From contig NZ_JNKO01000004.1 in the NCBI RefSeq assembly GCF_000702885.1, positions 1-64,000 on the forward strand: a stretch of DNA of 64,000 bases, written 5' to 3'. The notes beneath the pieces were generated by a model that was given only the letters and a program-made list of their open reading frames with translations, was not told where the DNA came from and searched no databases. The DNA is from Oribacterium sp. P6A1. GTDB lineage: Bacteria > Bacillota > Clostridia > Lachnospirales > Lachnospiraceae. This document shows positions 1 through 64,000 of this stretch, piece after piece (within the stretch, counting starts at the first letter, position 1; each line of letters starts with the position of its first letter). Made by a program: the position numbers and the translations under genes.

Positions 1-78
1 GCTCGGGTCCCGAAGGGATCAGGTGAGGTTGACAAAACCGAACCTGACCAGCGGAACGCAGTGGGGACGGACAAGTAA
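1..78 (+). other. GC-rich structured left-edge segment (leader RNA or end of an upstream gene)
   Basis: This segment is much richer in G+C than its surroundings and can fold into three helices. GTCCC at 7-11 pairs with GGGAC at 64-68. TCAGGT 19-24 and GGTT 27-30 pair with AACC 36-39 and ACCTGA 42-47, with facing GA dinucleotides between the two stems. A small GCG/CGC hairpin lies at 51-59. Frame 1 is also open from base 1 to TAA at 76-78 (25 codons), so it could be the C-terminus of a truncated upstream fab gene. The rare codons and lack of a recognisable motif make a structured fabF leader slightly more attractive. The window edge prevents a decision. Confidence 0.3.
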
Positions 79-118
79 AGAGGAGTTTGCATTTAATTGA
101 AGTTAGATTGGAGCAAAA

Positions 119-1360
119 ATGGAGAATAAGCGAAGAGTAGTGATAACAGGTCTTGGGACTGTCAACCCAACAGGAAATACTGTGGCTGAATCATGGGACA
201 GTATACGAAACGGGAAATGCGGCATAGCAGCAATAACACATTTTGATACAGAGAATTTCACTGTTAAGCTTGCAGGAGAAGTAAAAGATTTTGATCCCTC
301 TGCACTTATAGATCGTCGTGAACAGAAGCATCTTTCAAGATTCACACAGTTTGCGATTGTGGCAGCAGAGGAAGCCATCACACAGAGTGGAATCAAAGAA
401 TCCAATGAGTATGATCCATCAAGAATCGGAGTCATAGTATCATCGGGTATCGGTGCACTGGATACTATTGAGTCAGAGCATACAAAGGCAGAAAACCATG
501 GATTTGAGAGAGTTTCTCCATTTTTCATACCTATGACTATTTCCAATATGGCAGCAGCCAATGTTGCTATACGTCATGGATTCAAGGGAATGTGTACCTG
601 CCCGGTAACAGCCTGCGCAGGTGGGTCCAATGCCATCGGTGATGCATTTCACAGAGTAAGAGACGGATACGAAGACGTAATGATAGCAGGCGGTACCGAG
701 GCATGTATATCACCCCTTGGAATCGGAGGATTCAGCAGCATGCGTGCTCTTAATCATTCTGAGGATCCTAACCGGGCAAGTATACCATTTGACAGTGAGC
801 GAAGCGGCTTCGTAATGGGTGAAGGTGCAGGCATCCTCGTCATGGAGGAATATGAGCATGCCGTACGTCGCGGCGCAAAAATAATCGCTGAAATTGTGGG
901 CTACGGTGCAAACTGTGATGCATTCCATATTACAAGCCCTAATCCGGAAGGAGAAGGCGGTGCTGAATGTATGCGTCTCGCCATCATGGATGCAGGCATT
1001 GATCCGAAGGATATTTCTTATATCAATGCTCATGGAACTTCAACACATCTTAATGATTCCTGCGAGACCAAAGCTATAAAGGCTGTATTTGGAGATAATG
1101 CTTACAATATTCCTGTCTCCTCAACAAAGTCCATGACGGGACATCTTCTTGGTGCTGCCGGAGGAGTGGAAGCTGTATTTTGCGTAAAGGCGATTGAGGA
1201 AGGATTTATTCCTGCTACTATCAACTACAGAAGTCCTGATCCTGAGTGCGATCTTGATGTAGTACCTAACGAGGGAAGAAATGCTGAGCTAAAGTATGCA
1301 CTTAGCAATTCTCTGGGATTTGGCGGACACAACGCATGTCTTATTTTCTCGAAGGCATAA
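119..1360 (+). CDS. fabF: Beta-ketoacyl-ACP synthase II
   Basis: Cytoplasmic condensing enzyme of type II fatty-acid synthesis. It extends acyl-ACP by two carbons from malonyl-ACP with loss of CO2. The 413-residue length is normal for FabF. The active-site cysteine lies in CPVTACAGGSN, and the two catalytic histidines lie in the motifs NAHGTSTHLND and GHLLGAAGG. The N-terminal RRVVITGLG start and the C-terminal SLGFGGHN loop are also typical. TTGGAG a few bases upstream supports the ATG at 119. It is followed after 106 bp by fabZ on the same strand, so it is probably the distal part of a fab operon whose earlier genes lie left of the window. The intervening gap holds a structured leader-like element. 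Confidence 0.97.
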   Translation: MENKRRVVITGLGTVNPTGNTVAESWDSIRNGKCGIAAITHFDTENFTVKLAGEVKDFDPSALIDRREQKHLSRFTQFAIVAAEEAITQSGIKESNEYDPSRIGVIVSSGIGALDTIESEHTKAENHGFERVSPFFIPMTISNMAAANVAIRHGFKGMCTCPVTACAGGSNAIGDAFHRVRDGYEDVMIAGGTEACISPLGIGGFSSMRALNHSEDPNRASIPFDSERSGFVMGEGAGILVMEEYEHAVRRGAKIIAEIVGYGANCDAFHITSPNPEGEGGAECMRLAIMDAGIDPKDISYINAHGTSTHLNDSCETKAIKAVFGDNAYNIPVSSTKSMTGHLLGAAGGVEAVFCVKAIEEGFIPATINYRSPDPECDLDVVPNEGRNAELKYALSNSLGFGGHNACLIFSKA

Positions 1361-1378
1361 GAGAGATATTAATAGGAA

Positions 1379-1466
1379 AGTTTGAAATATGAACATCAAA
1401 CTTGGTTGATGGGTCAGATACGGTACCGGCGTGAGCTGGTTTGTTCCTGACTCATGGAGGTAAAAA
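1379..1466 (+). promoter_or_regulatory. Structured leader element, copy A (before fabZ)
   Basis: The fabF-fabZ gap carries a block that recurs at 60984-61072. From 5' to 3' it has a hairpin AAGTTTGA/TCAAACTT (1379-1386 with 1397-1404), a TTGGT box, and GGGTCAG (1411-1417) pairing with CTGACTC (1447-1453). Inside that pair is ACCGGC-GTGA-GCTGGT (1425-1440), a GNRA-capped hairpin. It ends in CCTGACTCATGGAGG (1446-1460), which contains the fabZ ribosome binding site and is identical in copy B. Helices keep their position in both copies while parts of their sequence differ, which favours an RNA element. I do not recognise it as a known riboswitch class. The first inverted repeat could instead be a DNA operator. 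Confidence 0.6.
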
Positions 1467-1943
1467 ATGGCAGAAGAAATAAAAGAGTTGGATAATGTCT
1501 CTGATGTGAGAACACCGAAGGCATTAAATATAGAAGAAATCAAAAAAATCATTCCTCACAGATACCCCTTCCTTCTTATAGATCAGGTGAAGGATTATGA
1601 ACCGGGGAAATTTGCGGATGCGATAAAGTGTGTAACTGTCAATGAGCCATTTTTCCAGGGACATTTCCCTGATTATCCTGTGATGCCGGGAGTACTCATA
1701 ATAGAAGCATTGGCACAGACAGGTGCGGTTGCCCTGCTGAGTATGCCTGAAAACAGAGGTAAGATTGCTCTGTTTGGAGGCATCAAGAATGCCCGTTTCA
1801 AGCGTCAGGTAAGACCCGGAGATGTACTTGAATTTCATTGTGAGCTTACAAAAATGCACGGACCTGTAGGAATAGGTACAGCAACAGCCACAGTAAACGG
1901 CAAGACAGCTGTTGTGGCTGAGCTGACATTTGCAGTTCAGTAA
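1467..1943 (+). CDS. fabZ: 3-hydroxyacyl-ACP dehydratase
   Basis: Hot-dog-fold dehydratase that removes water from 3-hydroxyacyl-ACP to give trans-2-enoyl-ACP in the fatty-acid elongation cycle. The 158-residue protein has the FabZ signature [11 protein letters not shown] (residues 28-38) and the catalytic segment [20 protein letters not shown] with the active-site His and Glu. A short extension of about 20 residues precedes the core. GGAGG at 1456-1460 sets the ATG at 1467 and is part of the conserved leader element. Downstream lies a rho-independent terminator and then a MarR-type regulator, a neighbourhood typical of FabT-controlled fab clusters. Confidence 0.96.
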
Positions 1944-2045
1944 AAAACAGTTAAAAGGCATAACGGATAATATAAACAATCTGTGAGAAGAATGAGTGAA
2001 AAGAATAAACAGCTTCTTTTCACAGGGCATATATTGCTATACAAT

Positions 2046-2081
2046 GGCTACCGATTATATTCAAAATCGATAGCCGTTTTT
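2046..2081 (+). terminator. Rho-independent terminator after fabZ
   Basis: GGCTACCGATT (2046-2056) pairs with AATCGATAGCC (2065-2075) with a single C-A mismatch. The stem is followed directly by a T-run at 2077-2081. It closes the fabF-fabZ transcript and separates it from the MarR gene. The rest of the 1944-2230 gap holds only the regulator's promoter region and a small GATTCC/GGAATC hairpin at 2173-2187. Confidence 0.8.
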
Positions 2082-2128
2082 GTTATAATGTATTCAGGTC
2101 GGTTTATATTATTCTTACAGGGTATATA

Positions 2129-2137
2129 TGTTATAAT
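2129..2137 (+). promoter_or_regulatory. Extended -10 promoter for the MarR gene
   Basis: TG-T-TATAAT at 2129-2137 is a perfect extended -10 motif about 95 bp before the start codon. The -35 region is poor, as is common with extended -10 promoters. A second TATAAT-like site occurs at 2084-2089, inside the preceding terminator tail. Confidence 0.5.
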
Positions 2138-2230
2138 CTGTAATGTGCTGATTTAAGTGTTATATCTTGGTAAGATTCCGCAGGAATCCGGCATAGAGTA
2201 CCAGTTTTATTGAATTAAGGAAGATCGGAT

Positions 2231-2695
2231 ATGTTAAGTAATACTTTCGAGGAATTGTATAATAGATTCAGAGTGCATTTTTATATGCAGGTGTTTTCAA
2301 AGGAAAATTCCGGTGATGATACACTGACCTCTGTTGAAGCCTTCAGTCTGGAGTGTATAAAGTCTCTTGGAGAACCTACAGTGGCTGAGTTTGCAAAGAT
2401 GATGGGTATTTCGGCACCCAATGCGGCGTACAAAGTCAATGCACTGATACAGAAGGGCTATATTGAAAAGGTACAGTCAGAAACAGACCACAGAGAGTAT
2501 TTTTTGAGGGCTACTGACAAGCTGAAGGATTACTATAAAAACAGTTATGAGTTTCTTCAGAAGATAGTAGAGAGATGTGAGGAGCGCTTCTCAAAGGAAG
2601 ATATAGAGAGGCTGGATCATATGATTGCTACTATTACGGATGAAATGATACCTGAACTTGATCCTAAACATTTTAAGAAGAGTGACAGGCGGTAG
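2231..2695 (+). CDS. MarR-family regulator, FabT-like
   Basis: This 154-residue protein has the MarR winged-helix layout. Around residues 53-75 is a helix-turn-helix (TVAEFAKMMGISAPNAAYKV), followed by a wing with a DHREYFL motif and C-terminal dimerisation helices. Position directly downstream of fab genes suggests a FabT-type repressor of fatty-acid synthesis that senses acyl-ACP. That role is inferred from context, not from a residue unique to FabT. It has its own promoter and follows a terminator. A candidate binding palindrome, if it regulates the cluster, is AAGTTTGA-N10-TCAAACTT before fabZ. AAGGAAGATC upstream supports the ATG at 2231. Confidence 0.8.
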   Translation: MLSNTFEELYNRFRVHFYMQVFSKENSGDDTLTSVEAFSLECIKSLGEPTVAEFAKMMGISAPNAAYKVNALIQKGYIEKVQSETDHREYFLRATDKLKDYYKNSYEFLQKIVERCEERFSKEDIERLDHMIATITDEMIPELDPKHFKKSDRR

Positions 2696-2868
2696 AAGGC
2701 AGCAGAAGAGAATAGTTTAAACTGTCTGTATTGGTAATGAATTAACGTTTGGAAATGTTGTATCCGGAAATCAGTTAAAATGATTTTTGGAATCAATATA
2801 TTCGGACGTTTTTTTATTTAGTGAAATACTGACAAAAACGAAATGGAAATTAGTAATTATTTTACTAA

Positions 2869-2897
2869 TTGACATCGGAAGACAAACAGAATATATT
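2869..2897 (+). promoter_or_regulatory. Sigma-A-type promoter of uxaBA
   Basis: TTGACA at 2869-2874, a 17-bp spacer and TATATT at 2892-2897 form a strong vegetative promoter. The transcription start would fall next to the operator palindrome immediately downstream. Confidence 0.7.
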
Positions 2898-2900
2898 AAA

Positions 2901-2914
2901 TGTAAGCGCTTACA
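2901..2914. promoter_or_regulatory. cre/LacI-family operator palindrome
   Basis: TGTAAGCGCTTACA is a perfect 14-bp palindrome with the central CG characteristic of LacI/GalR-family operators and of catabolite-responsive (cre) sites. It starts three bases after the -10 box, where bound repressor would block transcription of uxaB and uxaA. No LacI-family regulator is encoded in this window, so the repressor is either CcpA-like or a distant specific regulator. Confidence 0.7.
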
Positions 2915-2991
2915 AGAACGCGCAGACAACAGTGCAATGATATAAGCATTAAATAAAAATGAAGTTGATTCGCTTGAAAGGGGATAATTCA

Positions 2992-4485
2992 ATGGAAAAA
3001 TTAAACTATCAGGTACTAGAGAAGTCAGGTTATCAGGGGTATATCCTTAAAGATGCACCCGTAAAGGTAATGCAGTTCGGTGAGGGAAACTTCCTCAGAG
3101 CCTTTGTTGATTATTGGTTCGATATGTCAAATGAGAAGGCAGGATGGAACGGAAAGGTTACTCTGGTACAGCCTATAGCCCAGGGACTTACTGAGCTTAT
3201 CAATGAGCAGGAAGGTCTTTATACACTTTATCTCCGTGGTTCCGAGAATGGTCAGAAGGTGAACAACAAGCGAGTTATATCATCTGTTAAAGATGCTATC
3301 AATCCTTATACCAAGGAAGGTTTTGCAGCTATGATCGAGCTCGCAAAGTCTGATGATCTTGAATATATCGTATCAAATACAACTGAGGCAGGAATCGTTT
3401 ATGATCCAGAGACAAAGTTTGATCAGGAGCCGCCTGTTTCCTTCCCAGGAAAAATGACAAAGGTACTTTATGAGAGATTTAAGGCAGGAAAATCCGGAGT
3501 TGTAGTTCTTTCATGTGAGCTTATCGATAATAACGGACAGGAGCTCAAGAAAATTGTCAAGCGCCATATAGATGAGTGGAATCTTGGAGCTGACTTTAAG
3601 AAGTGGGTAGACGATGAAGTTCTTTTCTGTTCAACACTTGTCGACAGAATCGTTCCTGGCCGTATTCGTGATCCGAAGGAAGTGGAAGAACTTGATAAGG
3701 AGAACGGTTACACAGATCCACTTACAGATGTTGGTGAGGTATTTGGTGTATGGTATATCGAGGGACCTAAGGAGCTTGAGGATAAGCTTCCTTTCAAGAA
3801 GGCAGGAGTAAATGTTCATGTTGTTCCGGAGGTAGCTCCATATAAGAAGAGAAAGGTTCGTATCCTTAACGGTGCTCACACAGGTTTTGTACTCGGAGCT
3901 TATCTTGCAGGCTTTGATATCGTTCGTGACTGTATGCATGATGATGTAGTTAAGAATTATATGAACAAGATGCTTCAGGAAGAGATCATTCCTATTCTTC
4001 CGTTGGATAAGGCAGATTGCGAGAACTTTGCATCAGCTGTTGAGGATCGTTTTAATAATCCATTTGTTGATCATCAGCTTATGAGCATTTCTCTTAACTC
4101 CACTTCAAAGTGGAAAGCAAGAAATATGCCTTCACTTCTTGAGTATGCTGATAAGTTTGGAAAGCTTCCTGAGGTTCTTGCCATGAGCTTTGCTGCATAT
4201 ATCGCATTCTATAACAATGATGTACAGCGTCGTGAAGAGGATGGACTCATTTGCAAGCGTCCTGCAGGAAACGAATATAAGATCCAGGATGACAAGGAAG
4301 TTATAGATTTCTATGAGGCTCATAAGGATGATGATGTGAAGAGTCTTGTTCATGCAGTAATGACAAATGAGGAATTCTGGGGACAGGATCTTACAAAGGT
4401 TCTGGACTTTGAAGAAGTAACAGTAAAGAACCTTACTCTTATCAAGGAGCAGGGAGCTAAGGCTGCATACGCATCAGTACTATAA
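2992..4485 (+). CDS. uxaB: Tagaturonate reductase (altronate oxidoreductase)
   Basis: NAD-dependent reductase of the mannitol dehydrogenase family. It converts D-tagaturonate to D-altronate in galacturonate/pectin catabolism. The 497-residue protein has an N-terminal nucleotide-binding region (VMQFGEGNFLRAFVDYW) and the C-terminal catalytic domain with the family's KVRILNGAHTGFV lysine motif. The ATG at 2992 is preferred over an in-frame upstream ATG at 2959 because AAAGGGGAT lies at the right distance and family members start near MEKLNY. It is followed 30 bp later by uxaA, with which it forms an operon. Transcription is probably controlled by the cre-like operator upstream. Confidence 0.93.
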   Translation: MEKLNYQVLEKSGYQGYILKDAPVKVMQFGEGNFLRAFVDYWFDMSNEKAGWNGKVTLVQPIAQGLTELINEQEGLYTLYLRGSENGQKVNNKRVISSVKDAINPYTKEGFAAMIELAKSDDLEYIVSNTTEAGIVYDPETKFDQEPPVSFPGKMTKVLYERFKAGKSGVVVLSCELIDNNGQELKKIVKRHIDEWNLGADFKKWVDDEVLFCSTLVDRIVPGRIRDPKEVEELDKENGYTDPLTDVGEVFGVWYIEGPKELEDKLPFKKAGVNVHVVPEVAPYKKRKVRILNGAHTGFVLGAYLAGFDIVRDCMHDDVVKNYMNKMLQEEIIPILPLDKADCENFASAVEDRFNNPFVDHQLMSISLNSTSKWKARNMPSLLEYADKFGKLPEVLAMSFAAYIAFYNNDVQRREEDGLICKRPAGNEYKIQDDKEVIDFYEAHKDDDVKSLVHAVMTNEEFWGQDLTKVLDFEEVTVKNLTLIKEQGAKAAYASVL

Positions 4486-4515
4486 TGAAAGGAAACCTTC
4501 TTAGGGAAAAGAAAT

Positions 4516-6006
4516 ATGGCCAGAGCACAGGTAGTACATATCAATCCGGAGGATAATGTTGTGGTTGCCATCGCACCTATAGCAAAGGGCGACGAGATCA
4601 GAACCAGAGACATTGATATAACAGCAATCGAGGATATTCCCCAGGGACATAAGGTAGCGGTAAAGCCGATTCCCAAAGATGAGCAGGTAATAAAATATGG
4701 TGTGTCCATAGGACACACCACTGAAGATGTTAAAGCGGGACAATGGGTTCATACACATGACATGAAAACGAATTTAAGCGGAGAAGTAGTGTATACCTAT
4801 AATCCTGCGGTACCGGGAAAAACAGAGATGCCGGTGGAAACATTTGAAGGGTATGTAAGACCTGATGGAAAAGTAGGAACACGTAATGAAATATGGATCA
4901 TACCTACCGTTGGATGTGTAAATGATGTGGCAAAGCATCTTGTGGAAATGAATCAGGATCTGGTAAAGGGTTCTATAGACGGACTTTATACATACACTCA
5001 TCCATTCGGATGCTCCCAGACAGGAGGAGATCATGCCCAGACACGTAAGATACTGGCTGATCTGGTTCGTCATGCCAATGCAGGAGCAGTTCTTGTTCTG
5101 TCATTGGGCTGCGAAAATCTTACCCACGAACAGTTTTTGAAGGAACTTGGTGAATATGACCCCCACAGAGTAAAGTTTCTTACCTGCCAGGAAGTTGAGG
5201 ATGAATTTGAAGCCGGATCTGCACTCTTACGTGAGCTTGCGGAATATGCATCAAAATTCAAGAGGGAGACCGTTGGTATCGACAAGCTGGTTCTCGGAAT
5301 GAAGTGTGGTGGATCAGACGGACTTTCCGGAATAACCGCAAACCCTACAGTAGGCAGAGTTTCGGATATGGTAGTAGCCCAGGGAGGAACCACTATACTT
5401 ACAGAGGTTCCGGAGATGTTTGGTGCTGAAAGCATGCTTATGGACAGATGTGTAAATGAAGAGGTCTTCGATAAGGCATCCGCCATGCTTAACGGATTCA
5501 AGGATTATTTTATAAGCCATAATGAGGTGGTATATGATAATCCGTCACCGGGAAATAAAGAGGGTGGTATAACTACATTGGAAGACAAATCCTGCGGTTG
5601 TGTCCAGAAGGGCGGAAAGGCTGCAATTTCAGATGTACTTTCCTATGGTGAAGAAGTTCATACAAAGGGGCTTAATCTTTTATACGGACCAGGAAATGAC
5701 CTTGTCTCAAGTACGAACCTCACAGCTGCCGGATGTACAGTGATTCTGTTCACAACAGGAAGAGGAACCCCTTTCGGTTCTCCTGCACCGGTAGCAAAGA
5801 TAGCCACCAACGATAAGCTTGCTGAGAAGAAAAGGAATTGGATCGATTTTAATGCAGGTCCGGTTGCATCTCAGGGAGAATCCATAGATGATGCAGGAAG
5901 AAGACTCTTTGATTTTGTAAAGGAAATAGCTTCAGGAAAGCAGACTCAGGCTGAAAAGCACGGATTCAGAGAAATCTCCATATTTAAGGATGGAGTAGTT
6001 TTATAA
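4516..6006 (+). CDS. uxaA: Altronate dehydratase
   Basis: Iron-dependent hydro-lyase converting D-altronate to 2-keto-3-deoxygluconate. The product joins the pathway to pyruvate and glyceraldehyde-3-phosphate through KdgK and KdgA, not found here. The 496-residue length matches full UxaA. An N-terminal SAF-like domain (about 1-95) is followed by the catalytic part, with conserved segments DGKVGTRNEIWIIPTVGC, HPFGCSQTGGDH, LGCEN and MKCGGSDGLSGITANP. The cysteines in these are the likely metal ligands. Same operon as uxaB. A strong terminator follows. Confidence 0.95.
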   Translation: MARAQVVHINPEDNVVVAIAPIAKGDEIRTRDIDITAIEDIPQGHKVAVKPIPKDEQVIKYGVSIGHTTEDVKAGQWVHTHDMKTNLSGEVVYTYNPAVPGKTEMPVETFEGYVRPDGKVGTRNEIWIIPTVGCVNDVAKHLVEMNQDLVKGSIDGLYTYTHPFGCSQTGGDHAQTRKILADLVRHANAGAVLVLSLGCENLTHEQFLKELGEYDPHRVKFLTCQEVEDEFEAGSALLRELAEYASKFKRETVGIDKLVLGMKCGGSDGLSGITANPTVGRVSDMVVAQGGTTILTEVPEMFGAESMLMDRCVNEEVFDKASAMLNGFKDYFISHNEVVYDNPSPGNKEGGITTLEDKSCGCVQKGGKAAISDVLSYGEEVHTKGLNLLYGPGNDLVSSTNLTAAGCTVILFTTGRGTPFGSPAPVAKIATNDKLAEKKRNWIDFNAGPVASQGESIDDAGRRLFDFVKEIASGKQTQAEKHGFREISIFKDGVVL

Positions 6007-6071
6007 AAAATCATCGAGAACATTTTAACATAATGTATTAAAGACGGAATAGTTACATAAAACAGAGAAAA

Positions 6072-6112
6072 GACCTGAATCGGGAAAACCGGTTCAGGTC
6101 CTTTGATTTTTA
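6072..6112 (+). terminator. Terminator after uxaA
   Basis: GACCTGAATCGG (6072-6083) pairs with CCGGTTCAGGTC (6089-6100), twelve pairs with one wobble and a GAAAA loop. A T-rich tail including TTTTT at 6107-6111 follows. Confidence 0.8.
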
Positions 6113-6120
6113 ACTAAAAT

Positions 6121-6143
6121 ACCTCCCGAAACAAATCGGGAGG
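6121..6143 (-). terminator. Minus-strand terminator of the 65-residue gene
   Basis: CCTCCCGA (6122-6129) pairs with TCGGGAGG (6136-6143). Read on the minus strand the stem is followed by TATTTTAGTT, a moderate T tract. It fits the end of the small minus-strand gene at 6212-6409. Confidence 0.5.
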
Positions 6144-6211
6144 CGGTTATAGAAGAAAAATCAAGTCATGACAGAAATGCCTGACTTAAAAAATGAGAAT
6201 TGAAATGATAG

Positions 6212-6409
6212 TTAAACTGAAAAGATGATTGTCTTATCACATTTAATTTCAACCACCTGATTTGGATCCATGGAACCGTTTGAAATCATACCAAGAAAAG
6301 AATCGACAGATGTATTTGTCATTTCGATATCTAAATGTGAATTAAAACGGTAAACACTTATCTGGTGGTCTCCGTTAAGCTGTGACAGAACCTTACGAAT
6401 TCTATCCAT
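6212..6409 (-). CDS. Small HPr-fold-like protein (65 aa)
   Basis: The start is well supported. AAGGAGGGG lies seven to eight bases before the ATG on the minus strand, and a terminator-like hairpin follows the stop. The segment LDIEMTNTSVDSFLGMISNG resembles the part of HPr that carries the regulatory serine (NLKSIMGVMSLG in classical HPr). The corresponding residue here would be Ser37. There is no HARPA motif and no catalytic histidine. It resembles the other HPr-like protein at 7701-7931, about 1.3 kb away. I infer an HPr/Crh-like regulatory domain, not a phosphotransferase. Function is unknown. Confidence 0.55.
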   Translation of the reverse strand: MDRIRKVLSQLNGDHQISVYRFNSHLDIEMTNTSVDSFLGMISNGSMDPNQVVEIKCDKTIIFSV

Positions 6410-6711
6410 CGCTATCCCCTCCTTATATTGTAATCAAAGAGCAGAATAAATGCCAAAAAAGTTGATAATCAATCAGATATATAATCAACAGGCAAAATCA
6501 AAATACTCTATATGTGAGAAATGATTATAGCACATTTTAATTAAAAAGTCACATAAAAAACAAAATAATAAATCACTATGCACAATCACAATGGAATATT
6601 GTTATATTTTTAATGGATAAAACATATATATAACGCATGCATAAGCAACGATAATTTGCTATATTTTTGAAGAAGAAAACAGTTTCACAATGAAGGGAGA
6701 TAAAAAACATC
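6410..6711. other. AT-rich divergent intergenic region
   Basis: This 302-bp spacer separates two divergent small genes. It holds the strong ribosome binding site of the minus gene at its left edge (CCCCTCCTT on the plus strand, 6416-6424) and GAAGGGAGA (6692-6700) before the plus gene. The remainder is very AT-rich, and I see no RNA gene or clear operator in it. Confidence 0.5.
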
Positions 6712-7209
6712 ATGCTAAATGAAAAAAAGATAAACGAATTCAATAAAATGGCAGGCAAAGCCCGGGAACCAGGTATAGATAGCGGTGAGTCTTTGATGGA
6801 GAACTACATAAAAAATGCAAGAAAGTTCACTTTGATAGGACTTGTGGGTGTTTTTACAGGGTTAATATGTGTCTTGACCATAAGAGAACAGAACAACCCA
6901 TTTATGGTACTTGCTGCCATAGTGATGTTTGCAGGAGCTTTGATAGCGGTTACCGGAATATCATCATTAAGGGCCGAAGGAATGCTCAGAACTTTTGCCC
7001 AGATAGCTTCCATGCAGCCAACAACGGCATCTATGCTTGATCTGAAAAAAGCCATTACACGCTGTGGTATGACTGGTGTTCGAAAGCAGGTGAAGCTCCA
7101 GATTGAAGCAGCTGTTTCCAAGTATGAGAAACTTGAGGGCGCGGATATAGAACTTGCAGATGAAATAAGAAAATCCGGACAGGAACTGCATGTGAAAAGA
7201 ATTATCTGA
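6712..7209 (+). CDS. Unknown two-pass membrane protein
   Basis: I do not recognise this 165-residue protein. An N-terminal charged region of about 36 residues is followed by two predicted membrane helices (about 38-57 and 64-83) with a short loop. The remaining cytoplasmic tail of about 80 residues is helical and rich in Lys/Glu. GAAGGGAGA about 11 bases before the ATG supports the start. It stands alone between a divergent small gene and a long non-coding stretch, so context gives no role. Confidence 0.65.
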   Translation: MLNEKKINEFNKMAGKAREPGIDSGESLMENYIKNARKFTLIGLVGVFTGLICVLTIREQNNPFMVLAAIVMFAGALIAVTGISSLRAEGMLRTFAQIASMQPTTASMLDLKKAITRCGMTGVRKQVKLQIEAAVSKYEKLEGADIELADEIRKSGQELHVKRII

Positions 7210-7700
7210 AATTATCAATTATAATACATTCTTTGAAAATAAAATCGGGTCGCATATAAAGATTATCTATTGATTTAATAAGAATGTTTTATCCGGTAAG
7301 CAAAAAGTAGTGTCAGATAATATAAAAACGTGATAATTGACAAATAATTAAAAAATGTTCATTATCAAAAAAATATAATCTTTTTGGCTATAATGCCTTT
7401 ATACTGTATAAAAATCACAAAAAATATTAATGTTTGCATAAAAGCATTGAAATTTAATTTCTAAGGTGATAGTATTCCTTGCGATTATAAAATTCATAGC
7501 TGTAGGAAGTTGTGTAAGTGCTTTCATAGCAGCTTATTGAAACTTCGAAAGTTTTTACAAATATTAAAATTATGATAAATTTTGAAAAAGCTATGGAATG
7601 TTATAATTCCTGGTGATATAGTGCATGTCATCAAATGAGTTTGAGTGTAGTGGGTATGGATAGTTCATCCCGTTTATTATTTTTCAGGAGGAATGATACG
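7210..7700 (+). other. Long AT-rich leader/intergenic region before the HPr-like gene
   Basis: This 491-bp gap has no convincing gene. It contains TTGACA at 7337-7342 with CATTAT at 7360-7365 after a 17-bp spacer, a plausible promoter. TATAAT occurs at 7389-7394. TGATAAT/ATTATCA arms (7331-7337 with 7361-7367) form a weak inverted repeat spanning that promoter. If transcription starts there, the HPr-like gene has a leader of over 300 nt, which would be unusually long. Confidence 0.35.
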
Positions 7701-7931
7701 ATGAGTGAATTAAGCATTATGATTCCGGATCGTGAGGCCGTATGTGATTTTGTTGCAGTAACTTCAAAACTTCCATTTGATATGGATATCGTTCAGGGAT
7801 CAAAGATCGTTGATGCCAAGTCAATTCTTGGTGTTATTTATATGGGTCTTGGAAAGGTTCTCAGTCTCAAGGTCAGAACAGAGAATCTTGCAGACGTAAA
7901 AACATCACTTAAGGATTTTATCGTAGAGTGA
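7701..7931 (+). CDS. HPr/Crh-like protein lacking the catalytic histidine
   Basis: This 76-residue protein matches HPr across its C-terminal two thirds. The segment KIVDAKSILGVIYMGLGK aligns with the regulatory-serine region of HPr and keeps that serine (Ser41). The N-terminal GLHARPA loop with His15 is absent, so it cannot pass phosphate from enzyme I to PTS proteins. This is the same logic as Bacillus Crh, which keeps Ser46 but lacks His15 and acts only as a CcpA co-effector. That parallel is inference. CAGGAGG (7685-7691) favours the ATG at 7701 over the ATG at 7635. A strong terminator follows. Confidence 0.75.
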   Translation: MSELSIMIPDREAVCDFVAVTSKLPFDMDIVQGSKIVDAKSILGVIYMGLGKVLSLKVRTENLADVKTSLKDFIVE

Positions 7932-7946
7932 TTATAGACATTGCTT

Positions 7947-7991
7947 GAAGCGCTTGGATTGGGTGAATTCCCGATTCAGGCGTTTTTTTTT
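7947..7991 (+). terminator. Terminator after the HPr-like gene
   Basis: A long stem (7949-7963 with 7970-7984) built on CTTGGATTGGG/CCCGATTCAGG, with extra GC pairs at its base, is followed by a run of nine T (7983-7991). Confidence 0.85.
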
Positions 7992-8060
7992 GAAAAAAAG
8001 AGCTTTCTCCGCTATTGATCCGGTTATTGTGGTAAGATAAAAGTCTGGAATGAGGTGTAT

Positions 8061-8612
8061 ATGCAGATAGAAATACAAAGATGTAACAGAAAATCCATAG
8101 TGATAACAGTGAACAGTAAAGCCGAGGTGATTATTAAGGCACCCTACAGAACAACTGATGCTGAGATTCAGGAGCTCCTGAAAAAAAGAGCTGCCTGGAT
8201 AAAAGAACATGTGGATAAGGTCAGGAAAGAAAGGGAGAGGGCTGACAGTCTTGAACCGCTGACAAACGAGGAGCTTCAGAGACTTGGAGACAAGGCAGTG
8301 GATTTCATACCAAAACGTGTGGAGTACTTTGCGGAAAAAGTAGGCGTGAATTATGGGAGAATAACAATCAGAAATCAGAAGACCAGATGGGGAAGCTGCA
8401 GTTCAAAGGGGAACCTTAATTTTAACTGTCTGTTGATGCTTACCCCTCCGGAAATAATAGATTACGTTATAGTCCATGAACTCTGCCACAGAAAAGAAAT
8501 GAATCATTCCAATAAGTTCTGGGCAGAGGTTGCCAAGGTACTTCCCGACTATAAAAAAAGGCGAAAATGGCTTAATGACAAAGGCGGAGTGATAATTGGC
8601 CGTATGGAGTAA
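8061..8612 (+). CDS. YgjP/DUF45-type metallopeptidase-like protein
   Basis: Member of the YgjP-like (DUF45, M48-related) family. Its zinc-binding motif is HELCHRKEMNHSNKFW, which has HExxH and a downstream His. The upstream TRWGSCSSKGNLNFN segment is diagnostic of this family. Length (about 183 residues) is near the small end. The protein has no signal peptide and should be cytoplasmic. Substrate is unknown, although genomic partners of this family often include restriction or SUMO-like systems, none of which is seen here. A GTG at 8055 two codons upstream is an alternative start; the GGAATGAGG ribosome binding site cannot distinguish them well. Confidence 0.85.
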   Translation: MQIEIQRCNRKSIVITVNSKAEVIIKAPYRTTDAEIQELLKKRAAWIKEHVDKVRKERERADSLEPLTNEELQRLGDKAVDFIPKRVEYFAEKVGVNYGRITIRNQKTRWGSCSSKGNLNFNCLLMLTPPEIIDYVIVHELCHRKEMNHSNKFWAEVAKVLPDYKKRRKWLNDKGGVIIGRME

Positions 8613-8655
8613 AAAAGCCCCTTTTGTACTTGAACGGTACAAAAGGGGTTTTGAT
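8611..8655. terminator. Bidirectional terminator between convergent genes
   Basis: CCCCTTTTGTAC (8618-8629) pairs perfectly with GTACAAAAGGGG (8637-8648). Six A's precede it (8611-8616) and TTTTG follows, so it can terminate transcription from both sides. Confidence 0.85.
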
Positions 8656-10349
8656 TATTTCTTGCGGCTTCGTTTTCTGGAACGGCTGTTCAGCAGCATA
8701 TCCCTGCGCGCTTTCTGTTCAATTGAAAGATCATCAGTGTGCTTGAGCATACGGGAACGACGTTTCTTACGTATAAACTCTTCATGTCTTTCCATAAGAT
8801 AGTATATTCCGAATATTAGGAGAGCAATAAGGCCTATAACGGCGAGAATGGATACAAGCCGTTTAATGGGCTTTGGTATCTCTATACGCCCTTCTTCCTG
8901 ATTTAAGACTATGGGGGCATGATTTTCATCGCTTTCCGCCGGAAGTTGTCCTGAAACCGTTGGATGGGTATCTTCATTATAGTTCATGCTGATGCTCTCA
9001 GGGACAGTTTCTTCTGTATTTGCATCAGTCTGTGATGTCTGCTGCGTTTCAATTATTTTATCTGAGTGGTCCGAAAGACTTATGTAGGCATTGCCGACGG
9101 ACTTATCACCGTATACATAGTCAATACGTGCAAATGCACCACCGCTTTTTTCAGAGTCGTTTAAATCATAGTTTATGGTGCCTGAGACATCTTCAAATAC
9201 AGCTTCGGATGGAATGGTTATGTGGTATGACGATGGTATGTCGAAGCTCAGTGAATCAATGATTTGAATTCCGTCAACCTTAAAATTGCTGGATAATGTG
9301 CTTATATTCTTGTCGTATGCAGCTGCTTCAATGGACTTGAAATTAGTGTAACCAAAATCAAAAAGATTTTTTGTATCGGTGTACTGGGAATTATGTCCGT
9401 TGAGTATGACACAGATAAGAGTCATTCCGTTCTTTTCACAGGCCGTCACAAGTGTGTTTCCGGCAAGGATGGTATATCCGGTTTTGCCGGCAAAAACCCC
9501 GGGATAGTACTCGGCATAGCTCTTTCTCATCATGTGATGATGGGCATAAACTGTATTCTCACTGTCAGTGTCATTCGGGTACTTTGAAATAGGAGCATGA
9601 GTATATACCTGAGATGCATCTATGGCCTTAAAGGTATCGTTTTTTATGGCGTACTGCATTATCTTTGCAAAATCATAGGCACAGGTATAGTGATCAGGAT
9701 CATTTAGACCTGAAGGGTTTACGAAATGAGAATTGACACAACCTATTTCGGCAGCTTTGGCATTCATCATATCCGCAAATTTTTCATTGGAACCTGCAAT
9801 ATATTCCGCAAGAGCATTGGCACAATCGTTGGCTGAGTGCAGAAGCAGGCAGTAGAGGCAATCTCGTACAGAAAGCTTGTCACCCGGCACAGCACCTATG
9901 ATGGTGGAGTTTGGCTCCAGATTTCCGTTTACCGCAGCATACGAAAAAGTCACCTTGTCATCGAGATTTGTGCAGTTTTCAAGTACCAGTATGGCAGTCA
10001 GAACCTTTGTTATGGATGCAGGGTAATATGCCGTTGTGGAATTCTTTTCGTAAAGAATGGCATTTGAGTCCGCATCTATCAGTATTGCTCCTTCGGAATT
10101 AAGGGAAAAGGAAGCCTGAGGCCATGAAACTGCCGCAAATCCGGTTATCGGCATAAGTTTAAGAGTATTCAAAACTTTGTTGACAACTCTTTCCGATTGT
10201 GGATAAGGATAGTTGATTCCATTTAAAGAGGTACCTGAGATGTTATATGTTTGTATGGAATTTGTTATAAGGAAGGTGGCAGAGAGGGTAAGAACCACCC
10301 TTCTGCCGAATTTTTTTATCGCTTTAAGTTTATCAGTTCTTTGCATCAT
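8655..10349 (-). CDS. D-alanyl-D-alanine carboxypeptidase (PBP5/DacF family)
   Basis: Serine-type carboxypeptidase that trims the terminal D-Ala of peptidoglycan stem peptides outside the membrane. Catalytic motifs are intact: SITK (Ser112-Lys115), SAN (172-174) and KTG (289-291). An N-terminal hydrophobic segment (about 17-31) acts as signal or anchor. After the catalytic domain comes a beta-rich region, an acidic linker, a membrane helix (about 495-512) and a very basic cytoplasmic tail. At 564 residues it is longer than typical PBP5 because of this tail. Its start overlaps the end of the histidine kinase gene by 17 bp, indicating translational coupling in one operon. Confidence 0.92.
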   Translation of the reverse strand: MMQRTDKLKAIKKFGRRVVLTLSATFLITNSIQTYNISGTSLNGINYPYPQSERVVNKVLNTLKLMPITGFAAVSWPQASFSLNSEGAILIDADSNAILYEKNSTTAYYPASITKVLTAILVLENCTNLDDKVTFSYAAVNGNLEPNSTIIGAVPGDKLSVRDCLYCLLLHSANDCANALAEYIAGSNEKFADMMNAKAAEIGCVNSHFVNPSGLNDPDHYTCAYDFAKIMQYAIKNDTFKAIDASQVYTHAPISKYPNDTDSENTVYAHHHMMRKSYAEYYPGVFAGKTGYTILAGNTLVTACEKNGMTLICVILNGHNSQYTDTKNLFDFGYTNFKSIEAAAYDKNISTLSSNFKVDGIQIIDSLSFDIPSSYHITIPSEAVFEDVSGTINYDLNDSEKSGGAFARIDYVYGDKSVGNAYISLSDHSDKIIETQQTSQTDANTEETVPESISMNYNEDTHPTVSGQLPAESDENHAPIVLNQEEGRIEIPKPIKRLVSILAVIGLIALLIFGIYYLMERHEEFIRKKRRSRMLKHTDDLSIEQKARRDMLLNSRSRKRSRKK

Positions 10350-12513
10350 TCGATTCTTTTACAGCCTTTTTTAAAATAACGCTTACCTTGTAAAGATCTC
10401 CGTCTATGGTTATCACAAGCTCGCCGTTCATAAGTTTTGTCAGACTTTTTGCTATGGAAAGACCGAGACCTGAGCCTTCTGTAGTACGACTTACATCACC
10501 TCTTACAAATCTTTCCGTAAGCTCTTCCGGAGAAATATTGAGAGGACTGGAGGAGATATTTTTGATTGTACATGATGCAGTGTCTGAATCTGCATCATCT
10601 GTTATATCAACATATACCCTTGAACCCCTTAATGCATATTTGCAGCAGTTGTTCAGAAGATTTTCTATCACTCTCCAAAGATGTCGTCCGTCTGCACATA
10701 TCATAACAGGATGATCCGGATAGTTAAGTATGACTTCAAGCTTTGCGGAATTGGTTTTATCTTCGAATTCTCCCAAGGCCTGTTCAACTATTTCGTTATA
10801 ATTGATATCAGCGAAATCAATCTTGACATTACCGGAGCTTGCTTTGCTGGCTTCCACAAGATCTTCGGTAAGAGTTTTAAGTCTAGTGGATTTCTGGTCA
10901 AGAACCTTTATATATTCCTGAACCCGGGGATTGTCTATATCTTCACGCTTGATAAGATCCACATAACTTATGATGGATGTTAAAGGGGTCTTCAGGTCGT
11001 GGGATACATTGGTTATGAGATCTGCTTTAAGACGTTCTGATTTGACCTGTTCATCAACAGCCTCACTTAAGCCGGTGGCTATACGCCATGTGTAAAAATC
11101 AATGGCCAGAATAATGATCAGTGTGGCTATAGCACACAGGAAAGCCTTCAAACTCTCATTGTTTATGAAGTGTACGAACAGCAGTACGATCATGATAAAC
11201 GCAAATGTATTGGGCAATACGAAAAGAACATAACTGAAAAGCTTTGAGCTGGTTCTTTCGGCGCTTTGAATATAGTGTCCGAACAGATCGCAGATCTTTT
11301 TAAGCAAGGATGAGCTCCATAACCGGTCCGCCTTGTAATTTCTGACAAGAGAAAAGGTCATAGGGAAGAATACAGAATATTTCAATATGAGGCTTAGACT
11401 CGATGTCCAAAAATCCCAATTATCTATGGTTCCTATGATCCTTTCCACAGATTCAAGAATTTCAGGTGCCAATATATCCGCTGTAAATCCCCAGATAATG
11501 AAGCCGCATAAAATGATTTCTGTAGGACAGTTATCAATTTTATGAAGGTGGATTTTTAGATCAGACTTATCATTACTGTGTCCGCTCCAAAGGAACAGAA
11601 GTATAAGAGAAATTACCGCAGTCAATCCGGAGAGCACCAGCATGGTCAGTCCTACGACGCTTGTAACATGGTGATCCGTGTACTCCCTGGCCTGTTTTTG
11701 GAAATTGTCTTCGCAGGGAAAAGAAGTATCTATTCCCACAGAAAAATGATATTGGGATGAGCTGCTCCTGAATGGATTACGAGCCTGTAAAAGAGGAATC
11801 AGGTTCTGGGGAAGATTTCTGAAGTTGGTGGAGACTTCAAGAGAGTTGGAATCAGCGTAGGCAAAGCTTGGAAGATTACGGATGTCTTCCTCAGAGCGGG
11901 ATGAATCGTTAGTGAAGGTTACATCGGAATTCTTTGATGTATAGGTGATGTTGAAATAAAAATTGGTGTTTTTACTGTTGAATTCACTTTTTACGGCATA
12001 ATATCTCGCAAGATAGGTCAGTGCCTCTTCTGCAAGAGCACCGAGAGACATCTGTCCGTCAGTTGGACTTGTCTGTTTATAATCCGGAAGATATGCCCTG
12101 TACTGCACTATGATCTGGTGGTTAAGTTCATCCTCTGCCTTTGATATGGTTCTTGAACCGTCGTTCTGAAGCTGATTCCAGGCATCAAAATAGTATCCCA
12201 TAGATCTGGCATATTGAATAAGGTAGTCCAGTGAGTAGGAAACGTTCTGTCCCTGGACATCGGCCTGGGCTATGATGAGTCCCAGATCAAGCTTACCGTC
12301 TTTTTCGAATATATCTGTAAGCTGGACGTAATCGAATATATCCGTCATCATGTGATTGGCCCGGTCTTCAAAAGCCGAGCTCTTTACGTAATTGGGCTGT
12401 CTTATATATTCAAGTGCAGATCCGTCGGCTGCTCCCAGAGTCAAAACACCGACACTGCAGAGTATCATAAGAAAAGATATAATATTGATAAAAGTTGTAA
12501 ATGTTTTTTTCAT
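10333..12513 (-). CDS. Membrane sensor histidine kinase
   Basis: This 726-residue kinase has a signal-anchor helix (7-27) and a large extracytoplasmic domain (about 30-282). Several membrane helices follow (around 284-308, 331-350, 370-390, 426-448 and 455-473). The cytoplasmic HisKA domain has phospho-acceptor His505 in NVSHDLKTPLTS, and the ATPase domain has N-box NNCCKYA and G-box GSGLGLSIA. It probably phosphorylates the adjacent response regulator. The multi-helix block between sensor and kinase is unusual compared with two-helix sensors and may sense a membrane ligand. The coupled carboxypeptidase gene suggests a cell-wall signal. Confidence 0.93.
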   Translation of the reverse strand: MKKTFTTFINIISFLMILCSVGVLTLGAADGSALEYIRQPNYVKSSAFEDRANHMMTDIFDYVQLTDIFEKDGKLDLGLIIAQADVQGQNVSYSLDYLIQYARSMGYYFDAWNQLQNDGSRTISKAEDELNHQIIVQYRAYLPDYKQTSPTDGQMSLGALAEEALTYLARYYAVKSEFNSKNTNFYFNITYTSKNSDVTFTNDSSRSEEDIRNLPSFAYADSNSLEVSTNFRNLPQNLIPLLQARNPFRSSSSQYHFSVGIDTSFPCEDNFQKQAREYTDHHVTSVVGLTMLVLSGLTAVISLILLFLWSGHSNDKSDLKIHLHKIDNCPTEIILCGFIIWGFTADILAPEILESVERIIGTIDNWDFWTSSLSLILKYSVFFPMTFSLVRNYKADRLWSSSLLKKICDLFGHYIQSAERTSSKLFSYVLFVLPNTFAFIMIVLLFVHFINNESLKAFLCAIATLIIILAIDFYTWRIATGLSEAVDEQVKSERLKADLITNVSHDLKTPLTSIISYVDLIKREDIDNPRVQEYIKVLDQKSTRLKTLTEDLVEASKASSGNVKIDFADINYNEIVEQALGEFEDKTNSAKLEVILNYPDHPVMICADGRHLWRVIENLLNNCCKYALRGSRVYVDITDDADSDTASCTIKNISSSPLNISPEELTERFVRGDVSRTTEGSGLGLSIAKSLTKLMNGELVITIDGDLYKVSVILKKAVKESNDAKN

Positions 12514-12528
12514 GATTTCTAATGTAAA

Positions 12529-12560
12529 CGCCGGGCAAGAGAACTATCTCCAACCCGGCG
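12529..12560 (-). other. Intercistronic GC hairpin between regulator and kinase genes
   Basis: CGCCGGG (12529-12535) pairs with CCCGGCG (12554-12560) around an 18-nt loop in the 84-bp gap. No T-run follows on the minus strand, so this looks like an mRNA-stability or partial-attenuation hairpin inside the operon, not a terminator. It could set a different regulator-to-kinase ratio. Confidence 0.5.
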
Positions 12561-12597
12561 AAATGTTGTGTAATGTGTTCAGAAAAAATTGGAAATG

Positions 12598-13308
12598 TTA
12601 TTTAGCTGCATCCTGCTTTTCGATTTTATATCCGACACCCCAAACAACCTTAAGATACCTGGGTTCTCTTGGATTTATCTCAATCTTTTCACGAATATGG
12701 CGGATATGAACAGCTACGGTATTATCGGCACCGATGGCTTCTTCATTCCAAATTGAAGTGTAAATGTCATCAATAGAAAAAACCTTGCCGGCATTTTTTA
12801 CCAAAAGAAGAAGGATGTTGTACTCGATAGGTGTAAGTTTAACGGCGTTGCCGTCAACGGTCACTTCTTTGGTGTCATCGTTCATAACGAGACCGCCGCA
12901 GGCATAAACATTATCATTGTCGGCAGCTTCCCCGATATTGCCCAACTGGGTATATCTGCGGAGCTGTGATTTTACTCTTGCAATAAGCTCCAAAGGATTG
13001 TAAGGCTTGGTAAGGTAGTCATCGGCTCCGACATTAAGCCCCAGGATCTTGTCATTATCCTCACCCTTTGCTGATAACATAATGATAGGGATGGAGCTGG
13101 ATTCTCTGATTTTAAGTACGGTATGTACTCCGTCAAGTCCAGGCATCATAACATCAATGATAAGGAGATCCACCTTATTCTGTTCCATGATTTCAAGAAC
13201 ATCGTAGCCATCATAAGCTTTAAGAACATGGAAGCCCTCACCTGTAAGATAAATGGATATCGCTTCGACGATTTGCTTATCGTCGTCACATACGAGTATA
13301 GTCTGCAT
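12598..13308 (-). CDS. OmpR-family response regulator
   Basis: The 236-residue protein has a receiver domain with acidic residues Asp8-Asp10, phospho-acceptor Asp52 in LLIIDVMMPG, and the KPYNPLEL lysine region. A C-terminal winged helix (about 135-232) contains VAVHIRHIREKIE. AGGAGG just upstream sets the start at 13308, not an in-frame ATG 26 codons earlier. It is first in the operon with the kinase and carboxypeptidase. The layout (regulator, kinase, D,D-carboxypeptidase) recalls vanR-vanS-vanY, but ligase and dehydrogenase genes of a van cluster are absent. Confidence 0.95.
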   Translation of the reverse strand: MQTILVCDDDKQIVEAISIYLTGEGFHVLKAYDGYDVLEIMEQNKVDLLIIDVMMPGLDGVHTVLKIRESSSIPIIMLSAKGEDNDKILGLNVGADDYLTKPYNPLELIARVKSQLRRYTQLGNIGEAADNDNVYACGGLVMNDDTKEVTVDGNAVKLTPIEYNILLLLVKNAGKVFSIDDIYTSIWNEEAIGADNTVAVHIRHIREKIEINPREPRYLKVVWGVGYKIEKQDAAK

Positions 13309-13444
13309 AAAAACCTCCTGTTGGCAGGTATATGGTACCCAAAATACCAATATAACCACATTATTATACATTATTGCTCTGTTCAATGCAAAGAGCGGGG
13401 AATACAGAAATAAATGAATCCGAAATTAAGATGCGATACGGAAC

Positions 13445-13480
13445 AAAAAAGAAAAGCTTCCGGAACAGTACCGGAAGCTT
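13445..13480 (-). terminator. Terminator of the SH3 protein gene
   Basis: AAGCTTCCGG (13454-13463) pairs perfectly with CCGGAAGCTT (13471-13480). Read on the minus strand it is followed by TTCTTTTTTG. Confidence 0.85.
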
Positions 13481-13494
13481 AAGTGATAGTAGTG

Positions 13495-14604
13495 TTATGC
13501 CGCAGGAACCTCTTGAGCAACTTCCTGAACGTACTGCTTGCTGACATATGCATCGCGACCGTTATAGTCGATCATGATCCATTCATCATTGGGTGATCCT
13601 TTGTATGTGACCTGTACACCGGCATCAAGTACTTCAAGAACCTCACAATTTGTATTTGGCTCGGTACGAACCTTGACGCCTGTAGTGGTAACCCATACTG
13701 AGGATACAGCCTGAGTTTCCTGAACAGGAACTGTTTCTGCAGGATTGTCAACAGGAGCCTCTGTTGCTGCCACAGTTGTCTCTGCAGGAGCCGCAGTAGT
13801 AGCAATAGAAGGTTTTGATGAGCCTCCGTTTATGATCTTTATAAGGATGATAAGGAGTATGGCACATGAAATAGGAATAAGGAATTTCATTATGTTGTAA
13901 AGATCCAGCTCAAAGCCTTTTCTGCGCTTTGGTCTCCTGTTCTGATTGTATCCCGGGCGTCCGTTTCTCTGAGCGGAGGAGCGTCTTCCTGATGTTCTTG
14001 AAACCCGCTCATTGTCGCGAAGAGGTCTGGTAGGACGGCCACTCCTCATGCCTCCTGAGGATCTGTTTAACGGAATATTCACAGAACTAAGGTCTGAAGC
14101 CTCAGGATAGGAAGCATCTTCTCCGGATGAATCTTCGTCGGATATCTGTGATTCGGAATAGTTTGTATCATATTCGGAATCTGAAGGGTTATCAAACTCT
14201 GAATAGGCTGTCTGTCCGGAAGCGTATGAGGCAGAAATAGGTCTCGACTGGAAAGAGTCTACATAGTTGTTCAATTCGTCACGAATAAGAGAAAATGATT
14301 CGTTGGCGGACTGAGATGTGGCGGTTTCACCTGCTTCGGCCTGCTCGCCCATGATTCGAATGGCGTGATAATTGTCCCTGGTCTGATCTGATATGAGTTT
14401 ATTTTCCAAAAGCTGGTCAATATCACTTTCAAGATTATTGGAAACAAGAACAGCCCTGTCAATCTGCATACGGACAAGGGTATGAAGTATGCGCTTGTCC
14501 AGGATCAACGCCTGGTTGTACTGTCCGTTTAATATACTTTGCTGTGCCTGACTTAAATCATTACGAATCTTGCCCCAGATGTTAGCTTCTCTTGGCGTTG
14601 GCAT
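13495..14604 (-). CDS. Membrane protein with extracellular SH3 domain
   Basis: This 369-residue protein has four parts. A helical N-terminal cytoplasmic region (1-115) is followed by a long Ser/Asp-rich then Arg-rich disordered segment (about 120-232), one membrane helix (about 239-258) and a Thr/Ala/Pro linker. A C-terminal bacterial SH3 domain (about 303-360) contains VTTTGVKVRTEPN. Such SH3 domains usually bind peptidoglycan. The topology is type II with the SH3 outside. AAGGAGG supports the start. It is unlinked by overlap to the two-component operon but lies next to it on the same strand. Specific function unknown. Confidence 0.8.
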   Translation of the reverse strand: MPTPREANIWGKIRNDLSQAQQSILNGQYNQALILDKRILHTLVRMQIDRAVLVSNNLESDIDQLLENKLISDQTRDNYHAIRIMGEQAEAGETATSQSANESFSLIRDELNNYVDSFQSRPISASYASGQTAYSEFDNPSDSEYDTNYSESQISDEDSSGEDASYPEASDLSSVNIPLNRSSGGMRSGRPTRPLRDNERVSRTSGRRSSAQRNGRPGYNQNRRPKRRKGFELDLYNIMKFLIPISCAILLIILIKIINGGSSKPSIATTAAPAETTVAATEAPVDNPAETVPVQETQAVSSVWVTTTGVKVRTEPNTNCEVLEVLDAGVQVTYKGSPNDEWIMIDYNGRDAYVSKQYVQEVAQEVPAA

Positions 14605-14934
14605 GAAAAAAACCTCCTTAACGGAAATAATGATTCAGATAAAAGAGAATCGAAGCAGAAAAAAGAAACAATCTGCGAATAGGAAAAACTTATCTTTTAA
14701 TAAAATATTTCCGGATAATTTACTTTATATTATACCCGATTTCAAAAAGTGCTTCAAGAGAACAGCAAGGTATTTGCTTCGTTTTTTGGCATGGCAACAT
14801 TAACCTATGTACTTGATGAAACAGGGTTTCTGTGTTAAACATAGTAGAAATAAAATATTACGTAGTTGTGAACGCTGTATGAAGAGATATTTTCAAATTA
14901 GTTACCATTTCCGAAATTTCGGAGGTGCATTTCC
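14605..14934. other. Intergenic region with a palindrome over a ribosome binding site
   Basis: Most of this AT-rich stretch has no gene I can support. At its right end, TCCGAAATTTCGGA (14920-14933 region, beginning in TTTCC at 14918) is a perfect palindrome that overlaps GGAGG at 14921-14925 of the following mini-gene, so the ribosome binding site could be folded into a hairpin. Confidence 0.3.
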
Positions 14935-15012
14935 ATGGGTAAAGCCAGGAATAATCCGACACTGCTGCGTATTATAATAAAGATGAGAGGGTCTAAAGTA
15001 CCAATCATGTGA
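14935..15012 (+). CDS. Possible 25-residue basic peptide upstream of trmB
   Basis: ATG at 14935 is preceded by CGGAGGTG at near-ideal distance and followed by 25 codons to TGA at 15010-15012. The peptide is basic with a hydrophobic core (MGKARNNPTLLRIIIKMRG...). The ribosome binding site sits in the palindrome TCCGAAATTTCGGA. It could be a leader peptide or a small membrane-active protein. Length alone gives no statistical support, so this call rests on the ribosome binding site. Confidence 0.35.
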   Translation: MGKARNNPTLLRIIIKMRGSKVPIM

Positions 15013-15077
15013 CTAAAATATGATTTGAGATTTTATTACCCGCATCATCAAAATGTTTTTTAGCAGAAAGGTATATC

Positions 15078-15731
15078 ATGAGATTAAGACATATAACGGG
15101 ATCAGAGGATTTTGTGGCAAATTCAGAGTATGTAACCCACGATCCGGAGAAAAACAAGGGCAGATGGAAAGAGGTTTTCGGCAATGATAATCCTGTCAGA
15201 ATAGAGATAGGAATGGGAAAAGGTCAGTTCATAGAGACCCTTGCCGCTAATAATCCGGACGTAAACTATATCGGAATAGAGCGTTATGATACTGTTATTC
15301 TCAAGGCTATAAAGAAGAGAGAAGCTCTTGAGAAGGAGGGTGCTGATTTATCTAATCTTACATTTATATCCATAGATGCAAGACTTCTTGCAGATGTTTT
15401 TGCACCTGGAGAGGTGGACAGAATATATCTGAATTTTTCAGATCCATGGCCAAAGGACAGGCAGGCAAACCGTCGTCTGACAAGTCCTGTCTTTATGAAG
15501 ATATACAGAGAATTTCTTAAGGCAGACGGACAGCTGGAATTTAAAACCGATAATATGGGATTGTTCGACTATTCACTGGAGTCCATTCCCGAGTCAGGCT
15601 GGAAACTTTCTCAGGTTACAAGAGATCTTCATCATGATGATTCAATGAATGAAGGGAATATCATGACAGAATATGAAGAGAAGTTTTCTGCTAAGGGAAA
15701 TCCGATATACAAGCTTATAGCCGTACAGTAA
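15078..15731 (+). CDS. trmB: tRNA (guanine-N7)-methyltransferase
   Basis: SAM-dependent enzyme that methylates G46 in the variable loop of many tRNAs. The 217-residue length is typical. The SAM-binding motif EIGMGKGQF (about residues 43-51) and the family signature NFSDPWPK are present, with a RRLTSP segment following. AGAAAGGTATATC precedes the ATG. A tRNA gene lies 170 bp downstream, which may be coincidental. Confidence 0.95.
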   Translation: MRLRHITGSEDFVANSEYVTHDPEKNKGRWKEVFGNDNPVRIEIGMGKGQFIETLAANNPDVNYIGIERYDTVILKAIKKREALEKEGADLSNLTFISIDARLLADVFAPGEVDRIYLNFSDPWPKDRQANRRLTSPVFMKIYREFLKADGQLEFKTDNMGLFDYSLESIPESGWKLSQVTRDLHHDDSMNEGNIMTEYEEKFSAKGNPIYKLIAVQ

Positions 15732-15835
15732 TATTTCAGTGGAGATCAAATGATTTAAGCTGCGGTATAGCAGTTCAGCAGTATCGAGGTTTAAATCATT
15801 AAATAATATAGCCTGAAAAAAATTTAAAAAAACAA

Positions 15836-15864
15836 TTGACAATACGATACTAATTGTGTACTAT
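15836..15864 (+). promoter_or_regulatory. tRNA-Lys promoter
   Basis: TTGACA (15836-15841), 17-bp spacer and TACTAT (15859-15864) form a strong vegetative promoter about 34 bp before the tRNA. Confidence 0.75.
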
Positions 15865-15897
15865 AAGTGAGCGCTGTGAGGAACGGCGCAAAGATAT

Positions 15898-15970
15898 GCA
15901 CCTTTAGCTCAGTTGGTAGAGCAGCGGACTCTTAATCCGTTTGTCCAGGGTTCAAGTCCCTGAAGGTGCA
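15898..15970 (+). tRNA. tRNA-Lys (anticodon CUU)
   Basis: A full cloverleaf is visible. The acceptor stem GCACCTT/AAGGTGC pairs 15898-15904 with 15963-15969. The D arm is AGCTCAGTTGGTAGAGC. The anticodon arm pairs 15924-15928 with 15936-15940, with anticodon CTT at 15931-15933. The T arm carries GGTTCAAGTCC. The discriminator base is A15970 and the CCA end is not encoded. Confidence 0.97.
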
Positions 15971-16005
15971 TTTTTTGATGCTTTAATATATGAATAACGC
16001 GATAA

Positions 16006-16040
16006 AAAACCTGGATTCTTTGAGAATCAAGGTTTTTTTT
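16006..16040 (+). terminator. Terminator after tRNA-Lys
   Basis: AACCTGGATTC pairs with GAATCAAGGTT with one mismatch, followed by a run of eight T ending at 16040. It ends the tRNA transcript. Confidence 0.8.
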
Positions 16041-16189
16041 ATTGTAAGAATAAAGTAACATGAATTTACAAACACGATGATATAATGTTATGACTATAAT
16101 GATGTAAAAGACTGTGCCGTAGTGTTTCGGACACAGATTTATTATAAAGTTATGCCCTGCATGAATGACGGGGGAATGGAGAGTTTAGT

Positions 16190-17806
16190 ATGTTCAATCG
16201 TAAATTGTTGCGAGGAACCTCACTTTTGCTGACAGCAAGTATGCTTATCATGACCGGCTGTGAGCAGCAGATAAGCGAAAGTGTAAATGCTGAAAGTGAA
16301 TCTGAGATAGTTGTTACCACGGCTCCGGAAACGGAATCAGTTGAGATGGTTGCTGCATTGGGCATTAATTCCAATGTTTTGCCGTCTATAGCCGGTGTAA
16401 CTGTTGATGACTCGGCAGAGGAACTGGCACCGGTCAACCTGACAGTGGGAGTTATCAATTCGGTAGTTAAGGATCTTCAGCAGAGACTTATGGATCTCGG
16501 ATATATGGATCCCGATGAGCCCACAACATACTACGGTGATGCCACTTCACTTGCTGTACAGTACTTCCAGAGGCAGGCAGGCATGGCTATGGATGGAATA
16601 TGTGGAGTCGGTACATGGGATGCCATCATGTCTGAGAGTGCCCCACATTATGCATTAAAGCTGGGATTCCAGGGAAATGATGTTACTCATGCCCAGTACC
16701 GTCTTTATAATCTGGGATATCTGTACAATGCTTCCGATATAAACGGTACTTATGATGAGACTACCATGAATGCTGTCAAGAAACTTCAGGAGACTAACGG
16801 CCTTACTGCAGACGGAATATACGGTACCAGTACCTACAATCTTTTGTATTCCGATGATGTAAAGGCTAATGTTGTAGCCCTTGGAGAACAGTCTGACCTG
16901 GTAAAGAAGTATCAGCAGATTCTTATAAATCTGGGATACCTTGAGGGAGAAGCTGACGGTAATTTCGGATTGGGAACTCAGAATGCAATAAAGGCATTCC
17001 AGTCAAGAAACGATCAGGTAGTGGACGGATATCTGGGACCTGATACAAGAACTGCTATGGAATCTCCCAATGCAATTCCCTTCGCTATGCGACTCGGAGA
17101 ACAGTCTGAATCTGTTAAGGATCTTCAGCAATATCTTGTAAAGTACGGTTATCTTTCATCGGATAAGGCTACAGGCTACTTTGGTGAACTTACCAAGAGC
17201 GCGGTTGCAAATTTCCAAAGCAGAAACGGACTTACTGCGGACGGACTTGCAGGTGCAAAGACTATAGCATTGCTCCATAGCGGAAATGCCAAGAAGAATA
17301 CTACTTCAAGCAGCTCTTCAGGTTCATCAGCTTCATCAGGTACAAGCAGTGCAGCTCCCGTTACAGTACCAAGTACAGCTGCAAATGCAGGAACCCCTGC
17401 AGTATCCATTCCGTCATCTGTGGGAACAGGCGGTGAGACAGTATCCGGTTCGGCAGCAGCCCTTATTTCCATTGCAGCATCAAAGATCGGCTGTCCGTAT
17501 GTATGGGGAGCAAAGGGACCGAACAGCTTTGACTGTTCTGGTTTTGTATACTGGTGTCTCAACCAGGCAGGAGTAGGTATTTCTTACATGACTTCATCAG
17601 GATGGAGAAATCCGGGACGATTCAAGAGGGTATCCTATAACGAGCTTCAGGCCGGTGATATCATAGTTGTATCAGGACACGTAGGAATCGTTGCAGGTGG
17701 AGGAACCATCATAGATGCATCATCATCCAACGGACGTGTAGTACACAGATCACTGGGAGCATGGTGGGCAAACCACTTTATTGTCGGCTGGAGAATCTTC
17801 AGTTAA
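16190..17806 (+). CDS. Lipoprotein with peptidoglycan-binding repeats and NlpC/P60 endopeptidase
   Basis: Cell-wall hydrolase, 538 residues. The signal peptide ends in a lipobox (IMTGC, Cys24), so it is membrane-anchored outside. Four PG_binding_1 repeats follow (roughly 88-150, 155-222, 228-292 and 298-365), each with a DLQQRL/GYL/FQ pattern. A Ser/Thr-rich linker (about 370-425) leads to a C-terminal NlpC/P60 domain with catalytic Cys449 in FDCSGFVYW and His497 in SGHVGIVAG. It should cleave gamma-D-Glu-diamino acid bonds in stem peptides. Gene is monocistronic with a bidirectional terminator downstream. Four binding repeats is more than most NlpC enzymes carry. Confidence 0.92.
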   Translation: MFNRKLLRGTSLLLTASMLIMTGCEQQISESVNAESESEIVVTTAPETESVEMVAALGINSNVLPSIAGVTVDDSAEELAPVNLTVGVINSVVKDLQQRLMDLGYMDPDEPTTYYGDATSLAVQYFQRQAGMAMDGICGVGTWDAIMSESAPHYALKLGFQGNDVTHAQYRLYNLGYLYNASDINGTYDETTMNAVKKLQETNGLTADGIYGTSTYNLLYSDDVKANVVALGEQSDLVKKYQQILINLGYLEGEADGNFGLGTQNAIKAFQSRNDQVVDGYLGPDTRTAMESPNAIPFAMRLGEQSESVKDLQQYLVKYGYLSSDKATGYFGELTKSAVANFQSRNGLTADGLAGAKTIALLHSGNAKKNTTSSSSSGSSASSGTSSAAPVTVPSTAANAGTPAVSIPSSVGTGGETVSGSAAALISIAASKIGCPYVWGAKGPNSFDCSGFVYWCLNQAGVGISYMTSSGWRNPGRFKRVSYNELQAGDIIVVSGHVGIVAGGGTIIDASSSNGRVVHRSLGAWWANHFIVGWRIFS

Positions 17807-17907
17807 GATGATATAAGTATAGGAGTGGGAAGCGCAAAACGATTGAATACCGGTTTTGACGCTCTCGCTTCGATAATTGAACCGAAAAAACGATATAGAT
17901 AAAAAAA

Positions 17908-17963
17908 TAAACCGACCTCCAATTGTCAGATCAAAAATCTGAGGATTGGAGGCCGGTTTTTTT
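17908..17963. terminator. Bidirectional terminator between lipoprotein and LysR genes
   Basis: A long stem runs from AAACCGACCTCCAAT through TCAGAT, pairing with ATCTGA and ATTGGAGGCCGGTTT (17909-17931 with 17937-17958). T7 follows on the plus strand and A7 precedes it for the minus direction. Confidence 0.85.
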
Positions 17964-18015
17964 ATGTCTTTTTTCTGATATGAAAGAATATGAACGGTTT
18001 ACATAATCAGGTAAA

Positions 18016-18909
18016 TCATACTCTTGTTTCCTTCATAAAGGTATCGATAAGTCTGGCTGCAGCAGTGGACAGATTTTTGGATCGGTCGATTACAAGACAG
18101 AAGGTCCTGTCGGGAATAGGTTCAAGCAATGGAACACGGTAGACAAGACCACGTTCAATGGCATCTGCCGCAAGAGCCTCAGGATAGAATCCCACCCCAA
18201 GGTCATTCTCAACCATTGGAAGGATCTGATCCGTAGAAGATGCTTCCAGTTCGGGCTGGAAAGTGAGCTGATGATTAAGAAAATACTGTACATAAAGCTC
18301 ACGGGTTCCGGTATCACGGCCAACGCTAATGATAGGGTAGCGGTTCAGCTCCTTAAGAGACATGGGATATTTTGTAAGATGCTTATAACCAGGTCCCACT
18401 ATGGGGATCTCTCTGAAATTGAACAGCGGGTCCATGGTGAAAGGTTCCCGTACAGTCAGTGGAGTGGTGACAAGCGCAAAATCAGCAGAACCGTTCTGCA
18501 GAGTTTTTATAGCCTTTGGAGTTGCATGATTGGATATGCGAATGCTTATGTCCGGATACTGTATCTTGAAATCGTGCAGGACTGGAAGCAGAACGAGTCT
18601 GAGAGCATTTTCGGAGGCTGCTATGGTCACCTGTCCTGATTCCAGATTGACATCTTTATCAAGCTCTTTTTCTCCCAGTTCCAGCTGCTCAAAAGCGATA
18701 ATAACGTGTTCATAGAGCCTCTGACCGTTCTGAGTCAGGGTGATCCCCTTCTTTCCCCGGTGCATGAGCTTACAGCCCAGGCTCTCCTCAAGGTGATTCA
18801 TGGCACGGCTTACATTAGGCTGATTGGAACCCAGTACTTTTGCGGCCTGGGTGAAACTTTTGAAGGTGCCCACGTAATAGAAAATTCTGTAGTAGTCATA
18901 AGAAATCAT
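18016..18909 (-). CDS. LysR-family transcriptional regulator
   Basis: This 297-residue protein has an N-terminal winged helix-turn-helix (FTQAAKVLGSNQPNVSRAMNHLEESLG, about 17-41) and a periplasmic-binding-protein-like effector domain (about 92-295). It is divergent from the atp operon, with about 460 bp between them. LysR regulators often control the divergent neighbour, but no inverted T-N11-A site is obvious, and control of ATP synthase by LysR would be unusual. Target and effector unknown. Confidence 0.9.
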   Translation of the reverse strand: MISYDYYRIFYYVGTFKSFTQAAKVLGSNQPNVSRAMNHLEESLGCKLMHRGKKGITLTQNGQRLYEHVIIAFEQLELGEKELDKDVNLESGQVTIAASENALRLVLLPVLHDFKIQYPDISIRISNHATPKAIKTLQNGSADFALVTTPLTVREPFTMDPLFNFREIPIVGPGYKHLTKYPMSLKELNRYPIISVGRDTGTRELYVQYFLNHQLTFQPELEASSTDQILPMVENDLGVGFYPEALAADAIERGLVYRVPLLEPIPDRTFCLVIDRSKNLSTAAARLIDTFMKETRV

Positions 18910-19370
18910 AAAAACTCCATTGCCCGGAAGAGTATGATTCCGGAATTAATTAAATATCTTTTGAATAGAATTAAATTTAATGGGGTAAAGCTGAGGATAA
19001 GAAATCAGATAAATTGATTAACAAAAATCTTTATCCACACGCCATAACAGGTTATAAGATGATTTTTTGTGTCGCTTATATAAATGTATGGGGTGAAAAA
19101 AACGACAAAAAATTTGAAAAAATTTTTTGCTGTGAAACATACTTTCAGGGCCTCTTTATCATCAAAAAAGACTAATTCTTTAAAGAAAATATAAATAAAA
19201 ATATAACAAATCAGACAATGCATGTCAAATTGATATGAGTAATATGTAAAAAATACGGCTTGAATATTAAAAAACCGGAAATATAATAAGGTCGCACGAG
19301 TTTTGAGATAAGTCTGAGACTGTTTCGGAACTTTTAACAAATTATAAAAGTTAAGAATGGAGGTAGTAGA
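18910..19370 (+). promoter_or_regulatory. atp operon upstream region and promoter
   Basis: The divergent gap contains TTGAAT (19260-19265), a 16-bp spacer and TATAAT (19282-19287), the best promoter for the atp operon. It gives a leader of about 75 nt. An AACTTTT/AAAAGTT hairpin (around 19330-19352) lies just before the GGAGG of atpB. The rest is AT-rich, with no atpI gene where one is often found. Confidence 0.5.
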
Positions 19371-20057
19371 ATGGAGCACTTCACCGAGGAACTCCAGGAA
19401 CAGCTGCAGGTTTCAACCGCGTTTACTGTTCCGGTGTTCGGAGGAATACAAGTCGCCGAGTCAACGGTTATCACATGGGTCATCATGGCGGTACTCGCTG
19501 CGTTGTCGGTTTATCTCGGGTCAAATCTTAAAGTCAGAAATCCGGGTAAGCGTCAGCAGCTGGCAGAGATGATAGTCACATGGTTCGATAGCTTCACCGG
19601 AGAACTTCTCGGAGAACACGGAAAGCAGTACAGTACAATCATTTCCGTTATTCTCATCTACATCGGATTTTCAAATGTTATCGGGCTTTTTGGATTGAAG
19701 CCCCCAACAAAGGATCTTAACGTGACAGTTGGCCTTTCGCTTATCAGTATCTTCCTTATCGAGATCGCAGGATTCAGGAAGAAGGGAGCAAAGGGCTGGG
19801 TAAAACATTTTTCGGAGCCGGTAGCCATAGTTACTCCGATCAATATTTTGGAGCTTGTTATCAGACCTTTGTCACTGTGTATGAGATTGTTCGGTAATGT
19901 ACTTGGTGCGTTTATCATTATGGAGCTTATCAAGATGGTGGTTCCTGTAGGTATTCCTGCCATCTTCAGTCTTTATTTTGATATTTTCGACGGACTCATC
20001 CAGGCATATGTATTTGTTTTCCTGACATCACTTTATATTCAGGATGCAACAGAATAA
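19371..20057 (+). CDS. atpB: ATP synthase Fo subunit a
   Basis: Membrane stator subunit that forms the ion half-channels facing the c-ring. The 228-residue protein has the expected hydrophobic helices. The essential arginine is Arg172 in LCMRLFGNVLGA, and the last helices contain DGLIQAYVFVFLTSLYI. AATGGAGG upstream fixes the ATG at 19371. First gene of the atp operon, which runs a, c, b, delta-alpha fusion, gamma, beta, epsilon. Confidence 0.96.
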   Translation: MEHFTEELQEQLQVSTAFTVPVFGGIQVAESTVITWVIMAVLAALSVYLGSNLKVRNPGKRQQLAEMIVTWFDSFTGELLGEHGKQYSTIISVILIYIGFSNVIGLFGLKPPTKDLNVTVGLSLISIFLIEIAGFRKKGAKGWVKHFSEPVAIVTPINILELVIRPLSLCMRLFGNVLGAFIIMELIKMVVPVGIPAIFSLYFDIFDGLIQAYVFVFLTSLYIQDATE

Positions 20058-20110
20058 TGAACTAAGTAGTCAACTATAAACATTTTTATTATTTAAAAGG
20101 AGAATTATTT

Positions 20111-20332
20111 ATGAGCATGACAGCTATTGGTGTAGGTTTAGCAGCACTTGCATGTTTAGGAGCAGGTCTTTCAATCGGTATCGCAACAGGTAAGGCAGCA
20201 GAGGCAATCGCAAGACAGCCTGAGGCTGATGGTAAGATCATGAGAATCCTTCTTCTTGGTTGTGCACTTGCCGAGGCAACTGCAATTTACGGATTCGTTC
20301 TTGGTATCCTGTGCATTTTCTTCCTTAAATAA
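20111..20332 (+). CDS. atpE: ATP synthase Fo subunit c
   Basis: The 73-residue two-helix proteolipid forms the rotor ring. The polar loop RQPE (36-39) contacts gamma/epsilon and the ion-carrying carboxylate is Glu55 in CALAEATAIYG. Compared with the Na+-type ring of Ilyobacter tartaricus, the Gln32 ligand is replaced by Ile and the Ser after the glutamate by Ala, so the full Na+ coordination set is missing. I infer proton coupling. AAGGAG upstream is strong, as expected for a subunit needed in many copies. Confidence 0.96.
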   Translation: MSMTAIGVGLAALACLGAGLSIGIATGKAAEAIARQPEADGKIMRILLLGCALAEATAIYGFVLGILCIFFLK

Positions 20333-20375
20333 TTTTACAACATCTGAAATTTGAAATTACAGGAGAAGAAAACAC

Positions 20376-20882
20376 ATGTTAAGAGTAGATATTAATTTAT
20401 TGTTTACTATCATTAATCTGCTGGTACTTGTTTTTCTTATGAAGAAGTTCCTTTTCGGACCTATCCGTGTTGTGATCGAGAAGCGTCAGGCTGAGATCGA
20501 GGAGTCTTATAAGAAGGCCGAGGATACAAATCAGGCTGCCAAGGAGCTTAAGGCGAAGTATGAAGAAGGTCTCAACAATATCGAGGAAGAACGTAAGCAG
20601 ACCATCAATGATGCAAAGATTGAAGCTTCAAAGGAATACGATGAAATCGTAAATAATGCCAATAAGAAAGCAGATAAGATTCTTGCAGATGCAAAGCTTC
20701 AGGCAGCGAAGGAAGCCGAGACAAAGCAGCGTGAGATGCAGCAGCAGATGGCTGTTCTCGTAGCAGAGGCTGCTTATAAGATTGCAGCTTCACAGGACAG
20801 TGCGGCAAATGACAAGAATCTGTTCGATCAGTTCCTCAGCAGTAACAGCCAGCCAACCAACAAGAATGATCAGGAGGCATAA
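20376..20882 (+). CDS. atpF: ATP synthase Fo subunit b
   Basis: Peripheral stalk subunit with one N-terminal membrane helix (about 5-25), then a long charged coiled coil rich in Lys, Glu and Ala (about 30-145) that reaches up to F1. Length 168 residues is normal. The stop codon lies two bases before the GTG of the fused delta-alpha gene, whose ribosome binding site CAGGAGG lies inside the end of atpF, so translation is coupled. Confidence 0.95.
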   Translation: MLRVDINLLFTIINLLVLVFLMKKFLFGPIRVVIEKRQAEIEESYKKAEDTNQAAKELKAKYEEGLNNIEEERKQTINDAKIEASKEYDEIVNNANKKADKILADAKLQAAKEAETKQREMQQQMAVLVAEAAYKIAASQDSAANDKNLFDQFLSSNSQPTNKNDQEA

Positions 20883-20884
20883 TA

Positions 20885-22936
20885 GTGAGTCAGAATGCCA
20901 GAGAAATAGCAGAACGTCTGATTCAGTTGCAGGTTTCAGCAAGTGTGATCAAAGCTACTTCACGTATATTTGAAGTATTGCCCCAGACCGCATCCCAGCT
21001 CAGTGATCCGACTATAGATTTAGCAAAGCGAAATGAGGTAGTCGACAGTGTGTTCCCTACAGAAGTGAGAGGAATACTGAAAGAACTGTGTGACGAAAAC
21101 AAGCTTTCTATGTGGCAGGAGATTGCTGATCAGTATAAGAGTATACGTGCAAATGCTGAAAAACAGCTCCATGTGCAGCTCAGATATGTAACCAGACCTT
21201 CTGAAAAGCAGCTTTTGGATATACAGAAGTTTGTATTTGATAAATATAATACTCATCATTTTGAGTTTGATATGACAGAGGATAAGAGTTTAGGCGGCGG
21301 ATTTATCCTCGAAGTCGGAAATGACCAGTATGACTGGTCCACCAGCGGAAGAAGAAACCAGTTCCTTGAGCAGCTTAAAGTTACCCGCTCAGGACTTACA
21401 AGTGATGTGGATATCCTTACCATACTTCAGCAGAGTGTCAATAACTTTGACCTGAAGGCAGAGAAGAAGGAAATCGGTTTCATCGAAAGCATAGGTGACG
21501 GTATCGCCATAGTAAACGGACTTGATCATGCCATGTATGGTGAAGTCATAGCCTTTGACAACGGTACAAAGGGAATGGTTCAGAACATCGAGAGAGACAG
21601 AATCGGTGTTATCCTTTTCGGCGATGAAGCAGGACTCGGAGAGGGAAGCAGAGGTATACGTACAGGACGTATGGCAGGTATCGGTGTTTCCGATGATTAT
21701 CTGGGAAGAGTTGTGGATGCTCTCGGAAATCCTATAGACGGTCTTGGCGGTATCAATGAGGTTGAGTACAGACCTATAGAGCAGCCTGCTCCCGGAATCA
21801 TAGACCGTCAGCCGGTTAATGAACCTATGCAGACAGGTATCCTTGCCATTGACTCCATGTTCCCTATAGGAAGAGGACAGCGTGAGCTCATCATCGGAGA
21901 CCGTCAGACAGGTAAGACTTCCATAGCTCTTGATACCATACTTAATCAGCATGATAAGAATTGTATATGTATCTATGTAGCAATAGGACAAAAGGAGTCA
22001 ACCGTAGCAGCATTGGTTGAGACCTTGAGAAAACATGATGCCATGAAGTATACCTGCGTAGTGGCAGCCACAGCGGCTGATCCTGCGCCTATTCAGTACA
22101 TAGCACCATATTCTGCAACATCGCTTGCCGAGTATTTTATGTATAAGGGACATGATGTACTTATCGTTTATGACGATCTTTCAAAGCATGCGGTAGCTTA
22201 CAGAGCACTTTCTCTGCTTCTCGGACGTTCACCGGGGCGTGAAGCATATCCAGGAGATGTATTCTATCTCCACTCAAGACTTCTTGAGCGTTCATGCCAT
22301 CTTAATGATAAGCTGGGCGGAGGATCCATAACGGCCCTTCCTATCATTGAAACACAGGATGGAGATGTTTCAGCATATATTCCTACCAATGTTATTTCCA
22401 TAACAGACGGTCAGATTTTCCTTGAGTCAAATCTTTTCTTCGAAGGTCAGCGTCCTGCGGTAAATGTAGGTCTTTCTGTTTCCCGAGTAGGTGGAGCAGC
22501 TCAGGCCAAGGCCATGAAGAAGGCTTCCGGATCACTTCGTATCGATCTTGCCCAGTACAGGGAAATGGCTGTATTCACACAGTTCTCTTCGGATCTTGAT
22601 CAGAATACCAGAGATCTTCTTACGCAGGGTAAGGTACTAATGGAGCTTTTGAAACAGCCATTGGGAGCACCAATGTCTCTTAGTGATCAGGTAATAACTC
22701 TTGTGGTTTCACTCAACCATAAGATGATGGATATCGAACCTAAGAGAGTGAAGGAATTCCAAGGAAAAATGCTTACATATTTTGCCCAGAGATATCCGGA
22801 GATTGGTAAAAATATCGAGATTTCAAGACTTCTCGGTGATGATTCAAAGAATCAGATCCTTAATGTGGCAGATGAATTTAAGCGTCTTTGGGATGAAAAA
22901 GACGGACATTTTGAACTTTCTGAGGAAGAAAAGTGA
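20885..22936 (+). CDS. atpHA: Fused ATP synthase F1 delta-alpha subunit
   Basis: One uninterrupted 683-residue frame encodes delta (about 1-168) and alpha (about 172-683), normally two genes. The delta part ends with the family's C-terminal motif (DKSLGGGFILEVGNDQYD) and a helix. After a linker of only a few residues, the alpha N-terminal helix begins at SDVDILTILQQSV. Alpha is complete: Walker A GDRQTGKT (338-345), Walker B VLIVYDD and the arginine finger Arg534 in SVSRVGG. The start is GTG at 20885 with CAGGAGG upstream. No in-frame ATG with a ribosome binding site exists near the junction; a GTG at 21407 (residue 175) has only a weak one. Alpha is present three times per F1 but delta once, so the fusion raises a stoichiometry problem. 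Confidence 0.93.
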   Translation: MSQNAREIAERLIQLQVSASVIKATSRIFEVLPQTASQLSDPTIDLAKRNEVVDSVFPTEVRGILKELCDENKLSMWQEIADQYKSIRANAEKQLHVQLRYVTRPSEKQLLDIQKFVFDKYNTHHFEFDMTEDKSLGGGFILEVGNDQYDWSTSGRRNQFLEQLKVTRSGLTSDVDILTILQQSVNNFDLKAEKKEIGFIESIGDGIAIVNGLDHAMYGEVIAFDNGTKGMVQNIERDRIGVILFGDEAGLGEGSRGIRTGRMAGIGVSDDYLGRVVDALGNPIDGLGGINEVEYRPIEQPAPGIIDRQPVNEPMQTGILAIDSMFPIGRGQRELIIGDRQTGKTSIALDTILNQHDKNCICIYVAIGQKESTVAALVETLRKHDAMKYTCVVAATAADPAPIQYIAPYSATSLAEYFMYKGHDVLIVYDDLSKHAVAYRALSLLLGRSPGREAYPGDVFYLHSRLLERSCHLNDKLGGGSITALPIIETQDGDVSAYIPTNVISITDGQIFLESNLFFEGQRPAVNVGLSVSRVGGAAQAKAMKKASGSLRIDLAQYREMAVFTQFSSDLDQNTRDLLTQGKVLMELLKQPLGAPMSLSDQVITLVVSLNHKMMDIEPKRVKEFQGKMLTYFAQRYPEIGKNIEISRLLGDDSKNQILNVADEFKRLWDEKDGHFELSEEEK

Positions 22937-22946
22937 TTGTAACTAT

Positions 22947-22980
22947 GATTGGGCTATACCTTAAGAGGTATAGCCCAATC
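22947..22980 (+). other. Perfect intercistronic hairpin between atpHA and atpG
   Basis: GATTGGGCTATACC (22947-22960) pairs perfectly over 14 bp with GGTATAGCCCAATC (22967-22980) around a TTAAGA loop. No T-run follows, so it is not a classical terminator. It could protect mRNA ends, mark a processing site, or damp expression of gamma, beta and epsilon relative to the upstream genes. Confidence 0.75.
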
Positions 22981-23008
22981 GGAAATAGATTATAATGAGG
23001 ATTAAATA

Positions 23009-23920
23009 GTGGCAACCATAAGAGAACTGCGAGACAGAATCTCGAGTATTGATAATACTTTAAAAATCACAAATGCCATGTATCTTATCTCCAGCACGAA
23101 GCTTCGTAAAGCAAAGATGGAACTTCAGCAGACTGAGCCTTACTTTTACACACTTCAGACCATGATTCAGAGAATTCTAAGGCATTTGCCTGAAGATTTC
23201 ACTCATCCGTATCTTGATCTCAGAGAGAATCTTCGTGAAACTGTGGATCCGTCTGATTACCGCACCGCAATAATCTGTGTTACTGCAGATAAGGGGCTTG
23301 CGGGAGCATACAATCATAATGTTATAAAGCGTACAGAGGAGCTTCTCAAAGAGAGACCAAAGCACAGGTTATATGTGGTCGGTGAAATGGGACGAGTTTA
23401 TTTTCGTACAAGTGGTGTAGATGTAGATGAGCAGTTCCATTACACAGCTCAAAATCCGACATTGCATAGAGCCAGAGTTATAACAGGAAGAATGCTGGAT
23501 CTATTTCAGGAGGATAAAATCGATTCCGTTTATATCGTATATACGAGAATGAAAAATTCTCTTGAGATGGTAACAGAGACGGAACAGCTTCTTCCTATAG
23601 ATAAGATCAATGGCGGAATACTGGGCAATAATCAGATACCCATGGTGGCAGGAATGGAGGATTTCAGACTTCGTCCCACACCTAAGGCAATTATCGACAA
23701 TGTTATCCCTGACTACATCAATGGTTTTATATACAGTGCGCTGGTTGAGTCCTTCTGTTCAGAGCAGAATGCCAGAATGACTGCCATGGATGCTGCCAAT
23801 CGAAGCGGTAACAAGCTTAGACAGGAGCTGAGCATTCAGTACAACAGAACACGTCAGGCTGCCATCACCCAGGAAATAACGGAGATAGCAGCCGGAGCAA
23901 GAGCACAGAAAAAACGATAA
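23009..23920 (+). CDS. atpG: ATP synthase F1 subunit gamma
   Basis: Central rotor stalk subunit, 303 residues. The conserved N-terminal helix IRELRDRISSIDNTLKITNAM and the C-terminal helix (ALVESFCSEQNARMTAMDAA followed by NKLRQELSIQYNRTRQAAIT) form the coiled coil inside the alpha3-beta3 hexamer. The start is GTG at 23009. It is slightly longer than many bacterial gammas. It follows the perfect hairpin in the 72-bp gap after atpHA. Confidence 0.95.
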   Translation: MATIRELRDRISSIDNTLKITNAMYLISSTKLRKAKMELQQTEPYFYTLQTMIQRILRHLPEDFTHPYLDLRENLRETVDPSDYRTAIICVTADKGLAGAYNHNVIKRTEELLKERPKHRLYVVGEMGRVYFRTSGVDVDEQFHYTAQNPTLHRARVITGRMLDLFQEDKIDSVYIVYTRMKNSLEMVTETEQLLPIDKINGGILGNNQIPMVAGMEDFRLRPTPKAIIDNVIPDYINGFIYSALVESFCSEQNARMTAMDAANRSGNKLRQELSIQYNRTRQAAITQEITEIAAGARAQKKR

Positions 23921-23983
23921 GTGATAAGAAATCGAATTACGCTTTATATTATAGAAGAAAAGTGATTTTTAAAGCGTTGATGA

Positions 23984-25438
<1,455 letters not shown>

Positions 25439-25545
25439 GGTAAGGAAAGAGGTCATCTGATTCCTGTGAGAGTAAAGTATTCTTTATCATCAGTGATAGA
25501 GAGATTTTGACTTCTATTTAGCGAAAGATTATGTGAGGTTTTGAA

Positions 25546-25971
25546 ATGGCAGTAACACCAACGTTCAGCCTGAAGGTAATAGCTTCAAATAAGGTCTTTT
25601 ATGATGGACCCGCAGAATATCTGCAGGTTATTACACTTACCGGTTCACGTGGATTTATGGCGCATCATGCACCATGTATAGTTGCCGTAGAGACCGGTAC
25701 CATGAGTATAGTGAAGCCGGGAGGAGAAAGAGAGACCGTTGTAGTAAGCGGAGGAATCTGTTCCTGTGCCAACAACAGACTTACGGTTCTTGTAGATACC
25801 TGTGAAACAGCTGACGAGATCGACGTAAGAAGAGCCGAAGAAGCAAAAGAAAGAGCTTTGGAACAGCTGAGGCAGAAACAATCAGTGGGCGAATACAAGA
25901 TGACTCAGTCATCCCTGGCCCGCGCCCTGACCCGACTGGAATTCTCAAGTCAGAAGAAACACTATATTTGA
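25546..25971 (+). CDS. atpC: ATP synthase F1 subunit epsilon
   Basis: The 141-residue rotor subunit has the N-terminal beta-sandwich (about 1-90, with GSRGFMAHHAPCIVAVETG) and a C-terminal two-helix region (RRAEEAKERALEQLRQ) that can inhibit ATP hydrolysis. Last gene of the operon. The 107-bp gap to atpD has no recognisable terminator. An elaborate inverted-repeat element begins five bases after the stop codon. Confidence 0.94.
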   Translation: MAVTPTFSLKVIASNKVFYDGPAEYLQVITLTGSRGFMAHHAPCIVAVETGTMSIVKPGGERETVVVSGGICSCANNRLTVLVDTCETADEIDVRRAEEAKERALEQLRQKQSVGEYKMTQSSLARALTRLEFSSQKKHYI

Positions 25972-25975
25972 CCAG

Positions 25976-26122
25976 CCGTTGAAAACGCAATCAAAGAAAG
26001 CAGAGAATCGCCGTGGCAAGCTTGCTTGCCAAAGGCGATTCTCTGCTTTCTTTGATTATGTGGCAATGCCACATAATCCGTGCGTAGCACTTTGTGCTAT
26101 GCACGGATTGCGGTTTCAACGG
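25976..26122. repeat. Cloverleaf-like nested inverted-repeat element
   Basis: The outer arms 25976-25992 and 26106-26122 match at 16 of 17 positions. Inside are three hairpins in series. The first is a 24-bp perfect stem (25989-26012 with 26034-26057) extended by a TGGCAAG/CTTGCCA tip with a CTTG loop. The second is an 11-bp stem (26054-26064 with 26068-26078). The third is a 16-bp stem (26075-26090 with 26094-26109) containing one G-T pair. Neighbouring helices share AATC/GATT junctions, so branch points can migrate. It has no coding capacity and is not a tRNA. A partial copy of the third hairpin occurs at 26136-26173. Either a mobile MITE-like or REP-like element, or a structured 3' UTR of the atp transcript. 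Confidence 0.8.
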
Positions 26123-26135
26123 AAAAAATGGGGGC

Positions 26136-26173
26136 AAACCATAATCTGTGCTATGCACGGATTCCGGTTTTTT
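26136..26173 (+). terminator. Terminator of the atp operon, derived from the repeat
   Basis: AAACC (26136-26140) pairs with GGTTT, and AATCTGTGC (26143-26151) pairs with GCACGGATT (26155-26163) around a TAT loop, followed by T6 (26168-26173). The segment TGTGCTATGCACGGATT also occurs in hairpin three of the adjacent element, so the terminator seems to be a diverged partial copy. Confidence 0.65.
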
Positions 26174-26278
26174 ATTAAATCACTCTCCGGCAATGCTAAT
26201 CATAACCAAAAAGAAATAGCAATCCCCAAAGCAAAATTATAAAATGAATAGAGAACCTATGACAGAAAGGCATAAGCT

Positions 26279-27091
26279 ATGAAGAGCATAAAAGAACTAA
26301 AGATAGGCTACATAGGCTTCGGGAACATGGCTGGAGCCATCGCCGGAGGACTCATAAATGCCGGAATCAAAGCGGAAAACATGTATGCGGTATCGGGGCA
26401 TGTTGATAAGCTTGTTGAAAAGTGTAAATCCATGGGTGGAATCAATCCCCTTGAAGATCACAGGGAGCTTGCGGCTGTTTCAGATGTTGTTTTTGTTGCG
26501 GTAAAGCCCAATAAAATAAAAGATGTGGTTACGCCCCTGGCGGAAGTTCTTAAAGATGATCCGGAAAAAATCGTTATATCCATAGCCTGGGGATACAATT
26601 TTGACAGATACTTTGATGAAGGTATACTAAAGGAAGGAACACACCTTCTTTGTACATGTCCAAATACTCCGGTTTCCATAAATAAAGGAATATTTGTGGC
26701 TGAGAACAGACATTCTTTGACGGAAGAGGGGCTTAAGACTGTTAAAGAACTTCTTTCATACCTTGGAAGAGTGATATTTATTGATACTAAGCTTATGGGA
26801 GCATCGGGAACAGTGTGCGGATGCGGACCGGCATTTGCTGATCTGTTCATTGAGGCCATGGCAGATGCAGCTGTTATGTATGGTATCCCAAGAAAGACAG
26901 CTTATGAGATGGTTTCTGCCATGATAGAGGGTAATGCTGCGCTTCAGCTTTCAAGCGGAAAGCATCCGGGAGAAATGAAGGATGAGGTTTGCTCACCGGG
27001 AGGTTCCACTATAAGAGGTGTTGCGGCTCTTGAAGAGCAGGGATTACGGGCGGCAGTGATAGCTGCAATAAAGGCTGTTCAGGAGAAATAA
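26279..27091 (+). CDS. proC: Pyrroline-5-carboxylate reductase
   Basis: Last step of proline synthesis, reducing 1-pyrroline-5-carboxylate with NAD(P)H. The 270-residue protein has the Rossmann motif IGYIGFGNMAGAIAGGL (9-25). The C-terminal signature is GCGPAFADLFIEAMADAAV with DEVCSPGGSTIRGV, where the conserved Ser-Pro-Gly-Gly-Thr pattern reads SPGGST. Monocistronic, with a GAAAGG-type ribosome binding site, following the atp terminator. Confidence 0.95.
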   Translation: MKSIKELKIGYIGFGNMAGAIAGGLINAGIKAENMYAVSGHVDKLVEKCKSMGGINPLEDHRELAAVSDVVFVAVKPNKIKDVVTPLAEVLKDDPEKIVISIAWGYNFDRYFDEGILKEGTHLLCTCPNTPVSINKGIFVAENRHSLTEEGLKTVKELLSYLGRVIFIDTKLMGASGTVCGCGPAFADLFIEAMADAAVMYGIPRKTAYEMVSAMIEGNAALQLSSGKHPGEMKDEVCSPGGSTIRGVAALEEQGLRAAVIAAIKAVQEK

Positions 27092-27261
27092 GAATTACAA
27101 TAATGAATAAATTCCGCTTACAGGAATCATCATAAGTTAATCACTTCCATAAATAACTTGTAAGTATTACGTAAAAAGTGTATTATATAAAAAATATTGG
27201 CAGAGGTTATGCCGATTTAGACATTGAATACCAAAAGGGATTTCAAGGAGATTGAATTAAG

Positions 27262-27360
27262 ATGATGAGTCCAAAAACGAAGAAGACTATATCAGCGGTT
27301 ATTGTCATTGCTCTTATACTTGCAATGGTGCTGACTATGGTTCTTCCTTATATTGTTTGA
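27262..27360 (+). CDS. 32-residue single-pass membrane peptide
   Basis: ATG at 27262 lies 11 bases after AAGGAG and the frame ends at TGA 27358-27360. The peptide has a basic N-terminus (MMSPKTKKT) and then one membrane helix of about 20 residues (AVIVIALILAMVLTMVLPYI). A perfect terminator follows, so this is a complete mini transcription unit. The size and layout resemble Firmicutes mini-proteins such as the stressosome-associated Prli42, but the sequence match is too short to assert that. Confidence 0.7.
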   Translation: MMSPKTKKTISAVIVIALILAMVLTMVLPYIV

Positions 27361-27378
27361 TGAAGACAGAGTAAAATG

Positions 27379-27411
27379 AAGCGGCAGTCCATTGAGGACA
27401 GCCGCTTTTTT
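27379..27411 (+). terminator. Terminator after the 32-residue gene
   Basis: AAGCGGC-A-GTCC (27379-27390) pairs with GGAC-A-GCCGCTT (27396-27407) with one A-A mismatch and ATTGA loop, followed by a T6 run. Confidence 0.85.
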
Positions 27412-27479
27412 CTTAAACTGAGGGTTGATTCTGAACAGTATCGGGTACTCATAATAAAAAACAGATTGGAATTTATAAT

Positions 27480-28244
27480 ATGAAACATAAGATAATTCCC
27501 GGTCAGGATCTGGTGATGATCGGGGAAGTTGGAACCTATGCGGCAGGACAGCTTTTGAAACTGTATCCGGAAAAGTTTCGTGAAAGATTCTCAAGATCAT
27601 ATCTTGAGGAGGAATTAAGAAAACTATCCGAGCAGGAAGATGCCATGCAGCAGTGGTTCAATGCGGCGAGAGAGGCACGAGCGGGACAGGAGGAAGATCC
27701 TGTTGAATACCTGATGCCCGGATATAAGTTGAAGTATGGTGTAACCAAAATATATCCTGTGGATAAGGGGGGAGTTTTAAAGGCTCTGTGGGATTTTTGC
27801 GAATCAGAGGCAATGGATCCGGAAACAGGGAAGAAGAAGGGAAATGGTGTGGGATGCAGTTTTAGATATGATCGTATCCCGGTAAGTCAGTTCACTATGG
27901 AGATATGTGAGATTTTTGATTTATCGCCCTTCAGACTCTGGTCTGAGAACTGCAGGCTTTTGGCAATGAATAAAGGAACTCAATTCTGTGAGGATTTCAT
28001 AAATCTTCAGCTGGAACATTCCAAGAGCATTGCAGATGAAGGTTTCTTAAAGGGGCAAAGAGCAGGTTTTGACAGTGAGGGACATCTTCGGACAAAGGAA
28101 CCTGTGAAGGCTGCAGTGTTCGGAAGATTTACAGCTGAAAAGAAGAGAATACGTACCGATGGTGCGGAAATCGCATATTTAACCAGAGAATCCCATGATG
28201 AATTGGAAAGATTTCTCGGTGGAGAAAGTGAGGAGAAAATATGA
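27480..28244 (+). CDS. Divergent, shortened AIR-synthase/HypE-like protein
   Basis: This 254-residue protein resembles the C-terminal half of the AIR-synthase-related (HypE/PurM-like) proteins of Clostridia. The visible markers are GGVLKALWDFCE, IPVSQFTMEICEIFDLSPFRLWSENCRLLAM, and a tail ending near ESHDELERFLG. The usual N-terminal ATP-binding half with its acidic and glycine motifs is largely missing; instead there are about 90 residues rich in Glu/Arg. It could be a non-enzymatic derivative. The stop overlaps the start of the Lrp gene by four bases, making an operon with it and an aminotransferase. Function unknown. Confidence 0.55.
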   Translation: MKHKIIPGQDLVMIGEVGTYAAGQLLKLYPEKFRERFSRSYLEEELRKLSEQEDAMQQWFNAAREARAGQEEDPVEYLMPGYKLKYGVTKIYPVDKGGVLKALWDFCESEAMDPETGKKKGNGVGCSFRYDRIPVSQFTMEICEIFDLSPFRLWSENCRLLAMNKGTQFCEDFINLQLEHSKSIADEGFLKGQRAGFDSEGHLRTKEPVKAAVFGRFTAEKKRIRTDGAEIAYLTRESHDELERFLGGESEEKI

Positions 28245-28723
28245 GAGAGAAGATATTGACTATAATAGAGAAAAATTCTCGTCTTACTGTTAAGGATATA
28301 GCAAGTATCCTTGGTGAGGATGAGGCAAAGGTGGCAGCTGAAATCGAGGCTTTGGAGAAAGAGCATATTATCTGCGGTTATCATACACTTATTAACTGGG
28401 ACAAAACCAACGATGAAAGAGTAGATGCTCTTATCGAAGTTAAGGTAACACCACAGCGTGGACTCGGATTTGATTCCATAGCGCAGCGTATATATCAGTA
28501 TGATGAGGTAGATGCGGTATATCTTATGTCAGGATCATTTGATTTTACCGTGCTTATCAGCGGAAAGACCATGAAAGAGGTGGCTTCGTTTGTATCCAGC
28601 AAGCTTTCTCCCATGGATTCGGTACTTTCAACTGCAACACATTTCGTACTGAAGAAATATAAGGATCATGGCACCGTAATTGAACAGCCAAGAGTTGATG
28701 AAAGAATGAAGGTATCACCATGA
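28241..28723 (+). CDS. Lrp/AsnC-family regulator
   Basis: The 160-residue protein has an N-terminal helix-turn-helix (about 1-45) and a C-terminal RAM/AsnC ligand domain (about 65-145) with the GSFDFTVLISGKTMKEVASFV segment. Start and stop both overlap neighbours by four bases (ATGA), so it is translationally coupled to the upstream AIR-like gene and the downstream aminotransferase. The pairing of Lrp with an aminotransferase suggests that it senses an amino acid and regulates this operon. An additional leader of about 20 residues at the C-terminus is not conserved in classical Lrp. Confidence 0.9.
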   Translation: MREKILTIIEKNSRLTVKDIASILGEDEAKVAAEIEALEKEHIICGYHTLINWDKTNDERVDALIEVKVTPQRGLGFDSIAQRIYQYDEVDAVYLMSGSFDFTVLISGKTMKEVASFVSSKLSPMDSVLSTATHFVLKKYKDHGTVIEQPRVDERMKVSP

Positions 28724-29886
28724 GAAATCCTTTAAACAGTAAGATAACGGGAATACAGCCAAGCGGAATACGTAAGTTCTTTGATATAGTTGCAGATATG
28801 AAGGATGCCATTTCTCTTGGTGTAGGTGAGCCTGATTTTGATACACCGTGGCACATAAGAGAAGAAGGAATACATTCTCTGGAAAGAGGAAGAACCTTTT
28901 ATACATCAAATTCCGGCCTTAAGGAACTAAGAAATGAGATAGCCGGCTATATAAAGAGAAACTATGATGTTGATTACAATCCCTTAACTGAGGTTATGGT
29001 AACTGTAGGTGGTTCCGAGGCCATAGACCTCGCTATGAGGGTAATGCTGGATCCCGGGGATGAAGTTCTTATCCCCCAGCCGAGCTACGTCTCATATGTT
29101 CCCTGTGCAATTATGGCAGGCGGTATCCCGGTTCCCATCGAACTTGAGGAGAAGGATGAGTTCCGACTCACACCGGAGAAGCTTACAGAGAAGATAACAG
29201 AAAAAACAAAACTTCTTGTGCTTCCGTTTCCAAACAATCCAACCGGTGCCATCATGGAGAGGGAGGATCTGGAAAAGCTGGTTTCCATTATAGAAGAAAA
29301 TGATATTTATGTTTTGACTGATGAAATATACAGCGAGCTAAGCTATAAAGGAAAATCTTCAAGTATCATAGAGTTCCCGGGTATGCGTGAAAGAACCGTA
29401 TATATAAACGGTTTCTCAAAGGCTTATGCCATGACAGGATGGAGACTGGGATACTGTTGCGGTCCGCAGCTCATCATGAAGCAGATTCTTAAATTACATC
29501 AGTTCGCTATCATGTGTGCACCTACAACATCCCAGTACGCAGCGGTGGAAGCATTAAAAAACGGAGACGAGGATATAGCGAAGATGAGAGAGGCCTACAA
29601 TGAGCGCCGCAGATATCTGGTTACCCGTCTTCGCGAAATGGGAATGGAATGCTTTGAACCATACGGAGCATTTTATGTATTCCCGTCAGTAAAGAATTTC
29701 GGCATGAGTTCGGAAGAATTTGCCACAAAACTTCTTGAGGAGGAAAAGGTAGCCATCGTTCCGGGAACTGCTTTCGGAGATTGCGGAGAAGGATTTATGC
29801 GTATTTCCTATGCATATTCTATTCAGGATCTTAAGAAAGCACTGGACGGAATTGAGCGATTTGTAAGCCGGCTTAAAACAAAATAA
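28720..29886 (+). CDS. PLP-dependent aminotransferase, class I/II
   Basis: The 388-residue fold-type I aminotransferase has the PLP lysine in NGFSKAYAMTGWRLGY (Schiff-base Lys), the N-terminal LGVGEPDFDTP substrate motif, and PNNPTGA before the cofactor-binding Asp. Substrate cannot be read from sequence; aromatic, aspartate or branched-chain amino acids are all possible. The start overlaps the Lrp stop by four bases. It is followed 14 bp later by a GH13 gene, possibly in the same transcript. Confidence 0.92.
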   Translation: MRNPLNSKITGIQPSGIRKFFDIVADMKDAISLGVGEPDFDTPWHIREEGIHSLERGRTFYTSNSGLKELRNEIAGYIKRNYDVDYNPLTEVMVTVGGSEAIDLAMRVMLDPGDEVLIPQPSYVSYVPCAIMAGGIPVPIELEEKDEFRLTPEKLTEKITEKTKLLVLPFPNNPTGAIMEREDLEKLVSIIEENDIYVLTDEIYSELSYKGKSSSIIEFPGMRERTVYINGFSKAYAMTGWRLGYCCGPQLIMKQILKLHQFAIMCAPTTSQYAAVEALKNGDEDIAKMREAYNERRRYLVTRLREMGMECFEPYGAFYVFPSVKNFGMSSEEFATKLLEEEKVAIVPGTAFGDCGEGFMRISYAYSIQDLKKALDGIERFVSRLKTK

Positions 29887-29900
29887 AAGCGGAGGGATCT

Positions 29901-31226
29901 ATGGCATGGTACGATAGTGCAATTTTTTACCACATGTATCCACTTGGCATGGTAGGAGCGGATAAGAAAAACGATGGAGGTGAAGTACGACATCATTTTC
30001 ATGAGCTTACCGCATTTATTCCTTATCTGAAAGTCCTCGGATGTGATGCCATCTACATTGGACCTATATTTGAATCCGGAAGCCATGGTTATGACACCAT
30101 CGATTATAAAGTGGTGGACAGGAGAATAGGTTCCAATGAAGATTTTCGTAAATTCGTGGATACCGCTCACAACTATGGAATCCATGTAGTGGTGGATACT
30201 GTTTTCAACCATACGGGAAGAGATTTTTTTGCCTTTAAGGACATCCGGGAAAAGCTTTGGAACAGTCAATATAAGGACTGGTACAAAGGAATCAACTTTG
30301 ATCAGAGATCGCCTATGGGTGACAGCTTTTCGTATTCAGCATGGAGAAATGCCTGGGAGCTGCCTGAATTGAATTTCAACAATGAGTATATGAGAAAATA
30401 TCTCATAGATGTGGTTCAGTATTGGGTGGATACCTTTGATATAGACGGTTTGCGTCTTGACTGTGCTGATGTTTTGGACATTAATTTCCAAAAGTCTCTT
30501 AGATATTTCACTACCCAGATGAAACCGGAGTTTTGGCTGATGGGAGAAGTTATTCATGGTGAGTATCCGAGATGGGTTAATCCACAGACACTTCATTCTG
30601 TAACAAACTATGAGCTTCATAAGTCAATATACAGTGGTTTTAACAGCCATAACTTTTTCGAAATAGCTCATAATCTGAACAGAAACATGAATATAGCGAA
30701 GGATCTTTATCTGTTTCTCGAGAATCATGATGTGGATCGTATAGCATCAAAGCTTGAGAATAAGGATAATCTCAGATCATGCTACATGGCGCTTTTCACA
30801 CTTCCGGGTAAACCTTCCATATATTACGGCGGTGAGTTCGGACTGGAGGGAAGGAAGCGTGATGGCTGGGATGACAGCCCATTACGTCCCTCCGTCAATG
30901 TAGATGAGATGAAGCCCAATAAACTTACATCCTTCATAGCTAAACTTGCGGAAATTCACGGCAAAAATTCAGAGCTTCATATGGGACAATATAAGGAGCT
31001 TTATCTTCAGTGTAAGCAATGGGCCTATGCACGAATGGATGCAAACAGTGCTGTTATTACGGCTTTAAATAATGATGAGGAATCAGCGGTGTTCTATGTG
31101 ACACTTCCTGTTAAGGCTAATATGGCCTTTGATCTTATTTCTGAAGAAGAAATACAGATAGAGCAGGATAACCGCATTATGATTACATTGAAACCTAATT
31201 CCGGAAGGATCATAAAGATAAAGTGA
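29901..31226 (+). CDS. GH13 alpha-amylase-family glycosidase
   Basis: The 441-residue alpha-glucan enzyme has no signal peptide and so acts on cytoplasmic maltodextrins or glycogen. GH13 motifs in order: VVVDTVFNHT (region I), GLRLDCADV with the nucleophile Asp (region II), LMGEVIHGEY with the acid Glu (region III) and FLENHDVDRI (region IV). The compact size and absence of an N-terminal beta domain suggest a maltogenic or neopullulanase-like glucosidase, but specificity is not fixed. GGAGGG precedes the ATG. It is followed by glgB, consistent with glycogen or dextrin turnover. Confidence 0.9.
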   Translation: MAWYDSAIFYHMYPLGMVGADKKNDGGEVRHHFHELTAFIPYLKVLGCDAIYIGPIFESGSHGYDTIDYKVVDRRIGSNEDFRKFVDTAHNYGIHVVVDTVFNHTGRDFFAFKDIREKLWNSQYKDWYKGINFDQRSPMGDSFSYSAWRNAWELPELNFNNEYMRKYLIDVVQYWVDTFDIDGLRLDCADVLDINFQKSLRYFTTQMKPEFWLMGEVIHGEYPRWVNPQTLHSVTNYELHKSIYSGFNSHNFFEIAHNLNRNMNIAKDLYLFLENHDVDRIASKLENKDNLRSCYMALFTLPGKPSIYYGGEFGLEGRKRDGWDDSPLRPSVNVDEMKPNKLTSFIAKLAEIHGKNSELHMGQYKELYLQCKQWAYARMDANSAVITALNNDEESAVFYVTLPVKANMAFDLISEEEIQIEQDNRIMITLKPNSGRIIKIK

Positions 31227-31270
31227 ATGATAATTCCAATTTTTGAAGTAATCTAAGATTATTTTTTCGG

Positions 31271-31298
31271 ACCGATCGGCAAAAGCCGGTCGGTTTGT
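31271..31298 (+). terminator. Hairpin between the GH13 gene and glgB
   Basis: ACCGATCGGC (31271-31280) pairs with GCCGGTCGGT (31285-31294) around AAAA with one wobble. The following TTGTTG tract is only moderately T-rich, so termination may be partial. Confidence 0.6.
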
Positions 31299-31345
31299 TG
31301 TATAATGAAGCTGATTAACGAGTTATGAGCGTTTGGAGGGGAATT

Positions 31346-33385
31346 ATGGCAACAAGGTCTTCTGCAAGAAGAAAACTTACCAGAGAAAAATCAGAGAAAA
31401 AAAACACTGCAAAAAAGAGTACACTGAGAGTAATAGAAAAGGCTGAAGCTTCAGCTCAGGCAGGAGGAGTACGATCAAGTAACTGGGATTTAGATCCTGT
31501 TTTTATAACACAGCTGGATCGTTATTTATTTGGGCAGGGAAGAAACTATAAAATTTATGAAAAAATGGGGGCGCATCCCGCAACTTTAAACGGAAAAAAG
31601 GGAATGCACTTTGCCGTGTGGGCACCTCATGCAAAGGCTGTTTCCATAGTATGTGACAGAAACAACTGGGATGTGACTGCCAACTATATGCTTCCACTTG
31701 AGGACAGCGGTATATATGAAGGCTTTATGGAGGATATGGGATATGGTGAGCTTTACAAGTTTGCCATTCATACTCAAAGAGGTGATGTGCTCTATAAAGC
31801 GGATCCCTACGGCTTTTCCGCAGAGTTTCGTCCCGGTACAGCATCAAGGACTGCTGATGTTGCGAACTACAAATGGGGAGACGGTGAATGGCTCGCTAAA
31901 AGAGCAAATACGCCAACATTTGCACAGCCCATCTCTATATATGAGTGCCATATAGGTTCATGGAGAAAAAAAGACAGAGAAGAGAAGAACGGTTTCTATA
32001 CCTATACGGAGGCTGCGGAAGAACTGGCCCGGTACTGCAACGACATGGGATATACTCATGTTGAACTTATGGGAATAGCAGAGCATCCACTGGATGCAAG
32101 CTGGGGATATCAGGTGACAGGGTATTATGCACCTACGAGCAGATATGGTACACCTAAGGAGTTTATGCACATGGTCGATCATCTCCATAAGCATGGAATA
32201 GGTGTTATCCTTGACTGGGTACCTGCACATTTCCCTAAGGATGCCCAGGGGCTCGCAGACTTTGACGGTACACCTACATATGAGTATGGGGATCCCCGAA
32301 TGGGTGAACACCCGGATTGGGGCACCAAGATTTTTGATTACAGTAAAAATGAAGTCAAGAATTTCCTCATAGGAAATGCTCTCTACTGGTATGATGAGTA
32401 TCATATTGACGGATTGAGAGTTGATGCGGTTGCATCCATGCTTTATCTGGATTACGGTCGCGAGAACGGACAGTGGATTCCGAATAAATACGGTGGAAAC
32501 GGAAATCTGGATGCCATAGAGTTTTTTAAGCATCTGAATTCTGTAATACGCGGAAGAAAAGACGGAACAATGATTATAGCCGAAGAGTCAACTGCATGGC
32601 CTAAGGTGACAGCGGCTCCGGAGGATGAGGGTCTTGGTTTCACCTATAAGTGGAATATGGGATGGATGCATGATTTTTTGGGCTATATGAAGCAGGATCC
32701 GTATTTCAGAAAAGGCGCTCACAATATGATGACCTTTGGAATGAGTTATGCCACCGCAGAGAAATTCATTCTGGTACTTTCCCACGATGAGGTTGTCCAT
32801 CTGAAATGCTCCATGATTAATAAGATGCCGGGAATTTATGAGGATAAGTTCCGGAATCTTATGTGCGGATACCTGTTTATGTTTGGTCACGCCGGAAAGA
32901 AGCTGCTTTTCATGGGACAGGATTTTGCCCAGCTCCATGAGTGGAATGAAGATGTGGCCCTGGACTGGTATCTTACAGAAGAACCGTGGCACAAGAAGGT
33001 CCATTGCTTTGTACGTGATCTTTTGCATATGTACAGGGATTATCCTGCAATGTGGGAACTTGATGACAGCTGGAATGGTTTTGAATGGATAAATGCAGAC
33101 GATGCGGAAAGATCAATATTCAGTTTTATCCGTAAGGACAGCACCGGAAAGAACAGTCTCCTATTCGTGATCAATATGACTCCAATGGAGAGAAAGGACT
33201 ATTCGGTAGGTGTGCCTGAGAAGGGAAGATACACATTGATCTTTAATGAGGATGGAAAGGTAGATTCAAAGTCGGCTAAGACTGTATACATGGCTGAAAA
33301 GAATGAATGTGACGGACAGCCATACCGTATCAGTTATCCGCTTCCGGCTTACGGATGTGCCGTTTTCAGATTTAATTATGTATAA
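31346..33385 (+). CDS. glgB: 1,4-alpha-glucan branching enzyme
   Basis: GH13 transglycosylase that makes alpha-1,6 branches in glycogen. The 679-residue protein has a basic N-terminal tail of about 45 residues. An N-terminal CBM48-like domain (LNGKKGMHFAVWAPHAKAVSI) follows, then the catalytic barrel with GLRVDAVASMLYLDY (nucleophile Asp), IAEESTAWP (acid Glu) and LSHDEVVH. GGAGGGG favours the ATG at 31346 over one 21 bases upstream. No glgA, glgC or glgP is in the window. Confidence 0.95.
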   Translation: MATRSSARRKLTREKSEKKNTAKKSTLRVIEKAEASAQAGGVRSSNWDLDPVFITQLDRYLFGQGRNYKIYEKMGAHPATLNGKKGMHFAVWAPHAKAVSIVCDRNNWDVTANYMLPLEDSGIYEGFMEDMGYGELYKFAIHTQRGDVLYKADPYGFSAEFRPGTASRTADVANYKWGDGEWLAKRANTPTFAQPISIYECHIGSWRKKDREEKNGFYTYTEAAEELARYCNDMGYTHVELMGIAEHPLDASWGYQVTGYYAPTSRYGTPKEFMHMVDHLHKHGIGVILDWVPAHFPKDAQGLADFDGTPTYEYGDPRMGEHPDWGTKIFDYSKNEVKNFLIGNALYWYDEYHIDGLRVDAVASMLYLDYGRENGQWIPNKYGGNGNLDAIEFFKHLNSVIRGRKDGTMIIAEESTAWPKVTAAPEDEGLGFTYKWNMGWMHDFLGYMKQDPYFRKGAHNMMTFGMSYATAEKFILVLSHDEVVHLKCSMINKMPGIYEDKFRNLMCGYLFMFGHAGKKLLFMGQDFAQLHEWNEDVALDWYLTEEPWHKKVHCFVRDLLHMYRDYPAMWELDDSWNGFEWINADDAERSIFSFIRKDSTGKNSLLFVINMTPMERKDYSVGVPEKGRYTLIFNEDGKVDSKSAKTVYMAEKNECDGQPYRISYPLPAYGCAVFRFNYV

Positions 33386-33412
33386 TATATGTTAAACTAT
33401 TAACAATTAACA

Positions 33413-33470
33413 AAAAGGGAACAGAAAATTCGTTATTTATTTAACAATTTTCTGTTCCCTTTTATTTTTT
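33413..33470. terminator. Strong bidirectional terminator after glgB
   Basis: AAAAGGGAACAGAAAATT (33413-33430) pairs over 18 bp with AATTTTCTGTTCCCTTTT (33446-33463), with a T-rich tail to 33470. Confidence 0.9.
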
Positions 33471-33531
33471 GCTGTAGTAAAATTGTTTTTATAAAAAAGA
33501 AGGATGTTTTACCAAGTAAAGGAGACAGAAT

Positions 33532-34281
33532 ATGGCTAGAGAGTTATTATCACAAGGCGCTTCAAAAAGTATATATCGCGATGGTGATAAGATTTTAAAG
33601 GTTTTTGCAAAGGGATTTGACAAATCAGAAGTTTTCCATGAAGCATTTATAAATACGAGAGTGGAAAATATTGATGGAATTAACATACCTAAAATTTTAG
33701 GAGTATATTTTGAGGATGGTCAGTGGATCATCGAAAAAGAGTATGTTGAAGGAAAGACATTGAAGCAGCTGATGGATGAAAATCCTGCAAAGATGGATGA
33801 ATACATTGGAAAAATGGTTGACCTTCAGATGTCTGTATTTTCAAAGAAGGCACCTTTACTTCAGAAGCTTAAGGACAAGCTCACATATCAGATAAACGGT
33901 TTAAATACCATTGATTCAAGCACCAGATATGAGCTTCTTACAAGACTTGAGTCCATGCCAAAGCATTTTAAACTGGTACATGGTGATTTCAGACCTTCCA
34001 ATATCATCGTTAAGGATGACGGAACCATGTATTTGATCGACTGGGTACATGCAGCCCAGGGAAATGCAAGTGCAGATGTGGCGAGAACATATACTGTTTT
34101 GTATCTTTATGATAAGGATGTGGCAGAGAAGTATTATGCTGATTTTTGCTCAAAGACCAATACAGATAAGACTTATGTTCATAAGTGGCTTCCTATCATT
34201 GCCGCAGCCAATCTGACAAAGAAGAGACCTGAGGAAAAGGAAATACTTGAGAACTGGCTCAATGTCGCAGATCTTATGTAA
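33532..34281 (+). CDS. Aminoglycoside/choline-kinase-fold phosphotransferase
   Basis: The 249-residue kinase-fold protein of the APH family has the catalytic loop LVHGDFRPSNIIV (His150, Asp152, Asn157) and the metal-binding Asp170 in YLIDWVHAAQG. An N-terminal lobe has ILKVF with the ATP-binding Lys and an Asn/Glu-rich hinge. These proteins phosphorylate small hydroxylated molecules such as sugars or choline. Context (after glgB) does not identify the substrate, and resistance cannot be inferred. AAAGGAGACAG before the ATG is a good ribosome binding site. Confidence 0.85.
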   Translation: MARELLSQGASKSIYRDGDKILKVFAKGFDKSEVFHEAFINTRVENIDGINIPKILGVYFEDGQWIIEKEYVEGKTLKQLMDENPAKMDEYIGKMVDLQMSVFSKKAPLLQKLKDKLTYQINGLNTIDSSTRYELLTRLESMPKHFKLVHGDFRPSNIIVKDDGTMYLIDWVHAAQGNASADVARTYTVLYLYDKDVAEKYYADFCSKTNTDKTYVHKWLPIIAAANLTKKRPEEKEILENWLNVADLM

Positions 34282-34461
34282 TAAGGATGACAAACTGAAG
34301 AAGAGTATATAAATTGTCATTATTCCACCTCATAATATGTTATACTAGGTTTAATTGATGAACAGTGCTTCTCAGAGTCTTTGCTTTACAATGAAATATA
34401 AAGAAAAGATATGATGAATCAGGCAGGTTTGAGCACAGTATTATTTATGTGAGGTGAATAT

Positions 34462-35034
34462 ATGAAGAGATGGTACAGCGATGAAAAAATTGCTCTTATT
34501 ATCAGGAAAGATGAGTTTTCTGAAATATATCAAAACTATCTTATGAAGAACATGAAGTATATCCGCAATGAGTGGATTAAGGATATGAGAGATACATCCA
34601 CTCCCAATGTTACACAGGATCAGTTTATGAATCGTGATATCATCGGAGAGGCCAAGTGGATACGCTCCCAGTTTATAGGCAGCATGGGAGAGTCAGATGA
34701 ACATTTCTTCAGTATTAATGCTATTGATAAAGAGCCTGAAGAGAGAAGCATTGTTTTCACTCCGTTTATTGCTGTAGATGGTTTTGGAAGTGCCGGATTT
34801 AATTTGAAGCGTACAAAAATTGATTACTCTGATGAAGAGAAGATTTATTATATTCTTCCCGATAAGAAGGAATACAGTGATATGATATCAGCCATGTCGG
34901 GTTCGGTTTATTCCACAAAGGCTCTGAGCGCTGAGTATCGCGCCAAGCTTGGAGAGTATCTTCCGTCAAATTTTGCCATTGAGTCACATCTGGGTATACT
35001 TACATTTACTTACGAGAAGGAAATAGAAGAGTAA
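34462..35034 (+). CDS. Conserved-looking protein of unknown function
   Basis: I do not recognise this 190-residue soluble protein with confidence. It has no signal peptide or membrane helix. A mixed alpha/beta sequence starts with a helical N-terminus (KIALIIRKDEFSEIYQNYLM). Several Asp/Glu-rich and aromatic stretches follow. GAGGTG precedes the ATG and a bidirectional terminator follows, so it is a real, monocistronic gene. The codon use matches its neighbours. Confidence 0.75.
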   Translation: MKRWYSDEKIALIIRKDEFSEIYQNYLMKNMKYIRNEWIKDMRDTSTPNVTQDQFMNRDIIGEAKWIRSQFIGSMGESDEHFFSINAIDKEPEERSIVFTPFIAVDGFGSAGFNLKRTKIDYSDEEKIYYILPDKKEYSDMISAMSGSVYSTKALSAEYRAKLGEYLPSNFAIESHLGILTFTYEKEIEE

Positions 35035-35046
35035 TTGAATATTTGA

Positions 35047-35091
35047 AAAAGTCTCCTGAGATCAAGAATGGATCTGCAGGAGACTTTTTTT
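35047..35091. terminator. Bidirectional terminator at the end of the Tad operon
   Basis: GTCTCCTG (35051-35058) pairs with CAGGAGAC (35077-35084) and AGATC (35059-35063) with GATCT (35071-35075), with one bulged G. The stem is followed by T7 and preceded by A5. It serves the plus-strand gene ending at 35034 and the minus-strand Tad operon. Confidence 0.85.
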
Positions 35092-35171
35092 CTGTTGTCA
35101 AAGGGATAATCAATATCCTTCGGCAGGTATATGGAGATGAATATGTCATGGTACCGCAAATTGTTTAGAAG

Positions 35172-36428
35172 TCAGCCTTCATCCGGAAGCTTATTCATAA
35201 TAAGATCAAGGGCTATCATCATACAAAGACCTATCTCCAAAGCCAGAATTAAAGGAAAAGCTTTTTTAAATACCAGACCGCCCTTAAGGAACCATACAAG
35301 AGCAGGTATCATGATCATTAGCAGCCCGGTAAATATGAGCTTTCCCTTAAATGCGCCCTCTTTGGATTTTTTATTAAGGGATTCTTCGATGGAATATTCC
35401 TGAACATCAGGTATCTGTTTTTCGGATGGAAGCTTATTATTTTTCTTATGGAATGAAAATATTCCGAAGTTTTTGGCAGGTTCTTCTTCAGCAAGATTCT
35501 TTACTGTGATACCCGGAACCAGATCGTCTTCAGGGAAGTCACTTTTTCCGTAGTCTGAGCAAAAACCAATGTCATGGTTCGCTTCATTTGATGTACATGT
35601 ATTTATTTTTTGAAAGCCCGTGAAAACAGGAGAAGGGGAGATATCATGTGTTGATGGAACTGAATCTTTTTGCGGATATACTCCGTTTAAATCCGGAGTG
35701 TTTTTGTCTGATAATAAAGATGAAGCATTTTTTCCGAAAGAGGATTCAGAATCAAGAACTATACCTGCATCTATAGGTCTGAAGATACCATCATCAGAAA
35801 CAGGTGTTTTTTTTGACAGTGAGCTGCTGTCATCCGAAGATTCAGGTGCAGATAATGTGTTTCCTGACTGCTGTTCTTTTGCAATATTGGTTCTCACAAT
35901 ACGGAGAAGATCAGTGATCTGAAAAAATTCTTTTCCGGTTTCCTGAAATAAAGAATAGGCAATTATAACTGCTCTGTCATCTTTATAGTCCACGTGTTTA
36001 AGAAGATATGAAAGTAAATCCGAGAGACTGCTGTGAAATGTATTCATATAGGATGGAATGACAGTGAAGAGCCATTCCTCCTTTTCGGGATTGAAAAAGA
36101 CTGATGAAGGAGATAGGAATATTGAATTCTCTGAAACCATATACTCCTCAAGGGAAAACAGCAGTTTGTTAAGGCTCTCCATGAATGAGGATATGGCTGT
36201 ATGGCTCATAGGATTGGATTCAATATATTTTTCCATGGGTTCAAGTCCGGAAATAATATAGCTCAATATATTATCCTCGGTGGAAACATTATAATTCATT
36301 TTTACCGTTCCAGGAATGCAGGTTTCTTTTAAGAGCCGGGATTCATAGGTATCTGTAGGTATAGAGATATTTTTCAAATGCATATAGCTATGTCTTAGAG
36401 AATGTTCATAGCTTACGGTTATTTCCAT
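35172..36428 (-). CDS. DUF6382-like membrane protein at the end of the Tad operon
   Basis: The N-terminal part (about 1-185) of this 418-residue protein resembles the Lachnospiraceae family I know as DUF6382. A Ser/Asp-rich disordered region (about 185-330) follows, then two membrane helices near the C-terminus (about 365-385 and 390-410). Related proteins often end in an FHA domain, which is absent here. Last gene of the minus-strand Tad operon, 14 bp after a pilin-like gene. AGGAGG precedes the start. The role in pilus assembly is inferred only from position. Confidence 0.6.
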   Translation of the reverse strand: MEITVSYEHSLRHSYMHLKNISIPTDTYESRLLKETCIPGTVKMNYNVSTEDNILSYIISGLEPMEKYIESNPMSHTAISSFMESLNKLLFSLEEYMVSENSIFLSPSSVFFNPEKEEWLFTVIPSYMNTFHSSLSDLLSYLLKHVDYKDDRAVIIAYSLFQETGKEFFQITDLLRIVRTNIAKEQQSGNTLSAPESSDDSSSLSKKTPVSDDGIFRPIDAGIVLDSESSFGKNASSLLSDKNTPDLNGVYPQKDSVPSTHDISPSPVFTGFQKINTCTSNEANHDIGFCSDYGKSDFPEDDLVPGITVKNLAEEEPAKNFGIFSFHKKNNKLPSEKQIPDVQEYSIEESLNKKSKEGAFKGKLIFTGLLMIMIPALVWFLKGGLVFKKAFPLILALEIGLCMMIALDLIMNKLPDEG

Positions 36429-36442
36429 TTATTTGTTCCTCC

Positions 36443-36667
36443 TTATTCAGCGGGATCCACATCCTGTTCGAATATGCTTACTTCCCGAATAAAATTTTCA
36501 GGTTTAAAAATCTTTTCTCCGTCGGCTTCATGGCTGTCTATTTCAGATTCCAATGCAGATCTTGTGTAGGCATTGATTCTTGATTGCAGGTGAATGGCGC
36601 CGTTGATGAGAGTTGCGATTACCAAAAGCGAAATACTGAAAACATAAGCGGCCTCAAGGGTGTTCAT
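36443..36667 (-). CDS. TadE-like minor pilin (74 aa)
   Basis: This short protein begins almost at once with a hydrophobic segment and an early glutamate (MNTLEAAYVFSISLLVIATL), as in TadE-type pseudopilins, followed by a charged tail. There is no long leader. The start codon overlaps the stop of the preceding prepilin peptidase gene by four bases, so the two are translationally coupled. It probably enters the pilus or its base. Confidence 0.6.
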   Translation of the reverse strand: MNTLEAAYVFSISLLVIATLINGAIHLQSRINAYTRSALESEIDSHEADGEKIFKPENFIREVSIFEQDVDPAE

Positions 36668-37164
36668 AGCAGTCCTCCGGTATACTCCATATCTCTGAGA
36701 ATAAAATAAAGTCCCGGAAGCATAAAAGGGATAAACGGCAGAGAAACAGAGTATAAAGCTTTCCCGCTTATCTTCCCGTATATGAGTATAAACATACTGG
36801 CGATGAATGCTGTGAAAAATCCGCTAATGACAAGTGTGAGTATGTAATTTAATGGAATAAAAAATGCGGAAACTGTTATGAATACAGCATCACCGATTCC
36901 AAGGCCTCCTCCGGAGGCGATACTTATCAGTGCAAGAACGATTCCGGGTATAAAACGTAAGATGGAGTTGATTATCAGATCAGAGTTTAACTCCGATACT
37001 TGATTAAAGTTGAAATAAATAAATATGGGAAATCCCAATAATATAAACAGAAAATGCAGAATATTGGGAACACTCCTGCTTTTTATGTCATAAATACTGG
37101 AAAGAAAAAAATATGATAGAAATATCATGAGATAGAAATAAGTGATAGATAAAGAAACAGACAT
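36664..37164 (-). CDS. Prepilin peptidase, A24 family (second copy)
   Basis: A 166-residue polytopic aspartyl protease of the TadV/CpaA type. The two catalytic aspartates are in SIYDIKSRSVPN and GGGLGIGDAVF. It lacks the N-methyltransferase domain of full PilD, as usual for Tad systems. It would cleave the leader of Flp or TadE-type pilins at the membrane. Another peptidase of the same family starts the operon, so the locus has two. It is coupled to the small pilin-like gene downstream. Confidence 0.85.
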   Translation of the reverse strand: MSVSLSITYFYLMIFLSYFFLSSIYDIKSRSVPNILHFLFILLGFPIFIYFNFNQVSELNSDLIINSILRFIPGIVLALISIASGGGLGIGDAVFITVSAFFIPLNYILTLVISGFFTAFIASMFILIYGKISGKALYSVSLPFIPFMLPGLYFILRDMEYTGGLL

Positions 37165-37188
37165 TAGAATTGATTTCCTTTTTAAATA

Positions 37189-38091
37189 TTATCCGCATCT
37201 CACACAGGCATGTTTTCCGGAAGCTTCAGCCTCGGATTTTTTCATGGGCTGTATATAACTGGATAAAGTTTTGCAGGCAGGCGTACTATGATAGCTTCTG
37301 GCACCGCTTGTGTAATAGACTACGGCCATTCTGGTATTTGGTCTGCAGGAGGCACAGGGCGAGAAGCGTCCGCCGAATTTTGTTCTTAGGTTTAGTATTG
37401 CTGCGCCGGAAGTCTGATTGATATCATGAGTTATGTAGGTGCAGTTCATAGTGGTGTGATAAACATTACTGTCTTTGGTGCTTACATATACAGTTTCATC
37501 CTTTTTAGCATCGGTATTTCCGTTGTCCTCCATCCAACGGTTTCCCTTTTCTCCTATCCATGCACGTCTGCTTGCTACTATCTGTTGAGAAAGATGATCC
37601 AGTCCGAAAACCGAGAAAGGTAATGCGGCATCGTAATTTGCAACATATTTTATTTTTTTATCGGTGACTTCGGAATCACTTAGCATATCTATATTTTTCA
37701 TGCCGGGCTGCTCAATCTGAGAAGCAAGGGAAAGGGCTGAAATGGTGGTTTCCACTCCGCTGAGGACATCCTTGTCCAGCTTTATGGTGCCGTCCTTGGT
37801 TTTATAATATTCTATGTATTTTTCCTGAGCCACCATACGTGCATTATCTTCAAGGATGATACTTGCATTCCGCTGGTGGTTCAGGATCAACATGGGTGTA
37901 ATGAAGATCACACATGCAAATATGACAAGTGTCAGTGCAAGTGAGGCCTCCACCGTATATGAAGAACGACATGATGAATGAAACAGTTTATTCAGTTGTT
38001 TGATAAATGAGGATTTGTATTCTGATTGCGATTGTTCGTACCTGGAGTGATTAAACATTGGCAAAAAGGATTGTATTGATTTCATTTTCAT
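37189..38091 (-). CDS. TadE-like pilin with tandem His/Cys modules
   Basis: This 300-residue protein has a 44-residue basic leader and a TadE-type hydrophobic segment with its glutamate (YTVEASLALTLVIFACVIF, 45-63). A middle region of about 130 residues follows. The C-terminus carries two copies of a YHxTxxC...CxxC pattern. The first module uses His212, Cys217, Cys246 and Cys249; the second uses His268, Cys273, Cys296 and Cys299. Each could bind one zinc or form disulfides outside the cell. This module is known in bacteria attached to nucleases and surface proteins, but its presence on a pilin-like protein is unusual. It sits between the TadG-like and peptidase genes. Confidence 0.7.
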   Translation of the reverse strand: MKMKSIQSFLPMFNHSRYEQSQSEYKSSFIKQLNKLFHSSCRSSYTVEASLALTLVIFACVIFITPMLILNHQRNASIILEDNARMVAQEKYIEYYKTKDGTIKLDKDVLSGVETTISALSLASQIEQPGMKNIDMLSDSEVTDKKIKYVANYDAALPFSVFGLDHLSQQIVASRRAWIGEKGNRWMEDNGNTDAKKDETVYVSTKDSNVYHTTMNCTYITHDINQTSGAAILNLRTKFGGRFSPCASCRPNTRMAVVYYTSGARSYHSTPACKTLSSYIQPMKKSEAEASGKHACVRCG

Positions 38092-38102
38092 GTCGGATCC
38101 GG

Positions 38103-40133
38103 TTAATGTGTGTCGTTTTTGTATTTATAGTAGGTTGACAGGTTAAAGGAATAATCCTTATTCGGATTAGAGCCGTATACAAGAGGTATGAAACCGTTGT
38201 CGTACATAACGTGTCTTGTATCAGCCTGAATATCTATTCTCAGGGCGTAAAGACAATCTTCTATGGAAAAAGAGGTTTCGGGATCCTTGCCTGCACTTTG
38301 GATATTCTTCTCCATGCGGCTGAGCATTCTCTTATTGATCAAAGACTGATCAAGTATACCCTGACCGAGAAGAAAGGTTCTAAGGTAGTCTCTGTAGGAC
38401 AATCCTTTTTTACTGTTGTTATCGGCTTCAATATTACGGCTGCTTCCAAAATCAAGGAGATCGCCTATATCCATAGACCAGCTTTCGGAATCGTGAAAAA
38501 CAGGAACTTTACCGTTGGACAAAAGTGTTTTTACATCTTTGATTGATTGTGCAAGTGCCCATATACCCAGTACAAAAAAGGTAAAAACAGAAATAAGGGC
38601 GGGATTGGCAGTAACGCATAGGAATGATGTGACAAATGCTTTTGCTTCATTTCGTTTGGCCGTATCGGTATAGAGATAAATGAGATTGAGACCTTCCCTC
38701 AGAGTTACAAGCTTTGTGACGAATTCAGACAGGTTCTCGTAGTCACTTTCTTCACCTCCGATGAGATATTCTATTTCAAGATTTGTATTTCCGCTTGGAG
38801 GAAGAGCCTCCTTTGAAGGAACCCCTTGATGATAATAGTTGAAGTATTTTAATGCGTATTCTCCCATAATGGCTATTTCCACAGGATTTGCTGTGGAATC
38901 AGTCGTAAAATGTGGATTTCCTACATTGATCTTTGTTTTTGATGGAGTTTCCTGGTTTTTTGGAAGCACCATGGACAGTAGATTTCCTTCAACAAAACCG
39001 CTGATTTGGTCGAGAATCTGCTTGTTTGTGTTATTTATCTTTGAAACATTTCCGTTATAACTGATTAGTGGAAAACTGTTCCAGTCTCCGGCGGCACTAT
39101 TGTAGAATGCCGTGATTTCATAGGAAAAATCGTAATCCGAATCGTCATCGTCATCATCACAGGATTCCATGGCTTCTTCCAGCCACTCTTCAAATTCTAT
39201 TACATCATTTTCCACGCGATCTGCTTCTCTTCGAAGGTTCTCTGATTGTGAAGGCATGGCTTCAATTTCAGCCCGTACGGTTCCATTGCCGGAAACATAA
39301 TTCTCGTATTCGGAAATCTCGGCTTCTATTGCTGCTATACCCTCTGATGAAAGAGCTGCTTTTCGTGATTCAAAATCGTCTCTAAGCTCCTGAACCTTTA
39401 TGGCAAGGTTATCTGCTGCGGAACTGAATTCCCGTACAGCTGAATCAATAGAATTGAGGGAATCTGTAAAATCATCTTTCTGGCTGTAAAAACTGTAGGG
39501 ACTTTCGGAAGCAAGTGAAGACCAGCAGTCATGATGACAGGCGGCCGCGTTTTTTGCGGCGGCGTCAACATTGAAAATGGCATTTTCCACCATCTTCAGG
39601 TCATTGGAATCCAGAGAATATTTTTTCTGTAGTTCTCTTATCTCTTTTGTCTCTCCGGTACGTTTGAATATGGTTTGCATTTCTTTGGATATATCCGCTT
39701 CATTATGCTGAGAACCTGCAAAATGTATCAGAGAATCCATGAGACCGTATTTCATATACTCAAGAACCTCTTCTTCAAAACATGTATCTTCTGTTATATG
39801 GAGATGCTCCGAGAGCTGAATGTTTTCTTCCTTCAGATTTCCCGGGAATAAATTGTGAGCTGTCCTGTAAGGTTCTGTGAAATCATAGAATTCTTCAGAG
39901 AGGTCTCCGTCTGTTCTGTACTGCAGTCCCAGAATTCTGTAATTCTCCCACAGTGTACGATGATATTGGGAAAAAAGAGATTCCATGGATGCGTCGGCTG
40001 CCACCTGCCAAAAGTATCTTTCTCCGGCAGTTCTGCAGGATTCAACTATGGTAAGCAGCAGTGCGGCGATCATGGTAAAGCTTAATGCCATAAATATGGT
40101 AACGGAGCTTTGTATATCCTTGCGAAGCATCAA
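38103..40133 (-). CDS. TadG-like / DUF5702 protein
   Basis: A 676-residue protein with an N-terminal membrane helix (about 11-31: TIFMALSFTMIAALLLTIVE), as in TadG-type pseudopilins. A large extracytoplasmic part with coiled-coil stretches (about 200-310) follows. A second hydrophobic segment lies near residue 520 (VFTFFVLGIWALA). It matches my memory of the DUF5702 proteins of Clostridia Tad loci. The start overlaps the stop of the Flp pilin gene by four bases. Likely an assembly or initiation component of the pilus. Confidence 0.65.
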   Translation of the reverse strand: MMLRKDIQSSVTIFMALSFTMIAALLLTIVESCRTAGERYFWQVAADASMESLFSQYHRTLWENYRILGLQYRTDGDLSEEFYDFTEPYRTAHNLFPGNLKEENIQLSEHLHITEDTCFEEEVLEYMKYGLMDSLIHFAGSQHNEADISKEMQTIFKRTGETKEIRELQKKYSLDSNDLKMVENAIFNVDAAAKNAAACHHDCWSSLASESPYSFYSQKDDFTDSLNSIDSAVREFSSAADNLAIKVQELRDDFESRKAALSSEGIAAIEAEISEYENYVSGNGTVRAEIEAMPSQSENLRREADRVENDVIEFEEWLEEAMESCDDDDDDSDYDFSYEITAFYNSAAGDWNSFPLISYNGNVSKINNTNKQILDQISGFVEGNLLSMVLPKNQETPSKTKINVGNPHFTTDSTANPVEIAIMGEYALKYFNYYHQGVPSKEALPPSGNTNLEIEYLIGGEESDYENLSEFVTKLVTLREGLNLIYLYTDTAKRNEAKAFVTSFLCVTANPALISVFTFFVLGIWALAQSIKDVKTLLSNGKVPVFHDSESWSMDIGDLLDFGSSRNIEADNNSKKGLSYRDYLRTFLLGQGILDQSLINKRMLSRMEKNIQSAGKDPETSFSIEDCLYALRIDIQADTRHVMYDNGFIPLVYGSNPNKDYSFNLSTYYKYKNDTH

Positions 40134-40447
40134 TATACACTCTGAGCAGAGCTGTCTATCTGGTCGAAAATATTGGTTAAGAGATCGTTGATCCTTCCCT
40201 TGAAAACGATGACAAGAGCGATGAGTACTACCAGGATCAGGACCAGTTCTATGGTGCCGATTCCGGATTCACCGTTCAACAGGTAGTGGACATGGTTTTT
40301 TATAGCATTCTTAAACCTCATGCCGTAGTATAAGAAACCATAACGGAATTTCTCATGGATCTTTATGATCTTTTCAGAGATGTCATCTCCGTTGTCTGAT
40401 GGGAAACCCGGCAGGTTTAAAGCTGATAAAGTAATTGTTGAGTTCAT
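40130..40447 (-). CDS. Flp-type pilin with long leader
   Basis: The 105-residue putative major pilin has a hydrophobic core preceded by the cleavage-like motif GIGTIELVLILVVLIALVIV. The Glu five residues after the glycine motif is the usual pilin position. The C-terminus (INDLLTNIFDQI) matches Flp proteins. The region before the processing site is about 60 residues, far longer than the 5-20 residues of classical Flp leaders. AAGGAG sets the start, so the long leader seems real. Probably processed by one of the two A24 peptidases. Confidence 0.75.
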   Translation of the reverse strand: MNSTITLSALNLPGFPSDNGDDISEKIIKIHEKFRYGFLYYGMRFKNAIKNHVHYLLNGESGIGTIELVLILVVLIALVIVFKGRINDLLTNIFDQIDSSAQSVY

Positions 40448-40579
40448 GTTAATTCTCCTTCTGAGGTGTTACCTCTGTAAAAATATTTTGTAAATCTCAA
40501 TTTTATATTTTTGAGATCAAACAGCGTTTTTTGTATGAAAACCGGAATGAATAATCCGGATAGAAAAGGGTGATAGAAA

Positions 40580-42010
40580 TCATTGAATTGCGGTGAGAGC
40601 AGGAACAATGATTATGACCATTACGATGGCAAGCATCAGGAACAGCGGCAGAAGAAGTTTGGTTCCCGCTTCCTCTCCCAGACGTTTTGCGGTGGTTTTT
40701 CTTTGCTCAAAGGCATCATTCATTTCCAGTTCCAGCATGGATCTGAGATTTTTTGTTCCGTTTTTTCGGTTTTGTTCTATCAGACTTACAAGCTTTGTAT
40801 AGGGTTTTAGATTGATTCGTTTGCCGAAATCAATATAGACCTCTGATTCCGGCATATTTCTTTGGAACTGATAACAAAGGGTGCGTAATTCTTTGCATAG
40901 AGGACGGTCAGGACGAAGGTTTCGTTTTATAAGCCTGTCATAATTTTCCGAAATGGTTAGAAAAGAGTTTTTTATGGTAAGTCCTGCGCCGGTATACACC
41001 ATAAGCTTTGAGACCAGATCCGAGTAATCAAGCATCAACAGGGATTCCCGTTTCTTTTTTTCTTCTTTTTCAATGGAACCCTGTCGGAGATAAAGAGCCG
41101 CGGCAGCAATGAGCCCGAGAAATGGGAAAATCAGATAGGTGTTGTCCTGAGCCTCGTGATAGCTCAGGTTTAGTCCGTTAAGCTCGGTAGGGAGTATAAG
41201 TGTGTCGCTGCCGATACCGGAAATATTTGCTTCACTTATTTTTTCGTTTAAAGCTTTAAGCAGGAGCTCATATTCGCTAAGTTCCTTGGGAACGACATTG
41301 ACATAGATTTTATAGGGTTCTGAATGATACTTTACTTTTAAGTAGTCCTTTTGATTTTGCTGTTCACTGTCCGTTTTTTCGGGAACAATATAGGTGCTCA
41401 TGACCAGTGAAAGATAGCCTGTAACAACGGTTCCGTCAGGAATATCTTCATTTTTTACTTTTCCGTCATCGTCTATGAGATGTCTGTATTTTCTGTAATC
41501 TGAAGGATCCCCGGTTTCAGGATAGAAATCCCAGGACAGTTCAACGCCGTAGTCCTTCAGCCTTGTTACCAGATTAAGATCTTTACTAACACAGGCCAGA
41601 CTCTGATCATCTTTAATTATTATTCCCTCTATGTTTTCAACTATATTTTTGAAAACCTCATCAGCTTCATCTTTTGTGTACCTTCTGGGACTTACGGTAA
41701 TGTCTAAAGGGATATCATTTTCTTTTGAAAGTCCTGATACCTCCAGTGAGAAGGTTCTGTTGCTGCTGCCATAACTGCTGCGTTTAATGCTGCTGCCGTC
41801 AGTGACGATGGATGAGCCTGCAGATGAGAAAAAGACCAGTGCGCTGAGTATAAGTGAGACTGCTATACAGAGTATTTGCTCCTTTAGCACCTTTTGGGGG
41901 ATTTTTTTGAATTTAGAATAAAGAGAGTTCCGGCAGTTTTTTAAAAGAGATTTGAATTTAGAATATTGTTTCATGGATTTTAAAAGAAAAGTGTTTTTTT
42001 TATACTTCAA
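40580..42010 (-). CDS. tadC: TadC-like platform protein with exported insert
   Basis: The C-terminal part (about 310-476) is a type II secretion F domain typical of TadC, with the last helix LLLPLFLMLAIVMVIIIVP. Before it is an unusual arrangement: a helix at 46-63, about 230 extracytoplasmic residues (64-291), then a helix at 292-308. Classical TadC is near 300 residues and has no such exported domain. The start appears to be TTG at 42010, overlapping tadB by 11 bp; an in-frame ATG at 41974 is an alternative. Neither has a clear ribosome binding site. Confidence 0.75.
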   Translation of the reverse strand: MKYKKNTFLLKSMKQYSKFKSLLKNCRNSLYSKFKKIPQKVLKEQILCIAVSLILSALVFFSSAGSSIVTDGSSIKRSSYGSSNRTFSLEVSGLSKENDIPLDITVSPRRYTKDEADEVFKNIVENIEGIIIKDDQSLACVSKDLNLVTRLKDYGVELSWDFYPETGDPSDYRKYRHLIDDDGKVKNEDIPDGTVVTGYLSLVMSTYIVPEKTDSEQQNQKDYLKVKYHSEPYKIYVNVVPKELSEYELLLKALNEKISEANISGIGSDTLILPTELNGLNLSYHEAQDNTYLIFPFLGLIAAAALYLRQGSIEKEEKKKRESLLMLDYSDLVSKLMVYTGAGLTIKNSFLTISENYDRLIKRNLRPDRPLCKELRTLCYQFQRNMPESEVYIDFGKRINLKPYTKLVSLIEQNRKNGTKNLRSMLELEMNDAFEQRKTTAKRLGEEAGTKLLLPLFLMLAIVMVIIIVPALTAIQ

Positions 42011-42791
42011 TGTTCATTATGCGGTTTGCGAGAAAAATCGAGATAAAATAGATCAAAAGGCATACGGTCATAGTTATCCTTCCGACAAAGGTTGTATAAA
42101 GAGAAACAAAGAAATCCGGGGATGAAAAGTTCATATATAAGATTATGACAAAGGGTATGATGTTCATCACACGTTGTTCGTATATCTTTGAGGCGTTCAA
42201 TGTCTTTATATCTTCGATTATCTGAACCTTATCTCTGATGATTCCGGAGGTGTGGGTGATGATATGTACGAGATTTCCGCCGTTTCTTTTTGCAATATTG
42301 AAGGTTTCCGCAAAATTTGTAATATCATCAAGACCTGAACGGAAAGCAAAATCCGAAAGCATTTCCTCCAATGGCTTATTCATACTGAAGCCGTTGACTA
42401 TATTTTCGAATTCCCTGACTATCATGGCTCTTTCGCTGAACATATTTTTAAGCTCGGGTATAGATGCACGAAAAGAGTTTTCTGTGGAATAACCGGCGCT
42501 TAAAAAGGAAGAAAGAACGGTAAGTGATTCCTTGAACTGGTTAAGAAGTTCCTGTCTCCGTTTTTCCATGAGATTTTTTCTTATAATAAAAGGATAAATT
42601 AGGCATAGAGGCAGTAAGACAAAGAACAGCAGCTTGCTTTGATAGAAGGTGTAACATATCAAAGCTTCGGCTAAGGATGCCAAAAGAGCATGACGCAAAA
42701 ATTCGGGAATTGTGAAAAAGTATTCATTGTAATCTGTTAATGAGTTTCCGGTTGTTTGAAAGGGATGAAAGCTTTTGAAGTTTTTTACCAT
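42000..42791 (-). CDS. tadB: TadB-like inner-membrane platform protein
   Basis: A type II secretion F-domain protein with N-terminal helices (LLASLAEALICYTFY and LLFFVLLPLCLIYPFI), a central cytoplasmic helical domain (about 85-215) and C-terminal helices. It partners TadC and the TadA ATPase in pilus assembly. The ATG at 42791 is preferred, though an ATG at 42833 in the same frame is possible; either choice overlaps the end of tadA by 68 bp or more, which is long even for a coupled operon. Confidence 0.8.
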   Translation of the reverse strand: MVKNFKSFHPFQTTGNSLTDYNEYFFTIPEFLRHALLASLAEALICYTFYQSKLLFFVLLPLCLIYPFIIRKNLMEKRRQELLNQFKESLTVLSSFLSAGYSTENSFRASIPELKNMFSERAMIVREFENIVNGFSMNKPLEEMLSDFAFRSGLDDITNFAETFNIAKRNGGNLVHIITHTSGIIRDKVQIIEDIKTLNASKIYEQRVMNIIPFVIILYMNFSSPDFFVSLYTTFVGRITMTVCLLIYFISIFLANRIMNIEV

Positions 42792-43899
42792 CGTATTTAT
42801 ACAGTTGGTTGAGAATGATTTCGCCGTTTTCAATTCCTGTGACCTCCGATATTTCTAAGACTCTGCGTTTATGATCCTTGGTTTTTCCGAGATGGATGAC
42901 TATTTCTATAGCTGAGGCAATCATGTTTCGTATGGCAGGCAGCGGAAGATCTGCAGCCTGAAGTATCATTACTTCCATACGTTTAAGCATATCCCTTGCT
43001 GAGTTGGCATGACCTGTACTTATGGAGCCGTCGTGTCCTGTATTCATTGCATTAAGCATGTCAAGGGCTTCTCCGCCACGGACTTCACCGACTATTATTC
43101 TGTTGGGAGACATTCTGAGGGAAGCCTTTATAAGATCAGACATGCTTACCCGGCCTTCGCCTTCGGAATTTGCATTCCTTGTTTCCATTGAAACAAGGTT
43201 CTGAACATTCTGAATCTGCAGTTCTGCTGAATCTTCAATGGTGATTACACGTTCATCCGAGGGGATATACTGGCTTAAAGCATTTAAAAAAGTTGTTTTT
43301 CCGCTGTTGGTCCCGCCTGATATAAAGATGTTATAACCGGCTATGGTGAGAGATTTTACAAACTCGGCAGCATCTTCTGTGAGAGATTTATAGGCTATAA
43401 GCTTTTCCATGGTGATGGGATCTGGGAATTTTCTGATGGTAAGAGTTGGACCCTTCAGTGAAATGGGAGGCAGGACTACATGGACTCTGGAACCGTCCTC
43501 CAAACGGGCATCGACTATTGGATTACTTGTATTTACGGAACGATTTACTTTGCTGACTATGGTCTGAATGACTTCTTCAAGCTGATCCTTTGATTCAAAG
43601 CTTCTGTTCCATTTTTCCTGATGACCGGAACGTTCGATAAAAATCTCCTTATGGGAATTTATCATGATCTCGGTTATTTCTGGATTGTCCAGCAGTTCGG
43701 AAAGCACATCCAAACGGCGGAAGCTGTTGAAAATAGCCGAGCGAAGATAGAGTTTGTTTTTCAGACTTAGATCTCTGCGTGCATATAAAAGCTCGTCTAT
43801 CTTGTTGTAGAGCTCATAATCATCAAGGTTTTGACCGTCTATGAGACCGGAAACAATCTGTTGTTTTAAATCTTTTTTTAGTTCACTTAATGAATTCAT
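42724..43899 (-). CDS. tadA: Tad pilus assembly ATPase
   Basis: A type II/IV secretion AAA-like ATPase of the CpaF/TadA family, 391 residues. Visible motifs are Walker A ISGGTNSGKTTFLNAL, Walker B-like RIIVGEVRGGEALDML, the Asp box ITIEDSAELQI and the His box TGHDGSISTGHAN. It powers pilus extension at the cytoplasmic face. Its start lies two bases after the tadZ stop. Confidence 0.95.
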   Translation of the reverse strand: MNSLSELKKDLKQQIVSGLIDGQNLDDYELYNKIDELLYARRDLSLKNKLYLRSAIFNSFRRLDVLSELLDNPEITEIMINSHKEIFIERSGHQEKWNRSFESKDQLEEVIQTIVSKVNRSVNTSNPIVDARLEDGSRVHVVLPPISLKGPTLTIRKFPDPITMEKLIAYKSLTEDAAEFVKSLTIAGYNIFISGGTNSGKTTFLNALSQYIPSDERVITIEDSAELQIQNVQNLVSMETRNANSEGEGRVSMSDLIKASLRMSPNRIIVGEVRGGEALDMLNAMNTGHDGSISTGHANSARDMLKRMEVMILQAADLPLPAIRNMIASAIEIVIHLGKTKDHKRRVLEISEVTGIENGEIILNQLYKYDGKKLQKLSSLSNNRKLINRLQ

Positions 43900-43901
43900 G
43901 G

Positions 43902-44993
43902 TTAATAGTAGATATAGTTCTTTATTACTGCTGAAGCATATTCCAAAAGGGGATCATTATCCGGAAGGGTACCTGAAGATGGCTTTATCTTACTTGTATC
44001 CGGAACGATGAGTTTTGTTATATTGTTAAGAACTTCAGGGGGCTGGGTTTTTGAGAGATGGGATTCAAGGAGTTCAAGTTTTAAATTTGATATACGGTCA
44101 TCCATGACAGGCATGAATATCCTGCTGGCTTGAGGAAGCAGACCTTCAACACGGCTTAAAATACTGTCTGTATCAAGAACGATGGCATCTTTCCCGGATA
44201 CAGATCTAACATGTTCCATGAAATCTATGAGTTCTTTTGAGTCGAGGGTTGTAAGGTCTTCGGGGGTTCTCACCGGTAAAATATGATCATATTCTTCGGA
44301 GTGATATATCAGCTCACGAAATCTTGATTCAGTAAGCTTTCCTTCTTTAAAAAAGTAGAAGGCCTCAGACATGGTGTCATGAAAGAGAGCGTCACAATGA
44401 GAATCTTCAAGATCGGATACTTCTTCCAATGTCATATATAGAACATTGCAATCTTTACTTAGAGATCTGGTCAGGCTTCTGGCGAAAGTGGTCTTTCCGG
44501 AACGACCTATAGGGCTGTAAATAAGATAAAGTTTTGCATGTTCTCCGGAAATTGCTTTTTTTGATCCGGATTCTTTTTTACCGTATATCGACATGATCTC
44601 CCTAAGAATGTTTTCTCCGGATTGGTATTTATATATTTCGCGTTTCTTATGATCCTTGTTTTTTTGAGATATATCGTTATAGGCCTCTGCTTTGGATTCG
44701 GAAAGGCGTATCAGAGATTTGGCAGGGATTTTGTATATGGGATTTTCAGGAGATGAGTGTGTACCGTAATCAGAAGATTCTCCTGATGGCTGGACATCAC
44801 TGATCTGCCGTAAGTCCTTTGCTTCACTGCCTACAAGAAGTTCTATGGGGTGATCCCTGGAGAAACTCTCAAGAGTCTTGTAATCATGAAATGAGTAGAC
44901 GGTAAACGGACAGTTGGAATGAGCAGAAGCGAATTTTTTGAAGCGGTCGCTATAAATCTGATCCTCATCAAAAAAGGCAAGAATATGCTGCAT
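43902..44993 (-). CDS. tadZ: TadZ/CpaE-like MinD-family ATPase
   Basis: The 363-residue localisation factor has an atypical receiver-like N-terminus (1-70), a variable linker and a P-loop domain. Its Walker A is SPIGRSGKTTFA in place of the canonical KGGxGKT, so the deviant signature lysine is missing (arginine or isoleucine at these places). LDTDSIL resembles the Walker B region. TadZ proteins target the pilus to a cell pole. AAGGAGAT supports the start at 44993. Confidence 0.8.
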   Translation of the reverse strand: MQHILAFFDEDQIYSDRFKKFASAHSNCPFTVYSFHDYKTLESFSRDHPIELLVGSEAKDLRQISDVQPSGESSDYGTHSSPENPIYKIPAKSLIRLSESKAEAYNDISQKNKDHKKREIYKYQSGENILREIMSIYGKKESGSKKAISGEHAKLYLIYSPIGRSGKTTFARSLTRSLSKDCNVLYMTLEEVSDLEDSHCDALFHDTMSEAFYFFKEGKLTESRFRELIYHSEEYDHILPVRTPEDLTTLDSKELIDFMEHVRSVSGKDAIVLDTDSILSRVEGLLPQASRIFMPVMDDRISNLKLELLESHLSKTQPPEVLNNITKLIVPDTSKIKPSSGTLPDNDPLLEYASAVIKNYIYY

Positions 44994-45047
44994 GTTAATC
45001 TCCTTATGAAAATAATGTTTCTGTTTTCCGCGGTGTCTTATTGCGGC

Positions 45048-45689
45048 TTATTGAAAACAGTAAGTGATCAGTCTCGGAATTGCACCGAGAAAAACAGGTA
45101 CAGCCAGGGGAAGAGAACGTCTTTTGGGAATTCTTATGTAGGCTCCGAAATCTCTCAATAGTTTGTTTTTCAAACAAAATATTTTGTTCTTTCCCGATTT
45201 GTAAGGCACAGTTCTTAATAGAATGGGGGGAACATAGGGATTAAGAAATGGAATCGATCTTTTAATACCCCCGGGGGTGAGAGTATTACCGTATCGGAAT
45301 CCTGGGGCTGATAGATCTGTTTCAGCTTTGCTGATCAGAATAAATGCAAGGGCGAGCAGCAGTCCCGGAAGGAGCAGTCTTATTCCTTCGTAAAAACCGG
45401 TCCAGGATAAAAGCAGAGCCAAGAGCTTGGCATCGCCTGCCCCTGCATGGGTCATAGCGGTGATAACTGAAAGCATCATTCCGATGATAAGAAATTGAGT
45501 GAGAAAAGTGAGAGGGAAAAAGAAGTCCGGAACACCGTTTTTCTCCATGAATGAGATACATCGAAAATTCAGGAACATTCCGAGTGACAGATAAGTACCG
45601 ATCAAGAGATTGGGAATACGACGATCATAAAGATCTGTTAGAGCAGCTCCGTAGAGAAACTGCAGAAGAATCAGGTTTGATGCTATCAT
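45048..45689 (-). CDS. Prepilin peptidase, A24 family (first copy)
   Basis: A 213-residue membrane aspartyl protease with catalytic aspartates in TDLYDRRIPN and GAGDAKLLAL. It begins the Tad operon. CGGAGGCAAC before the ATG at 45689 fixes the start, so the longer frame to 45881 is not used. It has a C-terminal basic region of about 60 residues beyond the usual helices. With the shorter A24 protein at 36664-37164 it makes two peptidases in one locus, perhaps one for Flp and one for TadE-type pilins. Confidence 0.85.
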   Translation of the reverse strand: MIASNLILLQFLYGAALTDLYDRRIPNLLIGTYLSLGMFLNFRCISFMEKNGVPDFFFPLTFLTQFLIIGMMLSVITAMTHAGAGDAKLLALLLSWTGFYEGIRLLLPGLLLALAFILISKAETDLSAPGFRYGNTLTPGGIKRSIPFLNPYVPPILLRTVPYKSGKNKIFCLKNKLLRDFGAYIRIPKRRSLPLAVPVFLGAIPRLITYCFQ

Positions 45690-46071
45690 GTTGCCTCCGT
45701 ATGAATTTGTGTGTTCAGTATAGGGTGAAAACCTGAGAATGCATATAGTCTGATTTGCGACAAGGTCTGAAAAAAGACTATATGTTCTGTTAAATAAAAA
45801 CATAATAGTGAAATAATGCCTGTTTTCGGGGAAATAAGAAAAGTACAACTGAAACTGACGTATTTTAAAGAAATGTTGCATAGAACAATAAATTTAAAAC
45901 ATCTGAGGATAAAGCATAAAAACATATTCCTTGTCGAATGGCCACAAAACAATCATGACTTTATGGTGATTTTCAACAAATGCCTTGATTTTTCGTAATT
46001 ATTAATATGTACTCAATTGATAAACATCTGTGATATGCTAAAATATCATGGTCCAAAAGGAGAATGATTTT
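45690..46071. promoter_or_regulatory. Divergent region between Tad operon and manC
   Basis: This 382-bp gap holds the manC promoter: TTGATA (46017-46022), a 16-bp spacer and TAAAAT (46039-46044). A minus-strand promoter for the Tad operon must also lie here but I cannot pick it with confidence. I see no RNA gene in it. Confidence 0.5.
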
Positions 46072-47394
46072 ATGAATATAATTTTACTTTCAGGTGGATC
46101 CGGCAAAAGATTATGGCCGCTTTCCAACGATATAAGATCCAAGCAGTTTATCAAGATTTTCAAGGATTCTGACGGAAGCTATGAGTCCATGATTGAAAGG
46201 GTATATCGTCAGATCAGAAAAGTGGACAGTGATGCCAATGTTACCATCGCCACATCAAAGACTCAGGTATCTTCAATACTAAATCTTCTGGGTGACAAGG
46301 TTAATATTTCTGTGGAACCCACCCGCCGTGATACATTTCCTGCCATTGTGCTGGCAACTGCATATCTTAAGGAGAAGTGCGGAGTTTCCGGGGAAGAGTC
46401 TGTAGTGGTGTGTCCGGTTGACCCTTACGTTGATGATGATTATTTCTGTGCCCTGAGAAATCTGGCGGATCAGGCAGACAAAGGAGAGGCCAATCTGGTT
46501 TTGATGGGTATAGAGCCCACATTCCCGTCCGAAAAGTACGGATATATCATTCCTGAAAGTGAAGACGAAGTTTCCCGTGTAAAGACCTTTAAGGAAAAGC
46601 CTGATATGAAGACAGCAGAGGGATATATCAGTCAGGGGGCTTTATGGAACGGTGGTGTTTTTGCATATAAGATAAAGTATGTGCTGGAACGTGCCCATGA
46701 GCTCATAGACTTTACCGATTATCAGGATCTTTTTGATAAATACGAGACATTAAAGAAAATCAGCTTCGACTATGCTGTTGTAGAGCACGAACCTGTAATT
46801 CAGGTTATGCGCTTCAAGGGAGAGTGGAAGGATATAGGAACCTGGAATACCCTGACAGAAGAGATGTCAGAGCCTGTAATAGGCGCCGGAGTACTGGGGG
46901 AGAACTGTGAAGATGTTCATATCGTAAATGAGCTTAGCATCCCCATACTTGCCATGGGCATGAAGGATGTAGTCATTTCAGCCAGTCCACAGGGAATCCT
47001 GGTAAGCGATATAGATGCAAGTGCCCGAATAAAAACCTATGTTGATAAGCTTCCTGACAGAATAATGTTTGCAGATAAATCCTGGGGGGATTTTCACGTC
47101 CTTGATGTTTCGGATAATTCCATGACCGTGAGAGTTGTGGTGAAGCCGGGACACCATATGAGTTATCATAGTCATCACGGAAGAGATGAGGTCTGGACCG
47201 TTATTTCCGGAACAGGCACAGTAACAATTGACGGAAAAGAAAGAGAAGTAAACTCCGGGGACTCAGTGAATATTCCTAAGGGTACAAAGCATACGGTAAG
47301 AGCCGGTGAATCAGAACCCCTTGTAATGATAGAGATTCAGATGGGTACTGAAATATCCGTTGAAGATAAAGAGAAATACTTTATGGATAAGTGA
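46072..47394 (+). CDS. manC: Mannose-1-phosphate guanylyltransferase with cupin domain
   Basis: Two-domain enzyme, 440 residues. The N-terminal nucleotidyltransferase (1-270) has the LSGGSGKRLWPLS signature and makes GDP-mannose from mannose-1-P and GTP. The C-terminal cupin domain (about 330-430, VVKPGHHMSYHSHHGRDEVW, with metal-binding His residues) is of the type II mannose-6-phosphate isomerase. It therefore may supply both steps. AAGGAG favours ATG 46072. The phosphohexomutase gene directly follows, overlapping or abutting, which makes a GDP-mannose supply operon for surface glycans. Confidence 0.93.
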   Translation: MNIILLSGGSGKRLWPLSNDIRSKQFIKIFKDSDGSYESMIERVYRQIRKVDSDANVTIATSKTQVSSILNLLGDKVNISVEPTRRDTFPAIVLATAYLKEKCGVSGEESVVVCPVDPYVDDDYFCALRNLADQADKGEANLVLMGIEPTFPSEKYGYIIPESEDEVSRVKTFKEKPDMKTAEGYISQGALWNGGVFAYKIKYVLERAHELIDFTDYQDLFDKYETLKKISFDYAVVEHEPVIQVMRFKGEWKDIGTWNTLTEEMSEPVIGAGVLGENCEDVHIVNELSIPILAMGMKDVVISASPQGILVSDIDASARIKTYVDKLPDRIMFADKSWGDFHVLDVSDNSMTVRVVVKPGHHMSYHSHHGRDEVWTVISGTGTVTIDGKEREVNSGDSVNIPKGTKHTVRAGESEPLVMIEIQMGTEISVEDKEKYFMDK

Positions 47395-47405
47395 TGGAGA
47401 GTTAT

Positions 47406-49214
47406 ATGGATTATTTTGATGAATATAAGCGTTGGACCGTACTGGCAAAGGGGGCTGACGAAGATATAGAGAGAGAACTTCTGGCTATGGAGGGGGATGA
47501 AGTAAAGATAGAGGATGCCTTCTACAGAGATCTCGAGTTTGGTACCGGAGGACTCAGAGGAGTGATCGGTGCCGGAACCAACCGTATGAATGTGTATACT
47601 GTTGCAAAAGCATCTCAGGGACTTGCTGACTATGTTGTAAGCAAGTATCCGGTGGAGAAGCGCCGTATAGCTGTTTCCAGAGACAGCCGGATCAAATCAG
47701 ATGTATTTGCAAGAACAGCTGCATCGGTTTTTGCCGCCAATGGAATAGATGTTTATATCTATGAGGATATAATGCCTACACCCTGCCTCAGCTTCGCCAC
47801 AAGGGAACTTCATTGTGCAGCAGGTGTTATGATAACAGCCAGCCACAATCCTTCAAAGTATAACGGCTATAAGGTATATGGTGATGACGGCTGCCAGATC
47901 ACCACGGGAGCTGCGGCAGAAATATTGTCAAAAATCGAAAACACAGATATATTCGGCGGAGTTAAGAGCCTTGATTTCATAATTGCCGGTGTCAGAGACG
48001 AGGCATCGGCGATTACAGGGGATGATGCCGCAGATGAAAGAAAGGGAAAGATATATCAAATAGGACCAAAGGTCTATACGGATTTCATCAGAAATGTTAA
48101 GGCTCAGTCTGTTCTTTCGGAAGAGGATGATGTAGACAGAAATGTTGCCATAGTATACTCACCTCTTAACGGTACAGGATTAAAACCTGTAATGAGAGCC
48201 CTCAGGGAAAGTGGTTATACAAATATCACGGTGGTAAAGGAGCAGGAGGCTCCGGACGGTAATTTCCCTACCTGCCCATACCCGAATCCTGAGATAAAAG
48301 AAGCTATGGCTCTCGGTATGGAATATGCAAAGAGGGAAAATGCCGATCTTCTTCTTGCTACTGATCCGGATTGTGACAGAGTTGGTATAGCAGTTAAGGA
48401 TGAAAACGGAGAGTATCGTCTTTTAAGCGGAAATGAGACGGGTATCCTCCTTCTTGACTATATTGCAGGTCAGCGTCAGAAAAACGGCACCATGCCGGAA
48501 AAACCTGTTATGGTGAAGACCATAGTCACCATGGATATGGCAGAGCGTATCGCCGGACATTATGGAATAAAGACAGTCAATGTTCTTACAGGCTTTAAGT
48601 TCATAGGTGAGCATATAGGAAGACTTGAAAGTGAAGGCAGGGAAGGAGACTACATATTCGGCTTTGAAGAGAGCTACGGCTATTTAAGCGGAGGATATGT
48701 GAGAGATAAGGATGCTGTTGACGGTGCATTCCTGATCTGCGAGATGTTCTCCTACTATAAGACGAAGGGTATAAGTCTCCTGGAAAAGCTTTCGGAGCTG
48801 TACAGGGAGTATGGCTATTGCCTTAATACTCTTCATAGCTTCCAGTTCGAGGGATCTGCAGGCTTTGAGAAGATGCAGAGGATAATGCAGCAGTTCCGTG
48901 TGGATTCTTACGAGGCAAAACTTCAGGGGGCACAGGTACCTGAGGATAAGCCGGGGCAGCATCCGGCAGAAGCATTGAACAGCTTCGGATGCAAAAAGAT
49001 AGAAAAGCTTCTGGATTATAAGCCGGGATTAGAGGGGCTTCCAAAGTCAGATGTACTGAAGTATCTTTTGAGTGACCATTGTTCGGTTGTTATCCGTCCT
49101 TCGGGAACAGAGCCAAAGCTTAAGGCGTACATTTCCATCAGTGCGGACAGCCGTGAGGCTGCTGAGGCCGTGGAAGCGGGAATTGCTGCTGAACTCCAGG
49201 AGAGGATGAAGTGA
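47406..49214 (+). CDS. Phosphomannomutase/phosphoglucomutase
   Basis: The 602-residue alpha-D-phosphohexomutase interconverts 6- and 1-phosphates of glucose or mannose. The phosphoserine loop is ITASHNPSKYNGYK, the Mg-binding loop DPDCDRVGIAV, the sugar-specificity loop GFEESYGYLSGGY and the phosphate-binding loop RPSGTEPKLKAYIS. GGAGAG ending four bases before ATG 47406 is the best ribosome binding site; a GTG at 47391 and ATG at 47394 overlapping the manC stop are alternatives. Placed after manC it most likely produces mannose-1-phosphate. Confidence 0.92.
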   Translation: MDYFDEYKRWTVLAKGADEDIERELLAMEGDEVKIEDAFYRDLEFGTGGLRGVIGAGTNRMNVYTVAKASQGLADYVVSKYPVEKRRIAVSRDSRIKSDVFARTAASVFAANGIDVYIYEDIMPTPCLSFATRELHCAAGVMITASHNPSKYNGYKVYGDDGCQITTGAAAEILSKIENTDIFGGVKSLDFIIAGVRDEASAITGDDAADERKGKIYQIGPKVYTDFIRNVKAQSVLSEEDDVDRNVAIVYSPLNGTGLKPVMRALRESGYTNITVVKEQEAPDGNFPTCPYPNPEIKEAMALGMEYAKRENADLLLATDPDCDRVGIAVKDENGEYRLLSGNETGILLLDYIAGQRQKNGTMPEKPVMVKTIVTMDMAERIAGHYGIKTVNVLTGFKFIGEHIGRLESEGREGDYIFGFEESYGYLSGGYVRDKDAVDGAFLICEMFSYYKTKGISLLEKLSELYREYGYCLNTLHSFQFEGSAGFEKMQRIMQQFRVDSYEAKLQGAQVPEDKPGQHPAEALNSFGCKKIEKLLDYKPGLEGLPKSDVLKYLLSDHCSVVIRPSGTEPKLKAYISISADSREAAEAVEAGIAAELQERMK

Positions 49215-49289
49215 TAACATGAGTGAGAGTGCAAAGCACTAACCCCGTCTGGTGGACTCATTTGTGGGATTAAATAGAAAAATAAAAAA
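49215..49289 (+). other. Short structured intergenic segment
   Basis: ATGAGT (49219-49224) pairs with ACTCAT (49256-49261), enclosing an AGTGC-AAA-GCACT hairpin (49228-49240) and an unpaired CCCCGTCTGG stretch. It lies directly after the hexomutase stop and before a terminator. It could be a small structured 3' UTR. No known class recognised. Confidence 0.3.
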
Positions 49290-49335
49290 GCCGGTGAATT
49301 TTTCGATATCAGATCGGAAAGTCCACCGGCTTTTT
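49290..49335 (+). terminator. Terminator after the manC-hexomutase operon
   Basis: GCCGGTG (49290-49296) pairs with CACCGGC (49324-49330), with A5 before and T5 after, so it may act on both strands. The 27-nt loop is long but contains a nested pairing. Confidence 0.75.
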
Positions 49336-49419
49336 CTGTAACAGCATAAATTGAATATCCGGAAAATCTTTGAATGGAGGATAGGATTTTAAAAGGCAAA
49401 TAATAAAAACAAAATAAAA

Positions 49420-49446
49420 TTAGCACTCGCCACTTGAAAGTGCTAA
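49420..49446. promoter_or_regulatory. CIRCE operator (HrcA binding site)
   Basis: TTAGCACTC (49420-49428), a nine-base spacer and AAGTGCTAA (49438-49446) match the CIRCE consensus TTAGCACTC-N9-GAGTGCTAA with one change. It overlaps the -35 box of the clpB promoter, so HrcA binding would block RNA polymerase and be released at heat shock. Confidence 0.92.
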
Positions 49447-49461
49447 CAACTGAGCTATAAT
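49434..49461 (+). promoter_or_regulatory. clpB promoter
   Basis: TTGAAA (49434-49439), 16-bp spacer and a perfect TATAAT (49456-49461) lie over and next to CIRCE. The leader is about 60 nt and ends in GAGGAGG before the ATG. Confidence 0.8.
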
Positions 49462-49527
49462 CATTACTAACAGAGGAAAACATATCCGGAGGTTTTCTCT
49501 GAATAAATTTGAGGAGGACTTCAGTTT

Positions 49528-52116
49528 ATGAATATCAATAAATTTACCAGGAAATCAATCGAAGCTATAAATAAATGTCAGGATATAATCGCAGAATACG
49601 GTAATCAGTATGTTGAGCAGATACATATTTTATACAGTCTTATAACCATAGATGAGAGCCTTATCGCTCAGCTTCTGAAGAAAATGGAAGTTCCTGTGGA
49701 TCAGTTCAGGGAAAGTCTTGAGGCTGAGATTTCGAAGCTTCCGAAGGTCACAGGAACAGGTCAGATGTACATGTCCCAACCTGCAAATCTTGCCCTCACA
49801 AGAGCTGAGGATCATGCAAAGTCCATGGGAGACGAGTATGTTTCTGTAGAACATATTTTTCTCTCCATCATGAAAGAAGCGGATCCTGTGGTGAAACGCC
49901 TTTTCAATGAATACAAAATAACAAAGGATGGTTTCTTAAAGGCTCTTTCGGAAGTCCGCGGAAATCAGAGGGTGGTTTCCGATAATCCCGAGGATGTATA
50001 TGATACTCTTAACAAGTACGGATATGAAATGGTTCAGCGTGCAAGAGATCAGAAGATGGATCCTATTATCGGACGTGACGATGAGATCCGTAACATCATA
50101 AGGATTTTGAGCCGGAAGACAAAGAACAATCCGGTTCTTATAGGTGAGCCCGGTGTCGGTAAAACAGCTGTGGTGGAAGGGCTTGCCCAGAGGATAGCAA
50201 AGGGTGAGGTGCCTGAAAGTCTGAAGGATAAGAAGGTATTTGCCCTTAATATGGGTTCTCTTGTTGCCGGCGCAAAGTACAGGGGAGAATTTGAGGAGAG
50301 ACTTAAGGCTGTTCTTGATGAGGTAAAGAAATCAGAAGGACAGATACTTATGTTTATCGACGAGCTTCATACCATAGTCGGAGCAGGAAGAACTGATGGA
50401 GCCATGGATGCCGGTAATATACTTAAGCCCATGCTTGCAAGAGGAGAACTTCACTGTATCGGTGCCACAACTCTTGATGAATACCACAAATATATAGAGA
50501 AGGATGCGGCTCTTGAGAGACGTTTCCAGCCTGTACAGATAGATGAGCCTGATGTTGAGGATACCATTTATATTCTTAGAGGTATCAAGGAAAGTTATGA
50601 GCAGTATCATGGAGTTACCATTACGGACAATGCGCTTGTGGCGGCGGCAACATTATCCGACAGATACATCTCCGACAGATTTCTTCCGGATAAGGCCATA
50701 GATCTGGTGGATGAGGCCTGTTCCATGGTGAAGACCCAGATGGAATCCATGCCTGAGGATATGGCAGAGATCCAGAGCAGACTTACACAGTTAAGGATGG
50801 AGCAGATATCACTGAAAAAGGAGGACGATAAACTTTCAAAAGAGCGCCTTCAGGAGATAGAGAAGGAGCTTGCGGAACTTCAGTCAGAGTTCGACGCCAA
50901 GATGGCCCAGTGGGACAATGAAAAGAATTCTGCAGAAAACCTTCAGAAGCTTCGTGAACAGAAAGACCGTATTCGTAAGGATATAGAAAAGGCCATGCAG
51001 ATGGCTGATTATGACAAGGCCTCAAAGCTTCAGTATCAGGACCTTCCGGAGATAGAGAGGAAGCTTTCGGAAGTTGAGAACAGTGTTCACGGTGAAGATA
51101 AGTCACTTCTCCAGGAAATGGTTACGGAAGAGGAAATAGGAAAAATCATCAGCCGCTGGACAGGAATACCTGTTTCAAAGCTGAATGAGTCTGAGAGAAG
51201 CAAAGTACTCCATCTTGATGAGGAAATCCATAAGAGACTCATAGGACAGGATGAGGCTGTTGAAAAGGTGGTTGAGGCCATCCAGCGTTCAAAGGCAGGA
51301 ATAAAGGATCCGGGCAGACCTATTGGTTCATTCCTGTTTATGGGACCTACAGGTGTAGGTAAAACCGAGCTTGCAAAAGCATTGGCACAAAACCTGTTTG
51401 ACGATGAGAATGCCATGGTTCGTATCGATATGTCAGAGTATATGGAGAAATACTCTGTATCGAGACTTATAGGTGCGGCTCCCGGATATGTGGGTTATGA
51501 GGAAGGGGGTCAGCTTACGGAAGCGGTTCGCCGGAAGCCATACTCCGTTGTGCTTTTCGATGAGATAGAAAAGGCACATCCGGATGTGTTCAACATCCTC
51601 CTTCAGGTACTGGATGATGGTCGTATTACCGACAGTCAGGGAAAGACGGTTGACTTCAAGAATACTATAATCATACTGACCAGCAACTTAGGAGCACAGT
51701 ATCTTCTTGAGGGAATAGACGGAAACGGAAATATCACGGAGGAAGCAAGGAAAAATGTTCATGACGAGCTGTTTAAGGCATTCCGTCCTGAGTTTCTGAA
51801 TCGTCTGGATGAAATAATAATGTTTAAGCCTCTTAGCAGAGACAACATAGGAAATATCATGGATCTTATGATAAGTGATATAAACAAACGGCTTTCAGAC
51901 CGTCAGCTGACCATAGAGCTTACCGATGCCGCAAGAGAATATCTTGCGGATTACGGATATGAGCCCCAGTTTGGTGCGAGACCTCTTCGTAGATTCATTC
52001 AGAAGAATGTGGAAACATTGGCGGCAAGATGTATTCTGGAGGATAAGGTTCAGGAAGGTGATATCATGGTCATAGATCAGCGTTTGGGAAAACTCGGAAT
52101 TGAAGTGAAACATTAA
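49528..52116 (+). CDS. clpB: ATP-dependent disaggregase ClpB
   Basis: Hexameric AAA+ chaperone that threads aggregated proteins through its pore with DnaK. The 862-residue protein has the N-terminal Clp repeat domain (1-145) and NBD1 with Walker A GEPGVGKT. The middle coiled coil (about 400-525, [20 protein letters not shown]) distinguishes ClpB from ClpC/ClpA. NBD2 has Walker [10 protein letters not shown] and the arginine-rich sensor [10 protein letters not shown]. It is controlled by CIRCE. GAGGAGG precedes the ATG. Monocistronic, ended by a strong hairpin. Confidence 0.97.
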
Positions 52117-52132
52117 AATCCTGCTTAAGCTG

Positions 52133-52174
52133 CCCCGGCTGTTTATATTACCAGCCGGGGTAATATTTTATTTT
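52133..52174 (+). terminator. Terminator after clpB
   Basis: CCCCGGCTG (52133-52141) pairs perfectly with CAGCCGGGG (52152-52160), followed by TAATATTTTATTTT. Confidence 0.75.
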
Positions 52175-52248
52175 GTACGGAAAATCCAGGGACGGTAGTA
52201 ATTTCAGCATCCTGTTATCTAAATTTAAGCTTTTGTTTTGGTATTCTG

Positions 52249-52257
52249 TGCTATACT
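52249..52257 (+). promoter_or_regulatory. Extended -10 promoter for the secreted protein gene
   Basis: TG-C-TATACT at 52249-52257 is an extended -10 motif; the T-rich sequence around 52232 is a weak -35. The leader would be about 105 nt. Confidence 0.45.
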
Positions 52258-52367
52258 CAAAATGATTTAATGATAGACTTGTCCTGTCGTGGAAGTGTCA
52301 TCATCTTATCATTTTTCTGCAAACAGTAGTAAACTGTTGTGGATCATCAGTATTCCGGGAGAATAAA

Positions 52368-53174
52368 ATGAAGTTAAATAATACATTAAAAGCTATGGTC
52401 GCTGCTGTGACTTTGTCAACACTTGTCAGCCTTCCTGCCATGGCAGACTGGCAGTACACTTTATATGGACCAATGGCAGTATGGACTAACACGGTTACAG
52501 GGGAACAGACAACTGTTTATGCGGGACAACCTGCACCGGATGGAACTCCGGCCCCGACTCTGACATTGACACAGGAGAATACAAAAGAGACCTATGATGT
52601 CAATGCTGCAATAGCAGCAGCCAATGCAGCAGTTGATGCGGCAAAGGCTGCAAGGGGCGGAAACACCACAGGTAATACCTTGACATCTGAACAGCTTGCG
52701 GCAAATACAGCGGCTGCCAATGCTAATTTGAATACCAATACGGTAACTGTAATAAACGGGGTTTCATCAGGAAGTAAATCAGGATCCTTAAGCAACGCTG
52801 AGCTTCCCATGATAGCCACCGGAGATCAGAGCAGTTCTTCGGGGATTGCAGATGGTTCTTATGTGGGACCGGGAAACAGCGTTTCTGCAAAAATATCCGG
52901 AACCAAAGGAGTCTCCACCCAGCTTACCAGCTACGTGGCTTCGGACGGACATCTGGTTACAAATGCCCAGGCCCCTGATCTAAGCGCTGCATCAACTGCA
53001 TCAGACAGTACTTCAGGAAATACATCCTCATCGGTTCCCGGCGGTTCAACTGCATCAGCTGCAGCAAGTACCCCTTCAGGAACAGGCAGTTCCGCAGTTA
53101 ATTATACAGGAACACTTCCGTCAACAGGCTCAAGCAATATAAATACATATTCAACTCCGGAGGCAGGTGTATAA
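52368..53174 (+). CDS. Secreted Ala/Ser/Thr-rich low-complexity protein
   Basis: The 268-residue protein has a clear Sec signal peptide (basic start, hydrophobic core, cleavage after AMA at residue 26). A short folded-looking region with Trp/Tyr (DWQYTLYGPMAVWTNTVTGEQ) follows, then an Ala/Asn/Thr-rich helix-forming part (about 75-120) and a Ser/Thr/Gly-rich tail. No sortase motif, membrane anchor or catalytic motif is seen, so it may be released or bound non-covalently. The gene stands alone between clpB and the polysaccharide locus; the function is unknown. GGGAG upstream supports the ATG. Confidence 0.7.
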   Translation: MKLNNTLKAMVAAVTLSTLVSLPAMADWQYTLYGPMAVWTNTVTGEQTTVYAGQPAPDGTPAPTLTLTQENTKETYDVNAAIAAANAAVDAAKAARGGNTTGNTLTSEQLAANTAAANANLNTNTVTVINGVSSGSKSGSLSNAELPMIATGDQSSSSGIADGSYVGPGNSVSAKISGTKGVSTQLTSYVASDGHLVTNAQAPDLSAASTASDSTSGNTSSSVPGGSTASAAASTPSGTGSSAVNYTGTLPSTGSSNINTYSTPEAGV

Positions 53175-53260
53175 GCCTATATTGTGGCTTTGCATGAATT
53201 GATGGATTGTTCCGGCTATATGTAGTGTATAGTAAATCGTGAAAAAATGTGTTAGTATAA

Positions 53261-53296
53261 TCTCCAAATGCCAAGATGGCATCTGGAGATTTTTTT
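53261..53296 (+). terminator. Terminator-like hairpin overlapping the wzt ribosome binding site
   Basis: TCTCCAAATGCC (53261-53272) pairs with GGCATCTGGAGA (53278-53289) with one mismatch, followed by T7 (53290-53296). The wzt start codon is the very next base. The 3' arm contains the wzt ribosome binding site (TGGAG), so a transcript that includes the 5' arm would terminate or hide the site. A TATAAT at 53256-53261 would start transcription inside the 5' arm and leave the site free. Confidence 0.7.
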
Positions 53297-54817
53297 ATGA
53301 CAGAAAATGAAATAAATAATTTAACCAAAGAAGCCGGTGATGATTCCGTTAAGGACGCTCAGGATGTTGTCATTGACGTAAAGGATGTGACAAAGGTCTA
53401 CAGACTCTATGATCAGCCTATTGACAGACTGAAAGAGGCTATAAGCGTTACCCATAAGAATTATCATCGAGATTTTTATGCTTTGAATCATATAAATTTT
53501 CAGGTGGGAAAAGGCGAGTCTGTAGGTATCATAGGTACCAACGGTTCAGGTAAGTCCACCATACTGAAGATCATAACAGGAGTGCTCACCCCCAGTGGCG
53601 GTTGTGTGAACATTAACGGTATAGTATGTGCTCTTTTGGAGCTGGGAGCAGGTTTTAATCCTGATTATACAGGTATCGAGAATGTTTACATGAACGGTAC
53701 CATGATGGGCTTTACCAGGGAGCAGATGGACGAAAAGCTTCAGGAAATTCTTGATTTTGCAGACATAGGTGATTTTGTGAATCAGCCGGTCAAGAGCTAT
53801 TCCAGCGGTATGTTTGTCAGACTTGCTTTTGCCATGTATGTGGCCATGGATCCGGAGATTCTTATAGTTGATGAAGCCCTTTCTGTAGGTGATGTATTCT
53901 TTCAGGCAAAGTGCTACCACCGTATGGATGAGCTGAGAAGAAACGGTACAACCATTCTTATGGTTACCCATGATCTCGGTTCTGTTATGAAGTATTGTGA
54001 CAGAGTCATACTTATAAACAAGGGTGAAAAGATATCAGAGGGACGCCCCGGAGATATGGTGGATCTGTATAAGAAGATTCTTGCGGGCAGATTCACGGAA
54101 GAAGATAAAATGGATTTAAAACGCCGTGAAGAAATATCGGCTGCCAGTGATTTTATCGACGATCAGAATTTCGGAGTTGATACGGTGGGAACTGCGGCCA
54201 TGGAAATGTCAGGCTCCGGAGTGCCCGAAACCGATGATACTAAGGAAGTCTCTAAGGTATATGAGGATAGAGAGGATTCGGAAAAGCAGCAGTCCGCAGA
54301 GGCTGTCGAAGCTTCCACTGAATCCGGAAAACTTATGCAGGATGAGCTCAGTCTCAACCCTCATGTACAACATTACGGTGACGGCAGAGCATCCATATGG
54401 GATCTCGGTATCCTTGATGAAAGAGGTAAGGTTACCAATGTTATCGTCAAGGGAGAGATGTTCTCAATAAAGGAAAAGATCAGATTCAATGCAGACATTG
54501 ATGCCCCGATTTTTACCTTTACCATAAAAGACAAGCGTGGAGCAGACCTGACAGGTACCAATACTATGATCGAAGGATGCGACATCAAGCCTGTTAAGGC
54601 CGGAGACGAATATGTCGTTACATTCTCCCAGAGGATGACCCTCCAGGGAGGAGAGTATCTTCTCAGTATGTCCTGTACCGGATTTGAGCAGGGAGAGCAC
54701 GTTGTATATGACAGAAAGTATGATGTGGCTTCCCTTACGGTACTTTCAAATAAAAACACAGTAGGTGTATACGATATGGAGTCTCAGGTGACTCTGGAAA
54801 GGCATAACAAACAATGA
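53297..54817 (+). CDS. wzt: Wzt-type polysaccharide ABC transporter ATPase
   Basis: ATPase of an ABC-2-type exporter for O-antigen or teichoic-acid-like polymers, 506 residues. The nucleotide-binding domain (about 15-255) has Walker A GTNGSGKST, ABC signature YSSGM and Walker B ILIVDEAL. A linker rich in Glu/Ser (about 270-350) leads to a C-terminal beta-sandwich domain (about 355-500) like the glycan-binding Wzt-C domain. ATG 53297 is chosen because TGGAG lies eight bases upstream; an in-frame ATG at 53276 lies within the hairpin. The partner permease (wzm) is not adjacent upstream or downstream. The stop overlaps the next start by four bases. Confidence 0.9.
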   Translation: MTENEINNLTKEAGDDSVKDAQDVVIDVKDVTKVYRLYDQPIDRLKEAISVTHKNYHRDFYALNHINFQVGKGESVGIIGTNGSGKSTILKIITGVLTPSGGCVNINGIVCALLELGAGFNPDYTGIENVYMNGTMMGFTREQMDEKLQEILDFADIGDFVNQPVKSYSSGMFVRLAFAMYVAMDPEILIVDEALSVGDVFFQAKCYHRMDELRRNGTTILMVTHDLGSVMKYCDRVILINKGEKISEGRPGDMVDLYKKILAGRFTEEDKMDLKRREEISAASDFIDDQNFGVDTVGTAAMEMSGSGVPETDDTKEVSKVYEDREDSEKQQSAEAVEASTESGKLMQDELSLNPHVQHYGDGRASIWDLGILDERGKVTNVIVKGEMFSIKEKIRFNADIDAPIFTFTIKDKRGADLTGTNTMIEGCDIKPVKAGDEYVVTFSQRMTLQGGEYLLSMSCTGFEQGEHVVYDRKYDVASLTVLSNKNTVGVYDMESQVTLERHNKQ

Positions 54818-57800
54818 GTTTTACACGTCATATGACCAATCTTATAGACTGGTTCTATTTTGAAGATGTGACCACCGGTATGGAAAGAGATGCATCTGTG
54901 CTGGTTCTCGGAGATAAGGAATATACAGCACCTTTTATCGAACTTCTTGAGAAAAGGGTGAGAACAGTATCGAGAAGACTTGATGAGTCCACCTATGATT
55001 ACGTTATCATTCCTGTACTTACAAAGAGAGTTCTCAAGATGTTTAAGGGAAATCTCGGAACCATGTACAGCTCCATCACAGGAACCTGGCTCAGACAGGG
55101 AGGCTGTATCATGCTCGGTATGCAGAACGCTCTGGATATCGATCGCATGTCATCAGGAGAAAAAGAAGCGGATGTTATTTACATGCGATGGTCAAAGATA
55201 AATGAACTTCGCAGTCTCCTTCACGAAGAGCATCCGGAGTCAAAGGAATGGATGTATTATCCGGTTCCTGAGCTTAAGATGCCTCTGAATTTTTATACTG
55301 ATGAACGTCTTCCGGGACTCGCGGATGAAACAGAGAAGATAGCCCTTCTTGTAAAGGAGAATCAGTTCAGGGAGTTCGCGCCATCCTACTACTACATTTT
55401 CCAGCCGGATGGAACTCATCGCAGCAGGGCAAAGGATTACCGAAAGTATCTTCCCATATATCTTAAGTACAATTCAAGCAGAAAGCCTGAATATGCCATA
55501 AAGACCGAAATATACAGAGATGACAAAGGAAAGTGCCATGTGGTAAAGGCAGGAATCACCCCTGATGCCAATGCTCACATCGATTCTCTCACCGAAAAGG
55601 CAAAGGAACAGCGTAAGGCAAATCCTACCGTGGATGTGCTTATGGCCGAGGAAACAAGTCACGCTCTTGGTGATTTTCAGCTTTTGAGTTATCAGGTATA
55701 TCCTTATCTCGAGGGTAAGAATCTTGGAAAGATCCTTGCGGATATGATAAAGGACGGAGTAGCTCCTTTAAAGGAACTTGCCGAGTCTGTGGATATGGTT
55801 ATCGGTGCTGTTGACGGTACAGTAAATCCTGCAAACCTTGACTGTCTCTTTGATAATGTGATCATGGAGAATGGAAGACCAACGCTTATTGATTGTGAGT
55901 GGGTACTTCCAAGGGAAGTGGAAGTAAGATTTTTACAATTCCGCATTCTGTATTACTGGTATCTTGAGTACCGTGACAGCATGGCTTATGATGACCTGTT
56001 CGGATTCCTGCGTAATTTCGGATTCACAAAGCCTGAATGTCAGGAGCTTCTTGACAAGGAGCAGGAGTTCCAGCACTTTGTTCACGGAGATGGTCAGGAC
56101 AGCAATGTTAATGCCTATTACGAAAACAAGGTAACGGTTCATCGTTTCAATGAGCTTAAGGGTAATCTTGCAGTGGCCGAGAATGAGAGGACCATACTCT
56201 CACAGGAGACTAAGGAGCAGAAAATCGCTCTCCGTAAGGAACGCGAGATCAACAGACTTACATCTGTGCATGTTGCCAACCTTACCAAGGTGATAAAGAC
56301 CCACGAGAGAGACATTGACACCCTGATTAAGGAAAGAGAATACTATAAGGCACATATGGGATGGACAGGAAAGCTGTCTGAAAGCATCAATGATGCCTAC
56401 ACAAGAAGATTTCCTGTGGGTTCCAGAAAACGTAAGCTTCTTTCATACGTAGGGCAGACCTTTGCACATCCTATAAAGATGCTTCCTATGTATTTTACCG
56501 AGGAAGGAAAGAATCTTATCCGCGGCGATTTTAACATAGGCGCATTTTACAGTGAGTACGGAAAGGTATCATTTGAGAAAACCGACAAGCCTCTGGTAAG
56601 TATCGTTATACCTTGCTACAACCAGATCAACTATACATATCAGTGTCTTGTGAGCATAAAGCAGCACACTGATTTTGAGAAGACTCCTTATGAGGTAATC
56701 ATCGCAGATGATGTGTCAACTGATGCCACCCGTGAGATCGGATTCTATGCCGATAATCTGGTGATCGCCAGAAATACAGAGAATATGGGCTTCCTCAAGA
56801 ACTGTAATCAGGCAGCAGCCATCGCAAGGGGACAGTATATTTTCTTCCTGAACAACGATACAAAGGTGAATGACGGCTGGCTCGATTCGCTTGTTGAGCT
56901 GATAGAGAGTGATGACTCCATCGGTATGGTAGGATCCAAGCTTGTATATCCTGACGGACGTCTGCAGGAGGCAGGAGGAATCATCTGGTCTGACGGTTCG
57001 GGCTGGAATTACGGAAGACTCCAGGATCCTGATGAACCGGAATACAACTATGTAAAGGAAGTTGACTACATTTCCGGTGCGGCCATCATGATACGTACAG
57101 ATCTCTGGAAGGAGATCGGAGGATTCGATGAGAGATTTGCCCCGGCATACTATGAGGATACCGATCTTGCTTTCGAGGTTCGTAAGCATGGAAAGAAGGT
57201 TATGTTCCAGCCGAAGTCTGTCATAACACACTTTGAAGGTATTTCCAATGGTACCGATACATCGGACACTTCGGGACTTAAGCATTATCAGGTGGTAAAT
57301 CAGGAGAAGTTCAGAGAGAAGTGGGCACAGGAACTGAAGAAGCAGTCGGTTAATGACGGTAGTCCGAATCCTTTTGCTGCCCGTGAGCGCGGACAAAACG
57401 CAAAGTATATACTTGTGGTGGATCATTACGTTCCAACCTGGGATAAGGATGCGGGTTCCAAGCTTGATTATCAGTACATGCAGCTTTTCATGAAGGTGGG
57501 TTACAGGGTTAAGTTCCTTGGTGATAACTTTGCACATGAAGAGCCGTATACGTCAGCTCTTCAGCAGATGGGAATCGAAGTGCTGTATGGAAATACAATG
57601 CAGGCCGGAATATGGGACTGGATAGACAGGAACAAGAAGTTCATTAATATCGCATATCTCAATCGACCGCATATCGCTGCCAAGTACATAGATTACATTT
57701 GTGACAATACAGATATCAAGGTCATCTATTTCGGTCATGACTTACATTCACTCCGTCTTATGCGTGAGTATGAGATCGATCATGATGAGAAGACCAGAGA

Positions 57801-58515
57801 GGATGCAGAGTACTGGCATAATGTTGAGTACGGTGTAATGCGTAAGGCTGATGCCAGCTACTTCCCTTCAGAGGTAGAAGCTGAGATTGTTCGCAAGGAG
57901 GATCCTACAATCAATGTCAAGGGTATCACTGCCTATGTATATGATGAGCCGGCGGTTCTTGACGAGGACTATGCTCACAAACAGGGCCTCCTGTTTGTAG
58001 GCGGTTTCGGACACCCGCCAAACAAGGACGGACTTCTCTGGTTCGTAAACAATATACTTCCAAAGATCAAGGCGCAGATTCCTGATATCGTGCTCAATGT
58101 AGCCGGTTCTAAGGCTGATGAGGAAGTTCTTGCACTGAATGAGCGTCCTGATGTAAATGTCCTTGGGTTTGTATCCATTGAGGAACTGGATGAGCTTTAC
58201 CGTAAGAACAGGGTGGTTGTTGTACCTCTCCGTTACGGTGCAGGTGTAAAGGGCAAGGTTGTAGAGGCACTTCATGCAGGCGGAGCCATAGTCACTACCT
58301 CCTGCGGTGCAGAGGGTATACCTGAGGCATCAACAGCTCTCCGGATCCAGGATACAGAGGATGGTTTTGCAGGTGAAGTAATTAATCTTTATAACGACAC
58401 TTACGAGGTGGAAAGGATGTCGCACAGAGCGGTTCAGTTCATCAGTGAATTCTACTCCCCTGAGGGAGCGTGGAACAAGATCCGTGAGGATTTTGAGACA
58501 GATTACAGAAGATAA
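54814..58515 (+). CDS. Giant multidomain glycosyltransferase
   Basis: One 1233-residue chain with several modules. Residues 1-160 look like a Rossmann-type domain (DASVLVLGDKEYTAPF). Residues 220-365 resemble a kinase fold: YAIKTEIY as a Lys-containing strand, then NLDCLFDNVIMENGRPTLID as the Asp/Asn and metal-Asp loop. Residues 440-515 form a coiled coil. A GT2 glycosyltransferase (593-840) has VSIVIPCYNQ, IIADDVSTDAT, FLNNDT and FDERFAPAYYEDTDLAF. A GT-B/GT4-like domain (865-1233) has FVGGFGHPPNKDGL and VVPLRYGAGVKGKVVEAL. It probably adds two sugars and might phosphorylate or modify the glycan, as chain-length terminators of Wzt-dependent polymers do. Coupled to wzt by a four-base overlap. 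Confidence 0.85.
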   Translation: MSFTRHMTNLIDWFYFEDVTTGMERDASVLVLGDKEYTAPFIELLEKRVRTVSRRLDESTYDYVIIPVLTKRVLKMFKGNLGTMYSSITGTWLRQGGCIMLGMQNALDIDRMSSGEKEADVIYMRWSKINELRSLLHEEHPESKEWMYYPVPELKMPLNFYTDERLPGLADETEKIALLVKENQFREFAPSYYYIFQPDGTHRSRAKDYRKYLPIYLKYNSSRKPEYAIKTEIYRDDKGKCHVVKAGITPDANAHIDSLTEKAKEQRKANPTVDVLMAEETSHALGDFQLLSYQVYPYLEGKNLGKILADMIKDGVAPLKELAESVDMVIGAVDGTVNPANLDCLFDNVIMENGRPTLIDCEWVLPREVEVRFLQFRILYYWYLEYRDSMAYDDLFGFLRNFGFTKPECQELLDKEQEFQHFVHGDGQDSNVNAYYENKVTVHRFNELKGNLAVAENERTILSQETKEQKIALRKEREINRLTSVHVANLTKVIKTHERDIDTLIKEREYYKAHMGWTGKLSESINDAYTRRFPVGSRKRKLLSYVGQTFAHPIKMLPMYFTEEGKNLIRGDFNIGAFYSEYGKVSFEKTDKPLVSIVIPCYNQINYTYQCLVSIKQHTDFEKTPYEVIIADDVSTDATREIGFYADNLVIARNTENMGFLKNCNQAAAIARGQYIFFLNNDTKVNDGWLDSLVELIESDDSIGMVGSKLVYPDGRLQEAGGIIWSDGSGWNYGRLQDPDEPEYNYVKEVDYISGAAIMIRTDLWKEIGGFDERFAPAYYEDTDLAFEVRKHGKKVMFQPKSVITHFEGISNGTDTSDTSGLKHYQVVNQEKFREKWAQELKKQSVNDGSPNPFAARERGQNAKYILVVDHYVPTWDKDAGSKLDYQYMQLFMKVGYRVKFLGDNFAHEEPYTSALQQMGIEVLYGNTMQAGIWDWIDRNKKFINIAYLNRPHIAAKYIDYICDNTDIKVIYFGHDLHSLRLMREYEIDHDEKTREDAEYWHNVEYGVMRKADASYFPSEVEAEIVRKEDPTINVKGITAYVYDEPAVLDEDYAHKQGLLFVGGFGHPPNKDGLLWFVNNILPKIKAQIPDIVLNVAGSKADEEVLALNERPDVNVLGFVSIEELDELYRKNRVVVVPLRYGAGVKGKVVEALHAGGAIVTTSCGAEGIPEASTALRIQDTEDGFAGEVINLYNDTYEVERMSHRAVQFISEFYSPEGAWNKIREDFETDYRR

Positions 58516-58520
58516 GTGGT

Positions 58521-58546
58521 ATATATCCGGAGAAATCCGGATATAT
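58521..58546 (+). other. Perfect intercistronic hairpin with GAAA tetraloop
   Basis: ATATATCCGGA (58521-58531) pairs with TCCGGATATAT (58536-58546) around GAAA. It starts five bases after the stop codon of the giant glycosyltransferase and has no T-run. Likely an mRNA stabiliser or processing hairpin. Confidence 0.6.
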
Positions 58547-58574
58547 TGATTTACAGTGTTTTAGGGGGATGGTT

Positions 58575-59384
58575 TTGAAAGGATATAAGCATTGCTTTGC
58601 GGTAGCTGCATACGGAGAATCAAAGTACCTTCCATATCTATTGAACTCGTTGAAGGCTCAGAGTGTGGAAAGCAAGGTTATCATATGCACTTCTACACCC
58701 AATAAATTCATAACAGCATGCAGCGCAAAGTTTGGTTATCCGGTCTATGTGAGAAATGGAAAGCACGGCCTTAAGGATGACTGGAATTTCGCCTATGAAG
58801 AGGGAAGTAAGCTGGCGCCGCTCGTGACCATCGCCCATCAGGATGATCTGTATTTTCCTGACTATACAAAGGCCCTGCTGCATGCCTACAAGAGATTCCC
58901 GGATATGTCCCTTTTCTGCTGCCGATATGACACCATAGACGGGGATGGCAATACCATCGACGGAAGTTCCGAAAGGGTAAAGCGGATTCTCAGGCTCAGG
59001 CTTCGAAATCATGAGAGAGCCCACAGGACGGATGTAAAGATGTCGGCATTGAAATACGGAAACGGTATAGGCTGTCCGACCTGCACATACAATGTGAATT
59101 ACTGTCCTGTTCCTCTTTTCAGAAATGACTATAAATTTGTTATCGACTGGGCAACGCTCATCAGGCTTGCCGGAGAGCCCGGAAGATTTATATGTCTGGA
59201 AAAGTCTCTTATGGCATATCGTGTTCATGAGGGTGCTGAGACCATGAAGAACATTGAGAATAACAACAGAGAGAAGGAAGAAGCGGAAATTTTCGGACAG
59301 ATGCATTCTGCTCCTGTGAAGAGTCTGCTCATGCACTTCTATAAAAAGGCCTATGGAGCGTATGAAAATAAAAAAAGTAACTAA
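58575..59384 (+). CDS. Glycosyltransferase, GT2-like
   Basis: A GT-A-fold glycosyltransferase of about 270 residues, smaller than most. Markers are an N-terminal CFAVAAYGESKYLPYLLNSL strand and helix, then IAHQDDLYFPDY with the DxD-like QDD motif. WATLIRLAGEPGRFICLEKSL and RVHEGAET are typical of the family's acceptor side. AGGGGG lies six bases before an in-frame TTG at 58575 but directly abuts the ATG at 58569, so TTG is the more likely start. The end overlaps the next gene by 32 bp. Confidence 0.85.
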   Translation: MKGYKHCFAVAAYGESKYLPYLLNSLKAQSVESKVIICTSTPNKFITACSAKFGYPVYVRNGKHGLKDDWNFAYEEGSKLAPLVTIAHQDDLYFPDYTKALLHAYKRFPDMSLFCCRYDTIDGDGNTIDGSSERVKRILRLRLRNHERAHRTDVKMSALKYGNGIGCPTCTYNVNYCPVPLFRNDYKFVIDWATLIRLAGEPGRFICLEKSLMAYRVHEGAETMKNIENNNREKEEAEIFGQMHSAPVKSLLMHFYKKAYGAYENKKSN

Positions 59385-60984
59385 AAATAAAGTGCAAATG
59401 GTGCTTCCTGCACTTTTTGCACTTATTTTAATTGGATTTTTTGTAAACCGGAATATTCAGATTAGAGGGCTGTATGGAGATGATCTGTATCTCTGGTCCT
59501 TTTATGGAGAAGACAGCTTCTGGAAGTTTACCTTTCCTGAGAGTACAAAGGGTAATTTCAGACCCTTCTACTGGGCCATGAGCTATCTTGAATTTATGCT
59601 AGTGGGGCGGCATGTGAATTTTTATTCTGCCTTTAACACAGCATTCAATATCCTTATTTCATTTGTGGTATATTTTTTTGCTTTGGATCTCACAAAGGTC
59701 AATGAAAGAAGGAACGGAAATAGTTTTTCTGCGGAACTGATTTCGTTTTTAGCTGCCGGCATGTATCTGGGATCCCATTTTGCGGCTTATCAGATAGGAC
59801 AGGTGCTGGGACTTCTGGAATCCCTTGGACTGCTTCTTGCGATCATCGTTCTGTGGCTTCTTTACAGATTTTCCGAATGCGGAGAGAACAGGTACTATTA
59901 TGGTGCTGCTTTTGCATATTTCCTTGTGATGTTCACTCATGAGAGATACATCGCACTTTTCCCGCTTTTCTGTCTTGTATTGATTTTCAGAGGTTTACAG
60001 TCAAGAGCTGATGGGATAAAAGGAAGGTGTCTTCTTAAACTGATGATACCGGTTTCGGAACTTCTGTTTTTCTTTGGCGTGCGTGTTATGGTTGCGGGAC
60101 AGGCTATGCCGGCAGGTACTGCGGGAACAGACGTAACGGATACCTTCAGTATCGGCCAGGCCTTCATGTATGCTCTGCAGCAGGTGCAGTATGTTTTTGG
60201 TGTGAATGTTGGAGAAAGCTATCTTAACGGAATAACCTGGGGGGAAACACCTTTGTGGCTTCATATCTGTGTGTACCTGAGCTGGGCTGTAATTCTTGCA
60301 ATGCTTTGTATATATGCTTCACAGATCAGGAAACATCCCGGGGATTTGCGGGAGATATTCCAAAATCTTCTGTTTATTGCATTCATAGCCTTATGCATAG
60401 GATGCAGTTCAATCACCATCAGATTGGAAATAAGATGGGTGTATGTGAGCTATACCGCAGCACTTCTCTATATATGCTTTATATCTGGAAAACTTGAGAA
60501 AAGACCTGTCGGGGAAATGAAAAAAGGTACTGTGAGAAGTACAGGAACCTGGAATATTTCAGCCCTTTTTGCTCTCTTGTTTTTACTTTACTGCTGTCTT
60601 ATGATCCCTGTTGAACAGCTTTACAGAAGCAATTTCAGGAATATTTTCTTTATGACTGAGCTCGACAGAGTCAATTCTCTTGCGGACGAGACCATAGGAA
60701 AATACAGGGATTTTCTGGGGGTACGTCAGACATATATTTTCTATAACAGCTTCGGAATGACAGAGTTTTACGGAGAGTATTTCTATAAACCCTACGATCC
60801 CCAAAAAACGGGTCAGGGCTCTCGGCTTCATTATATTAATGATATATCTGAACTTCCGGATAGTGCGGTATATGAGAATTCCGTGGTTCTGTTGGAGACC
60901 TCCGACAGAAGAGGATATATTGATATAACAGACCAGGTATTTGGAAAGGCAGACTGGAGTGCCGTAAATGAAAAGGAAAGATAA
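59353..60984 (+). CDS. Polytopic membrane protein, GT-C-like
   Basis: A 543-residue protein with about ten predicted membrane helices. The first extracytoplasmic loop contains YGDDLYLW and then RPFYWAMSYLEF, a layout like GT-C glycosyltransferases, where an Asp pair near the first helix is catalytic. A long C-terminal non-membrane region follows (about 430-543). It may use a polyprenyl-phosphate sugar to decorate the exported glycan. The start overlaps the previous gene; ATG 59362 nine bases later is an alternative with GGAG closer. Confidence 0.65.
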   Translation: MERMKIKKVTKNKVQMVLPALFALILIGFFVNRNIQIRGLYGDDLYLWSFYGEDSFWKFTFPESTKGNFRPFYWAMSYLEFMLVGRHVNFYSAFNTAFNILISFVVYFFALDLTKVNERRNGNSFSAELISFLAAGMYLGSHFAAYQIGQVLGLLESLGLLLAIIVLWLLYRFSECGENRYYYGAAFAYFLVMFTHERYIALFPLFCLVLIFRGLQSRADGIKGRCLLKLMIPVSELLFFFGVRVMVAGQAMPAGTAGTDVTDTFSIGQAFMYALQQVQYVFGVNVGESYLNGITWGETPLWLHICVYLSWAVILAMLCIYASQIRKHPGDLREIFQNLLFIAFIALCIGCSSITIRLEIRWVYVSYTAALLYICFISGKLEKRPVGEMKKGTVRSTGTWNISALFALLFLLYCCLMIPVEQLYRSNFRNIFFMTELDRVNSLADETIGKYRDFLGVRQTYIFYNSFGMTEFYGEYFYKPYDPQKTGQGSRLHYINDISELPDSAVYENSVVLLETSDRRGYIDITDQVFGKADWSAVNEKER

Positions 60985-61072
60985 AGTTTGAAAGTATACT
61001 TTCAAATCTGTTTGGTGGATCAGATGCGGGTTCGGATAGATCCGGCCCGGGCCTGACTCATGGAGGGAATCA
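60984..61072 (+). promoter_or_regulatory. Structured leader element, copy B
   Basis: The gap repeats the element seen before fabZ. TTTGAAAGTATACTTTCAAA (60987-61006) is a perfect 20-nt palindrome forming the first hairpin. TTTGGT is followed by GGATCAGATGCGG (61017-61029). A second hairpin has CGGG/CCCG and CGGA-TAGA-TCCG helices, and CTGACTC closes against GGATCAG. The last 15 nt, CCTGACTCATGGAGG (61052-61066), are identical to copy A and include the ribosome binding site. Confidence 0.6.
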
Positions 61073-62506
61073 ATGGAAACTAATATAAAACAGGATAGAA
61101 TACACATTGATAAAAGAATATGGGATCTTTTGATGTTTTGCCCTGTTTTAGGTACGTTTTTTCTTATTTTCTACGTGAAAACAGCCTCAGAAGACATAGT
61201 TTATTCTGACTATATCAGACTCATAAACAGTTATCTTCCGGATACGCTTTCACCGGAAAGCTTTTTTGTTTCCGATATACTTACCCGTATCCCGATAACC
61301 TATCCGCTGAGATGGATCAATGTTCATTTATTCGGGTATTCAGTGGATTTTGACCGTATGCTTGGACTTATGGGTATCTTTTTCACCATGCTGGTGCTGT
61401 TCCGGTACACGAAAAGAATCCGTCCGGGGTATCTGTCTATTGCCGCTCTTATGCTTGTGGGATTCAGTCTTAACAAATGGGAACTGTTGATAAACGGTTC
61501 GGGATATCCTCATTTCATAAGTTACGGACTTTTCTTCTATAATTATCTGGTAATTGAGAGAGTATTCACGGGCACAATGAACCCCCGGGATGAAATAAAA
61601 CTGTTTATCTTACCTTATACAGCTCTTCTTGTTGCGGGACCGTATATAGTACAGTACTGTCTCAGTCTGATGGCTGCATTTATATATATGGGAATAATAA
61701 AGAAAGGGAATCTTTCATGGAAGCGTATAGCGGTTTATCTGCTTTCTTCCGCAATTCCCATGCTTCTTTTTCTTATAAGCAACAGCACGGCAGAGTATGA
61801 GCATAATGTAAAGGAGCAGCTTACACTTATGCAGGTTCTCTTGGGAGAAACAGGTTTTACGATACACTTCATCCTGAATGGTTTTGCATCGGAAGTGCTT
61901 TGCGGAGATGTGTGGGAAGCATTGCTTGGTTCCGGAAAGACCGGTTATGGAGTTGTTTATATGACAGGTGCTCTTGTGATTCTTTGCTATGCCTATGCAC
62001 TTATACTGTACTTTATAAATGGAATCTACAGAAAAACACTGTTTCCTCTGCTGCTTATAATGAGCGGTGTATTGAGCCATCTCTTGGTATTTTGCTCAAG
62101 ATATCTGTATCTTGTGGAGACCTATGCATGGCAGAGCAGATATTCCTTACAATATCTGCCGGGAACTTTCGGTATACTGATAATTTACGGTATAGTTATA
62201 AGAAGATTCTGTGAAGAGAGGAAAAGCAGAAAAATAAAGAGTACAGTTTCTGTCATTTCCTTTGGTATATCTCTGGCTGTGATCTGCATATTCATGGCAG
62301 GAAGCTTTGTTTCAACAAAAAGAGAACTCCAAAATGCGCCATATCGTAAAACATATTTTCAGTCCATGATGGATACGGCTCTTCACATTGAAGATTACAC
62401 GGATGATGAACTGAACAGGATTTTTGAGTATAATCATGGTGCCGGTAAGGTCAGAGGAGCTTTTTCTATACTGAAGGAAAACGGACTCAACATATACAGC
62501 AAATGA
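61073..62506 (+). CDS. Polytopic membrane protein, probable GT-C-like transferase
   Basis: A 477-residue protein with about ten predicted membrane helices. The first loop contains KTASEDIVYSDYIRL with an acidic pair, comparable to the catalytic loop of GT-C enzymes and to the preceding gene. A short hydrophilic C-terminus follows. It lies inside the polysaccharide locus, so a glycan transferase or modifying role is likely, but no specific family was identified. The ribosome binding site (GGAGGG) is the 3' end of the structured leader. Confidence 0.6.
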   Translation: METNIKQDRIHIDKRIWDLLMFCPVLGTFFLIFYVKTASEDIVYSDYIRLINSYLPDTLSPESFFVSDILTRIPITYPLRWINVHLFGYSVDFDRMLGLMGIFFTMLVLFRYTKRIRPGYLSIAALMLVGFSLNKWELLINGSGYPHFISYGLFFYNYLVIERVFTGTMNPRDEIKLFILPYTALLVAGPYIVQYCLSLMAAFIYMGIIKKGNLSWKRIAVYLLSSAIPMLLFLISNSTAEYEHNVKEQLTLMQVLLGETGFTIHFILNGFASEVLCGDVWEALLGSGKTGYGVVYMTGALVILCYAYALILYFINGIYRKTLFPLLLIMSGVLSHLLVFCSRYLYLVETYAWQSRYSLQYLPGTFGILIIYGIVIRRFCEERKSRKIKSTVSVISFGISLAVICIFMAGSFVSTKRELQNAPYRKTYFQSMMDTALHIEDYTDDELNRIFEYNHGAGKVRGAFSILKENGLNIYSK

Positions 62507-62620
62507 TAGGATGGTTTTTCCTTACAATTAAGTACATTTTCAGCGGAATTCCTGTATATGAATCAAGTAAATTGAAGCGGACAAAAAGATACAGAGACTC
62601 TCGCTTTGGAGGTTATATTA

Positions 62621-63394
62621 ATGAAGGTTTTAATTTTAGCAGGTGGATTCGGAACACGTATCTCGGAAGAGTCACATCTTAAACCAAAGCCAATGATAGA
62701 AATAGGCGAGATGCCTATACTCTGGCATATCATGAAATACTATTCCAGCTACGGATACAATGATTTCATCATACTGGCAGGTTACAAGCAGTATGTTATA
62801 AAAGAGTTTTTTGCAAACTATTTCCTGCATAATTCCGATGTCACCTTCGATTTGAGCAATAATCAGATGGAAGTTCATAACAATATGAATGAGCCATGGA
62901 AGGTTACCATAGTGGATACAGGTCTCAATACCATGACCGGAGGTCGTATCAAGCGGGTACAGAAGTACGTGGGAGATGAGCCCTTTATGCTTACCTACGG
63001 TGACGGAGTTTCTGATGTGAATCTGTCTTCCCTTGTTGAGTTCCATAAATCTCATGGAAAGACAGCGACAATAACCACGGTTTCTCTTGCGCAGCAAAAG
63101 GGAGTTCTTGATATAGACGGAAACAACTGCATTAAGTCTTTCAGAGAGAAAGAGAATGAGGATGGTGCTATCATTAATGGTGGATTCATGGTATTCCAGC
63201 CCTCGGTTTTCGATTATCTTTCCGGAGATAAATGTGTACTTGAACAGGAACCTATGCACAGGCTTGCGGCAGACGGACAGCTTATGAGTTTCTATCATCC
63301 GGGATTCTGGCAGTGTATGGATACCCAGAGAGAAAAGAAGCTTTTGGAGACATTGTGGGAAGAAAACAGGGCGCCCTGGAAGAGATGGAGCTGA
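62621..63394 (+). CDS. rfbF: Glucose-1-phosphate cytidylyltransferase
   Basis: The 257-residue nucleotidyltransferase makes CDP-glucose from glucose-1-P and CTP. Its signature ILAGGFGTRISEES with KPKPMIEIG is specific for RfbF. The Asp in LTYGDGVSDV and the later GFWQCMDTQREK motif are also in place. GGAGG favours ATG 62621 over an ATG 15 bases upstream. It is followed by CDP-glucose 4,6-dehydratase, so the locus makes a CDP-linked deoxysugar. Confidence 0.96.
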   Translation: MKVLILAGGFGTRISEESHLKPKPMIEIGEMPILWHIMKYYSSYGYNDFIILAGYKQYVIKEFFANYFLHNSDVTFDLSNNQMEVHNNMNEPWKVTIVDTGLNTMTGGRIKRVQKYVGDEPFMLTYGDGVSDVNLSSLVEFHKSHGKTATITTVSLAQQKGVLDIDGNNCIKSFREKENEDGAIINGGFMVFQPSVFDYLSGDKCVLEQEPMHRLAADGQLMSFYHPGFWQCMDTQREKKLLETLWEENRAPWKRWS

Positions 63395-63482
63395 GTGATA
63401 TCAGCATTAAGTAAATACCTCAGGGATTCTATGAAACAGTTACTGTGAATCCTAAGGGTAGTTTGTGATAAAGGAAAAAGAA

Positions 63483-64000
63483 ATGTCTAAATTTACAGAG
63501 CTTAAAGAGTTCTATAGCGGGAAGCGGGTTCTTGTTACAGGACACACAGGTTTTAAAGGAAGCTGGCTTTCACTTATGTTGAAGCTTCTTGATGCAGATG
63601 TCTATGGCTATTCCCTGGAGGCGCCTACAGAGCCATCACTTTTTGATATTCTCGGATTAAAAGAACAGATACATTCGGAAACAGGTGATATAAGGGATTA
63701 TGAACATCTGAAAAGATTTTTTGATGAAGCCAAGCCTCAGGTGGTGCTTCACCTTGCAGCACAGCCCATAGTCAGAACATCCTATGAGTTTCCGAGAGAG
63801 ACCTATGAGACCAATGTCATGGGAACCGTAAATCTTCTTGAATGTATAAGAAATTATAACCTGAGTCATGAGGAAAAGGTTATTTCATGCCTTAATGTCA
63901 CCACAGACAAGGTTTATGAGAACAATGATCTCGAGAATCATGCCTTCAGAGAGGATGAAAAGCTTGACGGATATGATCCCTACAGTAATTCAAAGTCCTG
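63483..64000 (+). CDS. rfbG: CDP-glucose 4,6-dehydratase (cut by window end)
   Basis: The frame is open from ATG 63483 to the end of the window (172 codons). A short N-terminal extension precedes the SDR Rossmann motif VLVTGHTGFKGSWL. HLAAQPIVRTSYEFP and NVTTDKVYENND are characteristic of RfbG, and the YSNSKS that follows begins the catalytic YxxxK region. AAAGGA about seven bases upstream fits the ATG. Product: CDP-4-keto-6-deoxyglucose, precursor of 3,6-dideoxyhexoses or branched sugars. The missing 3' part prevents telling whether it is intact. Confidence 0.93.
   Translation, partial: MSKFTELKEFYSGKRVLVTGHTGFKGSWLSLMLKLLDADVYGYSLEAPTEPSLFDILGLKEQIHSETGDIRDYEHLKRFFDEAKPQVVLHLAAQPIVRTSYEFPRETYETNVMGTVNLLECIRNYNLSHEEKVISCLNVTTDKVYENNDLENHAFREDEKLDGYDPYSNSKS

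Follow-up and report, generated by a model that had tools for sequence, protein, structure and literature searches.

Fusions of delta to alpha have been described in a truncated form, both engineered and natural. In the FoF1 of Bacillus PS3, the C-terminal domain of delta was fused to alpha (Ueno et al. 2025, PMC12229609; PDB 9jc1), and in the excerpted text of that article this deltaDN-alpha enzyme carries up to three stalks and a-subunits, has an H+/ATP ratio of 5.8 versus 3.0, and makes ATP from weaker ion gradients. The same excerpts state that the delta N-domain restricts the wild type to one stalk, and that a natural fusion devoid of the N-domain exists in Acidaminococcus fermentans, with similar proteins in UniProt entries G4Q3K6 and A0A1I2C5T3 (PMC12229609).

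The gene studied here occupies positions 20885..22936 of the window, that is, of the whole 64,000 nucleotide long stretch of DNA analysed from Oribacterium sp. P6A1. Like the engineered PS3 enzyme, its frame joins the delta C-domain to the N-terminus of alpha; the engineered chain, as far as the excerpts describe it, is without the delta N-domain and accompanied by a truncated epsilon, whereas the window gene keeps the N-domain. The N-domain is absent from 45 relatives of the gene (termed T2 below). The A. fermentans, G4Q3K6 and A0A1I2C5T3 fusions, compared by their description in the same excerpts, share this T2 architecture and lack the domain that is present in the window, and T2 is in this sense already known in kind (PMC12229609). 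The sequence-only reading of this DNA missed this engineered, partly natural counterpart, published in 2025. According to the excerpts, the multi-stalk state is demonstrated for the engineered PS3 enzyme, while the window enzyme is known from its genes. Neither the full-length fusion (T1), its breadth and the repeated conversion of T1 to T2, nor two longer forms, b'-deltaC-alpha and deltaC-deltaC-alpha, were found in searches of open-licence PMC full text.

The nearest unfused alphas, 62-69% identical to that of the window, belong to F-ATPases of lineage B (T0B), which in the loci shown have the same a-c-b-delta-alpha order as the window but separate delta and alpha genes. In the b-delta fusion of mycobacteria, one delta per enzyme is kept. 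This fusion (NCBIfam PRK13428; mentioned also in the excerpted text of PMC5709465) is, like that in the window, natural and involves delta, but the partner of delta there is the stalk subunit b, which in the window is encoded by a separate gene at 20376-20882.

The fused gene and its operon

The fused gene is a single 683-codon frame on the forward strand, begun by GTG and interrupted by no stop codon before the terminal one. Its Shine-Dalgarno (SD) sequence AGGAGG (20872..20877, +) lies within the end of atpF, 7 nt upstream of the GTG. In the 50 codons inspected around the junction of the two subunits, frames +1 and +2 contain one and five stops, respectively. The delta part matches PF00213 (OSCP/delta) at aa 12-163 with 67.5 bits against a gathering cut-off of 22.3, covering model positions 16-171 of 172, and the alpha part matches TIGR00962 (F-type alpha) at aa 176-667 with 726.8 bits against 484.45, covering positions 6-499 of 503; the three alpha Pfam domains are located within aa 196-665. 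Both subunits are thus complete, as had been claimed.

In the AlphaFold2 model of the window protein (pLDDT 85.9), the delta N-terminal domain (20888..21157, +, aa 2-91) is predicted to form a six-helix bundle. A profile of this domain, in which the window sequence is itself one row, matches it with E 1.2e-31 in its own genome. The alpha/beta C-terminal domain of delta, which docks the stalk, extends over 21167..21391 (+, aa 95-169) as judged from Pfam, the model and the alignment. The final delta helix reaches aa 169 and the N-terminal helix of alpha (21413..22933, +) spans aa 177-186; between them is a short linker (21392..21412, +, aa 170-176), with pLDDT below 50 at aa 171-176. A model of the T2 relative L184 reached pLDDT 78.3. 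For both models, Foldseek places 9jc1_I, the engineered deltaDN-alpha chain, first among PDB entries, aligned throughout deltaC and alpha with TM-scores by target of 0.90 (T1, 583 columns) and 0.89 (T2, 567 columns); by sequence the same chain ranks third, matching aa 100-657 of the window protein (E 2.4e-182). Both models are monomers and silent on the number of stalks. The earlier description of two subunits fused in one frame by a linker of a few residues, at a structurally sensible junction, agrees with these results.

The operon is otherwise normal, with the order a-c-b-[delta-alpha]-gamma-beta-epsilon on the forward strand. It comprises atpB for F0 subunit a (19371..20057; PF00119, 149.3 bits), atpE for F0 subunit c (20111..20332; PF00137, 60.3 bits), atpF for F0 subunit b (20376..20882), atpG for gamma (23009..23920; PF00231, 298.6 bits), atpD for beta (24026..25438; TIGR01039, 804 bits, with an ATG chosen inside the open frame 23984-25438) and atpC for epsilon (25546..25971; PF02823 and PF00401). 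Assignment to an N-ATPase or alternate F1F0, a type without a delta gene, was considered and rejected (alpha 594.2 bits against an alt_F1F0 cut-off of 750.5, beta 611 against 752, and delta is present). Subunit c carries the sequence LAEATAIYG, in which A follows the ion-binding Glu. Of the Na+ motif, Q, E, T and Y are kept there, and the position after Glu, which is Ser in the motif, is the A.

The window genome is a draft in 95 contigs, 97.6% complete. It contains one delta match and one F1 alpha (E 1e-100 or better), both residing in the fused gene, and atpF is its sole PF00430 match; a second alpha or delta was sought elsewhere in the genome and none was found. Of the further PF00006 matches, one is the F1 beta, and the others resemble, by the length of their open frames, the A and B subunits of a V-type enzyme, FliI and Rho. 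The question raised by the sequence-only reading, how one fused delta per alpha can be accommodated in an F1 with three alphas and one delta, therefore stands, and a second gene offers no way out of it, barring an assembly gap. The genome appears to encode no other F-type ATP synthase, which makes this enzyme a good test case.

Fused genes in related genomes

A search with the fused protein through 397 genomes of the family, with listed matches down to E 3.6e-188, disclosed the fusion in at least 73 genomes from 68 genera. Full delta and alpha, as in the window (T1), are joined in 27 of them, the delta C-terminal domain alone is joined to alpha (T2) in 45, and one, L083, has a b-deltaC-alpha fusion (T3). 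Among the matches listed, F-ATPases of the family fall into two lineages. In the classical one, delta and alpha are separate and alphas are 53-59% identical to that of the window (22 rows examined), while in lineage B alphas show 57-78% identity and are either separate or fused. After removal of duplicates, 62 unfused lineage-B loci remained. Relatives with separate genes at this junction had been proposed as evidence against the fusion; the 62 loci are such relatives, yet the fusion is common to at least 73 genomes, and the survey of related Lachnospiraceae operons that had been recommended revealed how widespread it is, together with the truncated T2 forms, neither of which had been foreseen.

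The window genome being a draft, the frame could in principle be an artefact of assembly or annotation, with a missed stop or a frameshift between two genes. The junction is equally open in 27 T1 genomes, among them G391 (one contig) and the congener G178 (two contigs), and likewise in two named carriers, Lachnospiraceae GAM79 and Pseudobutyrivibrio xylanivorans DSM 14809. The same architecture in all of them excludes artefact or chance, to which we assign a negligible probability. Judged from these sequences, the window fusion is real, conserved and functional-looking.

Fused and unfused alphas can coexist. The fusion in G178, 72% identical to that of the window, is accompanied by a second, unfused alpha, and GAM79 and P. 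xylanivorans DSM 14809 each have an unfused alpha as well. Altogether, another alpha is present beside the fusion in 44 of the 73 genomes (partial frames in G042 and G129), and mixed assembly is possible there; the window genome as assembled is not one of them. No other F1 alpha (E 1e-100 or better) was detected in the remaining 29 genomes, 10 with T1 and 19 with T2 or T3, and 19 of these 29 are at least 95% complete. Two of them, G363 and G168, have a second delta match, so that another alpha may be missing from their assemblies. Outside the family, a class-wide search of 391 genomes yielded at least 25 fused loci (L261-L285), 6 with the N-domain and 19 without; in L285, one of the latter, the alpha frame is shortened.

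In the alpha tree, 72 fused rows (L110 left out) occupy one side of a branch opposite 12 chosen unfused rows, with a support of 85.6, and these 72 rows are compatible with a single clade. In a larger quick tree of 269 alphas, the distribution of fused and unfused states takes at least 12 changes, and presence of the N-domain among fused rows takes 13. This tree, in which several nodes are weak, suggests further origins of the fusion in L110, L209, L261-L266, L204, L279-L284 and L258. The sister of L209 is the unfused L208 (support 99), that of the L261-L266 group is the unfused L288 (support 100), and L066, L078 (both T2) and L102 (T1) are placed beside unfused rows. Given the support of 85.6, the weak nodes and the placement of L066, L078 and L102, the number of fusion origins is uncertain.

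The junction and the delta N-domain

The sequence-only reading offered three ways in which the cell could cope with a fused delta on every alpha: initiation of alpha inside the gene, cleavage of the product, or tolerance of two idle delta domains. If ribosomes also initiated at the junction, free alpha would be made, and one fused alpha would assemble with two free ones. Starts were evaluated in the 16 codons that correspond to the beginning of unfused alpha, an SD of -6 kcal/mol or better being taken as strong. All 62 unfused lineage-B genes have a start codon with a strong SD there, as do 13 of the 22 classical genes and 3 of the 73 fused ones; in control windows inside fused alpha frames the frequency is 8.2%. 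Any start codon at all is present in this place in 23 of the 73 fused genes, against 61% in controls, and 20 of the 73 have none even in a 42-codon window around the junction. L083 has an ATG with an SD of -7.7 a few codons past the junction; the single candidate at the window junction, an in-frame GTG at 21407 (+) within the linker, has a weak SD of -4.0 kcal/mol. The scarcity of strong junction starts in fused genes means that initiation inside the gene is not conserved, and on this comparison it is disfavoured; we regard it as very unlikely for the window. Among the 62 unfused lineage-B loci, the alpha frame differs from the delta frame in 54, and in 45 the delta stop and the start of GGAGG, the SD of alpha, are no more than 8 nt apart. 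Joining the two genes therefore takes a small shift of frame and eliminates the SD.

If the chain were cut after synthesis, delta and alpha would regain their ordinary form and the two deltas in excess would be disposed of. Non-specific cutting would be permitted by the linker, which is short and predicted to be disordered and varies among T1 proteins in both length and sequence. A specific protease site is unlikely, since no shared motif or conserved cleavage site was seen in the linkers of 27 aligned T1 sequences. Furthermore, a delta released in this way would still depend on its N-domain to keep the C-domain attached to F1, and this is the domain that has been repeatedly lost.

This loss is evident from the T2 loci, in which the fused gene adjoins atpF or overlaps with it and is not preceded by an N-domain. 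The possibility that T2 genomes encode the N-domain in a separate gene was discarded for fused-only genomes by profile search: none of the 19 T2/T3 genomes without another alpha contains a match to the T1 N-domain profile with E below 0.1, and the absence of such a copy is a further point against cleavage. T1 and T2 are interleaved on the alpha tree, where the T2 label takes 14 changes, at least 6 of them forced by well-supported branches. Forcing T2 (with T3) into one clade costs 243.8 log-likelihood units and is rejected (p-AU 0.00024). The trees argue for several losses of the delta N-domain once delta and alpha had been fused. Repeated loss is expected if fusion takes over the anchoring role of the domain and is hard to tolerate if the chain is cut; cleavage is on these indirect grounds disfavoured, and we consider it improbable.

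It was also considered whether the T1 N-domain is simply decaying, and relative distances do not support this in absolute terms. Scaled to alpha, the N-domain distance is 3.90 in T1 and 4.76 in unfused relatives, that is, slower in T1, and the C-domain distance is 2.78 versus 4.09. The N/C ratio is raised in T1 (1.40 versus 1.17), a value reached in 1 of 500 label shuffles. A dN/dS comparison of the window with its congener was abandoned, dS being saturated or not computable. The reading that remains comes close to the third way out, tolerated extra deltas, but the T1 N-domain is not decaying, and it may be a mistake to regard the additional N-domains as idle.

Stalk number and longer fusions

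We consider it likely that the delta-alpha chain stays intact and is present in three copies per F1, each alpha with its own delta docking domain. The frame would be translated into one polypeptide of about 75 kDa whose parts remain joined, placing three delta moieties on F1, one on each alpha N-terminus. Every delta C-domain, riding on its own alpha, would then be a docking site for a b2 stalk, while the single seat on the three-fold axis would leave room for only one delta N-domain. Fusion would make anchoring by the N-domain largely redundant, which may be why relatives repeatedly deleted it. By analogy, T2 relatives would be similar to the engineered deltaDN-alpha enzyme and have as many as three stalks and a-subunits. 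The T1 form in the window is, from the sequences compared, probably ancestral to the delta-alpha fusions, or an intermediate, and its enzyme would have at least one stalk and possibly more.

The same intact fusion is also the core of a narrower alternative, in which the seated N-domain blocks the others and the enzyme has strictly one stalk, the two remaining deltas being idle or bracing the head. The excerpted text of PMC12229609 attributes the limit of one stalk to the N-domain on the axis, and the window keeps this domain under constraint. Three N-domains competing for one seat would, however, leave two delta C-domains exposed for b, and the repeated loss of the N-domain suggests that the single-stalk limit is not essential. 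Strict restriction to one stalk is possible, although we lean away from it.

A broader extension of the intact-chain reading is put forward tentatively, as a possibility that we consider somewhat less likely than not. Multi-stalk F-type ATP synthases would be common in gut Clostridia, with the delta-alpha fusion evolved several times and T1 as a stepping stone from which the N-domain enforcing one stalk was repeatedly discarded. The resulting two or three stalks and a-subunits would bring the H+/ATP ratio into a range that fits a low ion-motive force, and L258 would be covalently three-stalked. In rumen butyrivibrios, energy conservation by Rnf and Ech ion pumps is predicted in the excerpted text of PMC4478896; carriers in this group include P. 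xylanivorans (T1) and two Butyrivibrio MAGs (T2), and we infer that a high ion-to-ATP ratio could pay in such a setting. A widespread natural series running from separate genes through full and truncated to b-linked fusions would allow a direct test of whether nature alters the ion-to-ATP ratio via stalk number rather than c-ring size.

In several loci the fusion is extended further. L258, on a single contig of a Ruminococcaceae MAG, has b at 2992-3462 followed by a 753-codon b'-deltaC-alpha frame at 3452-5710, which would oblige each alpha to carry a stalk strand. In L083, also on a single contig (G068), a 787-codon b-deltaC-alpha frame at 2973-5333 provides the sole b and the sole F1 alpha found in that genome, an arrangement hard to reconcile with b2 dimers. 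A tandem deltaC-deltaC-alpha is encoded at 2402-4408 of L196, a single MAG contig, and its b (1720-2424) carries a C-terminal YDxxL motif twice. Forms such as b'-deltaC-alpha and deltaC-deltaC-alpha can be made sense of only as chains whose domains remain together, which supports the intact fusion. As a general marker the b motif was dropped as not discriminating and kept only for L196; one copy is present in 17 of 27 T1, 24 of 45 T2, 23 of 62 T0B and 0 of 22 T0A loci.

Some further peculiarities were observed in these loci. In L297 (1962-3587) and L298 (2929-4545), alpha comes right after b with a leader of about 43 codons, and a recognisable delta is absent between b and alpha at the locus; both are nested among T2 rows with weak support. 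The T2 fusion L270 (2770-4686) has an N-terminal extension built of near-identical repeats of about 21 aa, MNEMSDNEFRSRVASATNGVA. In a T2 subclade (L076, L080-L082, L084-L090 and L092-L101), subunit c is extended at its N-terminus by a segment of some 45-60 residues that resembles a signal peptide, and has an ion site of the ETAIIYA type, with ETVVIYA and ETLVIYA in single loci; L091 and the triple fusion L083 have an ordinary subunit c. In the unfused lineage B, L107, L149, L160, L162, L163 and L165 each contain two subunit c frames, identical or near-identical to one another.
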